Shown here piece by piece: positions 1-64,000 of a stretch of DNA of 64,000 bases. The DNA comes from a bacterium 336/3 (GTDB lineage: Bacteria; Bacteroidota; Bacteroidia; Cytophagales; Thermonemataceae). The stretch covers positions 1 through 64,000 of the forward strand of contig LJIE01000002.1 in assembly GCA_001281695.1 (NCBI GenBank), read 5' to 3'. Below the pieces are notes generated by a model. That model was given only the letters and a program-made list of their open reading frames with translations, made no database searches and was not told the DNA's origin. The position numbers and the translations under genes are program-made. How positions within the stretch are numbered: the stretch's first letter is position 1; every line of letters starts with the position of its first letter.

Positions 1-27
1 AGGTACAAACCTTTTTTTTACTTCCAA
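1..27 (-). promoter_or_regulatory. Leftward promoter, -7 box cut by window edge
   Basis: Read on the minus strand, TTTGG (TTG at 27-25) is followed after exactly 19 bases by TACCT, which would complete as TACCTTTG beyond position 1. This is the Bacteroidota sigma-A promoter architecture (TTG, 19-21 bases, TAnnTTTG). The last three bases of the -7 box lie outside the window, so the match is partial. Confidence 0.5.
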
Positions 28-124
28 ATTTTTTTCGAAAAATTTTTAAAGTTTTTTTTAAACTCCTTTTTTCAATGTGTTCAGCGTTTCAATTTCGCCT
101 CGACCTTCTGTCGATTTGGGAGTG

Positions 125-154
125 CAAAGGTACGAAGTGTTTTTTAATCTCCAA
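125..154 (-). promoter_or_regulatory. Leftward promoter, full -33/-7 match
   Basis: On the minus strand TTTGG (TTG at 154-152) is separated by exactly 19 bases from TACCTTTG (132-125), a perfect Bacteroidota -7 box followed by CAC. Transcription would start near 118 and run left. Together with the partial promoter at 1-27 it forms a tandem pair with the same spacing and A/T-rich spacers, an arrangement familiar from rRNA operons of this phylum. The target gene is outside the window. Confidence 0.7.
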
Positions 155-323
155 ATTTATTTTTAAATTTTTTTAAAAAAATCTAAAAAACCTTCAAATT
201 TCAAGAAATAAGGACTATTTTTTCTTGAAGGGTATCAAACTTAGTATAAAAAAATGACAATTCCAAAATATTTCAACTAAAATATCATTATAATAGCAAC
301 CTATTTTTAAACTAAGCTCTATT

Positions 324-1490
324 ATGGATATATCTTATATTATCAATGAATTGGGAGAAGAAAGAGAACTTTATATGAACTCTGTTGCTCCTCCTATCTT
401 TCAAACCTCTATGACTTGTTTTAATACTGTGGAAGCTATGCGGGCAAGTCTTTTTAAAGAATCTGAAACTCCATTTTATACAAGAGGTAATAATCCAACT
501 ACTGATATCCTCAGAAAGAAGCTTGCCGCTTTAGAAGAATCTGAAGATTGTCTAGTATTTGGTAGTGGTAGTGCTGCAGTAGCTGCAGCTGTATTGAGTT
601 GTTTAAATAGTGGAGATCATATTATATGTGTTCAAAAACCTTATAGTTGGACTAATAAATTATTAAACATTTGGCTTAAGCGATTTAATGTTTCAGTTAC
701 AATGATTGATGGCACAGACACTAATAATTATGAAAAAGCTATTCAATCAAATACAAAAGTAGTATTTCTTGAAAGCCCTAATTCATTTACTTTTGAATTA
801 CAAGATATTGAAGCAGTTGCTCAGATAGCCAAAAAGCATGGTTTAGTTAGCATTATAGATAATAGTTATGCAACACCATTAAACCAAAAACCTATTCATA
901 TGGGGATAGATATGATTGTTCATTCTGGAACAAAGTATTTAGGAGGACACAGTGATGCTGTTGCTGGTGTACTTTGTGGTAGTAAAGCTCATTTGAAGAA
1001 AATTTTTGAAGGAGAATTTATGACTTTGGGAGGGGTTATTTCACCTTTTAATGCTTGGCTTCTTCTAAGAGGACTTAGAACTTTACCTATTCGTATGGAG
1101 AGGGTTGCCCAAACAACGCCCCAAATTATTGATTTCTTAGCCGACCATCCTAAAGTAAAAAAGATTTATTATCCGTTTCATCATTCGCATCCACAATATG
1201 AATTAGCAAAACGCCAAATGAAAAATCCTGCGGGGCAGTTTTCTATTGAAATTGAGGCAAAGAACATTGAGGAAGTAGAGATGTTTTGTAATTCGTTGAA
1301 ACGTTTTTTGATGGCAGCCTCTTGGGGAAGTTATGAATCACTGATATTTCCTGCATGTACATTATATGGTTCAGAAAATTATAGCTCTGCTCCTTTTCAT
1401 TGGAGTTTGATACGTTTTTATATTGGCTTGGAGGAAGCAGATGTACTAATTGAAGATTTAAAACAGGCTTTTGATAAGATAAATAATTAA
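324..1490 (+). CDS. PLP-dependent Cys/Met metabolism enzyme (transsulfuration family)
   Basis: A 388-residue member of the cystathionine gamma-synthase/beta-lyase/methionine gamma-lyase fold-type I family. Tyr52 and Arg54 in YTRGNNPT are the phosphate and substrate contacts contributed across the dimer. A glycine/serine phosphate loop follows near residue 80 (FGSGSAAV, where many relatives have GSGMAA). The cofactor lysine is Lys204 in HSGTKYLGGHSD. Length is normal for the family. Sequence alone does not settle whether it makes cystathionine, cleaves it, or cleaves methionine. It is monocistronic and faces the carbonic anhydrase gene, with a shared terminator at 1490-1525. The start at 324 is the only sensible ATG, and the N-terminus fits the family. 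Confidence 0.85.
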   Translation: MDISYIINELGEERELYMNSVAPPIFQTSMTCFNTVEAMRASLFKESETPFYTRGNNPTTDILRKKLAALEESEDCLVFGSGSAAVAAAVLSCLNSGDHIICVQKPYSWTNKLLNIWLKRFNVSVTMIDGTDTNNYEKAIQSNTKVVFLESPNSFTFELQDIEAVAQIAKKHGLVSIIDNSYATPLNQKPIHMGIDMIVHSGTKYLGGHSDAVAGVLCGSKAHLKKIFEGEFMTLGGVISPFNAWLLLRGLRTLPIRMERVAQTTPQIIDFLADHPKVKKIYYPFHHSHPQYELAKRQMKNPAGQFSIEIEAKNIEEVEMFCNSLKRFLMAASWGSYESLIFPACTLYGSENYSSAPFHWSLIRFYIGLEEADVLIEDLKQAFDKINN

Positions 1491-1525
1491 AAAAACAGGC
1501 AAAGTGAATACTTTGCCTGTTTTTT
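1490..1525. terminator. Bidirectional rho-independent terminator
   Basis: AAAAAACAGGCAAAG at 1490-1504 pairs perfectly with CTTTGCCTGTTTTTT at 1511-1525 around a six-base loop. A-tract and T-tract flank the stem on both sides, so it can end transcription of the PLP enzyme gene rightward and of the carbonic anhydrase gene leftward. The carbonic anhydrase stop codon overlaps its edge. Confidence 0.9.
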
Positions 1526-2171
1526 AATCTCCTAAATTATACTGAAAGATGGGATGAAGTGTTTTAGGGTCATCTACTAAAACATCTAAATCTTTTATTT
1601 TTCCTGTTTTTAAGTCAAACACCCAACCATGAATGCTCAACTCTCTATTAGCCCATGCCTTTTGCACAAAGGATGTTTCTGCAAGGTTATAAACTTGCTC
1701 TTTTACATTTAACTCTACAAGTCTATCAGCTTTTATCTTTTCATCTTCGATGTTGTCAAGCTCTTCACGATGTTTGAAATATACTTCTTTAATATTCCAA
1801 AGCCATTTATTAACCAAGCCAAAATCTGTATTCTTCATGGAAGATATTACACCACCACAACCATAATGCCCACATACAATAATATGTTGTACATGTAATA
1901 CTTGAACAGCGTATTGCAAAACACTTAAAAAATTCAAATCTGTATGAACTACCAAATTAGCAATATTTCTGTGTACAAAAACTTCGCCTGGTTTAGCTCC
2001 AGTTACTTCTTCAGCAGGTACTCGACTATCAGAGCAACCTATCCATAAAAATTTGGGACTCTGGCCTTTAGCGAGATCCTCAAAATAACCTGGTTCTTTT
2101 TCAATCTTTTCTGTTACCCATTTTTCATTATTAAGTAACATTTGTTGGTAAATACTTACATCTACTGCCAT
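1524..2171 (-). CDS. can: Beta-class carbonic anhydrase
   Basis: A 215-residue zinc enzyme that interconverts CO2 and bicarbonate in the cytoplasm. The zinc ligands and catalytic dyad are visible: Cys46, Asp48 and Arg50 in CSDSRVP, then His102 and Cys105 in HYGCGG. Spacing is the same as in E. coli Can, shifted by four residues. Length is typical of plant/E. coli-type beta enzymes. The role is probably to supply bicarbonate for carboxylases. No clear promoter box was seen ahead of it, although 274 bases separate it from the divergent terC-like gene. The gene symbol rests on motif match only. Confidence 0.95.
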   Translation of the reverse strand: MAVDVSIYQQMLLNNEKWVTEKIEKEPGYFEDLAKGQSPKFLWIGCSDSRVPAEEVTGAKPGEVFVHRNIANLVVHTDLNFLSVLQYAVQVLHVQHIIVCGHYGCGGVISSMKNTDFGLVNKWLWNIKEVYFKHREELDNIEDEKIKADRLVELNVKEQVYNLAETSFVQKAWANRELSIHGWVFDLKTGKIKDLDVLVDDPKTLHPIFQYNLGD

Positions 2172-2265
2172 AGTATTTTAAAGTTATATGAATTAGTAAT
2201 TTCAACGAATATAAAGTATTTTTCTTATATTAGGGTATAATTTTAGTTAGAAGAAAAATATTTGC

Positions 2266-2295
2266 TTGTAAATTTAAACCAAAATATTACATTTG
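2266..2295 (+). promoter_or_regulatory. Promoter candidate upstream of terC-like gene (distal)
   Basis: TTG at 2266-2268 is followed by exactly 19 bases and TACATTTG at 2288-2295, matching the Bacteroidota consensus. It would give a leader of about 145 bases before the ATG at 2446. A second, closer -7 box lies at 2410. Confidence 0.5.
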
Positions 2296-2409
2296 CGTTA
2301 AAAACACTACTTAACTTAGTATATTTAAAAAAAAAAATCTATTTTTACATTTTTTACTAAATACTCGTTATATTTAAATACACTTACAACTATTTTTTAA
2401 GAAAATTTA

Positions 2410-2417
2410 TACCTTTG
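2410..2417 (+). promoter_or_regulatory. Promoter -7 box of terC-like gene (proximal)
   Basis: TACCTTTG is a perfect -7 box 28 bases before the ATG at 2446. No TTG occurs 19 to 21 bases upstream, so the -33 region is weak. Confidence 0.5.
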
Positions 2418-2445
2418 AAAATGATTTTTACTTTACAAAAAAACT

Positions 2446-3552
2446 ATGTTCAGTAGCGAAACTCTCTTTTTTTCCTCATTTCTTATTTTTATATTAATCA
2501 TGCTAGCCCTTGATTTAGGAGTTTTTTCCAAATCAAGTCATATAATTAGCTTTAAAGAGGCTATTATTTGGAGCATTGTTTGGGTTTCTTTAGCATTAGC
2601 GTTTTTTGTATTTTTAAGATATGAAGGGCATCTAATTCATGATCCTCAAAATTATGAAGAAATCATTAAACGGGTTGATACAGAAGATAAAGAACTCTTA
2701 AAACTTAGCCCTAACAGGCCACATGAAGAGAACCTCCAAGAGTATAGAAATTATATTTCTATAGAATTTCTAACAGCATATTTGATAGAATATTCGCTCT
2801 CTGCAGATAACATTTTTGTTATTATTTTAATTTTTGCATCATTTGGCTTACGGGAGGAGTACTTTAAAAAGGTACTGTTCTGGGGCGTTCTGGGTGCTAT
2901 CATTATGCGTTTTATTTTTATATTTTTAGGCATAGAATTGGTTCAACGATTTCATTTTATCCTTTATATTTTTGGTGCATTCTTGGTGTATCAAGGTATC
3001 AAGATTTTCCTTGAGAAAGATGAAGATGATGAGAATATAGATACTCAAAAACACCCTATTGTACGTTTAGCCTCAAAATATTTTGCTGTCTATCCACACT
3101 ATGAACATGATAAGTTCTTTGTAAAAAAGGATGGTAAAAATATGATGACAACTCTGTTCATCGTTCTCTTAATAGTTGAATTTACTGATTTGGTATTTGC
3201 AGTGGACTCTGTACCTGCTGTTTTAGGTATTACACATGACCAACCCATAGCCTACTTTTCTAATATATTTGCAATCATGGGATTACGTTCTATGTTCTTT
3301 TTACTATCTAATATCATGCATTTATTCCATTATTTGAAGTATGGTTTAGGTGTACTCCTTACTTTTATTGGAGCAAAGATGTTATTAGAAGTTCCTTTAA
3401 AGTCCATAGGGTTCAAACCATCTTATTCTATATATATAATTTTGGCTATTTTAGTAACAAGTATAGTTTTATCTCTTATTTTCCCTAAAAAGGAGGATGA
3501 AGACTTGAATAAATCTGTTGTATCTGATGATAAAAAACCCAGTGATGTATGA
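2446..3552 (+). CDS. TerC/Alx-family integral membrane protein
   Basis: A 368-residue polytopic membrane protein. The TerC signature acidic motifs are present: Ser119-Ala-Asp121-Asn122 (SADN) in one helix and a second Asp/Ser pair (EFTDLVFAVDS, about 245-255) in another. Members of this family (Alx, MeeF/MeeY) export manganese or metallate exoenzymes. The older tellurite resistance label comes from plasmid loci and is not supported here. Residues 60-103 form a charged loop between the second and third helices. The C-terminus is a lysine/aspartate-rich tail. Its last four bases overlap the start of the next gene (ATGA), so the two are probably translationally coupled. It may belong to metal or envelope-stress homeostasis. 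Confidence 0.85.
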   Translation: MFSSETLFFSSFLIFILIMLALDLGVFSKSSHIISFKEAIIWSIVWVSLALAFFVFLRYEGHLIHDPQNYEEIIKRVDTEDKELLKLSPNRPHEENLQEYRNYISIEFLTAYLIEYSLSADNIFVIILIFASFGLREEYFKKVLFWGVLGAIIMRFIFIFLGIELVQRFHFILYIFGAFLVYQGIKIFLEKDEDDENIDTQKHPIVRLASKYFAVYPHYEHDKFFVKKDGKNMMTTLFIVLLIVEFTDLVFAVDSVPAVLGITHDQPIAYFSNIFAIMGLRSMFFLLSNIMHLFHYLKYGLGVLLTFIGAKMLLEVPLKSIGFKPSYSIYIILAILVTSIVLSLIFPKKEDEDLNKSVVSDDKKPSDV

Positions 3553-3914
3553 GTAAAGTAAAAAAATATGGTATTATCGCTTTAATAAGCATTGTTTTAA
3601 TATTTATAGCTTATGCCTCATTTATGTCTTTTGCTTGTTATAGCGAAGGTTCTCGTTCAGGGGTATTAGATAAATTTTCTAAAAAAGGAGCTATTTTTAA
3701 AACATGGGAAGGTGAATTGAGACAAGGCACTGAAGATAGAATTAACCCTCAGAAATTTGTTTTTTCAGTAAATTCATCAGAAGAGCAAACACTTAAAGAT
3801 TTAGATAGTTTTTCAGGAAAGCAGATTAAGGTCTATTATTGTCAAAAATATTGGACTTTTCCTTGGCAAGGAGATAGTGAATATTTTGTTAATAAAGTTG
3901 TTCTTGTTAAATAA
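3549..3914 (+). CDS. Small membrane-anchored protein of unknown function
   Basis: A 121-residue protein with one N-terminal hydrophobic helix (about residues 8-27) and a soluble outside domain. Visible conserved-looking elements are YSEGSRSG, KTWEGEL and a C-terminal FPWQGDSEYF. I recall small Bacteroidota proteins with the same YS-G-R-G/TWEGE/FPW-GD pattern, but no function is known to me. The start overlaps the terC-like stop by four bases, so the two form an operon, and a shared envelope role is possible. It ends 20 bases before a terminator shared with thrS. Confidence 0.75.
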   Translation: MSKVKKYGIIALISIVLIFIAYASFMSFACYSEGSRSGVLDKFSKKGAIFKTWEGELRQGTEDRINPQKFVFSVNSSEEQTLKDLDSFSGKQIKVYYCQKYWTFPWQGDSEYFVNKVVLVK

Positions 3915-3933
3915 CTCATCAGTTTATATAAAC

Positions 3934-3964
3934 AAAAAAGCCTTTCTAATTGAAAGGCTTTTTT
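3934..3964. terminator. Bidirectional terminator between the terC operon and thrS
   Basis: AAAAAAGCCTTTC at 3934-3946 pairs with GAAAGGCTTTTTT at 3952-3964 around the loop TAATT. A- and T-tracts on both sides let it serve both convergent transcripts. The thrS stop codon starts at 3968, just past it. Confidence 0.9.
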
Positions 3965-3965
3965 G

Positions 3966-5912
3966 TTATTTAACTACAGTAGCTTCTGTTACTTCTTCAT
4001 TGAATTTGGATATAAAATCTTCAATTTTAAAACTACCTAAATCTCCTTGTCCATGTCTACGAATTGATAGACTGTTATTTTCTTGCTCTTTTTCACCTAC
4101 TACAAGCATATAAGGAATTTTTTTCACTTCAGCATCTCTGATTTTACGTTGTATTTTCTCATCTCTTTCGTCTACATATCCTCTAATATCTTTTTCAGCT
4201 AAGATATTTAAGACTTCCTTTGCATACTCATTGAATCGTTCAGAAATTGGTAAAACTGCAATTTGCTCAGGAGCCAACCACAAAGGGAAATTACCTGCAC
4301 AATGTTCTGTAAGTACTGCAATAAAGCGTTCCATTGAACCAAATGGAGCTCTATGAATCATTACAGGACGATGTTTTTGATTATCAGAACCAACATACTC
4401 TAGTTCAAAACGATCAGGAAGTTGGTAATCTACTTGTATTGTACCTAGTTGCCATTTTCTACCCAAAGCATCACGTACCATAAAATCTAATTTTGGTCCA
4501 TAAAATGCAGCCTCTCCATACTCTACAACTGTATTTAGACCTTTTTCTAAAGCTACGGCTTGTATATCTGCTTCTGCTTTGTCCCAATCCTCCTCTTTTC
4601 CTATATATTTTTGTCTTTCTGTTTGATGACGTAGAGAAATTTGTGCTGTATATTCTTCAAAACCTAAAGCTTTGAAAACATATAAAACCAAATCTATTAC
4701 TTTTCCAAATTCACTACGAACTTGCTCTGCTGTACAAAAAATATGAGCATCATCTTGAGTAAAACCTCTCACACGAGTAAGTCCATGTAATTCTCCACTT
4801 TGCTCATAACGATATACTGTTCCAAACTCTGCTAAACGTAGAGGCAAATCTTTGTAAGAGCGAGGTTTTGACTTATAAATTTCACAATGATGTGGACAAT
4901 TCATAGGTTTAAGCAAGAATAATTCATCCTCTTCTGGTGTATGAATAGGCTGAAAAGAGTCTGCTCCATATTTTTCCCAATGTCCAGAAATCTCATATAA
5001 CTTCTTACTTCCAATATGAGGTGTAACTACAGGAGAATAACCTGCCTTCATTTGAGCTTTTCTTAAAAATTGTTCTAAGCGTTCTCTCAATAAAGTTCCT
5101 TTTGGTAACCATAGAGGTAAACCTTTACCAACATTTTCAGAAAAAGTGAATAATTCTAATTCTTGCCCAAGTTTTCTATGATCTCTTTTCTTTGCTTCTT
5201 CTAGTAAATGTAAATATTCTTTTAGCTCTTTATCTTGGGGAAATGTAACTGCATAAACTCTTGTTAATTGTTTTCTATCAGTTTGTCCAAGCCAGTAAGC
5301 TCCTGCAACATTCATTAGTTTTACAGCTTTAATAAAACCTGTATTAGGAATATGAGGTCCACGACAAAGGTCTGTAAAATTTCCTTGTTGATAGAATGTG
5401 ATTTCACCATCATTCAGTCTATTTAAAAGTTCTAATTTATACTCATCTCCTTTTTCTTGAAAATATTTAATAGCATCTGCTTTAGATATCTCTGAACGTA
5501 TATATTCATTTTTTTGGCGAGCAAGCTCTAACATTTTTGCTTCTATTTTAGCAAAATCTTCTTGTGTTAAAGCTTTATCTCCTGTATCTATATCATAGTA
5601 GAAACCCGTTTCAATCGCTGGACCAATACCAAATTTTGTTCCTGGCAATATAGCTTCAATGGCTTCAGCCATTAAGTGAGCAGAGGAATGCCAAAATGTA
5701 GCTTTTCCTTCTGTATCTTTCCATGTTAATAATTGTAGGTGAGCATCTTGATTAATGGGGCGTGTAACATCTTGTACAATTCCATTTATTTTTGCAGAAA
5801 GTACGTTACGAGCTAATCCTTCGCTGATACTTAGAGCCACATCTAAGGCTGTAGTACCTTTATTGTACTCCTTTACTGCCCCATCAGGCAGTGTAATTTT
5901 AATTTTGTCCAT
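3966..5912 (-). CDS. thrS: Threonyl-tRNA synthetase
   Basis: A 648-residue class II aminoacyl-tRNA synthetase that charges tRNA-Thr. Domains in order: the N-terminal TGS domain (about 1-60, KITLPDG), the editing domain with [10 protein letters not shown] and CRGPHIP, the catalytic core with MNCPHHC (zinc site), motif 2 ([18 protein letters not shown]) and motif 3 (FGSMERF), and the C-terminal anticodon-binding domain. The frame is open to 5990, but the extra 26 residues would run through the gldN terminator and a promoter box, so the ATG at 5912 is preferred. That start also gives normal length. In many bacteria infC, rpmI and rplT follow thrS; here thrS stands alone and faces a convergent operon. 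Confidence 0.95.
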
Positions 5913-5969
5913 AAAATAAAAGGTTAATATCAAAAACGCACAACTGTTCTTGACAAGTGAAAACTGTTG

Positions 5970-5977
5970 CAAATGTA
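5970..5977 (-). promoter_or_regulatory. thrS promoter -7 box
   Basis: TACATTTG on the minus strand (5977-5970) lies 58 bases before the preferred thrS ATG. It directly abuts the gldN terminator at 5980-6013, so the -33 region falls within the terminator stem and no TTG is found there. The position supports the 5912 start. Confidence 0.5.
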
Positions 5978-5979
5978 AT

Positions 5980-6013
5980 AAAAAAGCCACACTGTATACA
6001 GTGTGGCTTTTTT
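5980..6013 (-). terminator. gldN terminator, perfect 34-base palindrome
   Basis: AAAAAAGCCACACTGTA (5980-5996) is followed directly by its exact reverse complement (5997-6013). The strong GC core plus a T-run forms a terminator 18 bases after the gldN stop. It ends the porP-gldKLMN transcript before thrS, whose promoter lies immediately downstream. Confidence 0.9.
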
Positions 6014-6030
6014 ATTTTTTATTTTAAAGA

Positions 6031-6825
6031 TTAGAATTCCCAAAGATTATGTTCGAATTCCATCAATTCCATTTCAGCTTCTTGAGCTTTGTAAAGTTCT
6101 TCTATCTGATCTGTATAGATTTGATTCAAGTATTTATCATCTGGGTTAGATACTTTCAAGATTCTTGAAGAGAATACTCTCAACTCAAAGGCATCCATAA
6201 TACACATGTGTCTGCGATTATTATTAGGATTGTACCAAAGAGCTTCTTTTTGATTAGACTCTACATAAATTTGTCTGAAGTATCTATCAACTTCTTTGTA
6301 TTTGAAACTAGCTACCTCTTTATCCCCTCCACCTTCACCAAAACCAGGAGCTATTAAGTTAATAGCAATAATATTCATATACATTCTAGAACGTCTTTTA
6401 TCAAAAATAATTTCTTCTAGAATTTCCATAACATAAATATCATCTGGCTTCAACAATACTGGTGTAATCTGCTCATAAGGGTTTCCTGCCTGATCTATCA
6501 ACTTTACAGTTTCGAAACCTTTATCCCAAGCAGTATCCTTCACTAGATCTTTTTTATTCAAGAAGAGATCTGTCATACTGGTTGTGATATCATAAGCAGC
6601 TACTTTTCCTTCTTTACCTGCTTGTATTAGTCGTGCTGGAAACTCGTAGCCTACTGCTAAAAAAGGTTTGTTCTGTTTTTCTTTCAGATTAATCCTTCTT
6701 ACAACAGTTTTTCTAAACATAACATCATCTTCCAATACAGGTCTAACAGCATTAGGGTTATACCCAAACTGAGCATTTACAGAGAAGCTTACAAGAAATA
6801 ACAGAAATAAACAACACTTTTTCAT
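6031..6825 (-). CDS. gldN: Gliding motility / type IX secretion protein GldN (PorN)
   Basis: A 264-residue periplasmic protein that forms the outer-membrane-associated ring with GldK in the type IX secretion system. The N-terminal signal peptide (MKKCCLFLLFLVSFSVNAQ) is clear. The body has family features such as YDITTSMTDL and an ALWYNPNNNRR stretch. The frame extends ten codons further (to 6855), but the ATG at 6825 directly precedes the signal peptide. It is the last gene of the cluster, about 30 bases after gldM, and is followed by a strong terminator. Position and order (K-L-M-N) confirm the assignment. Confidence 0.93.
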   Translation of the reverse strand: MKKCCLFLLFLVSFSVNAQFGYNPNAVRPVLEDDVMFRKTVVRRINLKEKQNKPFLAVGYEFPARLIQAGKEGKVAAYDITTSMTDLFLNKKDLVKDTAWDKGFETVKLIDQAGNPYEQITPVLLKPDDIYVMEILEEIIFDKRRSRMYMNIIAINLIAPGFGEGGGDKEVASFKYKEVDRYFRQIYVESNQKEALWYNPNNNRRHMCIMDAFELRVFSSRILKVSNPDDKYLNQIYTDQIEELYKAQEAEMELMEFEHNLWEF

Positions 6826-6857
6826 AATATAATAAACTTTGAGTACGCAACACAATT

Positions 6858-8438
6858 TTAGTTAAGAGGAACGTTCACAATAGGGTTAGCAACTTTTGCA
6901 GGAAGAACAGAACCTCTAAAATTAGTTCTTTTAACATCTGTAACTTTGATAGAATATAAATCACCTGGTTTTGCTTTTGCAGAAAGTGATCCTAAAGCTC
7001 CTAGACCAGGGACAGTCATAACTGTTCTACCACCACTCTTTAAAGCAATACTAACACCGTCTGCTCTATAGTTAGCTTCTCTAGGTAGAGCTGAAGCGAA
7101 ATTTGGTTCAGGTTTGATAATAACAGATAGGTTTGATAAACGAGAGCTAATACCATTTGATATATCTACTTCTACACCACCCATCATTACAGCAACTCTA
7201 GCTAAAGGTACAGCTTTTACACCAAATTTACGGTCACCAACACGGCTTCCACCACTTGATACAGTCAAAACGCATTCTTTAGCTCCATCATTAGGGATGA
7301 TAATAATATCGTTTTTAGTAGAGCCTGAAACAAATGAACCACCAGAAACACCATAAGAAGGATTATAACTAGCTCCAAGTTCAGGAACACTTACTTTTAA
7401 TTCATTACCACAACCTTCATACAATGCAATAATATTAGGGTTTTCAACTACAATGTTGGGCTGAACAACTGTATATTCTTGCTTGAATGTGAAAGTTGTA
7501 TCTTTACCTTTTACTTTGGTTTTAATTTCACCATTGATGGTGTTTTTACCTGAACCACCAGCAGTAAATTCAATTTCTGCAATACCTTGAGCATTTTTCT
7601 TTAATGGAGAACCATTTAAAAATGCTTCCATAGGAATTTTATCAGATGTTGCAGCTAAGAACATAGAACCTTTGATTTTCTGACCTGTAGCCACAACAGA
7701 AGATTCTAATGAAATAAAGCCTTGGTATTGATCAGGAGAAGGAGGAACTTCGTTCACACCTACTTTCTTTACAGCTTCTGCTTCATATCTGCGAACCTCA
7801 TTTTTTAAATGAGCAAGTACAGCTATTGTAGCAGCAACTGGAGTTTGTCCAAAACTTCTGTTTGGATAATCTTTTTTCTTATCTACTTCAGTAGTACCTA
7901 TAAAGTCATTACATAAAGGTTCTAATTTGAAGCCTTTGAATTCTGCATCAACATTTTGAACAATGTTAGCAAGATCATTAGCGAAGCTATTCATTTTCTT
8001 TTGTAATGTATAACCTTCACCACCTTTGCTACCAGCTGCACCAATCATCAAACCTTCCATTTTGGTTTCACCTTGTACGTCAACTGGTTTTTTAGTTTCA
8101 GGATTAATACCTCCTGCTTTTTCTATTACCTTTTTCTCAACATCATTCAAGTAGTTAATAGCTTCTGTTGTCTTAACTCTTAAATCTTGAATAGCTTTTA
8201 CCTTTTTTAAATGTTTGGGTTCTTTATCCAATCCATCTTTTCTTGCTTGTTCTTCAAAAGCTTTTACAGCTAATCCTGTAGCTTTTTCTGATCTTGAAGC
8301 ACTTTCATCAAGAGCTTCAGCCAAGAAGAAGAACTTATCAATAATTGATGAACTTACCTGCAACGCAAGTAGGGCGGTAAGTACCAAGTACATCAGGTTA
8401 ATCATCTGTTGCCTTGGGGATTCTTTTGCACCTGCCAT
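6858..8438 (-). CDS. gldM: Gliding motility / type IX secretion motor protein GldM (PorM)
   Basis: A 526-residue inner-membrane protein with one N-terminal helix (about 15-35) and a long periplasmic part made of several beta domains. It links the GldL motor to the GldK/GldN ring. The hallmark N-terminus SPRQQMINLMYLVLTALLAL is present, including Arg9, which in Flavobacterium johnsoniae pairs with the GldL membrane glutamate for proton-driven rotation. Length is normal. It lies 88 bases after gldL and about 30 bases before gldN on the same strand. Confidence 0.95.
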   Translation of the reverse strand: MAGAKESPRQQMINLMYLVLTALLALQVSSSIIDKFFFLAEALDESASRSEKATGLAVKAFEEQARKDGLDKEPKHLKKVKAIQDLRVKTTEAINYLNDVEKKVIEKAGGINPETKKPVDVQGETKMEGLMIGAAGSKGGEGYTLQKKMNSFANDLANIVQNVDAEFKGFKLEPLCNDFIGTTEVDKKKDYPNRSFGQTPVAATIAVLAHLKNEVRRYEAEAVKKVGVNEVPPSPDQYQGFISLESSVVATGQKIKGSMFLAATSDKIPMEAFLNGSPLKKNAQGIAEIEFTAGGSGKNTINGEIKTKVKGKDTTFTFKQEYTVVQPNIVVENPNIIALYEGCGNELKVSVPELGASYNPSYGVSGGSFVSGSTKNDIIIIPNDGAKECVLTVSSGGSRVGDRKFGVKAVPLARVAVMMGGVEVDISNGISSRLSNLSVIIKPEPNFASALPREANYRADGVSIALKSGGRTVMTVPGLGALGSLSAKAKPGDLYSIKVTDVKRTNFRGSVLPAKVANPIVNVPLN

Positions 8439-8526
8439 ATATAAATGCTCTTAGTTTTTAGTTCAAAGTTTATACCAAATTTTGTATGAAGGAGTAAATT
8501 TCGTTGGAAATTTACTCTACCATGAT

Positions 8527-9333
8527 TTATGCTTGAGCTCCTTTCATAGCTGTAAGCATACCACCATATACTTTATTTAAAGAAGTTAGGTTGGTAGTTA
8601 AGCCACTTAATTGAGTTTTCAATCCTTCAGCATCTTTAGCAGTAGCAACTACATTTTCTACAAGAGAAGTCATACCACCATAGTATTTAGTCAATGCTTC
8701 GCTAAATTTCTTGCTATCTTGCAATTCCATTTGGTATGCAGCATTTAAACTGCCCAAAGTTTTTGTCAAAGATTGAATTTGGTCATGGTACGATTTTGCA
8801 TCTTTCGAAGCATCTGCCATAGCTGTCATAGCTGTCATGGTTGTACCATAAGACTTGTTCATTTCAACTAAAGAGTTTGCTGCTAATTTCACATTTTTAG
8901 CATATTCTGCAGTAGCAACAGATGCATCTCCTAAGGTAGTCATTTTGCTCACACTGTCAGAAAGTTGTTTCATACCTGAACCAAAGCTATTAACAGAATC
9001 AGCAGAGATAGAATTTGCAATATTTGCTTCAATAGCTGCTAATTTTGCAACCACACCAGCATCTTTTTGAGGTCCATCACCTACACCAGCAAGGCTCTTA
9101 GCGATTTTGTCCCAATCAGGTTCTGTATGAGGAGCATCAATCGGAGCAAACGCATACATAAAGAAAATTACTGCTTCAGTACTCAAGCCTAAGATTAGAG
9201 CAATCTCAGCACCAGGCCAGTGCATTAGTTTAAACAGGGCACCAATGATAACTACTGATGCACCTATACCAACTACTTTAGGAACGAAGTAGGTATAAAA
9301 CTTTTCTTTTCCACTTAAAACTTTGTTAGCCAT
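8527..9333 (-). CDS. gldL: Gliding motility / type IX secretion motor protein GldL (PorL)
   Basis: A 268-residue motor protein with two transmembrane helices (about 16-36 and 41-63) and a long cytoplasmic, coiled-coil-rich tail. The key glutamate is Glu53 in LGLSTEAVIFF, which corresponds to Glu49 of F. johnsoniae GldL, the residue that senses the proton gradient. His38 in FKLMHWPG matches the loop histidine of the family. The tail from about residue 80 is rich in alanine, serine and leucine with repeated helix-forming heptads. A 19-bp hairpin lies upstream, between gldK and gldL. Confidence 0.95.
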   Translation of the reverse strand: MANKVLSGKEKFYTYFVPKVVGIGASVVIIGALFKLMHWPGAEIALILGLSTEAVIFFMYAFAPIDAPHTEPDWDKIAKSLAGVGDGPQKDAGVVAKLAAIEANIANSISADSVNSFGSGMKQLSDSVSKMTTLGDASVATAEYAKNVKLAANSLVEMNKSYGTTMTAMTAMADASKDAKSYHDQIQSLTKTLGSLNAAYQMELQDSKKFSEALTKYYGGMTSLVENVVATAKDAEGLKTQLSGLTTNLTSLNKVYGGMLTAMKGAQA

Positions 9334-9394
9334 TTTAGTAAAAATTTAGTTGTAACAATTAAAGATATAGTAAAAAACTTAATTCTATATAAAA

Positions 9395-9454
9395 TTATAT
9401 TTTGTGTATTACTCTTAATAATTTTGAATTAGGATAGTAATACACAAAATATAA
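9395..9454 (-). promoter_or_regulatory. 19-bp perfect hairpin between gldK and gldL
   Basis: TTATATTTTGTGTATTACT at 9395-9413 is the exact reverse complement of 9436-9454, separated by a 22-base loop. It starts seven bases after the gldK stop and lies 62 bases before the gldL ATG. There is no long T-run after the stem on the transcribed strand, so it is more likely an mRNA-processing, stabilising or partial attenuation element than a full terminator. Confidence 0.7.
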
Positions 9455-9460
9455 CGGTTA

Positions 9461-10660
9461 TTATCTTACTCTTTTAATTTCATTTCCTGAAGAGCGACCT
9501 AAATATGTCATTGCACAACGGAATCCAATTGAAGAAGAAGTTGAATCAAAATGTTGATATGTTCTGGTACCAGTTTCTAAGAAATAAGCAATATCTTTCC
9601 AAGAACCACCTCTCACCACACGGCGAGGATATGCACCAATATTACTGTAACCAATGCTATTAGCATCTGCTTTTTTAATTTGAGGGTCAAATACAGGGTT
9701 CAAATCCCATACTGTAGGCACAGCTGCTTCATAATAAGCATCTTGACACCACTCAGCAACATTACCAGCCATATCATATAGTCCCCAGTCGTTTGAGAAA
9801 TAAGAAGCTACAGGAGCAGTATAAGAGAAACCATCATCATAATAATTACCTCTACCTGGCTTGAAGTTTGCAAGCATACAACCAAGTGTATTTCTTACAT
9901 AAGGGTTACCCCAAGGATACTTTGCTAAATTTCTACCACCTCTTGCTGCATACTCCCATTCTGCTTCTGTAGGAAGTCTGAAACGAGGGATTGTAGGTAA
10001 ACCTTGCATACCTCTGTGATAGTCAAGGTGTAAGGTTCTCCATTTGCAGAAGTCTTGAGCAGCCGTCCATTTGATACCAACAACAGGATAATCATCAAAT
10101 GCAGGATGCATAAAATAATATTCTGTCATAGGGTCTCCCATGTGGTGAGCATATTCGCTACCCCAACGAAGGCTATCAGGTAATAATCTGTTTAGAGTGT
10201 TTGTATCAGGGGTGGGAGTTAGATTTTTGAGTACGTTATCTACATAATCAGGATCTATTTGTACCCCTCCACTACTACCGCCTCTTGCATAAGCAGACAT
10301 TACGTCTGTGAACAAGCGATATTGGTTATTAGTAACCTCCGTTTCATCCATGAAGAAGGCACTAATTGTAATTTGTTTGTTGTAGTTGATTTGAGTGTGA
10401 GGTACATCCTCATCTGCTTGTCCCATGTGAAAAGTACCTGCAGGTATTACAACCATGCTTTGTGGAATATATTGATTCCAACCAGGTCTAACCACATCAA
10501 ATCGATAAATCTCTCCTTTAGAGCTTATGATACGAGCATTGAGGTCTTGATTTTTCATTGTTTTATTCTTGCCACCTCCAAGCAAACCACAACTCTGTAG
10601 GAAGATACTCCCAGCGATTAGGAAGTATAACCACACATAACGATGAATCATTTTATTCAT
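9461..10660 (-). CDS. gldK: Gliding motility / type IX secretion lipoprotein GldK (PorK)
   Basis: A 399-residue outer-membrane lipoprotein that builds the periplasmic ring with GldN. A signal peptide ends in the lipobox LQSC (Cys24). From about residue 60 the protein is a formylglycine-generating-enzyme/sulfatase-modifying fold: TFHMGQ near the start, TNNQYRLF, RLPTEAEWEYAARGG, LYDMAGNVAEWCQD and VVRGGSWKD, ending in SIGFRCAM. GldK proteins use this fold structurally rather than as an enzyme. An internal ATG at 10651 is an alternative start that would also keep the signal peptide. It follows porP after 105 bases that contain a possible own promoter. Confidence 0.95.
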   Translation of the reverse strand: MNKMIHRYVWLYFLIAGSIFLQSCGLLGGGKNKTMKNQDLNARIISSKGEIYRFDVVRPGWNQYIPQSMVVIPAGTFHMGQADEDVPHTQINYNKQITISAFFMDETEVTNNQYRLFTDVMSAYARGGSSGGVQIDPDYVDNVLKNLTPTPDTNTLNRLLPDSLRWGSEYAHHMGDPMTEYYFMHPAFDDYPVVGIKWTAAQDFCKWRTLHLDYHRGMQGLPTIPRFRLPTEAEWEYAARGGRNLAKYPWGNPYVRNTLGCMLANFKPGRGNYYDDGFSYTAPVASYFSNDWGLYDMAGNVAEWCQDAYYEAAVPTVWDLNPVFDPQIKKADANSIGYSNIGAYPRRVVRGGSWKDIAYFLETGTRTYQHFDSTSSSIGFRCAMTYLGRSSGNEIKRVR

Positions 10661-10695
10661 AACACCTTTGTATTAACATTGTTGAGTTTTCATTA

Positions 10696-10703
10696 CAAAT
10701 ATA
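10696..10703 (-). promoter_or_regulatory. Possible internal promoter of gldK
   Basis: TATATTTG on the minus strand (10703-10696) fits the -7 consensus and lies 36 bases before the gldK ATG. No TTG is correctly spaced upstream. It may give gldKLMN expression independent of porP. Confidence 0.35.
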
Positions 10704-10765
10704 GTGCTAATTTTTTCAAAAAAATTAGCAAAGAGAAAAAAATAAATTTTTTTTATTGGAAAAAA

Positions 10766-11752
10766 CTATCTAGTGCCATGTCTAGGCGTTTCCTGAGTAG
10801 GTTTTGCATAACGTTTCACAGGTAAACCATAAGACAAAAATATTTCATGAGAAGTTGGGGCTTTTCCTTGTTTACCAGAAACGGTATAGTCAAAAGCATA
10901 GCCAACTCTCATTCGGTTATCTTTAGTAGGATACATACCAATCATGGCTGTCATAGCATCAGATTGTCTATATGCAAGTCCTCCCCAAAATTTTTGATTA
11001 TAAGTTCCCAAAACAGAAAACTCTATAGATGTGCTTTTTAATCCATTTTCTGGGAGGTTTTTAATGAGAGCAGAAGGTTGTAGCAACCATTGATCATTTA
11101 ATTGATAATTGTAACCTCCAGTAAGATATAAGTTTCTAGCTAAAGCATTTTCCAACTGTTCTAACCCAAATGTAATTTGAGATTTAAGAAGATGATTGGT
11201 GCTAATTCCAACATAAAATTGTTCTTGGGAATACCAAACTCCAAATGCAAAATCTGGTTTTAATTCAGATTGTTTACCATTCAATTGTAAAGCGATTTGA
11301 TCTGATTCATCAACAAATCTGAATTTATCAAAATCAATTACTTGGTTATAAATACCTGCTCTACCACCAAAAGATAATTTTCCTTTATCTGCAATACTTA
11401 AATGATATGAAAAAGAGAGGTGAGCTTCTAAACTATTTATAGGACCTCTTACATCTCTTACTGCATGTAGTCCTATGCCAGAATTTTTCAAATAAACAAA
11501 GGGAGCTGTAACAGAAAATATTTGGGTTTGTGGAGAGCCTCCATCATCAAAGGTTGCACCATATCCTGCCCACTGAGTTCTATGCATTAATAGGAAGTTA
11601 GCTTTACCATCTGCTCCAGCAACCGCAGGATTAAGATAAAAGCTATTGAACATATATTGACTAAATTGAGCATCTTGTTGAGCTGCAACCCACTTAGGCA
11701 TTATAGTTAATAATACAATTATAGATGTAAGCTTTTTGATAATATTGGTCAT
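10766..11752 (-). CDS. porP: PorP/SprF family type IX secretion outer-membrane protein
   Basis: A 328-residue outer-membrane beta-barrel protein of the PorP/SprF family. A signal peptide (about 1-24, ending VAAQ) is followed by the family-typical opening QDAQFSQYMFNSFYLNPAVAG. The rest has alternating beta-strand patterns, including GGRAGIYNQ and MIGMYPTKDNRMRVGYAFDY. In type IX systems PorP lies beside PorK-N and is thought to anchor PorE and the ring to the outer membrane; SprF-type paralogues help secrete single adhesins. Its place directly before gldK favours the core PorP role. The C-terminal tail (about 310-328) is basic and probably periplasmic. Confidence 0.9.
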   Translation of the reverse strand: MTNIIKKLTSIIVLLTIMPKWVAAQQDAQFSQYMFNSFYLNPAVAGADGKANFLLMHRTQWAGYGATFDDGGSPQTQIFSVTAPFVYLKNSGIGLHAVRDVRGPINSLEAHLSFSYHLSIADKGKLSFGGRAGIYNQVIDFDKFRFVDESDQIALQLNGKQSELKPDFAFGVWYSQEQFYVGISTNHLLKSQITFGLEQLENALARNLYLTGGYNYQLNDQWLLQPSALIKNLPENGLKSTSIEFSVLGTYNQKFWGGLAYRQSDAMTAMIGMYPTKDNRMRVGYAFDYTVSGKQGKAPTSHEIFLSYGLPVKRYAKPTQETPRHGTR

Positions 11753-11881
11753 TCTATTAGTTTTAGAAAACTTTGGCTAAATATAGATAATATTTTTTGA
11801 AAATTTCAAAATAAATTTCCATAAAAACGCTATTTATTTACACAAATATCTGAAAATAATTATTTTATCCAAATATTCTTT

Positions 11882-12670
11882 TTATTTAATTTTATTAGCA
11901 AGCTTAATATAAGCTTCTAAAGCACCTGTCATTGATGGAGCATTAGGCAACGGAGCTTCGATATCAAGTACCAAGCCCGCATCTTTAACAGCTTTGGCTG
12001 TTGTGGGACCGAATGCTGCAATACGAGTTGCGTCTTGTGTAAATTCAGGGAAATTTGTAAATAAAGAAGCTATTCCTGATGGACTATAAAATGCTAATAT
12101 ATCATATTTTACATCTGCCAAATCAGAAAGGTCAGAGGCTACTGTATGATACATCACTGATTCTGTAAAATTAATTTTATTTTGTTCAAGTAAAACGGGT
12201 AGTTCATCTTTACGAATATCTGAACAAGGATATAAGAATTTTTCGTCTTTATTTTTTTTAATTGCAGGCATTAAATCTTCAGCTGTTTTCACTCCTGTAA
12301 AGATTTTGCGTTTTCTTACTACAATATATTTTTGAAGATAATTTGCAGTTTGCTCAGATATGCAAAAATATTTTGTTTCAGCAGGCATTTCGATACGTAA
12401 TTCTTTGCAGATACTGAAAAAATGATCAACAGCATTACGACTTGTGAAGATAACACCTGAAAAGTCTAAAGGATTTATTTTTTGTTTTCTGAAATCCTTC
12501 ATAGCTATTCTATCCACTTGTATAAAAGAACGAAAGTCTATTTTCAAATTATATTTCTTAGCCAGTTCAAAATAAGGTGATTTGGGGTCTGTTGGAGCAG
12601 GTTGAGTAACCAAGATGCTTGCCACTTTTTTCATTCTGTTCTGCACGTCTTTAAATAGCATTTCTTTCAT
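11882..12670 (-). CDS. hemD: Uroporphyrinogen-III synthase
   Basis: A 262-residue cytoplasmic enzyme that closes and rearranges hydroxymethylbilane to uroporphyrinogen III. Recognised from SILVTQPAPTD near the N-terminus, FTSRNAVDHFF, FYSPSGIASLF and AAFGPTTAKAV, all family landmarks of this otherwise weakly conserved fold. In-frame ATGs at 12670, 12661 and 12634 are possible starts. The 12634 start, which puts KKVASILVTQP at the very N-terminus, fits other family members best. It lies 36 bases after the DUF4271 gene and 129 bases before porP. Its substrate-forming partner hemC is separate, at 17282. Confidence 0.85.
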   Translation of the reverse strand: MKEMLFKDVQNRMKKVASILVTQPAPTDPKSPYFELAKKYNLKIDFRSFIQVDRIAMKDFRKQKINPLDFSGVIFTSRNAVDHFFSICKELRIEMPAETKYFCISEQTANYLQKYIVVRKRKIFTGVKTAEDLMPAIKKNKDEKFLYPCSDIRKDELPVLLEQNKINFTESVMYHTVASDLSDLADVKYDILAFYSPSGIASLFTNFPEFTQDATRIAAFGPTTAKAVKDAGLVLDIEAPLPNAPSMTGALEAYIKLANKIK

Positions 12671-12706
12671 TCTAAATTGTTTTTTAATTCTAAAAAGACC
12701 TTATTT

Positions 12707-13852
12707 TTATATAAAAAATAGAATTTTGATATAAATCATAAGGGGTATGATTTCTGAAACGCAAAGGTAAGAAAAAAAATCTAATTTTCTAAATTCTGAA
12801 AAGCTATTTGCATTATACCATAATATGATTGTACGTAAAATATATACAAATACTAAAATTGTTTTAAAGATATTATACCAAGTATGCATTTGGTATGGTA
12901 AGTGTAGACCTAATAGAAGTAGTCCAAATATTAGGATTAGGTAAAAAAAATGAGATATACGTATGTATTCATAAAAATGTACATTGATAAGTTTTGAGAC
13001 ACTTAGTAAATTCGCTGATGTCCATATAATCATGTACTTTGTTAATGTCCATAAAATAAGTATGCCTACCCAGATACCCCAATTTGCCCATGATAAATTT
13101 AGTAACTGATTATTATATTTTTGAAATATTAAAAGTGAGCTTCCTTGATTCATAGCATCTAATAAGTGAAAGAAAGTACCCGTTAGTATTGCATAAGTCA
13201 GTAAGAAAAGTATATTGTTATTTTGAAAAACCCTGATAAACAGTGGATTATCTTGTCTTCTTTGTACCTGAAAAAACTTGCTGATTTGTAGATATTCCAT
13301 CAACATTTTTACATCATATTGTCTTACAAGTGTATATGCTATCAATATAATCAAAATATAAAATGTCAGATGTTTCCTATATTCTTGGATATGATTCTTA
13401 TTAATGATATCTATTGTTTTTTCTATATTTTTAGATGCTTTTGAGGGTACACCTATTATAGAACTTTCAATATTACCATACAAACTTATAAATATATTTT
13501 CTTGGGGGTATTTATTTGCTAAACTATCCAAAGATAAGGTTTGCTCTCCTTTTTTGTACTTTTGTTGTAGTTTATGATTGATATACAGATAGGTATCCTC
13601 TTTTAGATTCAAAATGAGTTTGTATTGTCTAAACTGTTTGGGTTTAAGCCAAAAATGTATTAATTTATCTTTTTGATGATTATTTGAGATATAGGCTATA
13701 TAGCTATTGTAGGAAGCATCATAATAGAGCCAATAATCTTTGAGGTCTAATATGATTTTTTCAATTTTGTTATTTGCGAAGGATTTACTTCCTAAAAAAA
13801 GAAAAAAGATAAAAAAAAGAGTTATTTGTTTAAGCCATTTCAAAAATATCAT
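12707..13852 (-). CDS. DUF4271-type integral membrane protein
   Basis: A 381-residue protein with a signal peptide (about 1-26), a periplasmic beta-rich domain (about 28-155), and six or so membrane helices in the C-terminal half (about 160-381). The architecture and its place directly before hemD match the Bacteroidota DUF4271 family. Function is unknown to me. The start lies one base after the recR stop, so it is probably translated by reinitiation. Since the same transcript may continue into hemD and the gliding genes, an envelope role is plausible but unproven. Confidence 0.75.
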   Translation of the reverse strand: MIFLKWLKQITLFFIFFLFLGSKSFANNKIEKIILDLKDYWLYYDASYNSYIAYISNNHQKDKLIHFWLKPKQFRQYKLILNLKEDTYLYINHKLQQKYKKGEQTLSLDSLANKYPQENIFISLYGNIESSIIGVPSKASKNIEKTIDIINKNHIQEYRKHLTFYILIILIAYTLVRQYDVKMLMEYLQISKFFQVQRRQDNPLFIRVFQNNNILFLLTYAILTGTFFHLLDAMNQGSSLLIFQKYNNQLLNLSWANWGIWVGILILWTLTKYMIIWTSANLLSVSKLINVHFYEYIRISHFFYLILIFGLLLLGLHLPYQMHTWYNIFKTILVFVYILRTIILWYNANSFSEFRKLDFFSYLCVSEIIPLMIYIKILFFI

Positions 13853-13853
13853 G

Positions 13854-14456
13854 CTATTGATAAGTAATACGGGTTTGGATACTTCTTCCTAAAGTAATTT
13901 CATCAGCATATTCTAATTCGCCACCAATTGGTAAACCTCTTGCCAACGTTGTAACCTTTACAGGATATTCTTTTAGTTTTTTAGTAAGATAAAAAGCTGT
14001 TGTGTCACCTTCCATACTTGTTGCTAAAGCAAGTATTACCTCTTGTGTTTCTTCAGATTTCACTCTATTTATCAAACTTTCAATATGAAGTTCTTCAGGA
14101 CTAATGTTTTCAATAGGAGAAATAAGCCCTCCCAAAACATGATAAAGCCCTCTATATTGAGCTGTATTTTCAATGGCTATGAGTTCCTTAAAAGATTCTA
14201 CAACACAAATTGTTTTTACATCTCTATTCTTACTGAGGCAAATATTACATAAATCTTCATCTGCAATATTGAAACATCTAGAACAGTATTTGATTTCTTT
14301 ACGAAGTGTTGTAATAGCATTAGCTAAACTCTCTGTAAAGGTTACATCTTGTTTGAGAAGATGCATAACAAGTCGTAAAGCAGACTTTTTGCCTATCCCT
14401 GGAAGTTTAGCTACCTCATTTACAGCATTTTCTATTAATTTGGATGGAAGATTCAT
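13854..14456 (-). CDS. recR: Recombination mediator protein RecR
   Basis: A 200-residue DNA-repair protein that works with RecF and RecO to load RecA on gapped DNA. The N-terminal helix-hairpin-helix is LPGIGKKSALRL (about 18-29). A C4 zinc finger uses Cys58, Cys61, Cys70 and Cys73. The TOPRIM domain follows (ICVVES, about 83-88, and ALATSMEGD). The C-terminal Walker-B-like part carries LARGLPIGGELEYADEITL. Length is exactly that of the family. It appears to be the first gene of the recR-DUF4271-hemD group. No clear promoter box was found in the 69 bases between it and clpS. Confidence 0.96.
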   Translation of the reverse strand: MNLPSKLIENAVNEVAKLPGIGKKSALRLVMHLLKQDVTFTESLANAITTLRKEIKYCSRCFNIADEDLCNICLSKNRDVKTICVVESFKELIAIENTAQYRGLYHVLGGLISPIENISPEELHIESLINRVKSEETQEVILALATSMEGDTTAFYLTKKLKEYPVKVTTLARGLPIGGELEYADEITLGRSIQTRITYQ

Positions 14457-14525
14457 AGGTAGAGATTAAACTTCCTAAAATTACTAAATTTCTAAGAAGT
14501 TTAAAAGATAAAATTGTCTTAAATT

Positions 14526-14813
14526 CTAAAAAATTTCAGCAGAAATACCTCTTTCGCAGATACCTTGACGCATGGGTACGAGGTCATCAAAACTTCCAAA
14601 TTTTACTGTACATTTGCCTTTATAATGAATCAGCCATGTACATTGCTCTGCTTGTTCGGGAGTATGTTTGCAAACCTTGATAAGTGTCTCTATCACATGA
14701 TCGAAGGTATTAAAATCATCATTAAATACCACCAATTCATGTTCTTTAGCATCTAACTCATCTAAGGCTATATCTTCCTCTACAGTAGGCTTTGTCAGTG
14801 TTTTGGTACTCAT
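14526..14813 (-). CDS. clpS: ATP-dependent Clp protease adaptor ClpS
   Basis: A 95-residue N-recognin adaptor that delivers N-degron substrates to ClpA/ClpC. The conserved core HELVVFNDDFNTFDHVIETL contains the Asn-Asp-Asp pocket that reads the N-terminal residue. The helix LIKVCKHTPEQAEQCTWLIHYKGKC includes the histidine ridge. The frame has an upstream ATG at 14825; the ATG at 14813 (MSTKTLTKP) is taken as more typical. Monocistronic, with a promoter box at 14846. Confidence 0.92.
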   Translation of the reverse strand: MSTKTLTKPTVEEDIALDELDAKEHELVVFNDDFNTFDHVIETLIKVCKHTPEQAEQCTWLIHYKGKCTVKFGSFDDLVPMRQGICERGISAEIF

Positions 14814-14845
14814 TATTCTATTCACAATTCATTGAAATTTTAGCT

Positions 14846-14853
14846 CAAAATTA
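14846..14853 (-). promoter_or_regulatory. clpS promoter -7 box
   Basis: TAATTTTG on the minus strand (14853-14846) fits TAnnTTTG and lies 33 bases before the ATG at 14813. No TTG is found at the expected -33 distance. Confidence 0.4.
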
Positions 14854-14917
14854 GCAAAAAACAGAATGTATAACGCATAAAATTGAAATAAATTTTATGT
14901 AGGAATATGTCTTTCAT

Positions 14918-14950
14918 AAAAAAAGCTCCAAAGTTTCCTTTAGAGCTTTT
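14918..14950 (-). terminator. sucD terminator
   Basis: On the minus strand AAAAGCTCTAAAG, a GAAA loop and CTTTGGAGCTTTT form a stem with one G-T pair, followed by a T-run. It begins 19 bases after the sucD stop. Confidence 0.85.
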
Positions 14951-14968
14951 CTTTATATAGAAAAAAAA

Positions 14969-15844
14969 TTATTTACCCAAAGCTTTCAAAATTGTAGCTC
15001 CTATATCAGCAGGAGAATGAACAACATGAATACCACAGCTTTCCATAATTTCCATTTTGGCTTGGGCAGTATCATCTTTTCCACCTACAATTGCACCAGC
15101 ATGCCCCATTCTTCTTCCTTTGGGAGCTGTTTGTCCTGCTATGAAACCCACCACAGGTTTTTTATTGCCTGTAGATTTAATATATTCTGAAGCTACAGCC
15201 TCATAATTTCCACCAATTTCACCAATCATCACAATAGCATCTGTATCAGGGTCATTCATTAGTAATTCTACTGCATCTTTTGTAGGTGTTCCAATGATAG
15301 GATCGCCACCAATACCAATTGCAGTAGAAACGCCTAAACCAGCTTTTGCTATTTGGTCAGCAGCTTCATAAGTAAGTGTACCAGATTTAGATACAATACC
15401 TATTCTACCTTGTTTGAAGACGAAACCAGGCATAATACCTACTTTTGCCTCACCTGGGGTAATTACACCTGGGCAATTAGGTCCAATTAAACGAGATTTT
15501 TTTCCTTTTAAGTATTCTTTTGCATACATCATATCTTTTACAGGAATACCTTCTGTAATACATATAATTACCTCTATTCCTGCGTCTGCTGCTTCCATAA
15601 TTGCATCTGCTGCAAATGCTGGTGGTACAAAAATAATAGATACATTTGCTCCAGCTTGTTCTACAGCTTCTTTTACAGTATTGAATACATCACGTTCTAA
15701 GTGTTTTTGTCCACCCTTTCCTGGAGTAACACCTCCTACTACATTTGTTCCATATTCAATCATTTGCTGGGCATGGAAAGTCCCCTCAGACCCTGTAAAA
15801 CCCTGCACTATTACACGAGAATTTTTATTCACTAAAACAGCCAT
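14969..15844 (-). CDS. sucD: Succinyl-CoA ligase (ADP/GDP-forming) alpha subunit
   Basis: A 291-residue subunit that with SucB/SucC-type beta chain converts succinyl-CoA to succinate in the TCA cycle while making a nucleoside triphosphate. The CoA-binding Rossmann part shows [27 protein letters not shown] and SKSGTLTYE follow. The phosphorylated histidine is His248 in [13 protein letters not shown]. The frame is open to 15889, but the ATG at 15844 gives the usual length and N-terminus. The beta-subunit gene is not in the window, so sucC and sucD are not adjacent. A full-consensus promoter lies 43 bases upstream. Confidence 0.96.
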
Positions 15845-15886
15845 GTTGATAATTTTTATTTTTATGAACTCTTTTTCTAAAACGCA

Positions 15887-15916
15887 CAAAAATACATCTT
15901 TTTATAGCTTATCCAA
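15887..15916 (-). promoter_or_regulatory. sucD promoter
   Basis: On the minus strand TTG (15916-15914), exactly 19 bases, then TATTTTTG (15894-15887): a full Bacteroidota promoter match. It lies about 43 bases before the preferred ATG and would place the transcription start inside the longer open frame, which supports the 15844 start. Confidence 0.7.
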
Positions 15917-15985
15917 ATTTTTAGAAAAGACATACCCAATAACTTTTTTAAGTACAAATATTATTATCTGTTAATCAGCTTATTA

Positions 15986-16020
15986 AAAACAAAGAGGCAA
16001 GAAATCAATCCTACCTCTTT
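15986..16020 (-). terminator. Terminator after MFS gene
   Basis: On the minus strand AAAGAGG and CCTCTTT (16020-16014 and 15997-15991) form a 7-bp stem with a long loop, followed by TGTTTTT. It lies 25 bases after the MFS stop. The stem is short, so strength is uncertain. Confidence 0.6.
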
Positions 16021-16045
16021 ATTCTAATTTTATAATGTATAATTT

Positions 16046-17185
16046 TTAGTTTACACTAATTTTCATCCAATATAACATCAATAAAACTACTGCTGTAGAA
16101 GCTGAAACACCTCCATAATACAAACCAATGCTCAAACCTGCTCTACCAGCTTTTGCTCTATTTAAGACATATGGTAAAGAAGCAATTGCCAAAAGGCTAT
16201 ATACAGCTCCCATTACAACAATCATCATAAAAGAAAATATTTGGTTTCTGACAAGTAAACATGGCAAAGCTATTATAAAAGCAGCAATACAACCATTGAT
16301 AATAGATTTTGCAGGTCCCCATTTTTCTACTAATTTACTGACAGGTAGAGCTATTATTGCAGAGAAAAGTAGCATTCCAGATTGTAGGTAATCAGGGTCA
16401 GTGAAGAACTCTTTGTAAGTATTTCCAAAAAATTGATGATGTACCCACACAGCAGGAATTGCGAACAATAACAATGTTTTAAATAAACCAACAAAGAACC
16501 CTGTCAAGAATAAATCTCTTTTTTCTGAACCTTCTACAACTACTTTTTCTAAAGCCTTTTTATCCTCTTCAGTTGGTGGAGTCATAGAAATATTACGAAT
16601 AGAATATGCTGTAAGTAATACTAAAGCTCCTCCCAACATAAATGTTGCTGTAAGACCTATCTTATTTAATATAAAAATCAAAAATGGTTCAATAGTATAA
16701 ATTACACCAAATACCATTGTAAGAATAGCTGCTACTTGTGGAAATTTATGGACAGGTGTAAAAGATTCGACTAATGAGATAGCTGGGCTATGAAATGTTG
16801 CCATTGCTGCAAGCCAAAAAGTTACTAAAATGGGTAATATCCACTTCAAACCACTACCAGGATCAGTATTTAGTGCTACACTTACAGAAAGGAATATAAC
16901 AGCGGCAAATGCTGCTCCAGAAATGATAACAGGGAATTTTGTTCCTTTTTCTCTAAAGGCTTTGTCTGCTAAATTTCCTGAAATAGGGTGAAATATCGCT
17001 CCTAATATACCTTGTGCAATTAACAATATAGATGCAAATTCTGTAAACTGAAATTTGGAAAGTAATACTGGCTGATACTTCTCATAAGCCAACCAGCCTA
17101 TCGTAATGGCAGCCTCTAAAGCAGCCAAACTGACTATTTGCTTTGTGAATGAACTCGCAGGTGTTTTTTGAAGTGCAACTTCCAT
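16046..17185 (-). CDS. Major facilitator superfamily transporter
   Basis: A 379-residue protein with about 11 to 12 hydrophobic helices spread over its whole length and a charged central loop (about 200-220, PTEEDKKALEKVVVEGSEKRD) dividing two halves, the typical MFS layout. Motif A-like GNLADKAFREKG follows the second helix. The substrate cannot be read from sequence. It is a single gene, flanked by its own weak terminator and by the divergently oriented hemC. Confidence 0.8.
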   Translation of the reverse strand: MEVALQKTPASSFTKQIVSLAALEAAITIGWLAYEKYQPVLLSKFQFTEFASILLIAQGILGAIFHPISGNLADKAFREKGTKFPVIISGAAFAAVIFLSVSVALNTDPGSGLKWILPILVTFWLAAMATFHSPAISLVESFTPVHKFPQVAAILTMVFGVIYTIEPFLIFILNKIGLTATFMLGGALVLLTAYSIRNISMTPPTEEDKKALEKVVVEGSEKRDLFLTGFFVGLFKTLLLFAIPAVWVHHQFFGNTYKEFFTDPDYLQSGMLLFSAIIALPVSKLVEKWGPAKSIINGCIAAFIIALPCLLVRNQIFSFMMIVVMGAVYSLLAIASLPYVLNRAKAGRAGLSIGLYYGGVSASTAVVLLMLYWMKISVN

Positions 17186-17281
17186 AATTTTTATTTTTAA
17201 ATTGTATAAAACTATTCTGTTTTTATGTACACGAAATATACGTAACTTGCTTCAAATTTGGATTTAGGTTTCTTAAAAATT

Positions 17282-18199
17282 ATGTTAAAAAAATTAAAAA
17301 TAGGCACAAGAAGCAGTAAATTGGCTTTATGGCAAGCATATTATATAGAAGAAAGATTAAAAAAAGCAGGATTTGAAACTGAAATTATACACATAGAAAC
17401 AAAAGGAGATAAAATCTTAGATCGTTCTTTGTCTAAGATAGGTAGTAAAGGGGTTTTTACAGAAGAATTGGAAGAGCAACTCAGAACAGGAGATATTCAC
17501 TTGGCTGTACATAGTGCTAAAGATTTACCCTCAGAGATGCCCAAAGATTTAGAAATTATTGCTTTTACTGAAAGAGAAAAAGTAAATGATGTTCTGATTA
17601 GTTTCAAAAAAGGGGTTTCTTTACAAGATAATATTGTTGTTGGGACTTCTTCTACAAGACGAGTAGCTACTCTCAAACATTTTTATCCACATATCCAAAC
17701 AGTAGAAATGCGTGGAAACTTACAAACACGTATGCAAAAGCTAGAGAATGGAGCTTGTGATGCTATTATTTTGGCTTATGCAGGTGTACACAGAATGAGT
17801 TATGATGAGCATATTGTAGAATATTTGCCTACTCATATTTTTACTCCTGCTGCAGGGCAAGGTAGTGTAGCTATACAAGTTTCAGAGACTTTGGATAAGG
17901 AAACAAAAAATGTTATTCAAAACACACTCAATCATACTGAAACATCTTATTGTTTACAAGCTGAAAGAGCTTTTTTACATACTTTACAAGGAGGATGCAG
18001 TGTACCTGTGTTTGCTTTGGCTACTGTTCAAGAACAAACACTTTATTTAAGCGGTGGGGTTATCAGTTTGGATGGTGTTCAATTCATTCAAAAAGAAATA
18101 AATGCCTCTATAGAAAAAGGAATAGAATTGGGAAATAGTTTAGCTGAAGAAATTTTAGCTTTGGGTGGAAAAGAAATTTTAGAAGCCATTAAGCGATAG
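17282..18199 (+). CDS. hemC: Hydroxymethylbilane synthase (porphobilinogen deaminase)
   Basis: A 305-residue enzyme that joins four porphobilinogen units into hydroxymethylbilane for haem synthesis. Visible landmarks are KIGTRSSKLALWQA at the N-terminus, HSAKDLPSEMP, GTSSTRR, EMRGNLQTRMQKL and the dipyrromethane-binding Cys239 in LQGGCSVPV. The frame is open from 17258, but the ATG at 17282 matches family N-termini. Its last four codons (ATT AAG CGA TAG) form half of a 30-base perfect palindrome whose other half ends the convergent pseudokinase gene in the same four codons. HemD acts next in the pathway and is encoded at 11882. Confidence 0.96.
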   Translation: MLKKLKIGTRSSKLALWQAYYIEERLKKAGFETEIIHIETKGDKILDRSLSKIGSKGVFTEELEEQLRTGDIHLAVHSAKDLPSEMPKDLEIIAFTEREKVNDVLISFKKGVSLQDNIVVGTSSTRRVATLKHFYPHIQTVEMRGNLQTRMQKLENGACDAIILAYAGVHRMSYDEHIVEYLPTHIFTPAAGQGSVAIQVSETLDKETKNVIQNTLNHTETSYCLQAERAFLHTLQGGCSVPVFALATVQEQTLYLSGGVISLDGVQFIQKEINASIEKGIELGNSLAEEILALGGKEILEAIKR

Positions 18200-18215
18200 T
18201 ACTATCGCTTAATGG
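18186..18215. terminator. 30-base perfect palindrome at convergent gene ends
   Basis: CCATTAAGCGATAGT (18186-18200) is followed by its exact reverse complement (18201-18215). Both flanking genes terminate inside it, each with Ile-Lys-Arg-stop. No T-run follows on either strand, so it may act as a bidirectional stem that blocks converging polymerases or protects 3' ends rather than as a classic terminator. Confidence 0.65.
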
Positions 18216-19479
18216 GTATAATTAACTCTCTACCAGGATAAAACTCATCTTTTTCATCTACTGGAGCAATTTGATTGGCTCTTAAAATTTCAAACTTAGT
18301 TACTCCATATTTTTGTCCAATTTGCCATAGTTCTTCTCCATCTAAAACTTTATGGAAATCTCTGATAACCACTCTTAAACCTACATCAGCTCGGAGTGTA
18401 GATTTATTCGTCATTCCATTAAGTTCTTTTACATGTGAAGCACTCATATTATATATTTCTGCAATTGTTTTGAGAGTTTCACCTTTCTGTACTTTATGAA
18501 TATGTATTTTCTGTAAATTTTCAGCTTTTCCACGAGCAATTTTAGCACTATCTCTCAAATATTCTTGCTTTTTAGCCTTCTGAATTGAATCTATGCCCTT
18601 TCTTATTCTTGCTTTATCATAAAGGTCATAAGCAAGAGTATTGGCTTTATTATCATCATCAGCTACTGTAAATACTAGTAGGGCAAAAATAATACCTACA
18701 ACTCCTAAAATTATCAAAGGTAAGTGTTTGAAAGCATGTTGATCTTCTACTTCTTCTTTAGAAGTTTCTTCTGTAAGAGCAGTAGCAAATTCTTTACAAT
18801 CTTTAAATCTTTGGCTTTCAGAATTTTCTGTTGCTGCTTTAATGGCTTCTAATGTTTTTGCTGATATTTTTTTTGCTTTATGAATATCAGGGCTACCTAC
18901 AAGCATGGTAGTCAATATCTTACCTAAAGAATATATATTACTTTGAATAGTTTTTGTTCCACTTTTCTTGTCTTCAGGACTTTGATAAGCCTCTTCTACA
19001 ACAGAATTATGAACATTAAAACCTCTTACCTTTACTTGATTGCCGTCTATTAAGATATTTTGAGCACTCAGTTGTGGATGTATGAGTCCTATTTGATGAG
19101 CTGCTCCTATAATTTCTAAAATTTGAGAGAATAGGCGAAGAGCTTTATCCTCAGTCATAACTCCCAAACTCTGCACGTACTGATTGAGTGTCAGTTTGCT
19201 GTCAGGTCTTTCTGTAATAAGATACCCATTATCAGAAGTTTCAATCAAATCATAGATTAACAAAATCTGATTATGCTGAAAGTTAAGCTTTTGGCTTTCA
19301 CGCTTTAATTGTTCTTTGGCTTGGGCACTACCTATATGATTGGCATTGAGTGTTTTTACCAACACTTTTCTATCAAACAAAAGATGTTCTGCTTCATAAT
19401 AATCGAATATTTCATCAGAACTCAGATGTTTTTTTATTTCGTAATTTAATAGCCTTTCGCCAACCAAATTTGCTTTCAT
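18202..19479 (-). CDS. Transmembrane pseudokinase with two C-terminal LysM domains
   Basis: A 425-residue single-pass protein. Residues about 12-235 have a protein-kinase fold: Lys42 (VLVKTL) and Glu61 keep the ATP salt bridge, and SPED (167-170) resembles the PknB SPEQ motif. The catalytic residues are lost. HRD is His134-Pro-Gln, DFG is Gly153-Phe-Asn, and there is no glycine loop; only Asn141 of the HRDxxxxN motif remains. One membrane helix (about 254-272) is followed by a charged linker. Two LysM domains (about 326-372 and 375-423) would bind peptidoglycan in the periplasm. The topology copies PASTA kinases, but the head is predicted inactive, suggesting a scaffold or sensor. It follows the TPR gene at 19519 by 39 bases in the same direction, probably as one operon. 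Confidence 0.85.
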   Translation of the reverse strand: MKANLVGERLLNYEIKKHLSSDEIFDYYEAEHLLFDRKVLVKTLNANHIGSAQAKEQLKRESQKLNFQHNQILLIYDLIETSDNGYLITERPDSKLTLNQYVQSLGVMTEDKALRLFSQILEIIGAAHQIGLIHPQLSAQNILIDGNQVKVRGFNVHNSVVEEAYQSPEDKKSGTKTIQSNIYSLGKILTTMLVGSPDIHKAKKISAKTLEAIKAATENSESQRFKDCKEFATALTEETSKEEVEDQHAFKHLPLIILGVVGIIFALLVFTVADDDNKANTLAYDLYDKARIRKGIDSIQKAKKQEYLRDSAKIARGKAENLQKIHIHKVQKGETLKTIAEIYNMSASHVKELNGMTNKSTLRADVGLRVVIRDFHKVLDGEELWQIGQKYGVTKFEILRANQIAPVDEKDEFYPGRELIIPIKR

Positions 19480-19518
19480 TGTTGTCTTCTTTGAAGCAAA
19501 ATTAATAATTTTTATGAA

Positions 19519-19842
19519 TTAAAATAAATCGTTTTCAAACAAAAAGTTTTGATAAGCGTTGTTGAGTTCTTGCCATAGTTTTGGTTCTTTTTCTTTAGAC
19601 ATGACCTTCAAGCCTTTTTCGTAGACTTCTTTCGCTTTTTCTATTTCTTCTTTTTCTACATAAGCTGAAGCCAAATGATAATAATTTGCTGTGTATTCTG
19701 GAAAATCCGTCCAAACTTTTTCATAATAAGGTATGGCTTCATCTAAATTATATTTCCTGTATTCGGTAGCTAATGCATACCAATTGAAAGGGTCTTGAGG
19801 CTCTTGTTTACAACAAGTATGTAGCATTTCTAATCGTGTCAT
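19519..19842 (-). CDS. Short TPR protein
   Basis: A 107-residue protein without signal peptide or membrane segment. It holds about two to three tetratricopeptide repeats: NWYALATEYRKYNLDEAIPYYEKV, then YYHLASAYVEKEEIEKAKEVYEKG, each cut here only for description of the helix-turn-helix pattern at about residues 20-45 and 53-80. It is probably a cytoplasmic protein-protein adaptor. It is the first gene of the pair with the pseudokinase and is divergent from the hybrid histidine kinase with a 60-base gap. Its partner is unknown. Confidence 0.75.
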   Translation of the reverse strand: MTRLEMLHTCCKQEPQDPFNWYALATEYRKYNLDEAIPYYEKVWTDFPEYTANYYHLASAYVEKEEIEKAKEVYEKGLKVMSKEKEPKLWQELNNAYQNFLFENDLF

Positions 19843-19850
19843 GGCAGATT

Positions 19851-19880
19851 TTGTTTAGATGTAGGCTTTTTGTAGATTTG
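19851..19880 (+). promoter_or_regulatory. Hybrid histidine kinase promoter
   Basis: TTG at 19851-19853, exactly 19 bases, then TAGATTTG at 19873-19880. This full match lies 22 bases before the GTG start at 19903 and supports that start. Confidence 0.7.
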
Positions 19881-19902
19881 TTTTCTTAGCAAATTATAGC
19901 CT

Positions 19903-22305
19903 GTGGAAAATCATCTTTATTACAATTATACAAAAGAGGAACTAATTAGAGAAATAGAAAATCTCAAAATTTTGCTCGCTAATGATGAGTTATTAGCAGA
20001 ACTTCAAGAAACGAACGTTGCATTGCAAGACTTGTTAGACAATTCGAACGATCTGATATTTGTTTGTAGCTCCAAAGGAAACTTATTATTTGCAAATAAA
20101 ATTTTTTCCACAAAACTAGGCTATCAGTTAGATGATTTGCCTTTTATTAATTTTAAATCTCTTTTAAGCCCATCTCATAAGGTTTCGTTTTTAAGACAAC
20201 TAAGTAAAGTTTTACATCAAGAAGATACCTCTAAATTCAATCTTGTATTGCTCAACAAACAAGGACAAAAGGTTTATTTAAGAGGCAAACTAAGCATCAG
20301 ATATGATGATGAGAATATTCCTGTAGCTATCAGAGGCATTATGTATGATGCAACAGATAGAGTTCGTATCCAAGGTGAGCTGACAAGTCAGACGGCTCGT
20401 TTGAAAGCCATTTTCGAGAGTGGTTCTCATATTATGTGGTCAGTAAACAGAAAACGAGAGTTTACTTCTTTTAACCAAAATTATGTAAAAGCCTTGCAAA
20501 TTCAGTATGATATTGTTCCAAAAGTAGGTAATAATTTAGATCATTTGCGTAACGCTTTAGAAAAAGAAGGTTTGGCCGATTTCTGGAAGAAAAAAATGAA
20601 AAAAGCTTTTGCAGGTGAACTACAACATTTTGAAATTCAGGCTCGTGATATTTATGGAAATCCTGTTTGGCAAGATGTTTATTTGAACCCTATCCCCTCT
20701 CCTGATGGCAGTATAGATGAAGTTTCCGCAATAGCTCATGATATTACAGAAAATAAGAAAGCAAATCAAGAAGCTTTAAAAGCCAAAGAACTTGCAGAAC
20801 ATTCTTTAAAAGTGAAAGAGTCTTTTTTGGCAAACATGAGCCACGAAATCCGAACACCTATGAATGGGATTATCGGAATGGTTGATTTACTGATAGATAC
20901 ACAACTCAATGCCACACAATACGATTATTTGCATACCATCAAAAAATCTTCTGAAACTTTGATGATTATATTGAATGATATTTTAGACCTTTCTAAAATT
21001 GAAGCTGGCAAAATGACATTGATAAACAAGCCTTTACAGGTCTACCCTATGATTGAAAAGGTCTATAATCTTTTTTTACCTCAAGCCACTCATAAAAATA
21101 ATACTCTTAGCTTTGAAATTGATGATAATATTCCCCAAACAATCATTGCTGATGAAACAAGACTTATTCAAATTATTTCAAACCTTACTTCTAATGCTAT
21201 TAAATTTACAGAGCTTGGGAGTATAAATATTAAAGTTTCTTTGTTAGAAAACTTAGAGAACGAAATGTTGATCCAAATTGATATTATTGATTCAGGCATA
21301 GGTATTTCTGAAGAAGACAAAAATATTTTATTTCAAAATTTTAGTCAATTGGATAATAGCCTTACAAAATCCCAAAGTGGAACAGGTTTAGGACTTGCAA
21401 TTTCTAAAAATTTAAGCCAGATGATGGGTGGAAATATTGGTGTAAAAAATAATTTAAAAGGTAAAGGAAGCATTTTTTATTTCACTTTTAAAGCTCAAAA
21501 AAATTTCTTAGAAGAAACTAATTATCAAAAAGTTATACAACAAAAAGATCACCCTCTGACTTTAGATTCTAAAAAAGTTTTATTGGTAGATGATAATGCC
21601 ATTAATCGAAAGGTAGCGTCAGAAATGCTCAAAAAAATTGGTTTGGAAGTTATGCTTGCCGAAAGTGGAAAAAAAGCCATTCATTTAGCAGAAAATAATT
21701 ATTTTGACGTAATTCTGATGGATGTTCAAATGCCTGAGATGAATGGTATTGAAGCTATGAAAACTATCAAAAAATTGCCCATCCAGATTCCCTATATTGT
21801 GGCTGTTACGGCTTATGCAATGCAAGAAGACAAAAATAATTTACTCATGCAGGGCTTTGATGGATATCTAGCAAAACCTATCAAATTGGAGAATTTAATA
21901 GAAATTTTTACAGAAGTAGAACCTCTAAAAACTGGAGAAAACCCAGAAATTCAAGAAATTAATTTGGATGTATGGAACTCTCTAAAAGATATTGCTGATA
22001 CTGATTTTGTACAAGAGAGTGTAGAAGATTGTATCCATGAAACAAATATTTTGATAAAAGAAATTTGGCAGTATTTTGATAATCAAGATTTTGAGAACAT
22101 TCAAAAACATTTACACACTCTCAAAGGCTCTACAGCAACTGTTGGCTTTGAGAGGTTTGCCAAACAAACAGAAAGATTAGAACAATTGATTAAACAAAAA
22201 GAATTATCTGATTTCCAATTTCATCTATCTACATGGCAAAAAGTTTGGGATAAAGCTATTTTGTCTTATTCAGATACTTTTAAAATATGGAAAGATATAT
22301 CTTAA
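19903..22305 (+). CDS. Hybrid sensor histidine kinase with receiver and HPt domains
   Basis: An 800-residue cytoplasmic phosphorelay protein. Order: an N-terminal helix/coiled coil (about 10-45), PAS 1 (about 46-155), PAS 2 (about 165-285), a linker helix, HisKA with phospho-His314 (NMSHEIRTPMNG), HATPase (about 415-530, with DSGIGIS and GTGLGLAIS), a receiver (about 560-680) with phospho-Asp607 in MDVQMPEMNG, and HPt with His738 in LHTLKGS. No membrane segment is visible, so the stimulus is probably intracellular or redox/ligand based through PAS. It carries all relay steps except a DNA-binding output, so a separate response regulator must be elsewhere. The start codon is GTG; the first base lies 22 bases after a perfect -7 box. 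Confidence 0.93.
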   Translation: MENHLYYNYTKEELIREIENLKILLANDELLAELQETNVALQDLLDNSNDLIFVCSSKGNLLFANKIFSTKLGYQLDDLPFINFKSLLSPSHKVSFLRQLSKVLHQEDTSKFNLVLLNKQGQKVYLRGKLSIRYDDENIPVAIRGIMYDATDRVRIQGELTSQTARLKAIFESGSHIMWSVNRKREFTSFNQNYVKALQIQYDIVPKVGNNLDHLRNALEKEGLADFWKKKMKKAFAGELQHFEIQARDIYGNPVWQDVYLNPIPSPDGSIDEVSAIAHDITENKKANQEALKAKELAEHSLKVKESFLANMSHEIRTPMNGIIGMVDLLIDTQLNATQYDYLHTIKKSSETLMIILNDILDLSKIEAGKMTLINKPLQVYPMIEKVYNLFLPQATHKNNTLSFEIDDNIPQTIIADETRLIQIISNLTSNAIKFTELGSINIKVSLLENLENEMLIQIDIIDSGIGISEEDKNILFQNFSQLDNSLTKSQSGTGLGLAISKNLSQMMGGNIGVKNNLKGKGSIFYFTFKAQKNFLEETNYQKVIQQKDHPLTLDSKKVLLVDDNAINRKVASEMLKKIGLEVMLAESGKKAIHLAENNYFDVILMDVQMPEMNGIEAMKTIKKLPIQIPYIVAVTAYAMQEDKNNLLMQGFDGYLAKPIKLENLIEIFTEVEPLKTGENPEIQEINLDVWNSLKDIADTDFVQESVEDCIHETNILIKEIWQYFDNQDFENIQKHLHTLKGSTATVGFERFAKQTERLEQLIKQKELSDFQFHLSTWQKVWDKAILSYSDTFKIWKDIS

Positions 22306-22309
22306 ACGC

Positions 22310-23218
22310 TTACTTTTTTAAAACATAATTTTTATACTCTCCAATAATGTATCCTCCTGTTAATTTTTCGACAATTTTTTTCAATTTATCCTTGAATTTG
22401 AGCTTATTATAGCTCAAATCTCTATCAAAATGCCAGTTTTTTTGTTCAATACGCTTTTGCATCACTTGAGGATGGGTTTCTGTAAATTTTTCGAGCATGT
22501 CTATCTGACTATAATCAAAATCAGCTTTTTTAGGAACATTCTGATTCATCCAATTATCATCATGCCAGTATTTATTGAAGTTTTCTTGCTTTTGTTGCAT
22601 GGCTTTCGGCTCTTTTACCCATCCATAATGATAGATATAAGCATCTATCAGACATACATTTAATTTCCTATCATTATCTTTTCTAAAACCTTGAGCATCT
22701 TTATAAGAATAAATGCTTTTATCATTTCGAATCACTCTTATTTCTCTTCGATACCATTGATACGAATTTCCCACATAATCATAGGAACCATAAAAATGTA
22801 AGTATTTAAAAAGTAAGCCATCAATATTGGGCCTGTTTAGGTTTTCTTGCATAGCATTTTTGATAGTCGATAAGTAACGTTCATGTACTACCTCATCTCC
22901 TTGTATATAAAAAATCCAATCTGTGTTTTCAGAAACAGCTTGTAATGCCTTATTAGTCTCATCTGCAAGTACTCGCCCACCTTCTCTAAGACTGTCATCC
23001 CATGTAGTTTGTATAATTTTAATTTTATGAGGATCAATGTTTTGTATAAGATTCAAGGTATTATCATCAGAGTTTCCAACAGCTATCACAAATTCATCGC
23101 AAATGGGTAAAACAGACAATATTGCTTCTACAATAGGATAATCATATTTGATAGCATTTCTAATAAAAGAGACTCCTGTTACTTTCATAAACTCCTTGTT
23201 TCTTAGTTTTTCTTTCAT
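22310..23218 (-). CDS. Family 2-like glycosyltransferase
   Basis: A 302-residue soluble glycosyltransferase with a GT-A type N-terminus: FIRNAIKYDYPIVEAILSVL, then DEFVIAVGNSDDNT, and the metal-binding acidic region near FYIQGDEVVHE (about 110). No membrane segment. An internal ATG at 23188 (MKVTGVSFIRN) is an alternative start and fits relatives better. The donor and acceptor are unknown. It converges on the histidine kinase gene with a four-base gap and is divergent from the ABC-2 permease gene, so the two may share a surface-glycan role. Confidence 0.8.
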   Translation of the reverse strand: MKEKLRNKEFMKVTGVSFIRNAIKYDYPIVEAILSVLPICDEFVIAVGNSDDNTLNLIQNIDPHKIKIIQTTWDDSLREGGRVLADETNKALQAVSENTDWIFYIQGDEVVHERYLSTIKNAMQENLNRPNIDGLLFKYLHFYGSYDYVGNSYQWYRREIRVIRNDKSIYSYKDAQGFRKDNDRKLNVCLIDAYIYHYGWVKEPKAMQQKQENFNKYWHDDNWMNQNVPKKADFDYSQIDMLEKFTETHPQVMQKRIEQKNWHFDRDLSYNKLKFKDKLKKIVEKLTGGYIIGEYKNYVLKK

Positions 23219-23283
23219 AAAATTAAGTTTCTTTCTTATTTTTTCAAAAAAAACATACTTTTACATAAAAATTAGTATTAAAA

Positions 23284-24141
23284 ATGATACAGCAAGAAGA
23301 AGACCAGTGGTCAGAAGAAATTACCCCTAAAAACAAATGGTTTGATATTCGTTTAAATGAACTTTGGAAATATAAAGATTTAGTGGGTTTATTTGTTTAT
23401 CGAGATTTTGTTTCTGTTTATAAACAGACCATTTTAGGTCCACTTTGGCATATTATTCAACCTTTATTTACAACACTTGTATTTTCTATTGTATTTGGGA
23501 GTATTGCTCAAATCAATACAGATGGTATTCCACATTTTTTATTTTACTTGTGTAGTATTACTATTTGGAACTATTTTGCAAATTCTATCAACAGTACATC
23601 CAATGTATTTGTAACCAATGCATCTGTTTTTGGTAAAGTATATTTTCCTCGTCTTACTGTACCAGTAGCCAATGTTATTTCAGGTTTTATGGCATTTGGT
23701 ATTCAGTTTCTATTATTTTTAGGTGTTTACCTTTACTTCTTTTTATCTGGAAGTCAAAGTTTTGTACCTAACTTATGGGTATTAGCTGTTCCTGTTTTTG
23801 CATTTAATATGGCTTTATTAGGTTTAGGCTTTGGAATTATTGTTTCATCATTAACTACCAAATATAGAGATTTGACTTATGCTATTGGATTTGGGGTACA
23901 ACTAATGATGTATGTCTCAGGTGTTATTCATCCATTATCCTACATTTCTGAAGAAAAACGTTTTTGGATGATGTTAAACCCTATTTCTACTGTCATAGAA
24001 GGATTTAGGTATGCTTTTTTTGGTAAAGGAATTTTTGAAGCTTCAATGCTTTTTTATAGTTTGGGAGTTAGTTTTATCATTTTTATCATAGGAGTTGCTT
24101 TATTTCATAAAGTAGAAAAAGGTTTTATGGATACAGTTTAG
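23284..24141 (+). CDS. ABC-2 type polysaccharide export permease (Wzm-like)
   Basis: A 285-residue membrane protein with six helices. The amphipathic N-terminus (KNKWFDIRLNELWKYKDLV) and the LFVYRDFVSVYKQTILGPLWHIIQP stretch, here described rather than quoted as a unit, are typical of O-antigen/teichoic acid export permeases such as Wzm and TagG. NPISTVIEGFRYAFFG is the usual C-terminal motif. It would export a lipid-linked glycan across the inner membrane. The nucleotide-binding partner (Wzt), normally the next gene, is absent: a secreted FN3 protein follows instead after 96 bases. Confidence 0.9.
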   Translation: MIQQEEDQWSEEITPKNKWFDIRLNELWKYKDLVGLFVYRDFVSVYKQTILGPLWHIIQPLFTTLVFSIVFGSIAQINTDGIPHFLFYLCSITIWNYFANSINSTSNVFVTNASVFGKVYFPRLTVPVANVISGFMAFGIQFLLFLGVYLYFFLSGSQSFVPNLWVLAVPVFAFNMALLGLGFGIIVSSLTTKYRDLTYAIGFGVQLMMYVSGVIHPLSYISEEKRFWMMLNPISTVIEGFRYAFFGKGIFEASMLFYSLGVSFIIFIIGVALFHKVEKGFMDTV

Positions 24142-24237
24142 ATTTACAGTATTTTTTATTGTTTATTTTGTTTTTTTAGGTAAAAAAGACTATTTTTCAC
24201 AAATTTTACCAAATTAAGTATTAAACAACATAGAAAA

Positions 24238-26499
24238 ATGAAAAAATCCTTACTGTTGTCTATTTTCATCTTTTTTACATATCATGTTCTACAAGCTCAA
24301 TTTGTAATAGCAGATTTTATAGCCTCTTCTAATAGTATTTGTACAGGACAAACTGTTACATTTACAAATACTTCACTTGCAGGTGGTGGTGCAGCTCCAA
24401 TAAATTCGTGGACATGGAGTTTTGATTTTACCTCAGTAGGTGGAGCTTCTCCCTCTACAGCGAACACTGCTGGCCCTCATACAGTTACATTTAACACTGC
24501 GGGTACCTATTTAGTAAGACTTACTGTTACAAATGGTACACAATCTGATACAAAGAGTTTAGCCGTGAATGTATCCGTAGGTATTCCTGTACCCATCGTG
24601 GAAGGTTTTGAAGGAACTTTTCCAGCTGTTGGCTGGAGCACAAGCAATACAGGAGGCAGTACCAATTGGGTACAAAATAATTCAACAGGACAAAGTAGCT
24701 CAAAAAGTGTTTGGGTAGATTTATTTTCAAATAGCATTGGTTCAAATTCTTTGTTTCTAAATTTACCTCGTGTGAGCCTTACAGGTTATGTAGGAGGAAA
24801 TGTAGAGTTTTATTTAGCTCATAGAGGTAGTTTTGGTCAATATGCAACTCTTACATTAGAAGCAAGTATAGACTGTGGCGTAAATTACACACAAGTATGG
24901 CAAAAAACTGGTTCAGCATTAGCAACCACCACTCCAACAGATGGTTCTGAACTAAATACTCCTGCTACTGGAGATTGGCGTTTAGAAAGTGCTGATATTA
25001 GTAGCCTCACTGGTAATCCTGCTGTGCAGTTTCGATTTAAATTGCAAGACCCCGATTTCACCAATAATATATTTTTAGACAATATTAACATCACAGCTTT
25101 TACGTCCACTCCTCCCAATGACCCAACAAGTTTGGTAGCAAATGCTCCTGCTTTTAATCAGGTAACTTTAACTTGGACAGACAACTCTAATAACGAATTT
25201 GGTTTTAAATTGGAGCGTTCTTTAGACAATATATCATTTAATCAAATTGGTGGAAATTTACCTGCCAATACAACTAATTATACAGACAATACTGTAACCA
25301 CTAATACAACATATTATTATCGTGTTAGGTCTTACATTGGTACTATCAATTCTAATTATAGTAATACGGCCACTATTACTACGCCTTCTGTAGCTTTAAA
25401 TACTCCAAGTGGACTAACTGCTACAGCTGTTTCTTCTTCCAGAATTAATTTGGCATGGGTAGATAATGAAATAAATGAGCAAGGCTATAAAATTGAACGT
25501 TCTTTAGATGGAACCAACTTTATAGAAATAGCTTCAAACCTCTCAGCAAATGCTACCAATTACTCCGATTTGAGTCTTAGTCCAGGTATACTTTATTATT
25601 ATCGTGTACGTTGTTATTTGGGAGGTGTAGATTCTCCATACAGCAATATAACCCAAGCCACTACATTTGTAATTATTGGTACCCCCACTACTTTAACAGC
25701 TTCAGCAGCTTCAGCAACATCCATTAATTTAGCATGGACTGATAATGCAACCAATGAAAATGGTTATAAAGTAGAACGTTCATCTGATGGACTTGTTTTT
25801 ACAGAGATTGCTTCCAATCTTCCTGCCAATAGCAATTCTTATTCTGACATAGGTTTGAGTTCAAGCATTTTATATTTTTATCGTGTAAGAGCTTTTAATG
25901 GCACTGTTAATTCCAATTATAGCAACACAGCCCAAGCTACCCCAACTGTAACGATTGCAACTCCTACAAGTTTGCAAGCAAATGCTGTATCACCTACACA
26001 AATCAATCTGGCTTGGACTGATAATTCTAGTAATGAGGCTGGGTTTAGAATAGAACGTTCCACTGATGGTACAAATTTTACAGATTTAGGTGGTGGTTTA
26101 CCTATCAATGCTACTACGTTTGAAGATGGAGGATTAATTCCTAATACCACTTATTTTTATAGAATTAAAGCTTTTAATGGTCCTCTTTTAAATTCTGCAT
26201 TCAGTAATGTAGCTCAGGCGATAACACCTTTACCTACTGCTCTCAAAAATGACATTTCTAATAATATTGTTGTCTATCCTAATCCCAACAATGGTAATTT
26301 CTTTGTGGATTTGTCTGAGTTTTCTATCCAAGTACAAAACATTACATTATATAATGCAATTGGTGCAAAAGTATATGAAATCACAAGTGTAATTGACAAA
26401 AAAGTTGGTTTTGAACTTACTAACATAGCAAAAGGAGTTTATTATATACATATTATTAGCCAAGATTCAAAAGCTGTTAAAAAAATTGTGATTCATTAA
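24238..26499 (+). CDS. Secreted PKD/fibronectin III protein with type IX sorting domain
   Basis: A 753-residue extracellular protein. Order: signal peptide (about 1-21, ending LQAQ), a PKD domain (about 22-112), a jelly-roll/MAM-like domain (about 118-290, with VEGFEG and FLDNINITAF), four fibronectin III domains (about 292-663), and a type A C-terminal sorting domain (about 680-753, YPNPNNGNFFVDL and GVYYIHI). The CTD directs export by the Por/Gld system and cell-surface attachment. There is no recognisable enzyme domain, so it is probably an adhesin or structural surface protein. It stands alone between the ABC permease gene and the acyl-CoA dehydrogenase gene, with a terminator after it. 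Confidence 0.88.
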   Translation: MKKSLLLSIFIFFTYHVLQAQFVIADFIASSNSICTGQTVTFTNTSLAGGGAAPINSWTWSFDFTSVGGASPSTANTAGPHTVTFNTAGTYLVRLTVTNGTQSDTKSLAVNVSVGIPVPIVEGFEGTFPAVGWSTSNTGGSTNWVQNNSTGQSSSKSVWVDLFSNSIGSNSLFLNLPRVSLTGYVGGNVEFYLAHRGSFGQYATLTLEASIDCGVNYTQVWQKTGSALATTTPTDGSELNTPATGDWRLESADISSLTGNPAVQFRFKLQDPDFTNNIFLDNINITAFTSTPPNDPTSLVANAPAFNQVTLTWTDNSNNEFGFKLERSLDNISFNQIGGNLPANTTNYTDNTVTTNTTYYYRVRSYIGTINSNYSNTATITTPSVALNTPSGLTATAVSSSRINLAWVDNEINEQGYKIERSLDGTNFIEIASNLSANATNYSDLSLSPGILYYYRVRCYLGGVDSPYSNITQATTFVIIGTPTTLTASAASATSINLAWTDNATNENGYKVERSSDGLVFTEIASNLPANSNSYSDIGLSSSILYFYRVRAFNGTVNSNYSNTAQATPTVTIATPTSLQANAVSPTQINLAWTDNSSNEAGFRIERSTDGTNFTDLGGGLPINATTFEDGGLIPNTTYFYRIKAFNGPLLNSAFSNVAQAITPLPTALKNDISNNIVVYPNPNNGNFFVDLSEFSIQVQNITLYNAIGAKVYEITSVIDKKVGFELTNIAKGVYYIHIISQDSKAVKKIVIH
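25111..26226 (+). repeat. Four tandem fibronectin III repeats (about 280 bp each)
   Basis: Units begin near 25111, 25399, 25672 and 25954. Each contains a W-x-D-N core, a GY/GF-K-ERS-D strand, an S/NLPAN turn and a YYRVR-like strand. The units are similar in protein but clearly diverged at DNA level, so this is an old internal duplication. Confidence 0.8.
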
Positions 26500-26518
26500 T
26501 AAAACATTTATCACCACT

Positions 26519-26550
26519 AAAGTCGTTTAGCATTATGTTAAACGGCTTTT
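26519..26550 (+). terminator. Terminator after the FN3 cargo gene
   Basis: AAAGTCGTTTA pairs with TAAACGGCTTT (one G-T pair) around a nine-base loop, followed by TATTTTTATT. It lies 20 bases after the stop. Confidence 0.8.
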
Positions 26551-26573
26551 ATTTTTATTAAAACAAATATTTT

Positions 26574-27749
26574 ATGAAGTCTTTGTATTTTAAAGAAGAA
26601 CACACTTTGTTTAGGAATAGTGTTCGCCAGTTTATGGAAAAAGAGGTAGTTCCTCATATAGAAATATGGGAAAATGAGCGAAAAATCCCGAAAGAAATTT
26701 TCAGAAAAATGGGTAAACAAGGCTATTTGGGACTAAACTTCCCTGATGCTTATGGTGGTGTCAATGCAGATTTTTGGTATTCAGTTATTTTTCTTGAAGA
26801 GATTGCCAAAGTAGGAATTGGAGGTTTCCCAACTGCTGTGAGTGTGCATCAGTTTATGGCTATCAATCATATTTTTAAGACTGGCAGTGATTTTTTAAAA
26901 GAAAAATATTTACGTCCTGCTATTCAAGGTGAAAAAATAGCAGCTTTGGGTGTGAGTGAGGCTGGAGCAGGCTCCGATGTATCAGCACTGAGAACAAAAG
27001 CTGTGAAAGATGGTGATTTTTATATCATTAATGGTTCTAAAACATTCATTACCAATGGAACTTATGGTGATTTTATCACTTTGGCTGTTTCTACAAGTCC
27101 TGAAAATAAGGCTGGTGGTATCAGTTTGATAGTTGTAGATTTGGATAGTGAGGGTATTACACGTACTAAGCTCAACAAAATGGGCTGGCATAGTTCTGAT
27201 ACAGCAGAAATTAGTTTTGACAATGTGAAAGTTCCTATTGAAAACTTGATTGGTATAGAAAATTTTGGGTTTTATTATATTATGGAGAGTTTCCAACTTG
27301 AGCGTTTGGTAGCAGGTATTATGGCTGTTGCTAGCTCTCAATGGGTATTAGATCAAACTATCCAGTATATGCATGAACGAGAAGCATTTGGTAAAAAAAT
27401 AGCTAAATATCAAGCTCTTAGACATACAATTGCAGATTTAGCAACTGAAATAGAAGCAGCCAGACAACTTGTTTATCATACTTGTTGGTTACAAGCGGAA
27501 GGAGAAGTAGCTGTTAAACAATGTTCTATGATAAAACTGTATTGTGCTGAGCTTGCTAATAAAGTAGTAGACAAGTGCCTGCAAATCTTTGGAGGTTATG
27601 GTTATATGGAAGACTATTTTATATGTAGAGCTTACAGAGACTCAAGAGTAGGTACAATAGCTGGCGGTACCTCAGAAATTATGAGAGAAATTATTTCTAA
27701 AATGGTAATTGATGATGTTGATTACAAGCCTATTTATAAAGGTAAATAA
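26574..27749 (+). CDS. Acyl-CoA dehydrogenase, LCAD/IVD-like active site
   Basis: A 391-residue flavoenzyme that introduces the alpha-beta double bond into acyl-CoA. Signatures: LGVSEAGAGSDVSALRT (FAD/substrate loop), FITNGTYGD, and the C-terminal QIFGGYGYMEDY. The catalytic glutamate usually found in the IYEGT motif is missing: the protein has TIAGGTSEI (Gly364/Gly365). Glu243 in FQLERLVAG is at the place of the catalytic base of long-chain and isovaleryl-CoA dehydrogenases, so the enzyme should still be active with that geometry. It is a single gene; no other beta-oxidation gene is in the window. Confidence 0.9.
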   Translation: MKSLYFKEEHTLFRNSVRQFMEKEVVPHIEIWENERKIPKEIFRKMGKQGYLGLNFPDAYGGVNADFWYSVIFLEEIAKVGIGGFPTAVSVHQFMAINHIFKTGSDFLKEKYLRPAIQGEKIAALGVSEAGAGSDVSALRTKAVKDGDFYIINGSKTFITNGTYGDFITLAVSTSPENKAGGISLIVVDLDSEGITRTKLNKMGWHSSDTAEISFDNVKVPIENLIGIENFGFYYIMESFQLERLVAGIMAVASSQWVLDQTIQYMHEREAFGKKIAKYQALRHTIADLATEIEAARQLVYHTCWLQAEGEVAVKQCSMIKLYCAELANKVVDKCLQIFGGYGYMEDYFICRAYRDSRVGTIAGGTSEIMREIISKMVIDDVDYKPIYKGK

Positions 27750-27751
27750 AT

Positions 27752-28069
27752 TTATTTTTTTTGTAAGTCTTGAAGAACTTTTTGAATGGAATCAAGTTGT
27801 TTTTGGTTCCGTTCAAGTTGTTTTCTTTTTTCAGTACTATCTAATTTCCGCTCCTCAGGGCTTCGTATATCTTTATACTTCTCTAATCCTGACTTTAACA
27901 TAAAAACTAAATAGAGATATGAAGATAGCAACAATATACTCGCTATTCCTATACCAGCTACTCCATAAGAAATGTATTTTTTGTTTTTTTGAAATAATTG
28001 AAGAAAAATAATTAATAGGCTTCCACTTCCTATTATTATTGCCATTATTTGTAATACAAAAACTATCAT
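27752..28069 (-). CDS. Small two-helix membrane protein with coiled-coil tail
   Basis: A 105-residue protein with two membrane helices (about 3-23 and 34-56) and a cytoplasmic charged tail from about residue 60 whose heptads (EKRKQLERNQKQLDSIQKVL) predict a coiled coil. I do not recognise the family. It starts three bases after the mscS stop and is probably co-transcribed, so it may be an accessory protein of the channel. It ends two bases from the convergent acyl-CoA dehydrogenase gene. Confidence 0.65.
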   Translation of the reverse strand: MIVFVLQIMAIIIGSGSLLIIFLQLFQKNKKYISYGVAGIGIASILLLSSYLYLVFMLKSGLEKYKDIRSPEERKLDSTEKRKQLERNQKQLDSIQKVLQDLQKK

Positions 28070-28072
28070 ACT

Positions 28073-29209
28073 CTATTTAGGCTGATTAAACATATTAGGA
28101 ACATTATCAGACTCTATTTTTACAATTCTTGTAGGCAATGCAAACTCTCCTCCATTCTGCTTTACAATCTCATAGATTTTAAAGTTTATCTCATCTTTGA
28201 TACTCATGTATTCAAAAAAATCGTTTGTAATGGCAAAAAAGAATATTGTCATTTTAACAGCATTTGTACCAAACTCCGAGAAAAAAACATGACTATTTTC
28301 GTCTGTTTTTGAATGTTTTTGTAAATAATGATGAATCTGTAATTTTATTTCTTGTAAATTAATAATAGGTGTTTGATAGGTTATTTCTATATCAAACCGA
28401 GAACGCCAAACATGCCTTTCATTCCAATTGTCTAATGGTTGGTCTATCATCATTTTATTTGGCAAGGTAATCAAGGAGCGTTCTACTGTTCTTATTCTGG
28501 TAGTCCTAAAACCTACTTTTTCTACTCTGCCCAAAATACCTCCAACTTGTACCAAATCCCCAGTAATGAATGGCTTATCTAAAAAAATTGTAAATGAAGC
28601 AAAAAGATTTTCTAAAGTTTCTTTTCCTGCCAATGCAACAGCTATACCTCCTATCCCCAAACCAGCAACAAGTGTAGTCACATTAAAATCCAATACTCTA
28701 CTAAGTGTAAAAAATAGTATTAAAAGAATAGCTATAACTTTTGTAATTTCCTTAAAGAAAGGTGTTAAGTGATCATCCAGCTTGCTTTCAGTATATTTAG
28801 CTTTTTCCTGAAAATAATTTCCCCAAAAACTTATTACTCTTAAAACTAGAATTGTCCCTAAAATAACCAAAAAGACCTGATACGTTTTGTGTAAAAACAT
28901 TTGTAAACCAAATTCCTTGGCAGACGTCATATTCCAACTTTTTGGAAATCTTAACTCATTGAATGCTGTGTACACAAATACAAAAACTAATAACCTACCT
29001 AGATGATTTTTGGTATATAATACAAAATTAGTAATTAGATTTGTTTCTGTTTTTCTCATAAATATTTTTGAGAAAAACCTGATTACGAGTGGGGCCAAAA
29101 CTCCTTTAAAAAGTGTCCCTACTAATACCAAAGCTAAAAAATTGGCAATATGTGATGGACTATTATCCAAAATATTACCTTTAAAATACTGATTAACCCA
29201 CTCAAACAT
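28073..29209 (-). CDS. MscS-family mechanosensitive ion channel
   Basis: A 378-residue membrane protein with four to five helices followed by the MscS pore helix and cytoplasmic domain. The pore region is LVAGLGIGGIAVALAGKETLENLFASF (about 187-213 in protein coordinates), rich in Gly/Ala as in MscS. KPFITGDLVQVGGILGRVEKVGFRTTRIRT follows, the typical beta domain. It is expected to open on hypo-osmotic shock. The extra N-terminal helices make it longer than E. coli MscS (286 residues). It lies upstream of a small coiled-coil membrane protein gene. Confidence 0.92.
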   Translation of the reverse strand: MFEWVNQYFKGNILDNSPSHIANFLALVLVGTLFKGVLAPLVIRFFSKIFMRKTETNLITNFVLYTKNHLGRLLVFVFVYTAFNELRFPKSWNMTSAKEFGLQMFLHKTYQVFLVILGTILVLRVISFWGNYFQEKAKYTESKLDDHLTPFFKEITKVIAILLILFFTLSRVLDFNVTTLVAGLGIGGIAVALAGKETLENLFASFTIFLDKPFITGDLVQVGGILGRVEKVGFRTTRIRTVERSLITLPNKMMIDQPLDNWNERHVWRSRFDIEITYQTPIINLQEIKLQIHHYLQKHSKTDENSHVFFSEFGTNAVKMTIFFFAITNDFFEYMSIKDEINFKIYEIVKQNGGEFALPTRIVKIESDNVPNMFNQPK

Positions 29210-29236
29210 GATTGAAGAAATATAGTTTTAATGACT

Positions 29237-29274
29237 AAAAAATGGGCAAGTTATTATAAACTCGCCCATTTTTT
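29237..29274 (-). terminator. Terminator after hppD
   Basis: AAAAAATGGGC and GCCCATTTTTT form the outer stem, with a further AGTT/AACT pairing inside it around a short loop. A T-run follows on the minus strand. It starts five bases past the hppD stop. Confidence 0.85.
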
Positions 29275-29279
29275 ATTTT

Positions 29280-30371
29280 TTATAAGTTACCTCTTAGCTC
29301 TTGTTCTCTTTCGATTGATTCAAACAATGCTTTAAAATTACCCTTACCAAATGAGGTAGCTCCTTTACGCTGAATAATCTCATAAAATAATGTAGGTCTA
29401 TCTTCTACAGGTTTTGTAAAAATTTGTAATAAATATCCTTCATTATCTCTATCAACCAAAATATTCAAATCCTTAAGTTTTTTTACATCTTCATCTATCA
29501 TTCCTACTCTATCATACAAACTTTCATAGTAATTATCAGGTATATACAAGAATTCTACTCCTCTTCTTCTCAACTCGCTGACTGTATGAATAATATCATC
29601 TGTTGCTACTGCAATGTGCTGAACACCCGCTCCATAATAAAAATCTAAATACTCTTCTATCTGTGATTTTTTCTTACCTTCAGCAGGTTCATTGATAGGG
29701 AATTTAATATAACCTGTACCATTTGAAACTACCTTCGACATCAAGGCAGAGTATTCTGTGGAAATATCTTTATCATCAAACGTTAAAAGCAGTTTAAAGC
29801 CCATCACATCTTCATAGAACTTCACCCACTCATTCATTTTACCAAGCTCTACATTTCCGACACAGTGGTCAACGTATTTCAAACCAATAGGTTCTATTTT
29901 CATTGTACTTTTAGCAGGTGCAAAACCTGGTATAAAAACCCCTTTATAGTTTTTACGCTCTACAAATGTATGAATAGTTTCTCCATAAGTATAAATTGCA
30001 GACATTACAACTTCGCCATATTCATCTGTTATTTTTTTGGGTTCAAATGCAGACTTGGCTCCTCTACTCATGGTTTCATAATACGATTTTTCAGCATCAT
30101 CAACCCATAAAGCAAGTACTTTTACGCCATCTCCATGTTTTTTTACATGTTCAGAGATTTCGCTATTAGGGTCAAGTGAGGTAGTCAGAACTAAGCGAAT
30201 TTTATCTTGTTGTAATACATAAGACGCTTTGTTTCTTACTCCTGTTTCAGGACCTGCATAAGCAATGAGTTGATAACCAAACGCAGACTGATAATAGTAA
30301 GCTGCTTGTTTAGCATTTCCTACATAAAATTCTATATGGTCTGTACCAAGAATTGGAAGAAAATCTTGCAT
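29280..30371 (-). CDS. hppD: 4-hydroxyphenylpyruvate dioxygenase
   Basis: A 363-residue non-haem iron enzyme that converts 4-hydroxyphenylpyruvate to homogentisate in tyrosine breakdown. It has two vicinal-oxygen-chelate halves (about 10-140 and 163-330). The iron ligands are His169 (VDHCVGN), His252 (QHIAVATDD) and Glu331 (FYEIIQRKG). The C-terminal FGKGNFKALFESIEREQELRG helix gates the active site. Length is typical. The usual neighbour homogentisate dioxygenase is not in the window. The enzyme could also serve pigment (pyomelanin) or tocopherol-like pathways, but degradation is most likely. A full-match promoter lies 53 bases upstream. Confidence 0.96.
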   Translation of the reverse strand: MQDFLPILGTDHIEFYVGNAKQAAYYYQSAFGYQLIAYAGPETGVRNKASYVLQQDKIRLVLTTSLDPNSEISEHVKKHGDGVKVLALWVDDAEKSYYETMSRGAKSAFEPKKITDEYGEVVMSAIYTYGETIHTFVERKNYKGVFIPGFAPAKSTMKIEPIGLKYVDHCVGNVELGKMNEWVKFYEDVMGFKLLLTFDDKDISTEYSALMSKVVSNGTGYIKFPINEPAEGKKKSQIEEYLDFYYGAGVQHIAVATDDIIHTVSELRRRGVEFLYIPDNYYESLYDRVGMIDEDVKKLKDLNILVDRDNEGYLLQIFTKPVEDRPTLFYEIIQRKGATSFGKGNFKALFESIEREQELRGNL

Positions 30372-30423
30372 AATTGTAAATATTTTAGTAAAATGAATGT
30401 ATTGAAAAGTTTAGAAGCACGTT

Positions 30424-30453
30424 CAAAAGTACAGTTTTTTATTTTTTTTTCAA
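30424..30453 (-). promoter_or_regulatory. hppD promoter
   Basis: On the minus strand TTG (30453-30451), exactly 19 bases, then TACTTTTG (30431-30424). Full Bacteroidota consensus match, 53 bases before the ATG. Confidence 0.7.
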
Positions 30454-30499
30454 AAAAAAAATGGTTTCTTTGAGTTTATAGCAAACTTATATTCAACAT

Positions 30500-30916
30500 A
30501 TGACATCTAACCTCCAAAAACTCAATCAGGATTTAGTAGAAATAGTAGAAAAAAGAATTCAGCTTGCTGATTTAAAATATGATGACAGTCGTTATGATGA
30601 AATAGAAGAACAACTTCATAACTTAGAAGATGATTTTTTGAAAAAATACGATGATTATTTAGAAGATATTTTTTTAGATATTCATGATGAGTATTGTCCT
30701 GAGACAGAAGTTCTATCTCCTATTGCTTATTTAGCTAAAAATTATCTTCGTAAAGATGACAAGTCGTATGATGCCCCTGAAGATCAAGGTGTTTGGGTCG
30801 AAATCGAAGAAATCCCTGAAAAAGAAGCTCATTTAGTCTTATTACCCAATCCATTACGCATTGTTTTAGCTTCAGGCAGTTTTAGAAAATCAGTTTGGAA
30901 AGCAGAAGAGAAATAA
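30500..30916 (+). CDS. Acidic cytoplasmic protein of unknown function
   Basis: A 138-residue, strongly acidic protein without signal peptide or membrane helix. The first half is helical and rich in Asp/Glu/Tyr (DDSRYDEIEEQLHNLEDDF, about 27-45). The second half looks beta-rich with VWVEIEEIPEKEAHLVLLPNP. I do not recognise it. It lies ten bases before the HAMP-GAF gene in the same direction, so the two are probably co-transcribed and might act together. Confidence 0.65.
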   Translation: MTSNLQKLNQDLVEIVEKRIQLADLKYDDSRYDEIEEQLHNLEDDFLKKYDDYLEDIFLDIHDEYCPETEVLSPIAYLAKNYLRKDDKSYDAPEDQGVWVEIEEIPEKEAHLVLLPNPLRIVLASGSFRKSVWKAEEK

Positions 30917-30926
30917 ACATACTACC

Positions 30927-32405
30927 ATGAAAAACTTTAAGATTCGCCAAATAGCTTATTTCTTTGGTTTTATTTTGTTAATGATGACATTTGTGAATTT
31001 CATTGTTGTAAATTCCATAGCCATCCACCCAAAAGAAACTCAGATTATTGGTTATACATTACAAATACGTGAAATCGCTAACCAATTAAAGCTAACACTT
31101 ACCATTTTGGCTAATCAAGAGTTTTATAATGAAAACTTAGCTGATGATATTAAGCGATTAGAGGGGAAATACAATACCAGTCTTTCTGTTTTAGAGGTTG
31201 GTGGACAAATTGAGCATAATGGACAAAAACTATATTTTCCTAAACCTGATGCTTCTACCAAAGTCTTACTTTCAAAAATTAGATATCAATGGACTAGTTA
31301 TGGCAAAGATGTAGATTTGGTAATTGATAAACTCACAAAAGGAGCAAGTACTGATACACTAAAATTAGATGAAAAGTGGGTTATAGACAAATATGATTTG
31401 TTTGTAAATTTACATGATAAGCTTACCACTCTGTATCAAGATAAACTTGAAAATCAATATGCTGGTCTTAATTTAGCCTTTATTTTGTTAGGAATTTTCA
31501 ATTTAGCAATTATAGCATCTATTTATTATACTGTAAGAAATCTCATTCTTATTCCTATTCAACAGATTTCGGTCACATCCCGAGAATTAGCTCAGGGTAA
31601 TTTGAGTAAAAAAGTACGGTTCACTTCCAAAAATGAAATAGGTTATATTGCTCAAAACATCAACGATTTAGCTGAAATTGTAGAAAAAGCAACAGACTTC
31701 TCTAAAGAAATTGGTCAAGGAAACTTAGATGCCGAATATAAAGGAGATGTTAGAATATTGGAAAATAAGGGTAGTATTGTAGCCGCTCTACAACTTATGC
31801 GAGACCAGCTTCGTGAAATTGCCCTCAAAGACCAACAAGAACGTTGGTTGAGTGCTGGTATTGCCGAGTTCTCAGAAATGCTTCGAAATCTTGATACCAG
31901 AAATATCAATGAAATGTGCTACCACATTATTAGTTTTGTTGTTCGTTATGTAGAAGCAAATCAGGGACTTATGTTTATATTAAATGATGATATCCCTACA
32001 ATTAACGAACATTATTTAGAAGCTACAGCAGGTTATGCTGCTAATAAAAGAAAGATATTTAACCAAAAAATCAAAATTGGTGAAGGACTTATAGGACAAA
32101 GTTTTACAGATAAAGAAACTATTTTATTAGATGAAGTACCAAATTCTTATGAAAAAGTAATCTCTGCATTGGGTATGGCTACTCCTCGAAATGTTTTAAT
32201 AGTTCCTTTTACTTATCATGAAGTAGCTTTAGGTGTATTAGAAATACTTTCTTTAAAAAATATTCCTCCATATAAAGTAACTTTTGTTGAAAAAATAGCT
32301 GAAATTTTTGCTTCAACAGTATCAGTAGCTAAAGCTTATAACAAAAGTCAAAAACTATTTGCTGAATCTTTGGAAGTAGAAAAACGTATCAGTAGAAGAG
32401 GTTAG
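30927..32405 (+). CDS. HAMP-GAF membrane sensor protein without output domain
   Basis: A 492-residue inner-membrane protein. Helix 1 (about 10-30), a periplasmic helical sensor region (about 32-180), helix 2 (about 183-203), HAMP (about 205-256, with ISVTSRELAQGNLSKKV and NEIGYIAQNINDLA), a linker helix, and a GAF domain (about 325-465). The protein stops shortly after GAF with a short helix and KRISRRG. No kinase, cyclase or methyl-accepting region follows, whereas relatives usually continue into a coiled coil and an output domain. It may pass its signal to a separate protein. The acidic protein gene precedes it in the operon. Confidence 0.82.
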   Translation: MKNFKIRQIAYFFGFILLMMTFVNFIVVNSIAIHPKETQIIGYTLQIREIANQLKLTLTILANQEFYNENLADDIKRLEGKYNTSLSVLEVGGQIEHNGQKLYFPKPDASTKVLLSKIRYQWTSYGKDVDLVIDKLTKGASTDTLKLDEKWVIDKYDLFVNLHDKLTTLYQDKLENQYAGLNLAFILLGIFNLAIIASIYYTVRNLILIPIQQISVTSRELAQGNLSKKVRFTSKNEIGYIAQNINDLAEIVEKATDFSKEIGQGNLDAEYKGDVRILENKGSIVAALQLMRDQLREIALKDQQERWLSAGIAEFSEMLRNLDTRNINEMCYHIISFVVRYVEANQGLMFILNDDIPTINEHYLEATAGYAANKRKIFNQKIKIGEGLIGQSFTDKETILLDEVPNSYEKVISALGMATPRNVLIVPFTYHEVALGVLEILSLKNIPPYKVTFVEKIAEIFASTVSVAKAYNKSQKLFAESLEVEKRISRRG

Positions 32406-32462
32406 GCTTTTGTTTGTTTAAAAGGTTTATTTTTAGATGTTTAATTTATAATGTTTTTTTAC

Positions 32463-32470
32463 TAACTTTG
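32463..32470 (+). promoter_or_regulatory. DivIVA-domain gene promoter -7 box
   Basis: TAACTTTG fits the -7 consensus and lies 20 bases before the ATG at 32490. The -33 position has TTA, not TTG. Confidence 0.45.
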
Positions 32471-32489
32471 TAAAAACTACTAGAACCCT

Positions 32490-33179
32490 ATGAAAATTAC
32501 TCCTATAGAAATAAGACAAAAAACCTTTGAAAAAAAGGCTTTTGGTGGTTATGATAAAGATGAAGTTACAGCCTTTTTACAAGCTCTTTCTCAAGAATGG
32601 GAAAAACTAAACAATGATTTGAGAGAGTTTAAATTAAAACTTGAAATGGCTGAAAAAGAGGTTGGACAGTTACGTCAAGTTGAGTCATCTCTTTTCAAAA
32701 CACTTAAAACAGCTGAAGATACAGGAAGTCATATCATAGAGCAAGCCAAAAAAGATGCTGAACTGAAGGTAAAAGAAGCTCAACTCAAAGCAGATGAAAT
32801 TTTAAATGATGCTCGTTCACAATCGAAAAATTTAGTTCAAAAAGCAGATATGAAAGCAAAATCTATGCTTCAACAAACATTATCTGAAATGAAAAAAATG
32901 AAAGGTGAATGTAGTATGCTTGAAGATTATAAAGAAAATTTGCTTTCTGAACTCAAAAACATCTCTTATTCTATTTTAGATCGTGTGAATCGTAGTGAAA
33001 GCAAAAGTATATTAGATACTTTTGATTCCAAAATAAGAGAAACAGAGGCTGAATTAGAAAAACAAACTGAAGATTTTGAACAAATTGCTGAAAAATATAA
33101 AGATGAGTTGCCTCAAAATGATACTCCTAAAAATGATACAAACAACAATTTAGCCTCTTTTTTCGATTCTATTATTTAA
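32490..33179 (+). CDS. DivIVA-domain coiled-coil protein
   Basis: A 229-residue protein with the DivIVA/GpsB lipid-binding opening: KITPIEIRQKTFEKKAFGGY, then DKDEVTAFLQAL. From about residue 38 to 210 it is almost entirely coiled coil, ending with a poorly ordered Asn/Asp-rich tail. In Gram-positive bacteria DivIVA marks curved membrane and division sites; Bacteroidota members are little studied, so pole/septum targeting is inferred. It faces murC tail to tail, with an 8-base overlap of coding ends. Confidence 0.88.
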   Translation: MKITPIEIRQKTFEKKAFGGYDKDEVTAFLQALSQEWEKLNNDLREFKLKLEMAEKEVGQLRQVESSLFKTLKTAEDTGSHIIEQAKKDAELKVKEAQLKADEILNDARSQSKNLVQKADMKAKSMLQQTLSEMKKMKGECSMLEDYKENLLSELKNISYSILDRVNRSESKSILDTFDSKIRETEAELEKQTEDFEQIAEKYKDELPQNDTPKNDTNNNLASFFDSII

Positions 33180-34545
33180 TTTTTTTCTCTAAAACTTCTT
33201 TTAAAGGCATTATCATACTATCTATATCCCCCGCTCCAATCGTTACCACAATTTCGCAAGGCAATGATTGAATAATAGATGTTAAATTTCCCTTGTTACA
33301 AAGTAATTTCTCGGTAGCTTGAGCCTTTCCTAAAATCATTTGAGAGTTTATCCCTTCTATGGGTTTTTCACGAGCAGGGTAAATATCCAATAAAATTAGT
33401 CTGTCTGCCAAAGATAATGTTTCAGCAAATCCATCCGCAAAATCTCTTGTTCTTGAGTACAAATGAGGCTGAAAAATAGCTGTGATGTGCTTTTCAGGAT
33501 ACAACATTCTCACCGCTGTCAAAAATGCTCGTATTTCTTCAGGATGATGAGCATAATCATCTATTTGGATAATTTCAGGCGTTTTCAAAATATACTCAAA
33601 ACGTCTTTTTACACCTTTAAAACTCTCTAAACCAGCTTTTATTGAAGATCCTTCTATACCTATACTCTCAGCAACAGATAATGCTGCTAAAGCATTTAGA
33701 ATATTATGATACCCAGGAACACCTAAAGTAATATTTGAGATGACTTGGGTAGGCGTTTGAACATCAAAAATAAAGTTACCTTCTTGGATTCTTATATTTT
33801 GAGCATAATAATCACATTGTTGCAATCCAAAATTCCGTACTTCTATCTGATTTTCAATTTTCAAATTCAATGAGGATTTGATAAAAAGCTTGCCATTTTC
33901 TTTAATTTTTCTCACAAACATTTCAAAAGATTCTTTAACGGCATTTGAATTTTGATAAATATCCAAATGATCAGCATCAGTTGAAGTGATGATAGCAATA
34001 TCTGGGTGAAGTGTTAGAAATGACCTATCATACTCATCTGCTTCTACCACAATTAAAGCTTCTTTATCTTTGCTCAGGAGTAAGTTCGTTGCATAATTTT
34101 GCGTAATACCACCTACAAAAGCTGTTACAGGTTTTTGAGCATAATGCAACAGATGGGCTACTATAGATGATGTCGTTGTTTTCCCATGTGTTCCTGCAAT
34201 CGCAATCGTAAAATTATCTTGTGTGATGAGTCCAAGAGCTTCTGCTCTTTTCAATATCTTAAAATCATTTTTCTTAAAATATTGCCAACCCAAGTGTTCT
34301 GTTGGAACAGCAGGTGTGAAAACAACTAAAGTATTTTCACGCAAAAAATTGGAAGGTATCAGATTTGGAGTTTCATCAAATACAATAGACATTCCTTCCT
34401 CTTGCAATTGTGTTGTAAGTTGCGAAGGGGTTTTATCATAACCAGATACTTCATATCCTTGAGCCTGAAACCAACGAGCCAAAGCACTCATTCCTATCCC
34501 TCCAATACCCAAGAAATAAACTTTTTCAAAATCTTTAAGATTCAT
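33172..34545 (-). CDS. murC: UDP-N-acetylmuramate--L-alanine ligase
   Basis: A 457-residue cytoplasmic ligase adding the first amino acid of the peptidoglycan stem peptide. Rossmann-like UDP-binding N-terminus with GIGGIGMSALA, ATP site GTHGKTTTSS, EADEYDRSF, and the C-terminal domain with DDYAHHPEEIRAFL and FQPHLYSRTRDF. Length separates it from Mpl-type recyclers only weakly, but the overall pattern fits MurC. It is isolated here, not in the usual mur/fts cluster. The last eight bases overlap the DivIVA-domain gene in the opposite direction. No -7 box was found upstream. Confidence 0.93.
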   Translation of the reverse strand: MNLKDFEKVYFLGIGGIGMSALARWFQAQGYEVSGYDKTPSQLTTQLQEEGMSIVFDETPNLIPSNFLRENTLVVFTPAVPTEHLGWQYFKKNDFKILKRAEALGLITQDNFTIAIAGTHGKTTTSSIVAHLLHYAQKPVTAFVGGITQNYATNLLLSKDKEALIVVEADEYDRSFLTLHPDIAIITSTDADHLDIYQNSNAVKESFEMFVRKIKENGKLFIKSSLNLKIENQIEVRNFGLQQCDYYAQNIRIQEGNFIFDVQTPTQVISNITLGVPGYHNILNALAALSVAESIGIEGSSIKAGLESFKGVKRRFEYILKTPEIIQIDDYAHHPEEIRAFLTAVRMLYPEKHITAIFQPHLYSRTRDFADGFAETLSLADRLILLDIYPAREKPIEGINSQMILGKAQATEKLLCNKGNLTSIIQSLPCEIVVTIGAGDIDSMIMPLKEVLEKKIK

Positions 34546-34678
34546 AGAATAATTTTAATGATGTAAGTTCTGGCAATTTAATTTAAAAATTTGGTTTTGA
34601 ACAAAATTTATCTTTATAAAAATTAGATTTTAGCATAAAAATTGTTATATTTATCATGGTATCTAAAATTGATTTATT

Positions 34679-35467
34679 ATGAAGAACTATAAGCTTTTTT
34701 CGGGTTTGGTATTGGGAATCAGTACCTGCGTATTGGTAGCATGTGGAGTGGGTGGAGGCTCTAATCTTTCTGTGAATACTGTGGGATGGTCAGCAGAAAC
34801 ACCCGTTGATGTAAAGTTTACTCCAACAAACGATAACTTTAAAGAATTTATAGGAAATTTTCAGCAAGCAAAATTCCCTATGCAATTAGATGAGAGAAAT
34901 ATAGCATTTTTCAGAGCAAAAGCTTCTTTCAAAAATGACCAAATGCAATCTCAAGAGCCTACATGGAAGAAAAAGCTTATTGCCGATAAATTTGAAGAAT
35001 TCGTACCATCTATCAACGAAGGTAGATTTAGCAGAGTTCCTACACATAGCGAAACACAATATGTAGCAAAACTTGCTGAAAACTCTCAATTTGTAGCTGT
35101 TATTTACAGTATTTCTACAGCTTATGGCGATTATGGCTATTCTGAAGATTCAAACAATACACCAGTTCGTTTTATGCTCAGCACTTACAACAATAAAGGT
35201 GAAATTATAGACGAAAAAGTGATTGCATATAATGATAGAATGGGAATGTCCACTGCAACTATTGAGAAGAATCTCAAAGTAAAAACTCAGAAATTTGAGA
35301 ATGTATTTGGTAAAGATGAAGATGGAAATTCTAACTATATCCCAACAGGCAAAAAAGTAAAATCAGAAATTACTTATCAAATTTCTAAGAATGGAACAAT
35401 TGAGACAGTTGGAGAAAGTAAATCAAAAGATAAAGAAGCGAAAGATAGAACTGATTATGTATTTTAA
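34679..35467 (+). CDS. Lipoprotein of unknown function
   Basis: A 262-residue lipoprotein with lipobox LVAC (Cys22) followed by a GVGGGS linker. The body has mixed helix/strand character. No known domain is recognised. Visible segments include SKNDQMQSQ-like and EYNDRMGMST-like turns and a lysine-rich, charged C-terminus (about 240-262). Glycine/serine after the lipobox cysteine suggests outer-membrane anchoring. It is a single gene followed by a strong terminator. Confidence 0.75.
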   Translation: MKNYKLFSGLVLGISTCVLVACGVGGGSNLSVNTVGWSAETPVDVKFTPTNDNFKEFIGNFQQAKFPMQLDERNIAFFRAKASFKNDQMQSQEPTWKKKLIADKFEEFVPSINEGRFSRVPTHSETQYVAKLAENSQFVAVIYSISTAYGDYGYSEDSNNTPVRFMLSTYNNKGEIIDEKVIAYNDRMGMSTATIEKNLKVKTQKFENVFGKDEDGNSNYIPTGKKVKSEITYQISKNGTIETVGESKSKDKEAKDRTDYVF

Positions 35468-35488
35468 TTAAAAGCTATAAAATAAATT

Positions 35489-35522
35489 AAAAACTCTAAC
35501 TCAAAATGGTTAGAGTTTTTTT
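35489..35522 (+). terminator. Terminator after lipoprotein gene
   Basis: AAAACTCTAAC pairs with GTTAGAGTTTT around an eight-base loop, followed by a T-run. It begins about 22 bases after the stop. Confidence 0.85.
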
Positions 35523-35695
35523 ATGCTCATATATATTTGTTTATCTTTTATAAGTATTAACCAATTTATGAGTAACGAAAAAAACTCATTTAACATATCT
35601 GATTATTAAAAAAGTAAATCATAATTAAGTATTTGAAACTCTAAAATTTCTATTATTTAATAAACTTTAAATAATATCATAAACTATAAAAAAGC

Positions 35696-35721
35696 AAAAG
35701 GGCTCTAAATAGAGCCCTTTT
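35696..35721 (-). terminator. Terminator after GDSL lipoprotein gene
   Basis: AAAAGGGCTCT pairs with AGAGCCCTTTT around the loop AAAT. On the minus strand the stem is followed by a T-rich stretch. It lies 20 bases after the stop at 35741. The 170 bases between this and the terminator at 35489-35522 show no other element. Confidence 0.85.
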
Positions 35722-35740
35722 ATTATGTTTTTTTGTTTTA

Positions 35741-37225
35741 CTAAGGGAATACAACGCCTCTGATATTACGAGCATTTACATCAATCAAAGGAATTTGAGC
35801 AATGTAAGTAGTGTTGATAGCCTTGATAAATTGGTTTGCTACAATTGCATAACCTTTAGGAGTTAAGTGAACACCATCTAAAGAGAACAAACCACCACTA
35901 ATAAATGCAGAGTTTACAGAAACACCATCAATACCGTTATTTTGGATAATTTGGTTAAAGATAGCGTCAGCATCTACAATAGCTAAACCTTTAATTTGAG
36001 CAGCAGAACGAAGTTTTGTATTGAATGCTGTAGTTGCTGTACGAATGATTGTTACTTCTTGTCTATCTAATACGATATTGTCTGCAATAGGATTAGCGAG
36101 AACAGGAAAATTTGCAGGTCCCACAGGGTTTGCAGGGTTAAAGCTTGGGTTTGGTCTCACAACACCTAAACCAGCAGATAAACCAGTTGTAGCATTTGTA
36201 AGAGTAGCTTGTCCTGAAAGCAAGAAGAAATCTATTGCTGGATTCATTTGAAGAACTCTATTACCTCCTGTGATATATACAGCATAGTTGTTTGAGCCTG
36301 TTGTAAAACCAGGGCTGTTAAAACCTGCTAACTGATATGCTAAGTTCGCTTGAGCTGCTGTTAAACCACTTGATAAAGGGAATGTAATTCTTGGGAAAAC
36401 TCCACCATTCGCTGCTGCAACTGCAGGATTTACAGTTCTGACAAAAGGAATAGTTGCAACATCAGGGATAGTAGCCACAACACCTTTTGCTCCATTAGCA
36501 GTTAATTTATTTATTAAACTATCTGTACTTGCATTAAATAAAGGCGTTGCTGTAATTGTACCAGGGATACCTGTAGTACTTATAGGATATTGACCCGAAA
36601 CAAATATACCAGTTGAGTCTCCACCACGAGTAGCATAACCTAATACGTCATTGTTACCTAACCAACAAGTAAAGAATGTAGGATTAGCTTCAGCTACAAA
36701 ATCTGTATATTTTTTAGCTGTAAGAGGTGGTAATAGACGTTCAAAATAAGGGTTTAATTGAGCAACAGAAGCATTTGTAACTTCTACCATTCTCAAACCT
36801 GGGATACCCAAGTTATTGTTAGGACCTTCATGACGAGCCAATTGTCCTGTTGTAGCGTTTGTTACAGCCAATTCTGTTGTTACAGGAGTGATGATAGGAC
36901 TACCAGTAGATGTCCAACCTGTAATTTGTACATATCCTGAACCGTTTTTCTGAGCTTCGCTAAAAAGAGGCTGAGGGAAATCTCCACCACCTACAAGCTT
37001 GAACTGACCAGCAAGATAGTTAGGATATGATTTCATTTGTACATCTCTGTATAAACCACCATCTGCAAAACCAGCAGTAAGTGAATTACCAACAGATACA
37101 TATTTAGTAAAATCTAAGCTTTTTCCTTTTGAAATAGGCGTTTGATCTAACTTGGGTTTACAAGCAGCAAGAGCCAATGTTCCAAGTGCTGCGTATGCAA
37201 AATTTTTATAAGATATCAATTTCAT
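35741..37225 (-). CDS. SGNH/GDSL-hydrolase lipoprotein
   Basis: A 494-residue lipoprotein with lipobox LAAC (Cys22). The SGNH pattern is complete: block I GNSLTAGF with nucleophile Ser48, block III with GNNDVLGYA, and block V DGVHLTPKGYAI with Asp450 and His453. Several long insertions rich in Ala, Asn, Pro and Gly lie between blocks III and V. Members hydrolyse esters or acyl groups; the substrate is not evident. It is downstream of a FadL-type porin gene in the same direction (36-base gap), a common Bacteroidota pairing that suggests lipid or hydrophobic-ester uptake. Confidence 0.9.
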   Translation of the reverse strand: MKLISYKNFAYAALGTLALAACKPKLDQTPISKGKSLDFTKYVSVGNSLTAGFADGGLYRDVQMKSYPNYLAGQFKLVGGGDFPQPLFSEAQKNGSGYVQITGWTSTGSPIITPVTTELAVTNATTGQLARHEGPNNNLGIPGLRMVEVTNASVAQLNPYFERLLPPLTAKKYTDFVAEANPTFFTCWLGNNDVLGYATRGGDSTGIFVSGQYPISTTGIPGTITATPLFNASTDSLINKLTANGAKGVVATIPDVATIPFVRTVNPAVAAANGGVFPRITFPLSSGLTAAQANLAYQLAGFNSPGFTTGSNNYAVYITGGNRVLQMNPAIDFFLLSGQATLTNATTGLSAGLGVVRPNPSFNPANPVGPANFPVLANPIADNIVLDRQEVTIIRTATTAFNTKLRSAAQIKGLAIVDADAIFNQIIQNNGIDGVSVNSAFISGGLFSLDGVHLTPKGYAIVANQFIKAINTTYIAQIPLIDVNARNIRGVVFP

Positions 37226-37261
37226 ATTAATTTCAAGATTTTTAGATACGAGTTAAACATT

Positions 37262-38542
37262 TTAGAAACTGTAAGATACACCAAGACTACCAACAATTAC
37301 TCTTGTTTTGTAAGTTCCCGCAGGACCAACTGGAGCATTTCTATTGTCTAAAGCCACATTAGAGTTTGTTCTTTTAGCTTTATCACCATAAAGAACACTT
37401 GCATCAATGTTTAATTTGCCAATTTTATATCCTAAACCACCAGATAAATAAGTAGTATTTGCATCTGGAGTTTCTGCAGTCATGTAACCATCAGGTACAG
37501 GAGTAGGGTCAAAATAACCACCAGCTCTTAAACTCAAGTCTTTGATTTTGTACTCAGCACCAGCACCCAATACAATTCTGTCTTTGTAATTACGTGGAGA
37601 AGCAGAAAGCGTTGAACCAGCTACAGCATCTTTGAAAGTGAATGCTAATTCTTTATAAGCACTCCAGAATGTATAACGAATATCAAAGTTAAAAGTAAAA
37701 TTTTCATTGGGCTGTAAAGAAGACCCAAAAGTAAGCACTGCAGGCAAAGGAAGCTCAGAAGTGAAACTTGTTGTAGATGTTCCATTTGCTAAATTAGGGA
37801 AACTCGCTGCAAGACTCGCTCCAGCAGGACCTTGTAAGTTCGGAAGGTTTGAGAAAGTAGCTGTTCCATCTTCTACCTTAGCTTTAATTTCAGAACGGTA
37901 AGCAATACCTACGCTGATTTGCTCTACAGGTTTGAAAGTTACCCCTAAATTCCAACCAATGCCATTTGCTTTACCATCCAATTCAGAATCAGCAAACAAT
38001 CCATTAACAGGAAGAGCTGTTTTTCTTTGAAGATTTACACTGCCTAGCATGTATTGGAAACCAGCACCAACAGAGAGTTGTTTGTTGATACGATAAGCGA
38101 ATGTAGGCTGAATGTAAATAGCTCTTAAAGTTAGTTGTTGTAAAGATGTCTGTCCAACCCAACCATCTTCCCACTTTACTGTAGAACCATAAGGTGTAAC
38201 TACACTCAAGCCAGCTTTGAAAGCTTTGTCTTTACCAAAACCATAAGCTCCATGTAAATAAAATGGTGTACTAACAGGGTTTTCTGTCTTATAGATTTCA
38301 CTACCCAATGTAGGTGAAAATTCTATATTAGAGAAAACTGCATTCACACCCACAGCAATCCCACCAGATTCAAGGAAACCAATCGAAGCAGGGTTATAAA
38401 AAGCATTACTTACATCTGCTAAAGCAGAACCAGTATTGCCCATCCCTGTTTGTCTAACTCCTTGTAGTATTACCTGAAATCCGCCTGCTTCTGCCCATAA
38501 CGCAGTACACAAGCCCAGCATTGTAAAAATTATTTTTCTCAT
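37262..38542 (-). CDS. OmpP1/FadL-family outer-membrane transporter
   Basis: A 426-residue beta-barrel protein. A signal peptide (about 1-19, ending AEAGG) is followed by the FadL-type hatch start QVILQGVRQTGMGNTGSAL and NAFYNPASIGFLESG. C-terminal strands end VIVGSLGVSYSF with a terminal Phe for BAM assembly. It would let hydrophobic molecules cross the outer membrane, and the GDSL lipoprotein gene downstream may process them. A full-type promoter lies upstream. Confidence 0.9.
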   Translation of the reverse strand: MRKIIFTMLGLCTALWAEAGGFQVILQGVRQTGMGNTGSALADVSNAFYNPASIGFLESGGIAVGVNAVFSNIEFSPTLGSEIYKTENPVSTPFYLHGAYGFGKDKAFKAGLSVVTPYGSTVKWEDGWVGQTSLQQLTLRAIYIQPTFAYRINKQLSVGAGFQYMLGSVNLQRKTALPVNGLFADSELDGKANGIGWNLGVTFKPVEQISVGIAYRSEIKAKVEDGTATFSNLPNLQGPAGASLAASFPNLANGTSTTSFTSELPLPAVLTFGSSLQPNENFTFNFDIRYTFWSAYKELAFTFKDAVAGSTLSASPRNYKDRIVLGAGAEYKIKDLSLRAGGYFDPTPVPDGYMTAETPDANTTYLSGGLGYKIGKLNIDASVLYGDKAKRTNSNVALDNRNAPVGPAGTYKTRVIVGSLGVSYSF

Positions 38543-38586
38543 AATAAGATAGCATTAAGTTTAAGTTAAGGAAAATTAAATTTCGA

Positions 38587-38618
38587 CAAATTTAAAAACT
38601 ATAATATAATTTTTGCAA
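38587..38618 (-). promoter_or_regulatory. fadL-type operon promoter
   Basis: On the minus strand TTG (38618-38616), 21 bases, then TAAATTTG (38594-38587). It lies 45 bases before the ATG of the OmpP1/FadL gene. Confidence 0.55.
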
Positions 38619-38664
38619 TATATAGTTAGTTTTTTTAATTCTGAAAAAACTAAAAAATATTTTT

Positions 38665-39198
38665 TTATTCAATGACTCTATCTATTGCATGTATTACGCC
38701 ATTTTTAGCAGGAACATCAGCAACCACTACTTTTGCATCACCAATTGTTATGTTATCACCATTTACAATTACCTTTAATTTTTTACCTTGTAAAGTAGTA
38801 ATTTCAGGTGTTTTTTGAAGACTTGCAACATCAAATTTTCCTTTTATAATATGTCCTTTTACAAAACTTGCTCCTTGTTTAAGTAGTTGAGTCATTTTTG
38901 CTTCACCTAATTGCTCTATTGCTTTGTTGTTGGGTACTAATATAGTATAGGTATCTTCTTTACCGAGCATTTCAGATACATTTGTATTGAGATAAGACGC
39001 AAATAAAGAAAAATTTTCGTTTGTATTGAGCATGTCTAAAAGTGTAGGTGTTTCTTGAGCGTTTTCAACAGGTTTTTGCTTCTGAAGAACTTTTGTAGAA
39101 TCTTGCTCCGTAGCCAGCCCATTTGTTTTTTCTTCTTTACTTCCACAAGAAAGGATAAATGTGGAAATAAAAATCAAATAAATAAGTTTGTGGTACAT
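38665..39198 (-). CDS. Fasciclin-domain lipoprotein
   Basis: A 177-residue lipoprotein with lipobox LSCG (Cys18) and a short charged linker. A single fasciclin (FAS1) domain fills about residues 50-177: TYTILVPNNKAIEQLG, then VKGHIIKGKFDV and a C-terminal NGVIHAIDRVI, the H1/H2-type motifs. FAS1 domains mediate adhesion and surface protein binding. It is a single gene divergent from the FG-GAP cargo gene. Confidence 0.93.
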   Translation of the reverse strand: MYHKLIYLIFISTFILSCGSKEEKTNGLATEQDSTKVLQKQKPVENAQETPTLLDMLNTNENFSLFASYLNTNVSEMLGKEDTYTILVPNNKAIEQLGEAKMTQLLKQGASFVKGHIIKGKFDVASLQKTPEITTLQGKKLKVIVNGDNITIGDAKVVVADVPAKNGVIHAIDRVIE

Positions 39199-39309
39199 TT
39201 CTATGTATATTTTTTAGATTAAAAACAAAACTTTAGCAAGTTATATAAAATTTGTATAATTTTTGTGCTTTATTTCTCAAAACTTTTACAATGCCTTATT
39301 TGTTAAAAT

Positions 39310-41538
39310 ATGGCAAAACAACCACTTATGAAACTATTCTTTTTTTTCTTATGGGGATTTCCCTTTTTTTGTTTGGGGCAATATCAATTTCAATTTGATA
39401 AAAATCATCAAATTGAGCAAGGTGGCTCAGCAATTCAAAACCCTTGGGCAGGTGGTTTAAACTCTCCTCAGATTTCTACCATAGACTTAAATTTAGATGG
39501 GACATTGGATCTATTTGTTTATGACCGCACCAATCAGAAGGTTTATACTTTTATAGCCCATTCTTTTTTGAAAAAGTATATTTATCAGCCAGAGTATGAG
39601 AACCTATTTCCTGATTTTAATGGTGCTGGTTGGGTGTTGTTATATGACTATAATAATGACAACAAAAAGGATATTTTTGCTGGCTATAACTTTGGTGTTC
39701 AAGCTTATAAAAACACTTCCGTTTCTATTTTGAGTTTTACTAAACAATATGAATTGTTAGAAACAGAAAGTGTTGGTATTCCTTTTAAATATAATCTTTC
39801 AATTTTCAGTACAGATATACCTGCATTCCAAGATATAGACGCAGATGGCGATTTAGATGTTCTTTTTTTAGATTTTCATAATGGACAAATGGAATTGCAT
39901 CTAAATAGAAGTAAAGAAAGATATGGTAATACTGATTTTTTAGAATTTGAACGTATTAATTATTGTTGGGGCGATTTTTTAATTCAAGAGATTAATTGTG
40001 ATGATATTGTTTTTAATATTGCTTGTCCTTTCAATAATCTAAAATTAAGTGATGGAAGGCAAAAAATAAACCATACAGGAGCTTCTGTATTACTTTCAGA
40101 TATTAATGGTGATGGTTTGCAAGATTTACTAGTTTCTGGGGTCAGTTGCAATAAAATCTATGTGATGATTAATCAAGGAACAAATAAAGGAGCTGTCTTT
40201 AGAGATTTTACAAGCCAATATCCTGCTTCTTTTCCAATTAATTTAGGGGTCTTTACTGCTCTCTACTCTGAAGATGTAACATTTGATGGTAAAAAAGATT
40301 TGATAGCAACTTCTAATTTATACGAAAATGAAAATAATTTAGGAGATTTTAGTCAATCTGTTTGGCTCTACAACAATGTTGGTAGCAACAGTATTCCTCA
40401 ATGGAACTTTTTACAAAAAAACTTTCTACAAAGCGAAATGATTGATATTGGGCAAGGAGCTTCCCCAAGTTTTGTAGATATAGATGGAGATTCAGACCTT
40501 GATTTATTTATTGGCAACGAATTCTTTTTCAGTAAACAAAATCCTAACAAATCAACTGTAAAGTTTTATAGAAATAATGGAAATGCCAATCAAGCTCTAT
40601 TTACTTTGGAGAATGAAGATTTTATGGAGTTATCCAAATATAAGTTTTTAGAAATTCAGCCACAATGGAAGGACTTAAATAATGATGGTAGCCTTGATTT
40701 TGGATTGATCACCACCGATTCTACAAATAAAAAAACAACTTTTTACTTTTTTTCTAATCAATCTCCTAAAAACAGAGCTGTTCAATTAAATTCACAAATT
40801 CTTCCGTTTCCTATTGCTTTGGAGAAAGGTGATAGACCTTATTTTTATGATATAGATGCAGATGGCGATTTGGATATATTCAATACCAAACCTTTGGGAA
40901 ATATCGTTTTGTTGGAAAATAACAAAGGTAGTTATGTAGAAAAAAACACAAATGTTTTAAATATTCAAATTTCAGCATTAGGGAGAAATCCAAGCATCAC
41001 GATTGCTGATTTTGACTTGGACAGGAAGGATGATTTAGCTTTCATTAATAATGTAGGTTTTTTGGAAATTTACTCAGATATAAAGAGTAATTATAATACG
41101 AGTCTTTTACCTCAAAGAGATATTATAAAAACTTCTTTAATATCAAGCCAATCAAAACATTTTTTTGGTTCTTTTTCTAAAATATCCAACACTGACCTAA
41201 ATGGAGATAAAAAGCCAGATATAATTATTGGTTCACATACAGGAGGTATTCAAATTTTATCAAATACTATTGCCAAAGAAATATTACCTTTACCTGAACA
41301 AACGGATTTAATATTAAAACCTAATCCTACTCGAAATTATATATATATTCAACCACTTGGTATAGGAGATATTAATATTTATAGTTATACAGGACAAATT
41401 CTTTTTTCTTCAAGAATCGAAAGTGATAAAGAATTTGTTGTAAATGTAGAAACATGGGCATCGGGTTTATATATTGTTCGTTTCAAAGATTTAACAGGTG
41501 TTAATAAAACTGCAAAATTTGTAAAAATCAACAACTAA
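39310..41538 (+). CDS. FG-GAP/VCBS-repeat cargo protein with type IX sorting domain
   Basis: A 742-residue secreted protein. A signal peptide lies at about 8-24. From about residue 40 to 660 the protein is a beta-propeller-like array with six or more calcium-binding FG-GAP loops, such as DIDADGDLD, DINGDGLQD, DIDGDSDLD, DLNNDGSLD and DLNGDKKPD. A type A C-terminal sorting domain (about 665-742) has KPNPTRNYIYI and ASGLYIVRF. An ATG at 39328 (MKLFFFFL) is an alternative start that would place the signal peptide directly at the N-terminus. It is followed 14 bases later by the type B CTD protein, and the two probably form an operon. Confidence 0.88.
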   Translation: MAKQPLMKLFFFFLWGFPFFCLGQYQFQFDKNHQIEQGGSAIQNPWAGGLNSPQISTIDLNLDGTLDLFVYDRTNQKVYTFIAHSFLKKYIYQPEYENLFPDFNGAGWVLLYDYNNDNKKDIFAGYNFGVQAYKNTSVSILSFTKQYELLETESVGIPFKYNLSIFSTDIPAFQDIDADGDLDVLFLDFHNGQMELHLNRSKERYGNTDFLEFERINYCWGDFLIQEINCDDIVFNIACPFNNLKLSDGRQKINHTGASVLLSDINGDGLQDLLVSGVSCNKIYVMINQGTNKGAVFRDFTSQYPASFPINLGVFTALYSEDVTFDGKKDLIATSNLYENENNLGDFSQSVWLYNNVGSNSIPQWNFLQKNFLQSEMIDIGQGASPSFVDIDGDSDLDLFIGNEFFFSKQNPNKSTVKFYRNNGNANQALFTLENEDFMELSKYKFLEIQPQWKDLNNDGSLDFGLITTDSTNKKTTFYFFSNQSPKNRAVQLNSQILPFPIALEKGDRPYFYDIDADGDLDIFNTKPLGNIVLLENNKGSYVEKNTNVLNIQISALGRNPSITIADFDLDRKDDLAFINNVGFLEIYSDIKSNYNTSLLPQRDIIKTSLISSQSKHFFGSFSKISNTDLNGDKKPDIIIGSHTGGIQILSNTIAKEILPLPEQTDLILKPNPTRNYIYIQPLGIGDINIYSYTGQILFSSRIESDKEFVVNVETWASGLYIVRFKDLTGVNKTAKFVKINN

Positions 41539-41551
41539 TTTATTGTGTTCT

Positions 41552-44425
41552 ATGAAAATTATTCTAAAATATAGCTCTATCCTTGCATTTTTATTGCTGA
41601 TGCTTCCCTTTTCAGGGTATGCAACTCACTTGCAAGCAGGGCAAATAACCCTTACACGCCTCGACCCTGTTCAGCTTACTTACAGAATTACTCTAATTGT
41701 TTACAGAGACAAAGTAAATTTATTTGGAAATGGAAACACTGCAGAATTGGCAGAAACTGCAAACATTGTAATTTATGATAATAATAATAGAGAAATTACA
41801 AGGCTTACAGCCCCTCTTACCAATTTAAATGATTTAAACTCTGATGTACAACAAGGTACTTATGTAATTAATTATACATTTGCTGGAGCTGGAGCTTTCA
41901 AGATAACTTTTGCAGAAAGTTATCGAAATGGTTGTATTGTAAATATGACATCTCCTGATGGCACAGATTTATATGTTGAAAGTCAAATTATTATCAACTC
42001 TTTCTTAGGAGTAAATAACTCCCCTATTTTACTTGCTGCACCCATTGATTATGCTGGGTTAGGACAAAAATTTTTACATAACCCTGCTGCTTATGATCCT
42101 GACGGAGATAGTTTAGCTTTTAAATTAGTTACTCCTCAAAGTGCCTTAAATACAAATGTTCGTAATTATAGAGATTTAGTAAATTTTTTAGGGCAAGCAG
42201 AAGGTGGTGGGCCAGGCTCCGTAAGTATTAGTCCAACACAAGGAACTCTTACTTGGAATACGCCTAACTCTATTGGCTGTTTCAATGTAGCTATTAGGGT
42301 AGAAGAATGGCGTAAAAACTCAACTGGTAGATATGTTTTTTTAGGTTATGTAGTAAGGGATATGCAGATTATTGTGAGAAACTCTAATAATCGAAGACCA
42401 ATTCTTACTTTACCTAACAACCTTTGTGTTGCTGCCAATGAAACTATTGCTACACAAATTTCAGCTTCAGACCCTGATTTACATTGTGTCAAAATAGAAG
42501 CTACTGGACAAATGTTTGATGCTAATTCTCCTGCTCCAAGGGCTTTTCTTACTACAAGTAATGGCAGTAATTACACAGGAAATTGTTTAGCATCACCTGC
42601 AAATATTACTTTAAATTGGACTCCTTCTTGCGATTATATCAGACAACGTCCTTATCAAATTATTTTTAAAGCTACAGACGGGCCTCCTCCTGTAATAGGT
42701 CCAAGTTTGGTAGATATTAAGGTTTTAGAAATTACTGTTGTTGGACCTAAACCTCAAAACTTACAAGCTGTTGCAGATAATACCAATGATGTCATTAATT
42801 TAAGTTGGAATCCTTATATCTGTGCTAGTAAAGCACGAGATATGATTATTTGGAGAAGAGACGGATGTCCTACAAATAATCCAGCAGTTTGTGATGTAGG
42901 TGCACCAGATGGACAAGGTTATTATGAAATAGGTAGAGTTCCTATTGGGACAACCAATTTTGTAGATAGAACTGCAAAAATCGGGGCTGTTTATTCTTAT
43001 CGTGTTTCTGCTACTTTCCCTCCTCCTCAAGGTGGTGAAAGTTATGCTTCGGATGAATCTTGTGTAGCATTAGTGATTGATGTTCCTATATTTACTAAAG
43101 TAGATGTAACAGAAACTTCTACCACAACAGGCAAAGTACGAGTAGAATTTATTCAGCCTTTTGAATTTCCTTTAGGCAAACCATCTGACCCTTTTGGATA
43201 TAAAGTTTATAGGGCTGAAGGTATCAATCCTGCTAGTAAAGTGGGCAATTATGCAGAAGTTTTTAGTTTACTCAACAAAAACTCTAATGATACAGATATT
43301 ATTGGATTTACAGATAATAATCTCAACACCACTGAAAAGCAATATCATTATCGAATAGCATTTTTCTCTAATGCAACCAATGAGGGTAGCAAAGTATTTC
43401 GAGATTCTTCGGATGCTGCCTCTACTGTTCGTTTAGATTTAGAATATGCTTCCAGTTGTTTACGCCTTCTTTGGAAATATGATGTTCCTTGGGGAAACAG
43501 AGGCTATAATCATGATATTTTCAGAAGTACAAGCAACCCTAATGGTTTTAGTGATATAGGAGATTATTTTGTAAGCTTTCAGAGTAGTGGTTTGTTTGAT
43601 GATGGTACTGTTTTACAACAAATAAACTATTTCTACTATACTACTACACGAGGTTGGTATTTTAACAATGCCATTAGTGCAAGATACCCAAGTTTAGCTG
43701 TACCTTTAGTAAATAATTCTCAAATAGATAATGACAGCCCAAAAGATGTCATTAAGCCATGTCCTCCTATTTTGAGCATTAATCCTATAGATTGTAATAA
43801 TTTTACACAAACAGAGCCTTACACCAATTTTATCAGTTGGATAAATGACCCTGAAGGAAATACTAATCCTACTTCTTGTGGTAATGTTGGAGATGGGTGT
43901 GAATTTGAACCCAATAATATAGCTTTCTTCAAAGTGTATTATAAACCTACATTACAAGCTCAATATACTTTCATTGGACAAGTATCTGGCTCTACATTCA
44001 GTTTTGAACATACAGGTTTAATTTCTTTGGCAGGTTGTTATGCTGTAAGTGCTGTAGACAAAGCAGGAAATGAAGGCGATTTAAGCAATGAGGTTTGTGT
44101 AGATAATTGTATCAAATTTGAATTGCCAAATGTTTTTACCCCAAATGGAGACAATGTAAATGATGTATTCAAACCTTTTGAACCAGTAAGATTTGTAGAA
44201 AGAATAGAATTTGAGGTTTACAATCGTTGGGGCAAGAAAGTTTTTGAGCGAAGCAACGATATTAGAATCAATTGGGCTGGGAATGTAGCCAATACAGTAG
44301 AAGATGTAGCGAATTCTGCATTACCAGCAGGTACATATTATTATGTTGCAAAAGTTCGATTCTTCCGATTAGATACATCCAACGCCGAAAAGGTTTATAA
44401 AGGTTGGGTACAAATCATGAAATAA
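41552..44425 (+). CDS. Large secreted protein with type B gliding-motility C-terminal domain
   Basis: A 957-residue exported protein. A signal peptide (about 1-24, ending GYAT) is followed by Ig/FN3-like beta domains; aligned NLSWNPYICASKAR and YSYRVSA patterns suggest several fibronectin-like folds. The C-terminus (about 860-957) is the type B sorting domain: LPNVFTPNGDNVNDVFKP, then VYNRWGKKVFE and LPAGTYYYV. Type B CTDs are exported by the same type IX system, often with a PorP/SprF partner. The frame begins at a TTG (41543), but the ATG at 41552 fits the signal peptide. Long and cysteine-containing, it is probably an adhesin. Confidence 0.9.
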   Translation: MKIILKYSSILAFLLLMLPFSGYATHLQAGQITLTRLDPVQLTYRITLIVYRDKVNLFGNGNTAELAETANIVIYDNNNREITRLTAPLTNLNDLNSDVQQGTYVINYTFAGAGAFKITFAESYRNGCIVNMTSPDGTDLYVESQIIINSFLGVNNSPILLAAPIDYAGLGQKFLHNPAAYDPDGDSLAFKLVTPQSALNTNVRNYRDLVNFLGQAEGGGPGSVSISPTQGTLTWNTPNSIGCFNVAIRVEEWRKNSTGRYVFLGYVVRDMQIIVRNSNNRRPILTLPNNLCVAANETIATQISASDPDLHCVKIEATGQMFDANSPAPRAFLTTSNGSNYTGNCLASPANITLNWTPSCDYIRQRPYQIIFKATDGPPPVIGPSLVDIKVLEITVVGPKPQNLQAVADNTNDVINLSWNPYICASKARDMIIWRRDGCPTNNPAVCDVGAPDGQGYYEIGRVPIGTTNFVDRTAKIGAVYSYRVSATFPPPQGGESYASDESCVALVIDVPIFTKVDVTETSTTTGKVRVEFIQPFEFPLGKPSDPFGYKVYRAEGINPASKVGNYAEVFSLLNKNSNDTDIIGFTDNNLNTTEKQYHYRIAFFSNATNEGSKVFRDSSDAASTVRLDLEYASSCLRLLWKYDVPWGNRGYNHDIFRSTSNPNGFSDIGDYFVSFQSSGLFDDGTVLQQINYFYYTTTRGWYFNNAISARYPSLAVPLVNNSQIDNDSPKDVIKPCPPILSINPIDCNNFTQTEPYTNFISWINDPEGNTNPTSCGNVGDGCEFEPNNIAFFKVYYKPTLQAQYTFIGQVSGSTFSFEHTGLISLAGCYAVSAVDKAGNEGDLSNEVCVDNCIKFELPNVFTPNGDNVNDVFKPFEPVRFVERIEFEVYNRWGKKVFERSNDIRINWAGNVANTVEDVANSALPAGTYYYVAKVRFFRLDTSNAEKVYKGWVQIMK

Positions 44426-44428
44426 AAA

Positions 44429-44455
44429 TAAAAGGCAAGGTTTTCTTGCCTTTTA
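44429..44455 (+). terminator. Terminator after the type B CTD gene
   Basis: AAAAGGCAAG pairs with CTTGCCTTTT around GTTTT, followed by a short T-rich stretch. It begins a few bases after the stop codon. Confidence 0.8.
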
Positions 44456-44505
44456 TGCTTTTTGATATGTATTTTGTAATTCTCTTATAGAATTTCAAAC
44501 ATTCA

Positions 44506-46017
44506 ATGTCTTCACTTCGCAGATTAGCCTCAGATACAGTTTGGTATGGTGTAAGTAATATTATTAGCCGTTTTGCCAATTATTTAGTTACACCTATTCA
44601 TACAAAAATATTTTTACCCAAAGAATATGCTATCATTGGGGATTTGTATATTTATGTTACTTTTTTGAATGTAATTTTCACTTTTGGTACTGAAACCTCT
44701 TACTTCAGGTATGCCAATGATATGGATGAAAAGAAGATTTATAATCAGAATTTCACTTCATTACTACTTTATAGTTTTTTACTCTCAGGGATAATTATAG
44801 CCTTTTCTACACCTATTACAGAGTTTTTAGGTTATCCTAATAAAGAGAAGTACATTTTATATTTGGGTATTTTAATGGCTGTAGACACACTTTTGAGTCT
44901 GCCATTTGCTCGTGTAAGACAACTCAAAAAGAATAAACTTTTCGCTTTTGCAAAAATATTTAATATAGGAGTATATTTATTTTTAAATATTTTCTTTTTA
45001 TGGTTTTGCAATGATATCTCCCAAGGAAAATACTTAAACTTCCTCCAACCACTAATCACACCCTGGTTTGATACAAAAGATTTGATAGGTTATGTATTTT
45101 TATCTCAGCTATTAGCCAATATTCCTTTATTTTGGCTTTTAAGAAAAGAGGTATTTAACTACTCATTTGTTTGGGATAAGGCTTTAGTAAAAAAAATATT
45201 TATATATAGTTATCCTATAGCCATATTAGGTTTGGCGGGGACACTTAATTCAGTAGCAGATAGATTTTTTATCAAGAACTATTTACCCAGTCATTTTGGA
45301 AATAGAGAACATCTTTTAGGAATTTATTTTGCTTGTATCAAGTTTTCAGTTTTTATTTTAGTCCTTATTCAAGGTTATCGTTTTGCAGCAGAACCTTTCT
45401 TTTTCTCCAAAGCTAAAGATAAAAATGCTCCAGAATTGCTTGCTAAAGCTATGGAGTATTTTGTGATTGTTGCCTGTTTTTCTGTATTGGCAGTTAGTTT
45501 GAATATAGATTGGCTTAAATTTTTATTATTAGGGAAAAGAGAGTATGATGCAGGTTTAGTCATTGTTCCTACATTTTTATTTGCCAATGTACTTTTAGGC
45601 GTTTATTATAATTTAACTGCTTGGTTTAAAATCAGTGACAAAACTTATTATGGAACATATATTTCTATTATTGGTGCTATCATTACTATTATTGGCAATT
45701 TAGGTTTACTACCAGTTTTTGGAATATTAGGTTCATCTATTGCTAGCCTTATTACATATAGTTCTATGGCTTTTCTATGCTATTATTGGGGACAAAAATT
45801 TTACCCTATTCCCTATAATTTAGTAAAGATATCAGGTTATATTTTATTTTCTACTATTTTAGTTTGGGTAGCAAGCCAAATAGTATTTGAAAATTTATGG
45901 ACTGGTTTCTTCTTCAAAAACATACTTAATATTATATTTTTGGCCGTTGTTTTTTTCTTTGAAAAAAAGACATTGATGCCTTTTATCAACAAAATTAGAG
46001 GTAGAGTTTCTTTGTAA
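44506..46017 (+). CDS. Polysaccharide flippase of the MOP/Wzx family
   Basis: A 503-residue membrane protein with 12 to 14 helices, starting with SSLRRLASDTVWYGVSNIISRF, the usual MOP opening. Charged residues near helices 1, 4 and 7 fit lipid-linked oligosaccharide flippases. It would move undecaprenyl-PP-linked repeat units to the periplasm. No Wzy polymerase or other pathway genes are adjacent; the glycan cluster begins at 47566 on the other strand. It lies 54 bases before efp. Confidence 0.88.
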   Translation: MSSLRRLASDTVWYGVSNIISRFANYLVTPIHTKIFLPKEYAIIGDLYIYVTFLNVIFTFGTETSYFRYANDMDEKKIYNQNFTSLLLYSFLLSGIIIAFSTPITEFLGYPNKEKYILYLGILMAVDTLLSLPFARVRQLKKNKLFAFAKIFNIGVYLFLNIFFLWFCNDISQGKYLNFLQPLITPWFDTKDLIGYVFLSQLLANIPLFWLLRKEVFNYSFVWDKALVKKIFIYSYPIAILGLAGTLNSVADRFFIKNYLPSHFGNREHLLGIYFACIKFSVFILVLIQGYRFAAEPFFFSKAKDKNAPELLAKAMEYFVIVACFSVLAVSLNIDWLKFLLLGKREYDAGLVIVPTFLFANVLLGVYYNLTAWFKISDKTYYGTYISIIGAIITIIGNLGLLPVFGILGSSIASLITYSSMAFLCYYWGQKFYPIPYNLVKISGYILFSTILVWVASQIVFENLWTGFFFKNILNIIFLAVVFFFEKKTLMPFINKIRGRVSL

Positions 46018-46029
46018 AAAAATTATTAC

Positions 46030-46037
46030 TATTTTTG
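46030..46037 (+). promoter_or_regulatory. efp promoter -7 box
   Basis: TATTTTTG fits the -7 consensus and lies 34 bases before the efp ATG. The closest TTG is at only 15 bases, so the -33 element is weak. Confidence 0.45.
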
Positions 46038-46071
46038 CGGAAAATTATAATTCACTATTATTCATTATATT

Positions 46072-46635
46072 ATGGCAAAGGCATCTGATGTTTCAAGAGG
46101 AAATTTTATTCGTTATGATGGAGAATTGATGCAAGTTGTGGAAGTATTACACCGTACACCTGGCAACTTGAGAGCATTCTACCAAATGAAATTAAGAAAT
46201 ATTAAAAATGGTAAATTGGCAGAAAATCGTTTCCGCCCTGACGAAACTGTAGAGATTGTTCGTGTAGAATTAAAAGAAATGATGTATTCATACAGAGAAG
46301 GGAAAAGTCTTGTTTGTATGGATAACGAAACTTTTGAACAAGCGTATATTGATGAAGTAGCTTTTGGAGAAGGTCTGCAATTTTTGAAAGAAGGTATTGT
46401 AGTGAAGGTAAGCTTTGATGATACTAATAATGCTATTTCTGTAGAATTACCTGCATCCGTTGAACTTCTAGTTACTTATGCTGAACCTGGTGTAAAAGGA
46501 GATACAGCTACCAAAACACTCAAACCTGCAACCTTAGAAACAGGTGCAACTATTAGTGTTCCTTTATTTGTAAATGAGGGAGAACTTATAAAAGTAAATA
46601 CCACCACAGGTGAATACATGGAAAGAGTAAAATAA
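46072..46635 (+). CDS. efp: Elongation factor P
   Basis: A 187-residue translation factor that relieves ribosome stalling at polyproline. Three beta-barrel domains are present; ENRFRPDETVEIVRVELK and VELLVTYAEPGVKGDTAT are domain II and III landmarks. The domain I loop tip is RTPGNLRAFYQMKLRN, with Asn32 where E. coli has the lysine (Lys34) that EpmA beta-lysylates and Pseudomonas has a rhamnosylated arginine. Asn cannot carry either of these modifications. It is followed by a strong terminator. Confidence 0.95.
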   Translation: MAKASDVSRGNFIRYDGELMQVVEVLHRTPGNLRAFYQMKLRNIKNGKLAENRFRPDETVEIVRVELKEMMYSYREGKSLVCMDNETFEQAYIDEVAFGEGLQFLKEGIVVKVSFDDTNNAISVELPASVELLVTYAEPGVKGDTATKTLKPATLETGATISVPLFVNEGELIKVNTTTGEYMERVK

Positions 46636-46641
46636 TTTGAA

Positions 46642-46667
46642 AAAAACCTTGCACTTGCAAGGTTTTT
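46642..46667 (+). terminator. efp terminator
   Basis: AAAAACCTTGCA and TGCAAGGTTTTT form a perfect 12-bp stem around a two-base centre, with a T-rich tail. It begins seven bases after the efp stop. Confidence 0.9.
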
Positions 46668-46696
46668 GCTTTTAGTAAGAATATTTATTAAATTTG
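46666..46696 (+). promoter_or_regulatory. TPR-protein promoter
   Basis: TTG at 46666-46668, 20 bases, then TAAATTTG at 46689-46696. It overlaps the end of the efp terminator and implies transcription starting near 46703, which makes the ATG at 46734 the real start of the TPR protein gene. Confidence 0.6.
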
Positions 46697-46733
46697 ATTT
46701 GTGTTCATTTATTTAACTAACTTCTTTTCAAGT

Positions 46734-47540
46734 ATGAAAAAAATTATCTTATCAGTATGTTTTTTATTAGTATCTGTATTAGGATATTCACAAAAAGCAG
46801 AAGATGTATATCAAGAAGCTTTAGCACGTCTACAAGCTAAAGAATATAAAGAGGCTATTGAAAAGTTAGATTTAGCAATTACTATTAATCCTAAATATCA
46901 AGATGCTTATTTACAAAGAGGTTTTGCTAAGAAAGCTCTTTTACAATATCAAGGAGCTTTGAATGATTTTACCAAGGTTGTAGAACTTAACCCTTCACTT
47001 ACAGAAGCTTACTACGAAAGAAGTAGCCTTTATATGCAAATTGGAAAAGAAACTGAGGCTTTACAAGATTTACACAAAGTAAATCAACTTGATTCTACAC
47101 ATGTACATGCTTATGTAGATAGAGGTAATATTTATAAATCCAAAGATGGTAAATTAGCTATTAAAGAGTATGAAAAGGCTATCAAAGTTAATCCTAAGCA
47201 TGAAGCTGCTTATTATCATCTAGCTTCATACCATTACAATATTGAACAATATGCAAAAGCTACTAGTGAGTTAAAAAGATTATTAGTTGTTAACCCTAAA
47301 CATGCAGGAGCATATTCTTTAAAAGGAGAAATTGAATTAACTCAAAAAAAGTATAAAGAGGCCCTTGTTGATTTAAACAAATCTATTGAGATTGACAATA
47401 CAGTGGGTAGTACATTTACATTTAGAGGTATAGCTCATATTCATTTAGGGCAAAAGAAATTAGCTTGTGAAGACTGGAAAAAAGCCCAAGAGTTGGGAGA
47501 TGTAGAATGTGAAGAATATTTAGAAAAACACTGCAAATAG
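46734..47540 (+). CDS. Exported TPR protein
   Basis: A 268-residue protein with a clear signal peptide (KKIILSVCFLLVSVLGYSQ) and about seven tetratricopeptide repeats covering the rest, for example ALARLQAKEYKEAIEKLDLA, ALNDFTKVVELNPSLTEAY and ALVDLNKSIEIDNTV. The start at 46734 is supported by the signal peptide and the upstream promoter; a longer frame from 46701 is not needed. It is probably a periplasmic scaffold. No partner is obvious. It ends at a terminator shared with the convergent glycan cluster. Confidence 0.85.
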   Translation: MKKIILSVCFLLVSVLGYSQKAEDVYQEALARLQAKEYKEAIEKLDLAITINPKYQDAYLQRGFAKKALLQYQGALNDFTKVVELNPSLTEAYYERSSLYMQIGKETEALQDLHKVNQLDSTHVHAYVDRGNIYKSKDGKLAIKEYEKAIKVNPKHEAAYYHLASYHYNIEQYAKATSELKRLLVVNPKHAGAYSLKGEIELTQKKYKEALVDLNKSIEIDNTVGSTFTFRGIAHIHLGQKKLACEDWKKAQELGDVECEEYLEKHCK

Positions 47541-47542
47541 TA

Positions 47543-47566
47543 AAAGCCCAGTTAATAACTGGGCTT
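47543..47566. terminator. Shared terminator of TPR gene and glycan cluster
   Basis: AAAGCCCAGTT and AACTGGGCTTT pair around AAT; a T-run follows on the plus strand. The stem lies between the convergent stops at 47540 and 47566 and overlaps the DegT stop by one base. Confidence 0.8.
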
Positions 47567-48693
47567 TATTTTTTTATAACAGATTTTATACTTTCAATGA
47601 CAAAGCTAATTTCCTCCTGACTCATTGGAACATATAATGGTATAATAATACTCTTATCACATAAATCCTCTGAGATGGGCAATTTTTCTGTTGAATACCC
47701 CTTATAAGCTGTTTCTCTATGTGATGTCATCACTCCTGAACGAGTTGCTATTCCCATATCCAAAAGTTTTTGCATTAACTCATCTCTCAAAATAGGTGTA
47801 TTTTCTTTGAGATACATAGAATATGACTGATAGTTAGAAAAATATCCTTCTTGTTCAATAGGCAACATAAAAAAATCTATGTCTTTAAATGCCTCATGGT
47901 ATTGCATCGCTATTTTTCTGCGTTCTTCTACAATCCAATCAAGTTTTTCAAGTTGCTTAATTCCTACAGCAGCCTGAATATCAGTCATTCTATAATTATA
48001 ACCCAGTTCTAAATGATCTGTAATAATTACTTTTGTAGATTCATGACGAACTCTGTCATTTATAGCCATTCCATGCTGACGAAGCAACTTTAATCTTTCA
48101 TAGAAGTCTTCTCTTGAGGTAGTTATCATTCCTCCATCTCCAGTTGTAATTACTTTTCGAGGGTGAAAAGAAAAACAGACTAAATCAGAATAATAACCAA
48201 TTTTATGCCCTTTATAGCTTGAACCAGCAGCACAAGCAGCATCTTCTATCAAAGCTATATTTTGTTCCTTACATAGACTTGTAAAAGCCTCTATATCAGC
48301 AGGCATACCTATTTGATGAACAATTAAGATTGCTTTTGTTTTAGATGTAATTTTATTTTTTACATCCTCTATATCAAGATTATATGCTTGATTCACTTCT
48401 GCAAAAACAGCTCTTGCACCCATATAACGAATGCAATTAGCTGTAGCAATGTAGGATAGTGATGGACAAATCACCTCATCTCCTTCTTGTACACCAGCTA
48501 CAATCATAGCCAAATGTAAACCTGTAGTACAGTTAGAAACAGCCACAGCATATTTAGAGCCTACATAAGTTGCAAATTTTTCTTCAAATTCAGCAACTTT
48601 AGGTCCTTGAGTAACCCATCCTGTCAAGATGGTATCATAAGCATATTGTGCTTCTTCTTTATCTAAATAAGGTTTTGCAACAGGTATTTTCAT
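47566..48693 (-). CDS. DegT/DnrJ/EryC1/StrS-family sugar aminotransferase
   Basis: A 375-residue PLP enzyme that transaminates a keto-sugar nucleotide. The phosphate/cofactor region is SNCTTGLHLAM, the PLP-binding aspartate is Asp151 (IEDAACAAG), and the Schiff-base lysine is Lys180 in SFHPRKVITTGDGG. The frame begins at 48717, but the ATG at 48693 (MKIPVAKPYLD) avoids overlap with the upstream gene and matches relatives. It is the last gene of the leftward cluster. The sugar is unknown; the SDR enzyme just upstream could make its keto-substrate. Confidence 0.92.
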   Translation of the reverse strand: MKIPVAKPYLDKEEAQYAYDTILTGWVTQGPKVAEFEEKFATYVGSKYAVAVSNCTTGLHLAMIVAGVQEGDEVICPSLSYIATANCIRYMGARAVFAEVNQAYNLDIEDVKNKITSKTKAILIVHQIGMPADIEAFTSLCKEQNIALIEDAACAAGSSYKGHKIGYYSDLVCFSFHPRKVITTGDGGMITTSREDFYERLKLLRQHGMAINDRVRHESTKVIITDHLELGYNYRMTDIQAAVGIKQLEKLDWIVEERRKIAMQYHEAFKDIDFFMLPIEQEGYFSNYQSYSMYLKENTPILRDELMQKLLDMGIATRSGVMTSHRETAYKGYSTEKLPISEDLCDKSIIIPLYVPMSQEEISFVIESIKSVIKK

Positions 48694-48697
48694 AGCT

Positions 48698-49702
48698 TTA
48701 GTTTTTCCAATTTTCAACTTTTACTTCTTGTATAAGATTTTTTTGTTGCATGAGATTTTGATAATATTCTACTGTTTCTTTCAAACCTTCTTTAAAAGTA
48801 TAGGAAGATTTAAATTTTGTGATTTCGTAGAATTTCTTGGCATCTACCCACAAACGAGGAACATCAGCAGGACGGTCAGGTAGATACTCTATACCTAATT
48901 TTTCTTTATTCATGGTTTTGAGTAAGCCTTCCAATAAAAATTTCATAGTATATTCAACACCAGTACCAATATTAATAGTTTCTCCGTTTAAAATAATTCC
49001 TTTATCTGACTGTTGTATTTTTAGTAATTCAAATAGAGCTTTGGCTGTGTCTTTTACATAGAAAAAGTCTCTTGTGATACTTCCATCTCCAAAAATCATA
49101 GGTTGTTCATTGTATAAAACTCTCACAATACTTCTTGGAAGTATTTCTCCTGCATCTCCTTCATAATGAGCTCTTGGCCCATAATTATTGAATATTCTTA
49201 AAACTGTACCTTTCAATCCATAACATTCATTATAGGCATGAACATAGTGTTCGCCAACCAATTTGCTTGCTCCATATACTGTTAAAGGAGCTGTAGGTGC
49301 TTGTTCTGTGATAGGAAATTGCTTTGTTTTCCCATAAATTTCAGAAGTAGAAATATAGAAAAAGTGCTTAACGTTCACTTTTTTGGATGCTTCTAAAATG
49401 TTCAATGTACCTTCTGCATTGACTCTGTGGTTTTCGAAAGGGCTATGAATAGAATGTCTTACTCCTAAACAAGCTAAGTGAAATACATAATCTATTTCTT
49501 GTAAAACAGCATCACAAGTGTTTTTATCTAAAATATCTCCTTTGATAAATTCAAAGCTTTGATTTTTTTGAGCCTCTTCAAGATTATCTAATTTTCCATT
49601 AACAAGATTATCTAGTACTCTTACAGAAAATCCTTCCTTTAATAATTTATCTACCAAATGAGAGCCTATAAAACCAGCCCCTCCAGTAACCAATATTTTC
49701 AT
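48698..49702 (-). CDS. NAD-dependent epimerase/dehydratase (extended SDR)
   Basis: A 334-residue nucleotide-sugar enzyme. N-terminal NAD-binding TGGAGFIGSHL (Gly7, Gly10, Gly13), Asp31 after strand 2 for NAD preference, Ser120 in ISTSEIYG, and the catalytic Tyr143/Lys147 pair in VYGASK. Residues RIFNNYGPRAH and FGDGSITRDFFYVKD are family landmarks. It may be a 4-epimerase, 4,6-dehydratase or UDP-glucuronate decarboxylase; the key residues do not decide. It overlaps the upstream GT2 gene by four bases (ATGA), and is followed after four bases by the DegT gene. Confidence 0.92.
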   Translation of the reverse strand: MKILVTGGAGFIGSHLVDKLLKEGFSVRVLDNLVNGKLDNLEEAQKNQSFEFIKGDILDKNTCDAVLQEIDYVFHLACLGVRHSIHSPFENHRVNAEGTLNILEASKKVNVKHFFYISTSEIYGKTKQFPITEQAPTAPLTVYGASKLVGEHYVHAYNECYGLKGTVLRIFNNYGPRAHYEGDAGEILPRSIVRVLYNEQPMIFGDGSITRDFFYVKDTAKALFELLKIQQSDKGIILNGETINIGTGVEYTMKFLLEGLLKTMNKEKLGIEYLPDRPADVPRLWVDAKKFYEITKFKSSYTFKEGLKETVEYYQNLMQQKNLIQEVKVENWKN

Positions 49703-50631
49703 ATTTTATTTTGATTTATTTCAACAATTTCATCTATAATAAAAATAGGTCTTTTTCTGCTTGCATCCAAAGTTCGCCATAAATATTCAGCAATAATCCC
49801 AAGTGATATATTAGTAATTCCAAAACCAATCATGAGAATAGAAGTTAATGCTGTCCAGCCTTCTTTTATATCATCCAATATCAACTTTCTGGTTATCAAA
49901 TATATAGCAAATAAAATACCAACAACAAATAAAATTATACCCACAACACTCACTAATCTAATAGGGAAAAAGGAAAATGCGACGAATGAATCTACTAGTA
50001 ATTTTATTTTTTTATTGAGCGTCCATTTTGACTTTCCTGCTTTTCTAGGTTGTTTTTGATATTGAATAGTGGTTTGTTTGAAGCCAAGTGTGAGTATTTG
50101 CAAGAAAATAGAAGAATTGGATTCTATATTCTGATTGAGTTGTTTTTGGATTTTTTGGCTAAACATTACTATATCAAAACCATTTTCAGGAAAATTTTTC
50201 ACAGCAAAACGTTGCATTAATCTTGCATAAAATCCTGAAAACCAATTTTGTTTTTCATTTCTTACAGCCCATACAATTTCTTTATTATCTTTCTGAATTT
50301 CTTCATATAACTGATTTATTAGCTCCAAAGGATCTTGTAAATCGGCGTACATAAAAGTAATGTATGTGCCTTTTGCGTGAAAAATACCAGCTCTAAGAGC
50401 TGCATGAGAGCCATAATTTTGCGATAACTTTATAATTTTTGCTTCAAAATAGTTCATAGAAGCACTTTTTAATAGCTCAAAGGAATTATCTTTTGAGCCA
50501 TCATCAATAAAAATCACTTCTATTTTTTTTTTGCTATTCGTTTTACAAAACGCTATCAAAGAGTCTATTAAGAAAGGGATATTTTCTGATTCATTCAGAA
50601 AAGGAATTAATATGGAAATATCAATGTTCAT
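49699..50631 (-). CDS. DPM1/GtrB-like polyprenyl-phosphate glycosyltransferase
   Basis: A 310-residue family 2 transferase with a cytosolic GT-A domain (IPFLNESENI, IDDGSKDNS, MYADLQDPLE) and two C-terminal membrane helices (about 225-250 and 263-288), the DPM1/ArnC/GtrB layout. It would load a sugar onto undecaprenyl phosphate at the inner leaflet. GtrB-type enzymes work with a GtrA flippase and a GT-C transferase; the GT-C-like genes upstream fit, but no GtrA is seen. Start and stop overlap both neighbours by four bases, so the cluster is translationally coupled. Confidence 0.9.
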   Translation of the reverse strand: MNIDISILIPFLNESENIPFLIDSLIAFCKTNSKKKIEVIFIDDGSKDNSFELLKSASMNYFEAKIIKLSQNYGSHAALRAGIFHAKGTYITFMYADLQDPLELINQLYEEIQKDNKEIVWAVRNEKQNWFSGFYARLMQRFAVKNFPENGFDIVMFSQKIQKQLNQNIESNSSIFLQILTLGFKQTTIQYQKQPRKAGKSKWTLNKKIKLLVDSFVAFSFFPIRLVSVVGIILFVVGILFAIYLITRKLILDDIKEGWTALTSILMIGFGITNISLGIIAEYLWRTLDASRKRPIFIIDEIVEINQNKI

Positions 50632-51251
50632 ACTATTTCTTTGGCTGGATTGCCCACAATTTTTTTATGAGTACCAAAACTATTTATTACATTTGCTCCC
50701 AAGCCTATCATAGTTTTTTCTCCAATGATAGTATTATTTATAATATTTGTTCCACTTCCTATATAGCAACTCTCACCAATATCACAAAAACCAGCAATTA
50801 CAACATTTGAGCCTATGCATGTATAATTTCCAATTTTTGTATCATGGTGAATTACACTGTTAGGCAAGATAACTACATTATCTCCTATTTGGGCGTTATG
50901 GGTAATTACTACTCCTGCCATAATCAAGCAATTGTTACCAACTTTTGCATATTTAGAAATTTGAGCCGTTGGATGAATAATATTCATAAACCTTTCTTGA
51001 GGCAAATTTAGACTTTGAATAATTTCCTTTCGTTTTTGAAAATTATTCGGACTACCTACACAAGCAAGAACTTTCGCCATAGAAAAATTGAGGAATGCTT
51101 TTCTATCAAATATTTGAAAATCAAGATAAGTATTTCCTATTTTCTCTGGATTGTCATCTACAAACCCTAAGACTTCAAATCTATCATCCAAGCAATCCAA
51201 AGCCTCCATACTATTGCCTCCAAATGGAAATAGTAAAATTTGCGTTTTCAT
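50628..51251 (-). CDS. NeuD/PglD-type acyltransferase
   Basis: A 207-residue transferase with a Rossmann-like N-terminal part (about 1-60, ILLFPFGGNSMEAL and GFVDDNPEK) and a left-handed beta-helix of hexapeptide repeats (about 90-195, with ISKYAKVGNNCLIMAGVVI and KIGNYTCIGSNVVIAG). It probably N- or O-acetylates an amino sugar made by the DegT enzymes. His113 in ITHNAQIGD-type turns may be the catalytic base. It overlaps the GT2 gene by four bases and the upstream DegT stop by one base. Confidence 0.9.
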   Translation of the reverse strand: MKTQILLFPFGGNSMEALDCLDDRFEVLGFVDDNPEKIGNTYLDFQIFDRKAFLNFSMAKVLACVGSPNNFQKRKEIIQSLNLPQERFMNIIHPTAQISKYAKVGNNCLIMAGVVITHNAQIGDNVVILPNSVIHHDTKIGNYTCIGSNVVIAGFCDIGESCYIGSGTNIINNTIIGEKTMIGLGANVINSFGTHKKIVGNPAKEIV

Positions 51252-52345
51252 TAATATTGATTTATTTTTTCAATAATGTAGTTTACTTCTTCATTTGTAA
51301 GTTCTGCATACATCGGCAACGACAAACAATGTTCTGCCAAATATTCAGCATTAGGGCAATCTCCTTTTTTATATCCTAAATGAGCATAAGCCTTTTGTAA
51401 ATGACAAGGTACAGGATAGTGCATACCAGGAAATATACCTTGTTCGTTTAAGAATTTTTGCAAATTATCTCTGTTTTCAGTTGTAATTACAAATAAATGA
51501 TAAACAGAATCCGCAAAATCAGGCTGGGCTTGCATTTTAATTTTTGCGTTTGTAACCCCTTTCTGATACATCTTAGCAATTTCTTTTCTCCGATTATTCC
51601 AATTATCTAAGTATTGTAATTTTACACTTAAAACAGCTCCTTCTATTCCTCCCATTCTCATATTATATCCTATTTGATCATGATAATAACGTACTATCGA
51701 ACCATGATTTCTAAGACTTTGCAAGTGTTTAAAGTATTTTTCGTTATTAGTCGTAATACCTCCACCTTCTCCATAAGTACCTAAATTTTTACCAGGGTAA
51801 AAGCTAAAACATGCCATTTCACCAAATTGACCAATTCTTTTACCTTTATAATAAGCTCCATGAGCCTGAGCAGCATCTTCGATTAAAAACAAATTATGTT
51901 TTTCACATATTTTTTTTACTGCATCTATATCAAATGGTTGTCCATATAGATGAACTCCTGCTATTGCTTTTGTTTTAGTGGTTATTTTTTTTTCTATTTG
52001 TGTCGTATCTATTTCCCATGTATCAGGGTTACAATCTACAAAAACAGGAGTAGCATTAGCGTAAGAAACACCCCAAGCTGTTGCTACAAATGTATTTGCT
52101 GGCACTATTACTTCATCTCCTTCTCCTATACCCAATGCCAACATAGCTAAGTGTAATGCAGATGTACCATTATTAACAGCTACAGAGTAGTTAGTTTCAC
52201 AATATTTTGCAAAACTACCTTCAAACTCATCAACATATTTTCCTCCAGAAAAAGCCGTATCATTAAGTACTTGTTCTATTTTTGGTAGAACTTCTTCTTT
52301 AATTTGATTATATTGTTTTTTAAGGTCTAAAAATTGGATTTTCAT
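51251..52345 (-). CDS. DegT-family sugar 3-aminotransferase (FdtB/WlbE-like)
   Basis: A 364-residue PLP enzyme. NNGTSALHLAM, the PLP-binding Asp157 in LIEDAAQAHG, and the Schiff-base lysine Lys186 in FYPGKNLGTYGEGG. The overall pattern (LDLKKQYNQIKEE at the start, NYRMDEL-like NMRMGGIEGAVL) resembles FdtB/QdtB/WlbE enzymes that aminate the 3-position of dTDP- or UDP-hexoses. With the NeuD-type acyltransferase it forms a likely transaminase/acylase pair. It has only moderate similarity to the DegT enzyme at 47566, so the two probably act on different sugars. Confidence 0.92.
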   Translation of the reverse strand: MKIQFLDLKKQYNQIKEEVLPKIEQVLNDTAFSGGKYVDEFEGSFAKYCETNYSVAVNNGTSALHLAMLALGIGEGDEVIVPANTFVATAWGVSYANATPVFVDCNPDTWEIDTTQIEKKITTKTKAIAGVHLYGQPFDIDAVKKICEKHNLFLIEDAAQAHGAYYKGKRIGQFGEMACFSFYPGKNLGTYGEGGGITTNNEKYFKHLQSLRNHGSIVRYYHDQIGYNMRMGGIEGAVLSVKLQYLDNWNNRRKEIAKMYQKGVTNAKIKMQAQPDFADSVYHLFVITTENRDNLQKFLNEQGIFPGMHYPVPCHLQKAYAHLGYKKGDCPNAEYLAEHCLSLPMYAELTNEEVNYIIEKINQY

Positions 52346-52373
52346 ATATTTAATTAAATTACATCATTTATTT

Positions 52374-54306
52374 CTATTGAGTTTTTAAGACTATAAACTT
52401 TTCTTGTGTATTTTCATCCACAATTATAGTTTTTATATCTTTTATCAAAAAATCTATATCTGCAAACTTAGAAGCAACAATATAGTTTATTTTATAATCT
52501 TTAATAAATTTTTTTCTCGCCTCAATAACATCTTTATCCTTTATTCTCTTAAAATATTTATCAAAGCATGACACTTCTATCATTCTGCTGACAAATTTAT
52601 CATTTTTATTAGGTATATCATGAACAGATAAGCAGATTGTATTAAAATTATTGGCAACATACTTAAGGTTTGCTCCCAATACTGAAACATTGGTATTTAC
52701 AGAAAATTTATGGTTAATATAATAATTAGTGTTTTCAGGTTTATAATCATCTACCCCAAATAAAGAAGCCCCTATAGGATTCAGGGGGGTTATTTTTTAT
52801 ATAACTCTGAATATCATTCAAATACCTTTCACTATAAAATTGTTCAGGATATTTGTTAAAATTAGTTTGGAAGATACATAATCCAATAGTCGTAAAAAAG
52901 ATAATATACCCCCATTTGTTCGCCTTTTCAAGTGATAACAGGTATAAAAAGTTTATCGTAAAAACCACATTGAGACAAACAATTCCTATATTTTGAAACA
53001 ACTAAACAGAATCTATCATGGGATTAAACAAAGCCCAACAACATCGAGCAGATGCTACAATCAAAAATAAAGGTAGACATATAGGACTCAAGGCTATATA
53101 CAATTGTTTAAAAGTTACCTTTTTAATATATACAACGAATATCATAAATATAAAAAAAGGCAGGCTCAACAACATAATTTGCAAAAATGTTCCTCCTACT
53201 ATATTAATACCTGTTTTTATATAAAATTTTATACTATTGATTGGCTCATAATGAATATTTTGAGATGAATCACCTGTGAGTTGATAGAATAAAATGATTA
53301 GCCCAAAGAGTATAAAGGGCAATAAAACTAGTTTCAATATTTCTTTTTTCTTATCCTTTTCTAAAAGGCTTATAACCAACAAAATAACTACTACACTCAT
53401 TAAAATAGCTGGTGCTACTGTAAAATAAGCTATTGGTATAAGGAGTAGGTTGAGAATACCTTTGTGAATATTTTTTTGTAAAAAAAGTACAGAAGTATAA
53501 ATTATTGCAATGTATAAGAATGCTATTTTGGGCATTGAAAACCCATTATTGGAAAAAAATTCTATTCCAGAAAGAAATTTAATGGTAATAATAAATTTAA
53601 GAAATATACACAAGACTCCTACAAATAAGTCTAATATATTGATATTTTTTTTGAAGTGTTCTATCAATGATATAAATCCGTATGCTATAATGCTTAATAA
53701 AAAAGCATTGATTACTATTTCTTGTAAAAAAATGCTTTTTTGTCCAGTAATTTTTATCAGAAAAGCAACTAACCATTCATTAAAATAATGGTATGGTGTT
53801 GTTTTATGATAATCTTCTGAAATTAAGTTCTGTACTTGCCAAATATTTTCTTTACCTATTAACGCTAAATACTCACTAATTCTTGCATAACTTATATAAT
53901 CAACATTTGGAATAGACTTGGGGATTTTTCCTGTAAAATCTCCAAATAAAATATAATATTGAAAGAAATAAAAAAATGAGAATATAGACAATATTAAAAA
54001 TATACTTTTGAATAATCTCCCATTCTTTAAACTATTATATATTGATACTTGATTAAAAACAATACTTTTTTTGAAGATTATTACATATAACCTCAATAAA
54101 ATAGGTACAAGAACAAATACCGTTTTAAAGTTTGTTTGATAGATAGCAAATACACATACAACAAGAAATATTCCTATATAGAAATCAGAAAATACTTTTT
54201 GATAAGGTTGGTTATCTTCTTTATTAAAAGCATAACTTGCAAGCCAGCCCAATACATACACAAAAAATGTGAAAAGGATATAAACGAGATAGTAGTTTAG
54301 TAGCAT
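52374..54306 (-). pseudogene. Broken polytopic membrane protein gene (GT-C-like), nonsense plus frameshift
   Basis: Three open segments on one strand join into one protein of about 643 residues. The first (54306-53005) has about 10 helices and ends DSV. A TAG at 53004-53002 follows in frame, and the frame then continues (LFQNIGIVCLNV) to about 52790. At six C residues on the coding strand (plus-strand G run 52784-52789) a one-base insertion shifts the frame. The restored frame reads LNPIGASLFGVDDYK and on into a 180-residue soluble domain (GANLKYVANNFN, ending KFIVLKTQ). I do not recognise the family; position and architecture suggest a GT-C glycosyltransferase or polymerase. Two independent lesions point to a real pseudogene. 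A C-to-T change (CAG to TAG) would explain the stop. Confidence 0.85.
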
Positions 54307-54365
54307 AGTTCTTTAACTATTTTTATTATTCTATTTTGTAATCATACAGATTTATAAGTTTGATA

Positions 54366-55805
54366 TTAAGTATTTACATTATTTTTTGTTTTATACTTTA
54401 TTAATTTATCCATAAAGTATATTGTTCCTATCATTAAAATAGGATACGAAGGTATCCAGAATCTCCATTCTGCCAGTTTTATAAAGAAACAAAATAAAAT
54501 CAAGATATAAATAGGTATTGCAATAAACGTATAGTTTTTATAGTTATTTACACCATATATCAACCCCATGAAACCAAAAACTAAAGTACCATAATATAAT
54601 AAAGATTGACCAATTTTTATTATCATTTGATATGATTCATAACATTTAAACCATTGATTAACAGGCAAATAGTATGATCCACTATGAAATATTAAATCTT
54701 TTACTCGCCTCAAAGAAGATAACAGATAATAATTTAATGGCTTTTCTTTTTGATAATTAGCACTTAATTTATCAAATTCTTGAGCTAGCTTTATATCTTC
54801 TTTTTCAGTATAATTTTGATTTAATTCTATCATTCTTTGTTTTAAGACAGATAATTCTTTTGTGGTATATGCCTCTGTCAAGGCATAAGAAGGAAATACA
54901 TATTCTTTTGTATACTTATCTTCATGAAGGAAATAATAACTTGGAGCTTTTGTTTCCCAAAACACTGTATTTCCTCCCCAACATTTTATAAAGTTGTTCA
55001 TAGCCTGATGGCTTTGGGATAACCAATATCCTCCAGTAGTATCTTCTTGGAAAGGCACAATTTTTTTATAAACAATATAATTTCTAACAATCCACGGAGA
55101 TAACATAATTAAGAGTGGTAAACTCACATAAACAGATTTTTGCAAAACTATTTTATATTTCTTATCATATCTTATAAACTCTATACCCAGTAATACAAAC
55201 AGTAAAACAAAATAGGGTTTTAACAAACATAAGAAACTCAAAAACAGCCCTGATAGATATAAATACTTGTTTATTCGGCTACTTAAATAGGAATAATAAT
55301 TATAAATAAAAAATATCAGAAGACTTACTGAATAACTTTCTGGAAGTAGATAAAATGACCATGATGTAGTATTTAGGCTTACCAACATGGCTAATATACT
55401 CAAAACAAAAAATATTTTTTTTTGTATAATTTGAAGTATCAATAAAGCCAATACCACAATACTCAAACTTTCTAATAAAATCTGGGTAATAATTACCAAA
55501 TCAGCACTTACAGACTTATCAAAGAACAACCTGAACACATAGTAGGGAATACCATAATATGGCATTCTTCCTGCGTATATTTTTGTTTTTTGTGTAGGAT
55601 GTTGGTTATAAAAAAAGTACTCTCCTGTTGTCCTATAATTTTCTATGGCTCCTATATAGGAAAATGTATCCCCTCCTATAATAGAAAGTTCTCCTGCTTT
55701 CAAATCTGGACTATTACATATAGTTAGTTTTTGAAGATAATAGACTGTACCCAACTTTATGATAAACACGAAAAGAGATACTAATAGTAACTTTTTTCTA
55801 CTCAT
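54366..55805 (-). CDS. GT-C family membrane glycosyltransferase (GT39-like)
   Basis: A 479-residue protein with about 10 to 12 membrane helices. The first periplasmic loop carries an acidic motif (GGDTFSYIGA, about 44-53), the usual GT-C metal-site position. A long soluble insert follows around 270-365 (GGYWLSQSHQ, then YTEKEDIKLAQEF). EWRFWIPSYPILMIG near the C-terminus is typical of GT39-type proteins in this phylum. It would transfer a sugar from a polyprenyl-phosphate donor in the periplasm, fitting the DPM1-like gene in the cluster. It lies six bases after the Gfo/Idh gene. Confidence 0.75.
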   Translation of the reverse strand: MSRKKLLLVSLFVFIIKLGTVYYLQKLTICNSPDLKAGELSIIGGDTFSYIGAIENYRTTGEYFFYNQHPTQKTKIYAGRMPYYGIPYYVFRLFFDKSVSADLVIITQILLESLSIVVLALLILQIIQKKIFFVLSILAMLVSLNTTSWSFYLLPESYSVSLLIFFIYNYYSYLSSRINKYLYLSGLFLSFLCLLKPYFVLLFVLLGIEFIRYDKKYKIVLQKSVYVSLPLLIMLSPWIVRNYIVYKKIVPFQEDTTGGYWLSQSHQAMNNFIKCWGGNTVFWETKAPSYYFLHEDKYTKEYVFPSYALTEAYTTKELSVLKQRMIELNQNYTEKEDIKLAQEFDKLSANYQKEKPLNYYLLSSLRRVKDLIFHSGSYYLPVNQWFKCYESYQMIIKIGQSLLYYGTLVFGFMGLIYGVNNYKNYTFIAIPIYILILFCFFIKLAEWRFWIPSYPILMIGTIYFMDKLIKYKTKNNVNT

Positions 55806-55810
55806 AAAAT

Positions 55811-56812
55811 TTATAGTAAAATTTCCTCTCCTTTGTTTTTTATAGATTTTTGAGAAGCTTCTAAGATTTTCACAACTGTTGCTCCTATATGGGCTGATGC
55901 TTTTGGGGTGTTTTTTTGTTGAATACTATCTATAAAATCACTTGCCATTGCATATAATGCCTCTGTATTGTTTAATTTGGGGACATAAATATCTCCTACT
56001 CGATAATCTACCAATATTTTAGTTTTATCTTCTTCTGATTTGATTTCATAGCCTGTATCATAGACTTTTATTTTTTCTGTAGCTTCTAAATCATTCCAAA
56101 CAATCATTTTTTTATTCCCTCCTACAAGCATTTGTCTAACTTTTACAGGTGAACTCCATGAACAATTGAAATGTGCTATCTTATTAGAAGCATATTTTAG
56201 AGTGAGGTAAGCAATATTTTCTATATCATTATTAGTATGAGAAATACCCGTAGCTTGTACTATTATAGGCTCTTCATTAAGCAAATAATTGCAAATAGAT
56301 ATATCGTGTGCAGCTAAATCCCATAGAACATTGACATCTGGCTGAAATAAGCCAAGATTAATTCTTGTGGAATCTATATAATTGACATTTCCTAATTCCT
56401 GTTTTTCAATGAGTTCTTTCATTTTTTGAACAGCCCCTGTATACAAAAAAGTATGGTCTGTCATCAGAATAAGTCCTTTGTTCTCAGCTATTCTGATAAG
56501 CTCTTCTGCTTGAGCATATGAAGAAGTCATAGGTTTCTCAACAAGCACATGCTTGCCAGCCAAAAGAGCCTTTTTGGCTAATTCGTAATGACTAAAAACA
56601 GGAGTGGCAATCACAACAGCATTTAGAGAGTCATTTCCAAAAAATTCCTCTATAGAAGATGTTGTATTTACATTGGGATAGCTCAGTTTTAAAGCTTGTA
56701 GCTTTTTCTCATCAAAATCCAGAACGGTGTGTAGTGTAGCATTCTTCTGAGCGTAAAAATTTCTAACTAAATTTTTACCCCAGTATCCATAACCTATTAT
56801 ACCAATATTCAT
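55811..56812 (-). CDS. Gfo/Idh/MocA-family oxidoreductase
   Basis: A 333-residue NAD(P)-dependent enzyme. The Rossmann motif is GIIGYGYWGKN, with Asp33 after strand 2 (TVLDFDEKK). The conserved EKPMT (about 94-98) and the DHTFLYTGA/WDLAAHDISI region bind substrate. In glycan clusters such enzymes (WlbA, for example) oxidise C3 of UDP-sugars, giving the keto-sugar for a DegT aminotransferase; both follow in this cluster. An AT-only hairpin (56817-56849) lies just before the ATG. Confidence 0.9.
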   Translation of the reverse strand: MNIGIIGYGYWGKNLVRNFYAQKNATLHTVLDFDEKKLQALKLSYPNVNTTSSIEEFFGNDSLNAVVIATPVFSHYELAKKALLAGKHVLVEKPMTSSYAQAEELIRIAENKGLILMTDHTFLYTGAVQKMKELIEKQELGNVNYIDSTRINLGLFQPDVNVLWDLAAHDISICNYLLNEEPIIVQATGISHTNNDIENIAYLTLKYASNKIAHFNCSWSSPVKVRQMLVGGNKKMIVWNDLEATEKIKVYDTGYEIKSEEDKTKILVDYRVGDIYVPKLNNTEALYAMASDFIDSIQQKNTPKASAHIGATVVKILEASQKSIKNKGEEILL

Positions 56813-56816
56813 TTAA

Positions 56817-56849
56817 TTTTAGTTATTTTTTGTTTAAAAATAACTAAAA
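56817..56849 (-). promoter_or_regulatory. AT-only 14-bp hairpin before the Gfo/Idh gene
   Basis: TTTTAGTTATTTTT (56817-56830) pairs perfectly with 56836-56849 around TGTTT. It begins two bases after the DUF1501 stop and ends four bases before the Gfo/Idh start. It could be a weak terminator or a translation-modulating stem; no T-run follows on the transcribed strand. Confidence 0.5.
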
Positions 56850-56850
56850 T

Positions 56851-58035
56851 TTATAAAAAATATAATTGTTCAACATTTTTTCCCAAAATAGAATTTATGG
56901 GTACATTCAAGTGATTTTTGAGAATTGTAGCATAGATGCTTCTAAAGTCAATTTCGTATTTTAAATCACCTTCGTCTAAAGACTCTAACTTGGGTGAGCT
57001 ATTATAAAAACCTTTTTTCTTTAGAGAATTTCCAATAATAAATAAATTATTGGCTGTTCCATGGTCAGTTCCTCCTGAAGCATTTTGAGCTACTCTTCTA
57101 CCAAATTCAGAAAAAGTTAAAATCAATGTATTGTCCAAATTTCCACTTTGTTTTAAATCTGTTACAAGACTATAAATAGCATCAGAATAAATACCTAATA
57201 GTCTTTCTTGTGTATTTAGTTGATTCACATGTGTATCAAAACCTGAAAGAGAGGCATAATATACTTCAATTTCCAAACCACTTTTAATCATTTGAGAAAT
57301 TGTTTTTAATCTTTGACCAAATTCGTTTTGCGGGTAGTCAACACTTGTCTTTTGTATTTTATTCTTTTCATAAATATATTCAGCAGAAGAAACAGTTTCA
57401 GAAAGTGTTTTATACAAATAAGCTACATTTTCATGTTCATGATGATGATTTTGGGAAGAGTTTATCTTTTTATTTTTAGCCATTTTATAAAACTTTTCAG
57501 GATTTTGAAGAGCCAAGCCTTTTACTTTCTCCCCTTTCATAGCCAAACTTAAAGTATCATCTAATTCTATAGCAGAAAAAGCTTTACAGTTTTTTTCACA
57601 ATTTGCATCTAAAAAACGTCCTATCCAGCCACTAGAAAGGTATTCATTGCTATCACTAGCTGTATGCCAAATATCCATAGAACGAAAATGAGACCTGTCA
57701 GGATTGGGATAACCAACACTATTAAAAATACAAAGTAAGCCTTCATCATAAAGTTGCTTCATTTTACTCATAATTGGATGCAAACCTTGTTCTGAATTTA
57801 ATTTTAATACATTTTCTTTGGGAATTGCTAGACGAGGGCGAGTATTGTAATATATATCATTCTCAAATGGAACGATTGTATTTAAACCGTCATTACCACC
57901 TGATAATTGTATTATTATCAATCTTTTACCTGCAAAATTTATATTTTGCTCCTCAAAAGCTTTCAGGAAAGACGGTATCAGCCATGTACCTACAGTGGCT
58001 AAAGTAGATTGTTTTAAGAATTCTCTACGTTTCAT
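56851..58035 (-). CDS. DUF1501 exported protein
   Basis: A 394-residue exported protein. The N-terminus MKRREFLKQSTLATVGTW has a twin-arginine-like RREFLK motif and a hydrophobic stretch. The fold shows sulfatase/phosphatase-superfamily motifs: QLSGGNDGLNTIVP, HFRSMDIWHT, ASLSGFDTHVNQ and FSEFGRRVAQNASGGTDHGT. DUF1501 proteins are always found next to DUF1800 proteins; their substrate is unknown to me. It lies ten bases after the DUF1800 gene in the same direction. Confidence 0.88.
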   Translation of the reverse strand: MKRREFLKQSTLATVGTWLIPSFLKAFEEQNINFAGKRLIIIQLSGGNDGLNTIVPFENDIYYNTRPRLAIPKENVLKLNSEQGLHPIMSKMKQLYDEGLLCIFNSVGYPNPDRSHFRSMDIWHTASDSNEYLSSGWIGRFLDANCEKNCKAFSAIELDDTLSLAMKGEKVKGLALQNPEKFYKMAKNKKINSSQNHHHEHENVAYLYKTLSETVSSAEYIYEKNKIQKTSVDYPQNEFGQRLKTISQMIKSGLEIEVYYASLSGFDTHVNQLNTQERLLGIYSDAIYSLVTDLKQSGNLDNTLILTFSEFGRRVAQNASGGTDHGTANNLFIIGNSLKKKGFYNSSPKLESLDEGDLKYEIDFRSIYATILKNHLNVPINSILGKNVEQLYFL

Positions 58036-58045
58036 AATTTTTAGA

Positions 58046-59428
58046 TTAACATAACTGAAACTCAGGACTTGTTGTAAGTTGTCTAATTGTATTTTTAATA
58101 AAAACCTCTCCAGAACCTTCTATTTTATCATCAGATAAGTTTTTAGAAGCTATTGGCAATAACCAGTTTTGTAGTTTTTCAAAAATTTCTTTTTGAGATG
58201 AAGTTTTGATATGTTTTGTAATCTTGTTCCAATCAACTCTTGATTGCAGAATTTTGGCTTCTCGTTTTCCTAAACCTTCTGTATCTACATCTCCATCATC
58301 TTTTGAATTAATCTCTACTTCTTTTTGTCCAAAAATCAGATCTGGCAAGGTCATTCTAAACAGTAGAGTTGAGCTATCTATCCAACTTTTTCCTTCTTGC
58401 CAACCAGCTACATTGGGTGGATAAAATAAAATTTGTCCTAATACTTTTTGGACAAAAAGCCATGAACGTTCATCTTCAAAGTCTAATCCAAAGAATTTCT
58501 GATAATGCACTAAAAGCTCAATCGGAGATTTAATATGTGTTCCTATATTTTTCTGCTCATAAAACCAATCTGCAGAAAGTATTTTTTCTAACAAGGCTTT
58601 TATGTCATAGTTTGTTTTTCTAAAATAAGAAGCTAAATCTTGTACAATAGCTTCATCAACTTTATCATTTACAAAATGAGTGTATATCTTTCGAACTATA
58701 AAAAGAGCTGTTTTGGGGTTTTCTAAAATGATATTGATAATATCATCTCCATTGAAATTGCCTGTTTTTCCAAAAAAAGTTTTTGAATCAAAATCGTGTT
58801 GACGTTCTCTGAATACATATTCCCCTGAAAAATCGAACCCCCAACCAGTAAAAGCTCTTGCTGCTTCTTTGATGTCTTTTTCGGTATAATTGCCTCTTCC
58901 TAATGTAAAAAGTTCCATCAATTCTCTTGCAAAGTTTTCATTAGGCTTTTCTTTTCTATTTTGTTGATTATTGAGAAATTGAAGCATTGCAGGGTCTTTT
59001 GATATTGCATGCAACAAATCACCAAATTTACCTAGAGCATAGTTTCTCAATAAATTATTTTGTTTTTGAGTCAGATAAGCATTTTGCGTTTTACAAGCAA
59101 AATGATTGTGCCAAAAGAGTGTCATTCTTTCTCTTAAAGCACATTGAGGCTCTGTCATTTGCTTGAGCCATAGAACATTAAGGTTTTTTATTTTTTGACG
59201 GCTTTCTTTCCTTAGTAAACGTCTTTCTTGTTCAGTAAGATTGTTTCTATCTGCAATTTTAGGACGTTCTACAATTTCTATATTTTTTATTTTGGAAGCT
59301 TTGTCGAAAACCTCTTTGATAATATTTTTTAGGTTTTTATTCTTTTGCTGTTCCAGTTCTTCCAAACTTGCTCCAAAACAGGCTCTAAAATATAAGTGTT
59401 GTATTTTTTGTTGCTCCTTCATAAGCAT
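58046..59428 (-). CDS. DUF1800 protein
   Basis: A 460-residue protein, mostly alpha-helical. Landmarks: LYFRACFGASLEEL at the N-terminus, ERMTLFWHNHFAC, NENFARELMELFTLGRGNYTE and AARAFTGWGF, then FPPNVAGWQEGKSWIDSS-type FYPPNVAGWQEG. The catalytic role is unknown; His-Asn-His and Arg-Glu-Leu-Met-Glu motifs are highly conserved in the family. No signal peptide is obvious. It is the first gene of the DUF1800-DUF1501 pair. The 145 bases upstream (59429-59573) contain long T runs but no consensus promoter on this strand. Confidence 0.88.
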   Translation of the reverse strand: MLMKEQQKIQHLYFRACFGASLEELEQQKNKNLKNIIKEVFDKASKIKNIEIVERPKIADRNNLTEQERRLLRKESRQKIKNLNVLWLKQMTEPQCALRERMTLFWHNHFACKTQNAYLTQKQNNLLRNYALGKFGDLLHAISKDPAMLQFLNNQQNRKEKPNENFARELMELFTLGRGNYTEKDIKEAARAFTGWGFDFSGEYVFRERQHDFDSKTFFGKTGNFNGDDIINIILENPKTALFIVRKIYTHFVNDKVDEAIVQDLASYFRKTNYDIKALLEKILSADWFYEQKNIGTHIKSPIELLVHYQKFFGLDFEDERSWLFVQKVLGQILFYPPNVAGWQEGKSWIDSSTLLFRMTLPDLIFGQKEVEINSKDDGDVDTEGLGKREAKILQSRVDWNKITKHIKTSSQKEIFEKLQNWLLPIASKNLSDDKIEGSGEVFIKNTIRQLTTSPEFQLC

Positions 59429-59573
59429 TTTTATTTTTATTTTGGACTATCTAAATTGTATAAGGTTTAAAATTTTATTTTATTTATTTTTTTGACATCT
59501 TTAGCATAAGTTTTGTGTTAAACAAAACAACTATTTACCTTCAGATTTGGTTATTCTATAAAATTCTATAATT

Positions 59574-61091
59574 ATGCGTTCATCATTAGTTTGTTCCCTC
59601 ACATTCCTTACCTTCAATATTTTTGCACAACAAGTTGAGCCTGGTGCTATTGGCTATTATCAAGATGCTAGCATTTTTGCTCAATCTACTGTTCCTATGG
59701 GAACAGCAAGAGTGCAAGGTTTGGGAGGGGCTAATGTTGCAGTGGGTGCAGATGCTTTTTCTACTGTTTCAAATCCTGCAGGTTTGGGACTTGTTAAAAA
59801 TGGACAATTTAATATTGGTTTAGCTTTCAACAACTATGGTTCTAAATCTTCTTATATCAATACTGACACTCAAGGTTCTTATAACTATCTGAAATTAAAC
59901 AATATAAGTATTGTTATTCCTATTGAATCTTTTGGAGATAGCAAATACAAAGGAGGAGGTATTGGTATTTCGGTTATCAGAACCAATAATTTTCAAAGAA
60001 GATTTAGTTATTCAGGTACAAATACTCGTAGTACAATGGCAGACCGTTTCACTGCTTTAGCAGATGGAATTAATGCTAATATTCTTGAAGCAGAAGCAGC
60101 TTCTGGCGAAATATTAGATTTAGCATCATTGTCTTACTCAGGTTTTGTAATTAGTCCTTATTTAGATGATAGCACTTCTTATTATACTGAGTTTAGAGAT
60201 GTTAATAATAATTTAGTAGCTCCCATTCGTCAACAAGAAACCTATCAAACCAAAGGAGGAGAAACCACATTTCATATTTCTTATGGAGGCAATTACAATG
60301 ACAAACTATTCTTTGGTTTTGGATTAGGCATTACGACTTTACGTTACAGCTTAAATAGTGTTTATAATGAAAGTTTGACTCGTCAAGCAGCACCTAGTGA
60401 GTTGCAAGAATTTACACTAAAAAATAATCGTTCAACAAAAGGTGGAGGTGTTAATTTTAATTTAGGATTTATTGCTCGCCCAGTAGACTTCATCCGTTTT
60501 GGAGCTTCAATTACTACTCCTACTTTTTATGCATTGGCAGAGAAAGATGAAAACACAATGATTGCTATTTCAAGGAATTTCAACCCTGTAACGAATAGCA
60601 CAATACCTTCAGAGTTAAACTTCCAATATACAAGTCCTTTGAGAGCAAATGCTGGGGCTGCCTTTTTCTTTAACAAAGCAGGTTTCTTCACTTTGGAAGC
60701 AGAATGGGTTAATTATAAGGGCATGTCAGTAACATCTTTAGATACTGATATTGAGGCCGACAACAAAACCATTAAAAATTTGTATGGCTCAGCTTTTAAT
60801 ATAAGAAGTGGTATTGAAGGCAGGTTTGATATTTTTAGAGTAAGAGGAGGTGCAGCCTATATGCAAAATGCTTTAAAAACAAAACTTGATGATGTAAACA
60901 GAGATATTTTCTCTTTCAGTGGTGGATTAGGATTATATTTAAAAACATTTTCTTTAGATTTAGGAGTGACTTATACACCCAGTAACAGTATTTATACACC
61001 TTATACACTCAATAATAGGGATTTGTTTTATTCTGTAGAGAGTAAGAATACTCAAATTTCAGGAATCATGACTGTGTCATTCTTATTTTAA
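59574..61091 (+). CDS. Outer-membrane beta-barrel protein, OmpP1/FadL-like
   Basis: A 505-residue protein with signal peptide (about 1-19, ending IFAQQ). Residues 40-75 contain GTARVQGLGGANVAVGADAF and STVSNPAGLGLVKNG, the hatch region also seen in FadL-like proteins. The remainder is alternating amphipathic strands, and the protein ends SGIMTVSFLF with a terminal aromatic residue for BAM recognition. Ligand unknown. It is followed after 63 bases by a second outer-membrane-like gene. Confidence 0.85.
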   Translation: MRSSLVCSLTFLTFNIFAQQVEPGAIGYYQDASIFAQSTVPMGTARVQGLGGANVAVGADAFSTVSNPAGLGLVKNGQFNIGLAFNNYGSKSSYINTDTQGSYNYLKLNNISIVIPIESFGDSKYKGGGIGISVIRTNNFQRRFSYSGTNTRSTMADRFTALADGINANILEAEAASGEILDLASLSYSGFVISPYLDDSTSYYTEFRDVNNNLVAPIRQQETYQTKGGETTFHISYGGNYNDKLFFGFGLGITTLRYSLNSVYNESLTRQAAPSELQEFTLKNNRSTKGGGVNFNLGFIARPVDFIRFGASITTPTFYALAEKDENTMIAISRNFNPVTNSTIPSELNFQYTSPLRANAGAAFFFNKAGFFTLEAEWVNYKGMSVTSLDTDIEADNKTIKNLYGSAFNIRSGIEGRFDIFRVRGGAAYMQNALKTKLDDVNRDIFSFSGGLGLYLKTFSLDLGVTYTPSNSIYTPYTLNNRDLFYSVESKNTQISGIMTVSFLF

Positions 61092-61154
61092 TTATAAGTA
61101 TGTAACATTTTATTTAGTAATTTGTTAGTATGTAGTGTTTAAAACGATACTACT

Positions 61155-62087
61155 ATGAAACAAATTCTGTTAACTTTTTACCTTTTATTTATTTCTTATA
61201 TATCTTTTTCTCAAGGCTGTAGTAGTGCTGGTTTTTGTACTATGGGAGCTTTGAAAGCAGACCAAACTTTTTCTCCTATTAAAAAAGTAAGGCTTAACTA
61301 TGTTGAAATTAGCCATCTTATAGCATTTAACGGATTAGGAGAAACTATTCAGGCATCAACAATAGATGCTTCGATTAGTGTTTCTTCTAAAAATAAAATT
61401 CAACTTCGTTTGCCATATGCTTGGGTAGAAGGAGATTTAGGAAAGACAAGTGGTTTTGGAGATGTTTACTTTACATACACCAGAAGTCTTTTTCAAAAAG
61501 ACAAGTACAACATAAGTGTAATGGCAGGAACTAAGATTCCTCGATTTTCTACAAATTTCAATACAAAAGAAAATTTACCCCTTCCTATGTATTATTCACC
61601 AAGTTTAGGAACATATGACCTAATTCTTGGAGCTTCTTTCATTAATAAAAGTTGGCTATTGGGTATAGGATTTCAAAAACCTATTTATAATAGAAGTATT
61701 GATAATCATTTTTCTCCAGATAAGTGGTTAGGGTCATCTTTGGAGCAACAAGCTAAAAAATATACATATTCTGCTGGTTTGCAGAGAGGTAGTGATATTA
61801 TGTTAAGAATTGAAAAAAATATCCGTTTCAATCGTTATAATTTTCATGTAGGCTTATTGCCCGTTTACCGTATTGAAGCAGATGAAGTACTCCAAGATAA
61901 TGTTAGAAAAAAGTTAAAAGGCTCACAAGGTTTAGCAATGACAGGCATTTTAGGTGCTGGCTATAATTTTGATTTACATTCTCGTATCAAATTATTTTAT
62001 GGACATCGTTTGGTTGCCAGAGAATCTAATGCAGATGGATTGATGAAAACTTCTGTAACCACAATTGCTTATGAATGGCGGTTTTAA
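61155..62087 (+). CDS. Putative outer-membrane protein with CSSAGFC motif
   Basis: A 310-residue protein with signal peptide (about 1-20, ending SFSQ). Directly after it comes GCSSAGFCTMGALK, with two cysteines five residues apart that could form a disulfide or bind metal. The body is made of beta strands (RLPYAWVEGDLGKTSGFGDVYFTYTRSLF and similar), and the protein ends TIAYEWRF with a terminal Phe, which fits a small outer-membrane barrel. I do not recognise a function. It is followed 59 bases later by the TPR-CHAT gene. Confidence 0.75.
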   Translation: MKQILLTFYLLFISYISFSQGCSSAGFCTMGALKADQTFSPIKKVRLNYVEISHLIAFNGLGETIQASTIDASISVSSKNKIQLRLPYAWVEGDLGKTSGFGDVYFTYTRSLFQKDKYNISVMAGTKIPRFSTNFNTKENLPLPMYYSPSLGTYDLILGASFINKSWLLGIGFQKPIYNRSIDNHFSPDKWLGSSLEQQAKKYTYSAGLQRGSDIMLRIEKNIRFNRYNFHVGLLPVYRIEADEVLQDNVRKKLKGSQGLAMTGILGAGYNFDLHSRIKLFYGHRLVARESNADGLMKTSVTTIAYEWRF

Positions 62088-62146
62088 AGTTTTATATTTT
62101 AATTTTATTTTCAATATATTTGCTGATAGCCTAAATTCATTTTTGC

Positions 62147-64000
62147 ATGAAATCATTTTTCTTTGTTTCCTTATTTTTTATTATAATCTTTGACTCATTT
62201 AGTCAATCTGCAAAAGAAAATTATCTTAAAGCATTTGAATTACAGGAGAGAGCTCTTTATAAAGAAGCTAAAAGCTATTTTGAAGAATCTGCAAAAGGTT
62301 TTGAACAAAATAAAGATTATGAAAATTATCTACAAGCCAAAACTGACTTATCTTATAATTTACTTAAAAACAATCTATTAAATGAGTCAATTGGTTTATC
62401 TGAAAAGAATCTTCAAGAAGCAGAAAAGTTCTCATCAAAATCTGATTTTTGGAAAGCAAAAAATCAGAAAAATATAGCTGAAGCATATCTTATTTTAGGA
62501 AAGTCTGATAACAGCAAAGATATTTTAAAACAAAGCATCAATAAATTAGAGCAATTAAATTATCCTGATGTATTAGCTGAAAGTTATAGTCTTTTAGGCA
62601 TTATTTATTGGCAAGAAGGTAATAATAATTTGGCTTTGGAGTATTTGGAAAAAGGTCTGGATTTACGTCAAAAAAATAATTCAACTGATATAGCAGCTTC
62701 TTACAACGATTTGGGCTTAGTATATCAAAATATTGACCCTAAAAAGTCTTTGGAGTTTTATCAACAAGCTTTTGATGTATATAAGACTAAATATATATCC
62801 ATTCATCCTAAAAATGCTGTTTTATTTACAAATATTGGACTTGTTCAAAAATCGGAAAAAAAATATGCATTAGCTCAAGAAAATTTTGAAAAAGCACAAA
62901 ATATTTGGAAAAGCCTTTATCCTAATGGACACCCTAACGAAGCTTTTGCGATTAGTAATATTGGTCGTGTTTTTTTAGAAAAAAAACAATATAATACAGC
63001 TAATAACTATTTTCAAAAATCTTTAACAATTTATGAAAATGTTTATAACGGGAAACATCCTGAAATAGCAAATACTTATAATCTGATAGCCAAAACATAT
63101 TTTGAAAGTGGAGAACCTAAAAATGCTTTAGAAAATATTCAAAAATCTTTTATCAATAACTCTAATTCTTTCAGTTCTACCAATATTAAACAAACTCCCT
63201 CAACACAAGACGTCATTAATTATACTACATTTTTATACAGTTTAACCCTTAAAGCTGAAAGCTTAGAGCAATTGTATACCACTCAAACTGTAAGACTAAA
63301 TGACTTAAAAACAGCTATTTATAACATAAAAATTGCTGATACGTTGATTAGTCGAATCAGGCAAAACGCTTCCAGCAAAGCAGATAAGATTCAGTTGGGA
63401 CAAATTTCTGCTGAACTTTATGAACGAGGTGTTAGATTGTGTCATTTGATGGCTGTTGAATCGAAACAGAAGAAAAAATACAATGAACAAGCATTTTATT
63501 TTTCTGAAAAGGCGAAATCTGTTGTCTTACTAGAAGCTATTGGTGATAGCAAAGCCAAAAGTTTTGGAAATATTCCACAAGAAATTTTAAAAGAGGAAGA
63601 AGAATTACGATTAAAAATCACTTTTCTAGAGCAACAAATAGCTCAAAAACCATCCGAGAATATCCTTTTAGAGTATAAAAGTCAGTTATTTGAGTTCAAT
63701 AGACAATATGATGCTTTTCAGAAAAAATTAGAAAAAGATTTTCCTGATTATTTCAACTTAAAATATAGTTCAAAATCTATTAGTATTCAAGATATTAGAA
63801 GTGTTTTAGATGAAAAAACAGCTATTCTATCATATATGATTGGTGACCACCATATCTATATTTTTACACTTACTAAAACAAAACTTGAGTTACAGAGTAT
63901 CAACAAGCCTGAAAATTTTGAAGATAATATAACTTTTTTTCTCAATACGATTCGTTTTAGTGCCTACAAAGGTTTTATAAAAATGGGTTATAAAATTTAT
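62147..64000 (+). CDS. Exported TPR-CHAT protein, truncated by window edge
   Basis: An open frame of 618 codons runs to the right edge with no stop. A signal peptide (about 1-19, KSFFFVSLFFIIIFDSFSQ) is followed by about eight to ten tetratricopeptide repeats (about 20-400; for example YLKAFELQERALYKEAKSYF and ALEYLEKGLDL). A coiled-coil linker follows (about 470-550, FYFSEKAKSVVLLEAI and LRLKITFLEQQIAQ). The last about 60 residues start a CHAT domain (EKTAILSYMIGDHHIYIFTL). CHAT is a caspase-like cysteine protease fold; its His and Cys lie past the edge. The signal peptide suggests a periplasmic or surface protein rather than a cytoplasmic one. Confidence 0.85.
   Translation, partial: MKSFFFVSLFFIIIFDSFSQSAKENYLKAFELQERALYKEAKSYFEESAKGFEQNKDYENYLQAKTDLSYNLLKNNLLNESIGLSEKNLQEAEKFSSKSDFWKAKNQKNIAEAYLILGKSDNSKDILKQSINKLEQLNYPDVLAESYSLLGIIYWQEGNNNLALEYLEKGLDLRQKNNSTDIAASYNDLGLVYQNIDPKKSLEFYQQAFDVYKTKYISIHPKNAVLFTNIGLVQKSEKKYALAQENFEKAQNIWKSLYPNGHPNEAFAISNIGRVFLEKKQYNTANNYFQKSLTIYENVYNGKHPEIANTYNLIAKTYFESGEPKNALENIQKSFINNSNSFSSTNIKQTPSTQDVINYTTFLYSLTLKAESLEQLYTTQTVRLNDLKTAIYNIKIADTLISRIRQNASSKADKIQLGQISAELYERGVRLCHLMAVESKQKKKYNEQAFYFSEKAKSVVLLEAIGDSKAKSFGNIPQEILKEEEELRLKITFLEQQIAQKPSENILLEYKSQLFEFNRQYDAFQKKLEKDFPDYFNLKYSSKSISIQDIRSVLDEKTAILSYMIGDHHIYIFTLTKTKLELQSINKPENFEDNITFFLNTIRFSAYKGFIKMGYKIY

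Follow-up and report, generated by a model that had tools for sequence, protein, structure and literature searches.

Most of what is known about how Ser/Thr kinases sense the cell wall comes from Gram-positive and actinobacterial species and their PASTA kinases. These kinases (PknB, StkP and Stk1, together with the PP2C phosphatase Stp1) provide the closest solved folds to the protein family described here, for which we use the name LPK, and share with it an N-terminal kinase domain, one transmembrane helix and periplasmic repeats that probably bind the wall. LPK differs from them in having neither PASTA domains nor, to judge from its residues, catalysis. EssB and YukC belong to Type VII secretion and are not known to contain a LysM domain. 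Like LPK, they are membrane pseudokinases of bacteria, and they act as scaffolds according to PMC12599244.

According to the same source, PknB phosphorylates the MviN pseudokinase of mycobacteria (ActPs3), which recruits FhaA. Bulky aromatic residues fill the ATP site of MviN and no ATP is bound, and its back-to-back dimer contact consists of L750 and D793, which correspond to contact residues of other kinases (PMC12599244). Like MviN, LPK is a membrane pseudokinase whose fold resembles that of PknB, with an aromatic residue in the loop expected to cap the ATP site and a conserved Asp at the dimer position, the latter being read via PknB; in addition, some LPK relatives have a PknB-like kinase and FHA proteins in their module. 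Compared with the description of ActPs3, LPK differs in its two periplasmic LysM domains, the missing flippase part and its PP2C and kinase neighbours. Moreover, LPK was seen in one order of Bacteroidota-type gliders, whereas MviN/ActPs3 is found in Actinobacteria. In plants, the receptors NFP and LYK3 (NFR5 and NFR1) pair a LysM receptor pseudokinase with an active kinase (PMC3672211, in part), similar to what is proposed below for LPK. This likeness would be convergent only, since the plant receptors have three extracellular LysM domains per chain, a reversed domain order and LysM on both partners.

Architecture and distribution of LPK

The window, i.e. the whole stretch of 64,000 nucleotides analysed, encodes at 18202..19479 (minus strand, as are all features of this gene) a LysM-tailed transmembrane pseudokinase of 425 residues (P0001), as delineated by its open reading frame, Pfam matches and an AF2 model. 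The kinase-like domain comprises residues 12–242 (18754..19446), of which residues 30–242 match Pfam Pkinase with 66.3 bits (cut-off 31.7). It is followed by a single transmembrane helix at residues 253–272 (18664..18723), assigned by hydropathy and modelled as a helix from 253 to 277, and by a conserved periplasmic helical linker at residues 289–317 (18529..18615), supported by conservation and by a helix in the model. LysM domain 1 (18370..18498) is a Pfam match. LysM domain 2 (18208..18354) is supported by a further Pfam LysM stretch that passes only at E ≤ 1 and by a strand-helix-helix-strand element in the model. Overall, the match to LysM (PF01476) scores 49.1 bits (cut-off 20.9), with two stretches at E ≤ 1 and one at E ≤ 1e-3, and the kinase and LysM matches are the only ones above Pfam cut-offs. 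Against the PASTA kinase equivalog NF033483 (Stk1/PknB) P0001 reaches 86.8 bits, compared with a cut-off of 450, and LysM is found where PASTA would be expected. A flippase fusion, as in the MviN of M. tuberculosis, is absent from the 425 residues.

The AF2 model (22 alignment rows, pLDDT 80, pTM 0.52) contains the two-lobed kinase pattern, the transmembrane helix, a helix at 289–317 and two strand-helix-helix-strand elements, as expected for LysM. Among the 1000 chains returned by Foldseek and aligned with VIA-align, the best match is M. tuberculosis PknB (Z 24.8, rmsd 2.9 over 227 residues), which covers the kinase part only. An earlier note, made from the sequence alone, had described a transmembrane pseudokinase with LysM domains and degenerate catalytic residues next to a TPR gene and a divergent hybrid kinase; profiles and alignment confirm this description, and the PASTA-kinase-like fold and topology that it assumed agree with the PknB match and the hydropathy.

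The family has 22 full-length members, P0001 and 21 orthologues. Searches covered 59 relatives, some with fragmented genomes, 15 genomes of a family coded f15 and, with four candidates scored per genome, 390 genomes of the order and 395 of the class. LPK was present in all 15 genomes of f15 and in seven of eight genomes of f1, the family of Raineya and its kin; the eighth f1 genome is 81% complete. No other full-length LPK was detected among the 390 sampled genomes of the order (E ≤ 1e-30) or the 395 of the class (E ≤ 1e-60), the other matches listed covering only part of the profile. Raineya denotes here the genus coded g1, consisting of the window genome G000 and of G001, G002 and G003. The LPKs of the latter three are 54–57% identical to P0001, and the architecture is kept in 18 further genomes beyond the genus. 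Pfam Pkinase and LysM were matched in 22/22 members at E ≤ 1e-3, in line with the LysM-bearing periplasmic end postulated before. A contig scan with P0001 as the only query returned no relatives, and a scan with a second query, A3, returned three loci (Raineya orbicola, Raineya sp. SKYG86 and an uncultured Cytophagales MAG).

A recent pseudogene is ruled out by open reading frames and by conservation in 22 genomes; the single stop reported, in the LPK gene of G021, is the last codon, located beyond the matched region, and is the regular termination codon of that gene. In a tree of 64 kinases, a branch (92/67; 91% of bootstraps) separates the LPK sequences from all others. As the tree program flags long branches, polyphyly masked by long branches was considered as well, and is ruled out by a tree rebuilt without 14 of the 64 rows, six of them LPK, which left the LPK branch unchanged (92/90; 94%). 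In the periplasmic linker, I292, D297, S298 and D310 are nearly invariant and S311 is invariant. A single origin of the family is supported by these sequence comparisons and fits the common linker (D297-S298, D310-S311) as well as the common aromatic loop residue described below.

Loss of catalytic residues and the nucleotide site

LPK was aligned with 42 other kinases, 31 of which have the β3 Lys, the αC Glu, the Asp at the HRD position and the DFG Asp intact and are referred to as active. In the window copy, the catalytic loop is reduced to HPQLSAQN (19057..19080; HRDxKPxN in active relatives) with H134-P135-Q136 in place of HRD, and G153-F154-N155 (19015..19023) occupies the DFG position. 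The glycine loop (residues 20–27, 19399..19422) is degenerate, with S20, D22 and F25 instead of the glycines of active kinases, F25 being at the third position. P0001 thus lacks the HRD Asp, the DFG Asp-Gly and the glycine loop by which active bacterial Ser/Thr kinases are recognised. Judged by the motifs used to define pseudokinases in PMC12599244 (in part), the window copy has lost two of three (HRD and DFG) while keeping the β3 Lys, besides having a transmembrane segment at 253–272, and other LPK members have lost all three.

Across the family, neither the HRD Asp nor the catalytic-loop Lys nor the DFG Gly is kept in any of the 22 sequences. The first loop glycine is retained in three members, the second and third in none. 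The catalytic-loop Asn and the DFG Asp persist in seven members each, the β3 Lys in 14 and the αC Glu in 15. The assignment as a true pseudokinase is hence borne out by the catalytic Asp being absent from all members, and the proposed search for an active HRD motif among the orthologues found it in 0/21. Six positions are invariant in 22/22 LPKs: Y13, H69, D77, K150, the APE Glu (E169) and R224, the helix-I Arg that is expected to form a salt bridge to E169. Comparison of the sequences establishes the architecture, the loss of catalytic residues, the conservation and the gene association of LPK.

It had been suggested that LPK may bind nucleotide since Lys42 and Glu61 are kept. Both residues are indeed present in P0001 (K42, 19354..19356; E61, 19297..19299), but this suggestion does not hold for the family, where the Lys is kept in just 14/22 members, being replaced by Gln in the congener G001, and the Glu in 15/22. 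In addition, the third loop glycine, which is Gly in 31/31 active kinases, is Phe in 18 LPKs and Tyr in the remaining four. Taken together with the precedent of MviN, the incomplete conservation of Lys and the aromatic residue in 22/22 members make nucleotide binding by LPK unlikely. The uniformity of the Phe/Tyr replacement suggests a selected new state at this position.

PknB L33 and D76 presumably lie in the back-to-back interface, and the PDB titles among our structural matches name PknB mutants of both residues; a literature search for back-to-back dimers of PknB L33D found no paper. D77 of LPK (19249..19251) aligns with PknB D76. Since an Asp is also found here in 31/31 active relatives, D77 permits a heterodimer but does not prove dimerisation. 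F35 aligns with PknB L33, and the position is hydrophobic or aromatic in 20/22 LPKs and gapped in two. Where PknB has R10, the window copy has Asn. The stretch from GFN to SPE comprises 11 residues in the window copy versus 25 in the active kinase of locus L039, and the model contains no helix at the expected place of αG. As the αG segment is missing and the activation loop is short in the Raineya LPKs, a partner surface may be lost in these proteins.

Gene neighbourhoods

A gene for a TPR protein of 107 residues (19519..19842, minus strand; Pfam TPR_19, 34 bits) lies 39 bp upstream of LPK on the same strand in the window, and a scripted count puts it 40–49 bases upstream in all four Raineya genomes. 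The earlier note regarded this protein as the partner of LPK and proposed looking for a conserved TPR neighbour. Such a neighbour exists within the genus (4/4) and is missing beyond it, the pair being confined to 4/22 LPK loci, all from Raineya. TPR homologues were found in 46 of 59 genomes, with one match each at E ≤ 1e-8, and most of these genomes have no LPK. Outside the genus, the homologue adjoins etfBA-like genes in all eight loci read (L150–L157), which are spread over the order, five of them in LPK-containing genomes (G004, G006, G021, G037 and G052); in six of the eight loci the TPR reading frame was recovered by blastp and in the other two it was placed by the genome search. The adjoining genes encode an EtfB-like protein of 245 and an EtfA-like protein of 320 residues, named from NCBIfam matches on L150 with scores below the curated cut-offs. 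The spread of the TPR gene and its etfBA-like context rule it out as a conserved LPK partner, and it lies outside the conserved system.

The divergent gene at 19903 encodes a PAS/HisKA/HATPase/REC/Hpt hybrid kinase according to profiles. It is ruled out as a conserved neighbour because the other three Raineya genomes differ, having a receiver-like gene of 144 to 194 residues on the same strand as LPK and dxr downstream (profiles on L032). In these three genomes the end of LPK and the start of dxr share 4 bp (L032 10067, L033 5148, L034 9058), which suggests translational coupling of dxr and LPK. This overlap is not found in the window copy, which meets a neighbouring gene convergently; we take the latter to be hemC-like. 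Elsewhere in the window, at 6031–11752 (minus strand), there is a Type IX secretion/gliding cluster with GldN, GldM, GldL, GldK and a PorP/SprF-family gene, each above its NCBIfam cut-off.

Beyond Raineya, neighbours were labelled by blastp against reference proteins, with Pfam or NCBIfam names for some references and copies. A related kinase, STKF, which consists of a kinase domain, a transmembrane helix and an Ig-like periplasmic domain, adjoins LPK in 10/22 genomes (G004, G006, G007, G021, G037, G052, G078, G103, G152 and G160), a raw count that represents few independent events. In six of these ten loci (G004, G037, G052, G103, G152 and G160) a PP2C phosphatase gene is found as well, split into two reading frames in G160 (L083). 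The complete run FHA / VWA-FHA / PP2C / LPK / STKF occurs in four loci (L039, L042, L082 and L087; Pfam names from L039), with an intact kinase in three of them; in G021 the FHA, VWA-FHA and PP2C genes are located away from LPK. In L088, L089 and L091, a gene of one cluster lies 103–114 bp downstream of LPK (L088 7272–8582, L089 2240–3547, L091 7100–8386), which profiles on L088 identify as a cNMP-binding protein with a SpoIIE-type phosphatase. Nine of the 22 loci, from the four Raineya and five f15 genomes (L084, L086, L090, L092 and L093), have neither STKF nor the SpoIIE-type gene, where absence is weak evidence for the short contigs L090 and L092, as it is for L083, L087 and for L089, which starts just before LPK.

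The PP2C of L039 scores above the Stp1 cut-off. A LysM match is present in the PP2C of G004 and G152, and there is no Pfam LysM match in those of L039 and L042. The VWA-FHA gene has homologues in 8/59 relatives, including G000, G001 and G002, where it lies outside the module, and was not found in G003, G004, G006 and G007. In five genomes of family f5 (L038, L109, L110, L111 and the cut locus L076), an intact STKF has as its neighbour a PP2C that carries a LysM-like tail at the C-terminus (L038 9605–11092, L109 9383–10861, L110 10054–11661, L111 2248–3897; Pfam LysM run on L038). No LPK was found in these f5 genomes; an FHA gene is nearby in three of the loci and a VWA-FHA gene in two.

STKF has the Lys, the Glu, the Asp at the HRD position and the DFG Asp intact in 12/22 LPK genomes, counting G021, where the motif is HQD and the periplasmic domain lies on a separate reading frame. 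Degenerate copies are present in G006, G007, G152 and those three Raineya genomes in which STKF was found; the copy of G078 is partly degenerate, that of G185 is cut at the N-terminus, and none was recognised in the loci examined from G003 and G140. The periplasmic domain gave no Pfam match above the cut-off in the copies scanned; its AF2 model is all-β (pLDDT 93), with two PDB matches at E ≤ 0.001. The Pkinase profile matches at seven places in the window genome, and the P0001 query recovers two further kinase-like relatives there, the fourth match being to LysM only. One of the two is the STKF of this genome (L002/L048; L048 8169–9512), with HLN, an intact DFG, a transmembrane segment and an all-β periplasmic tail. 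The other (L003/L049) is an intact kinase with an SH3 match, located beside a PP2C gene; this SH3 kinase is intact in three of the four Raineya genomes.

Proposed role of LPK

Our preferred reading, on which we would put about even chances, is that LPK is catalytically dead, probably binds no nucleotide and contributes the LysM subunit to a kinase/phosphatase module for wall sensing, comparable in principle to mycobacterial MviN/PknB, in which STKF was the ancestral partner; in Raineya, LPK has probably become a scaffold, or else the SH3 kinase uses it as a substrate. LPK would belong to the membrane Ser/Thr kinases of the PASTA-kinase-like type. In the periplasm, its two LysM domains would bind peptidoglycan, and in the cytoplasm its kinase fold would be a protein-protein module. 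Ancestrally, it would have been a LysM receptor subunit paired with STKF, probably back-to-back through the N-lobes. The PP2C phosphatase of the same operon would oppose this pair, and the FHA proteins would be its phospho-readers. In Raineya, where the module is dispersed and STKF has lost catalytic residues as well, LPK is probably a wall-anchored scaffold or a substrate of the SH3-domain kinase/PP2C pair; the scaffold role is likelier since the partner kinase has decayed, too. Peptidoglycan binding, heterodimerisation, the direction of signalling and the role in Raineya are steps which we infer. G006, G007, G152 and the three Raineya without an active STKF-type partner argue against the pairing with STKF.

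Alternatively, LPK could be a docking substrate like MviN, which a kinase phosphorylates on the juxtamembrane segment and which recruits an FHA protein to the wall without regulating any kinase. The phosphorylation of MviN by PknB and the recruitment of FhaA (PMC12599244, in part), the four loci whose run includes FHA and VWA-FHA, and at least one juxtamembrane Thr in 21/22 LPKs agree with such a function. We nevertheless regard it as unlikely, since FHA genes adjoin LPK in only 4/22 loci and the juxtamembrane segments of Raineya comprise just 17–18 residues, with no Thr in that of R. orbicola (G002). Inspection by eye of the 22 sequences did not reveal a conserved juxtamembrane Thr for FHA docking.

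It is quite unlikely that LPK is a wall anchor or a relic, in which selection acts on the LysM-transmembrane part and the cytoplasm holds the kinase domain as a stable plug that drifts towards loss. The domain is highly divergent, with αG and the activation loop shortened in the window copy, yet it is present in 22/22 members with six invariant residues (Y13, H69, D77, K150, E169 and R224), and the consistent Phe/Tyr replacement suggests a selected state. A nucleotide-binding pseudokinase scaffold that works with the TPR protein, as modelled by the earlier note, would account for K42 and E61 in the window copy and for the TPR gene upstream of LPK in the four Raineya genomes. The loss of the Lys in 8/22 LPKs, including the congener G001, and the occurrence of the TPR homologue in 46/59 genomes, mostly without LPK and beside etfBA-like genes in 8/8 loci, make this model very improbable. 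Hardly credible is a non-canonical enzyme, e.g. for AMPylation as in SelO: the kinase fold can be repurposed, as in SelO and SidJ (PMC12599244, in part), but the canonical positions of LPK do not hold a conserved set of polar active-site residues (Lys 14/22, Asn 7, DFG Asp 7).

Extending the preferred reading of a dead LysM subunit, one might tentatively picture a bacterial two-chain LysM receptor kinase, although we rather doubt this stronger version. Dead LPK and live STKF would make up an obligate heterodimer for reading peptidoglycan, with a PP2C, itself LysM-bearing in several lineages, as the off-switch. This receptor would be a convergent counterpart of plant NFP/LYK3; in Raineya the pair would be non-catalytic and signal by scaffolding alone.

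The earlier statement that this make-up had not been described agrees with our searches of titles and abstract openings in the literature on LysM and on bacterial pseudokinases, which yielded no bacterial LysM pseudokinase among the matches listed. The parts of PMC12599244 covered here name seven pseudokinase families, the review having a source study of 42 families, and a term search of it gave no words that start with LysM, Bacteroid, Cytophag, PP2C or TPR. By placing LysM on a dead kinase and, in certain lineages, also on a PP2C, next to an active kinase with FHA readers, this conserved module would represent a distinct design for wall sensing, and it would offer a tractable operon for testing the roles of bacterial pseudokinases.
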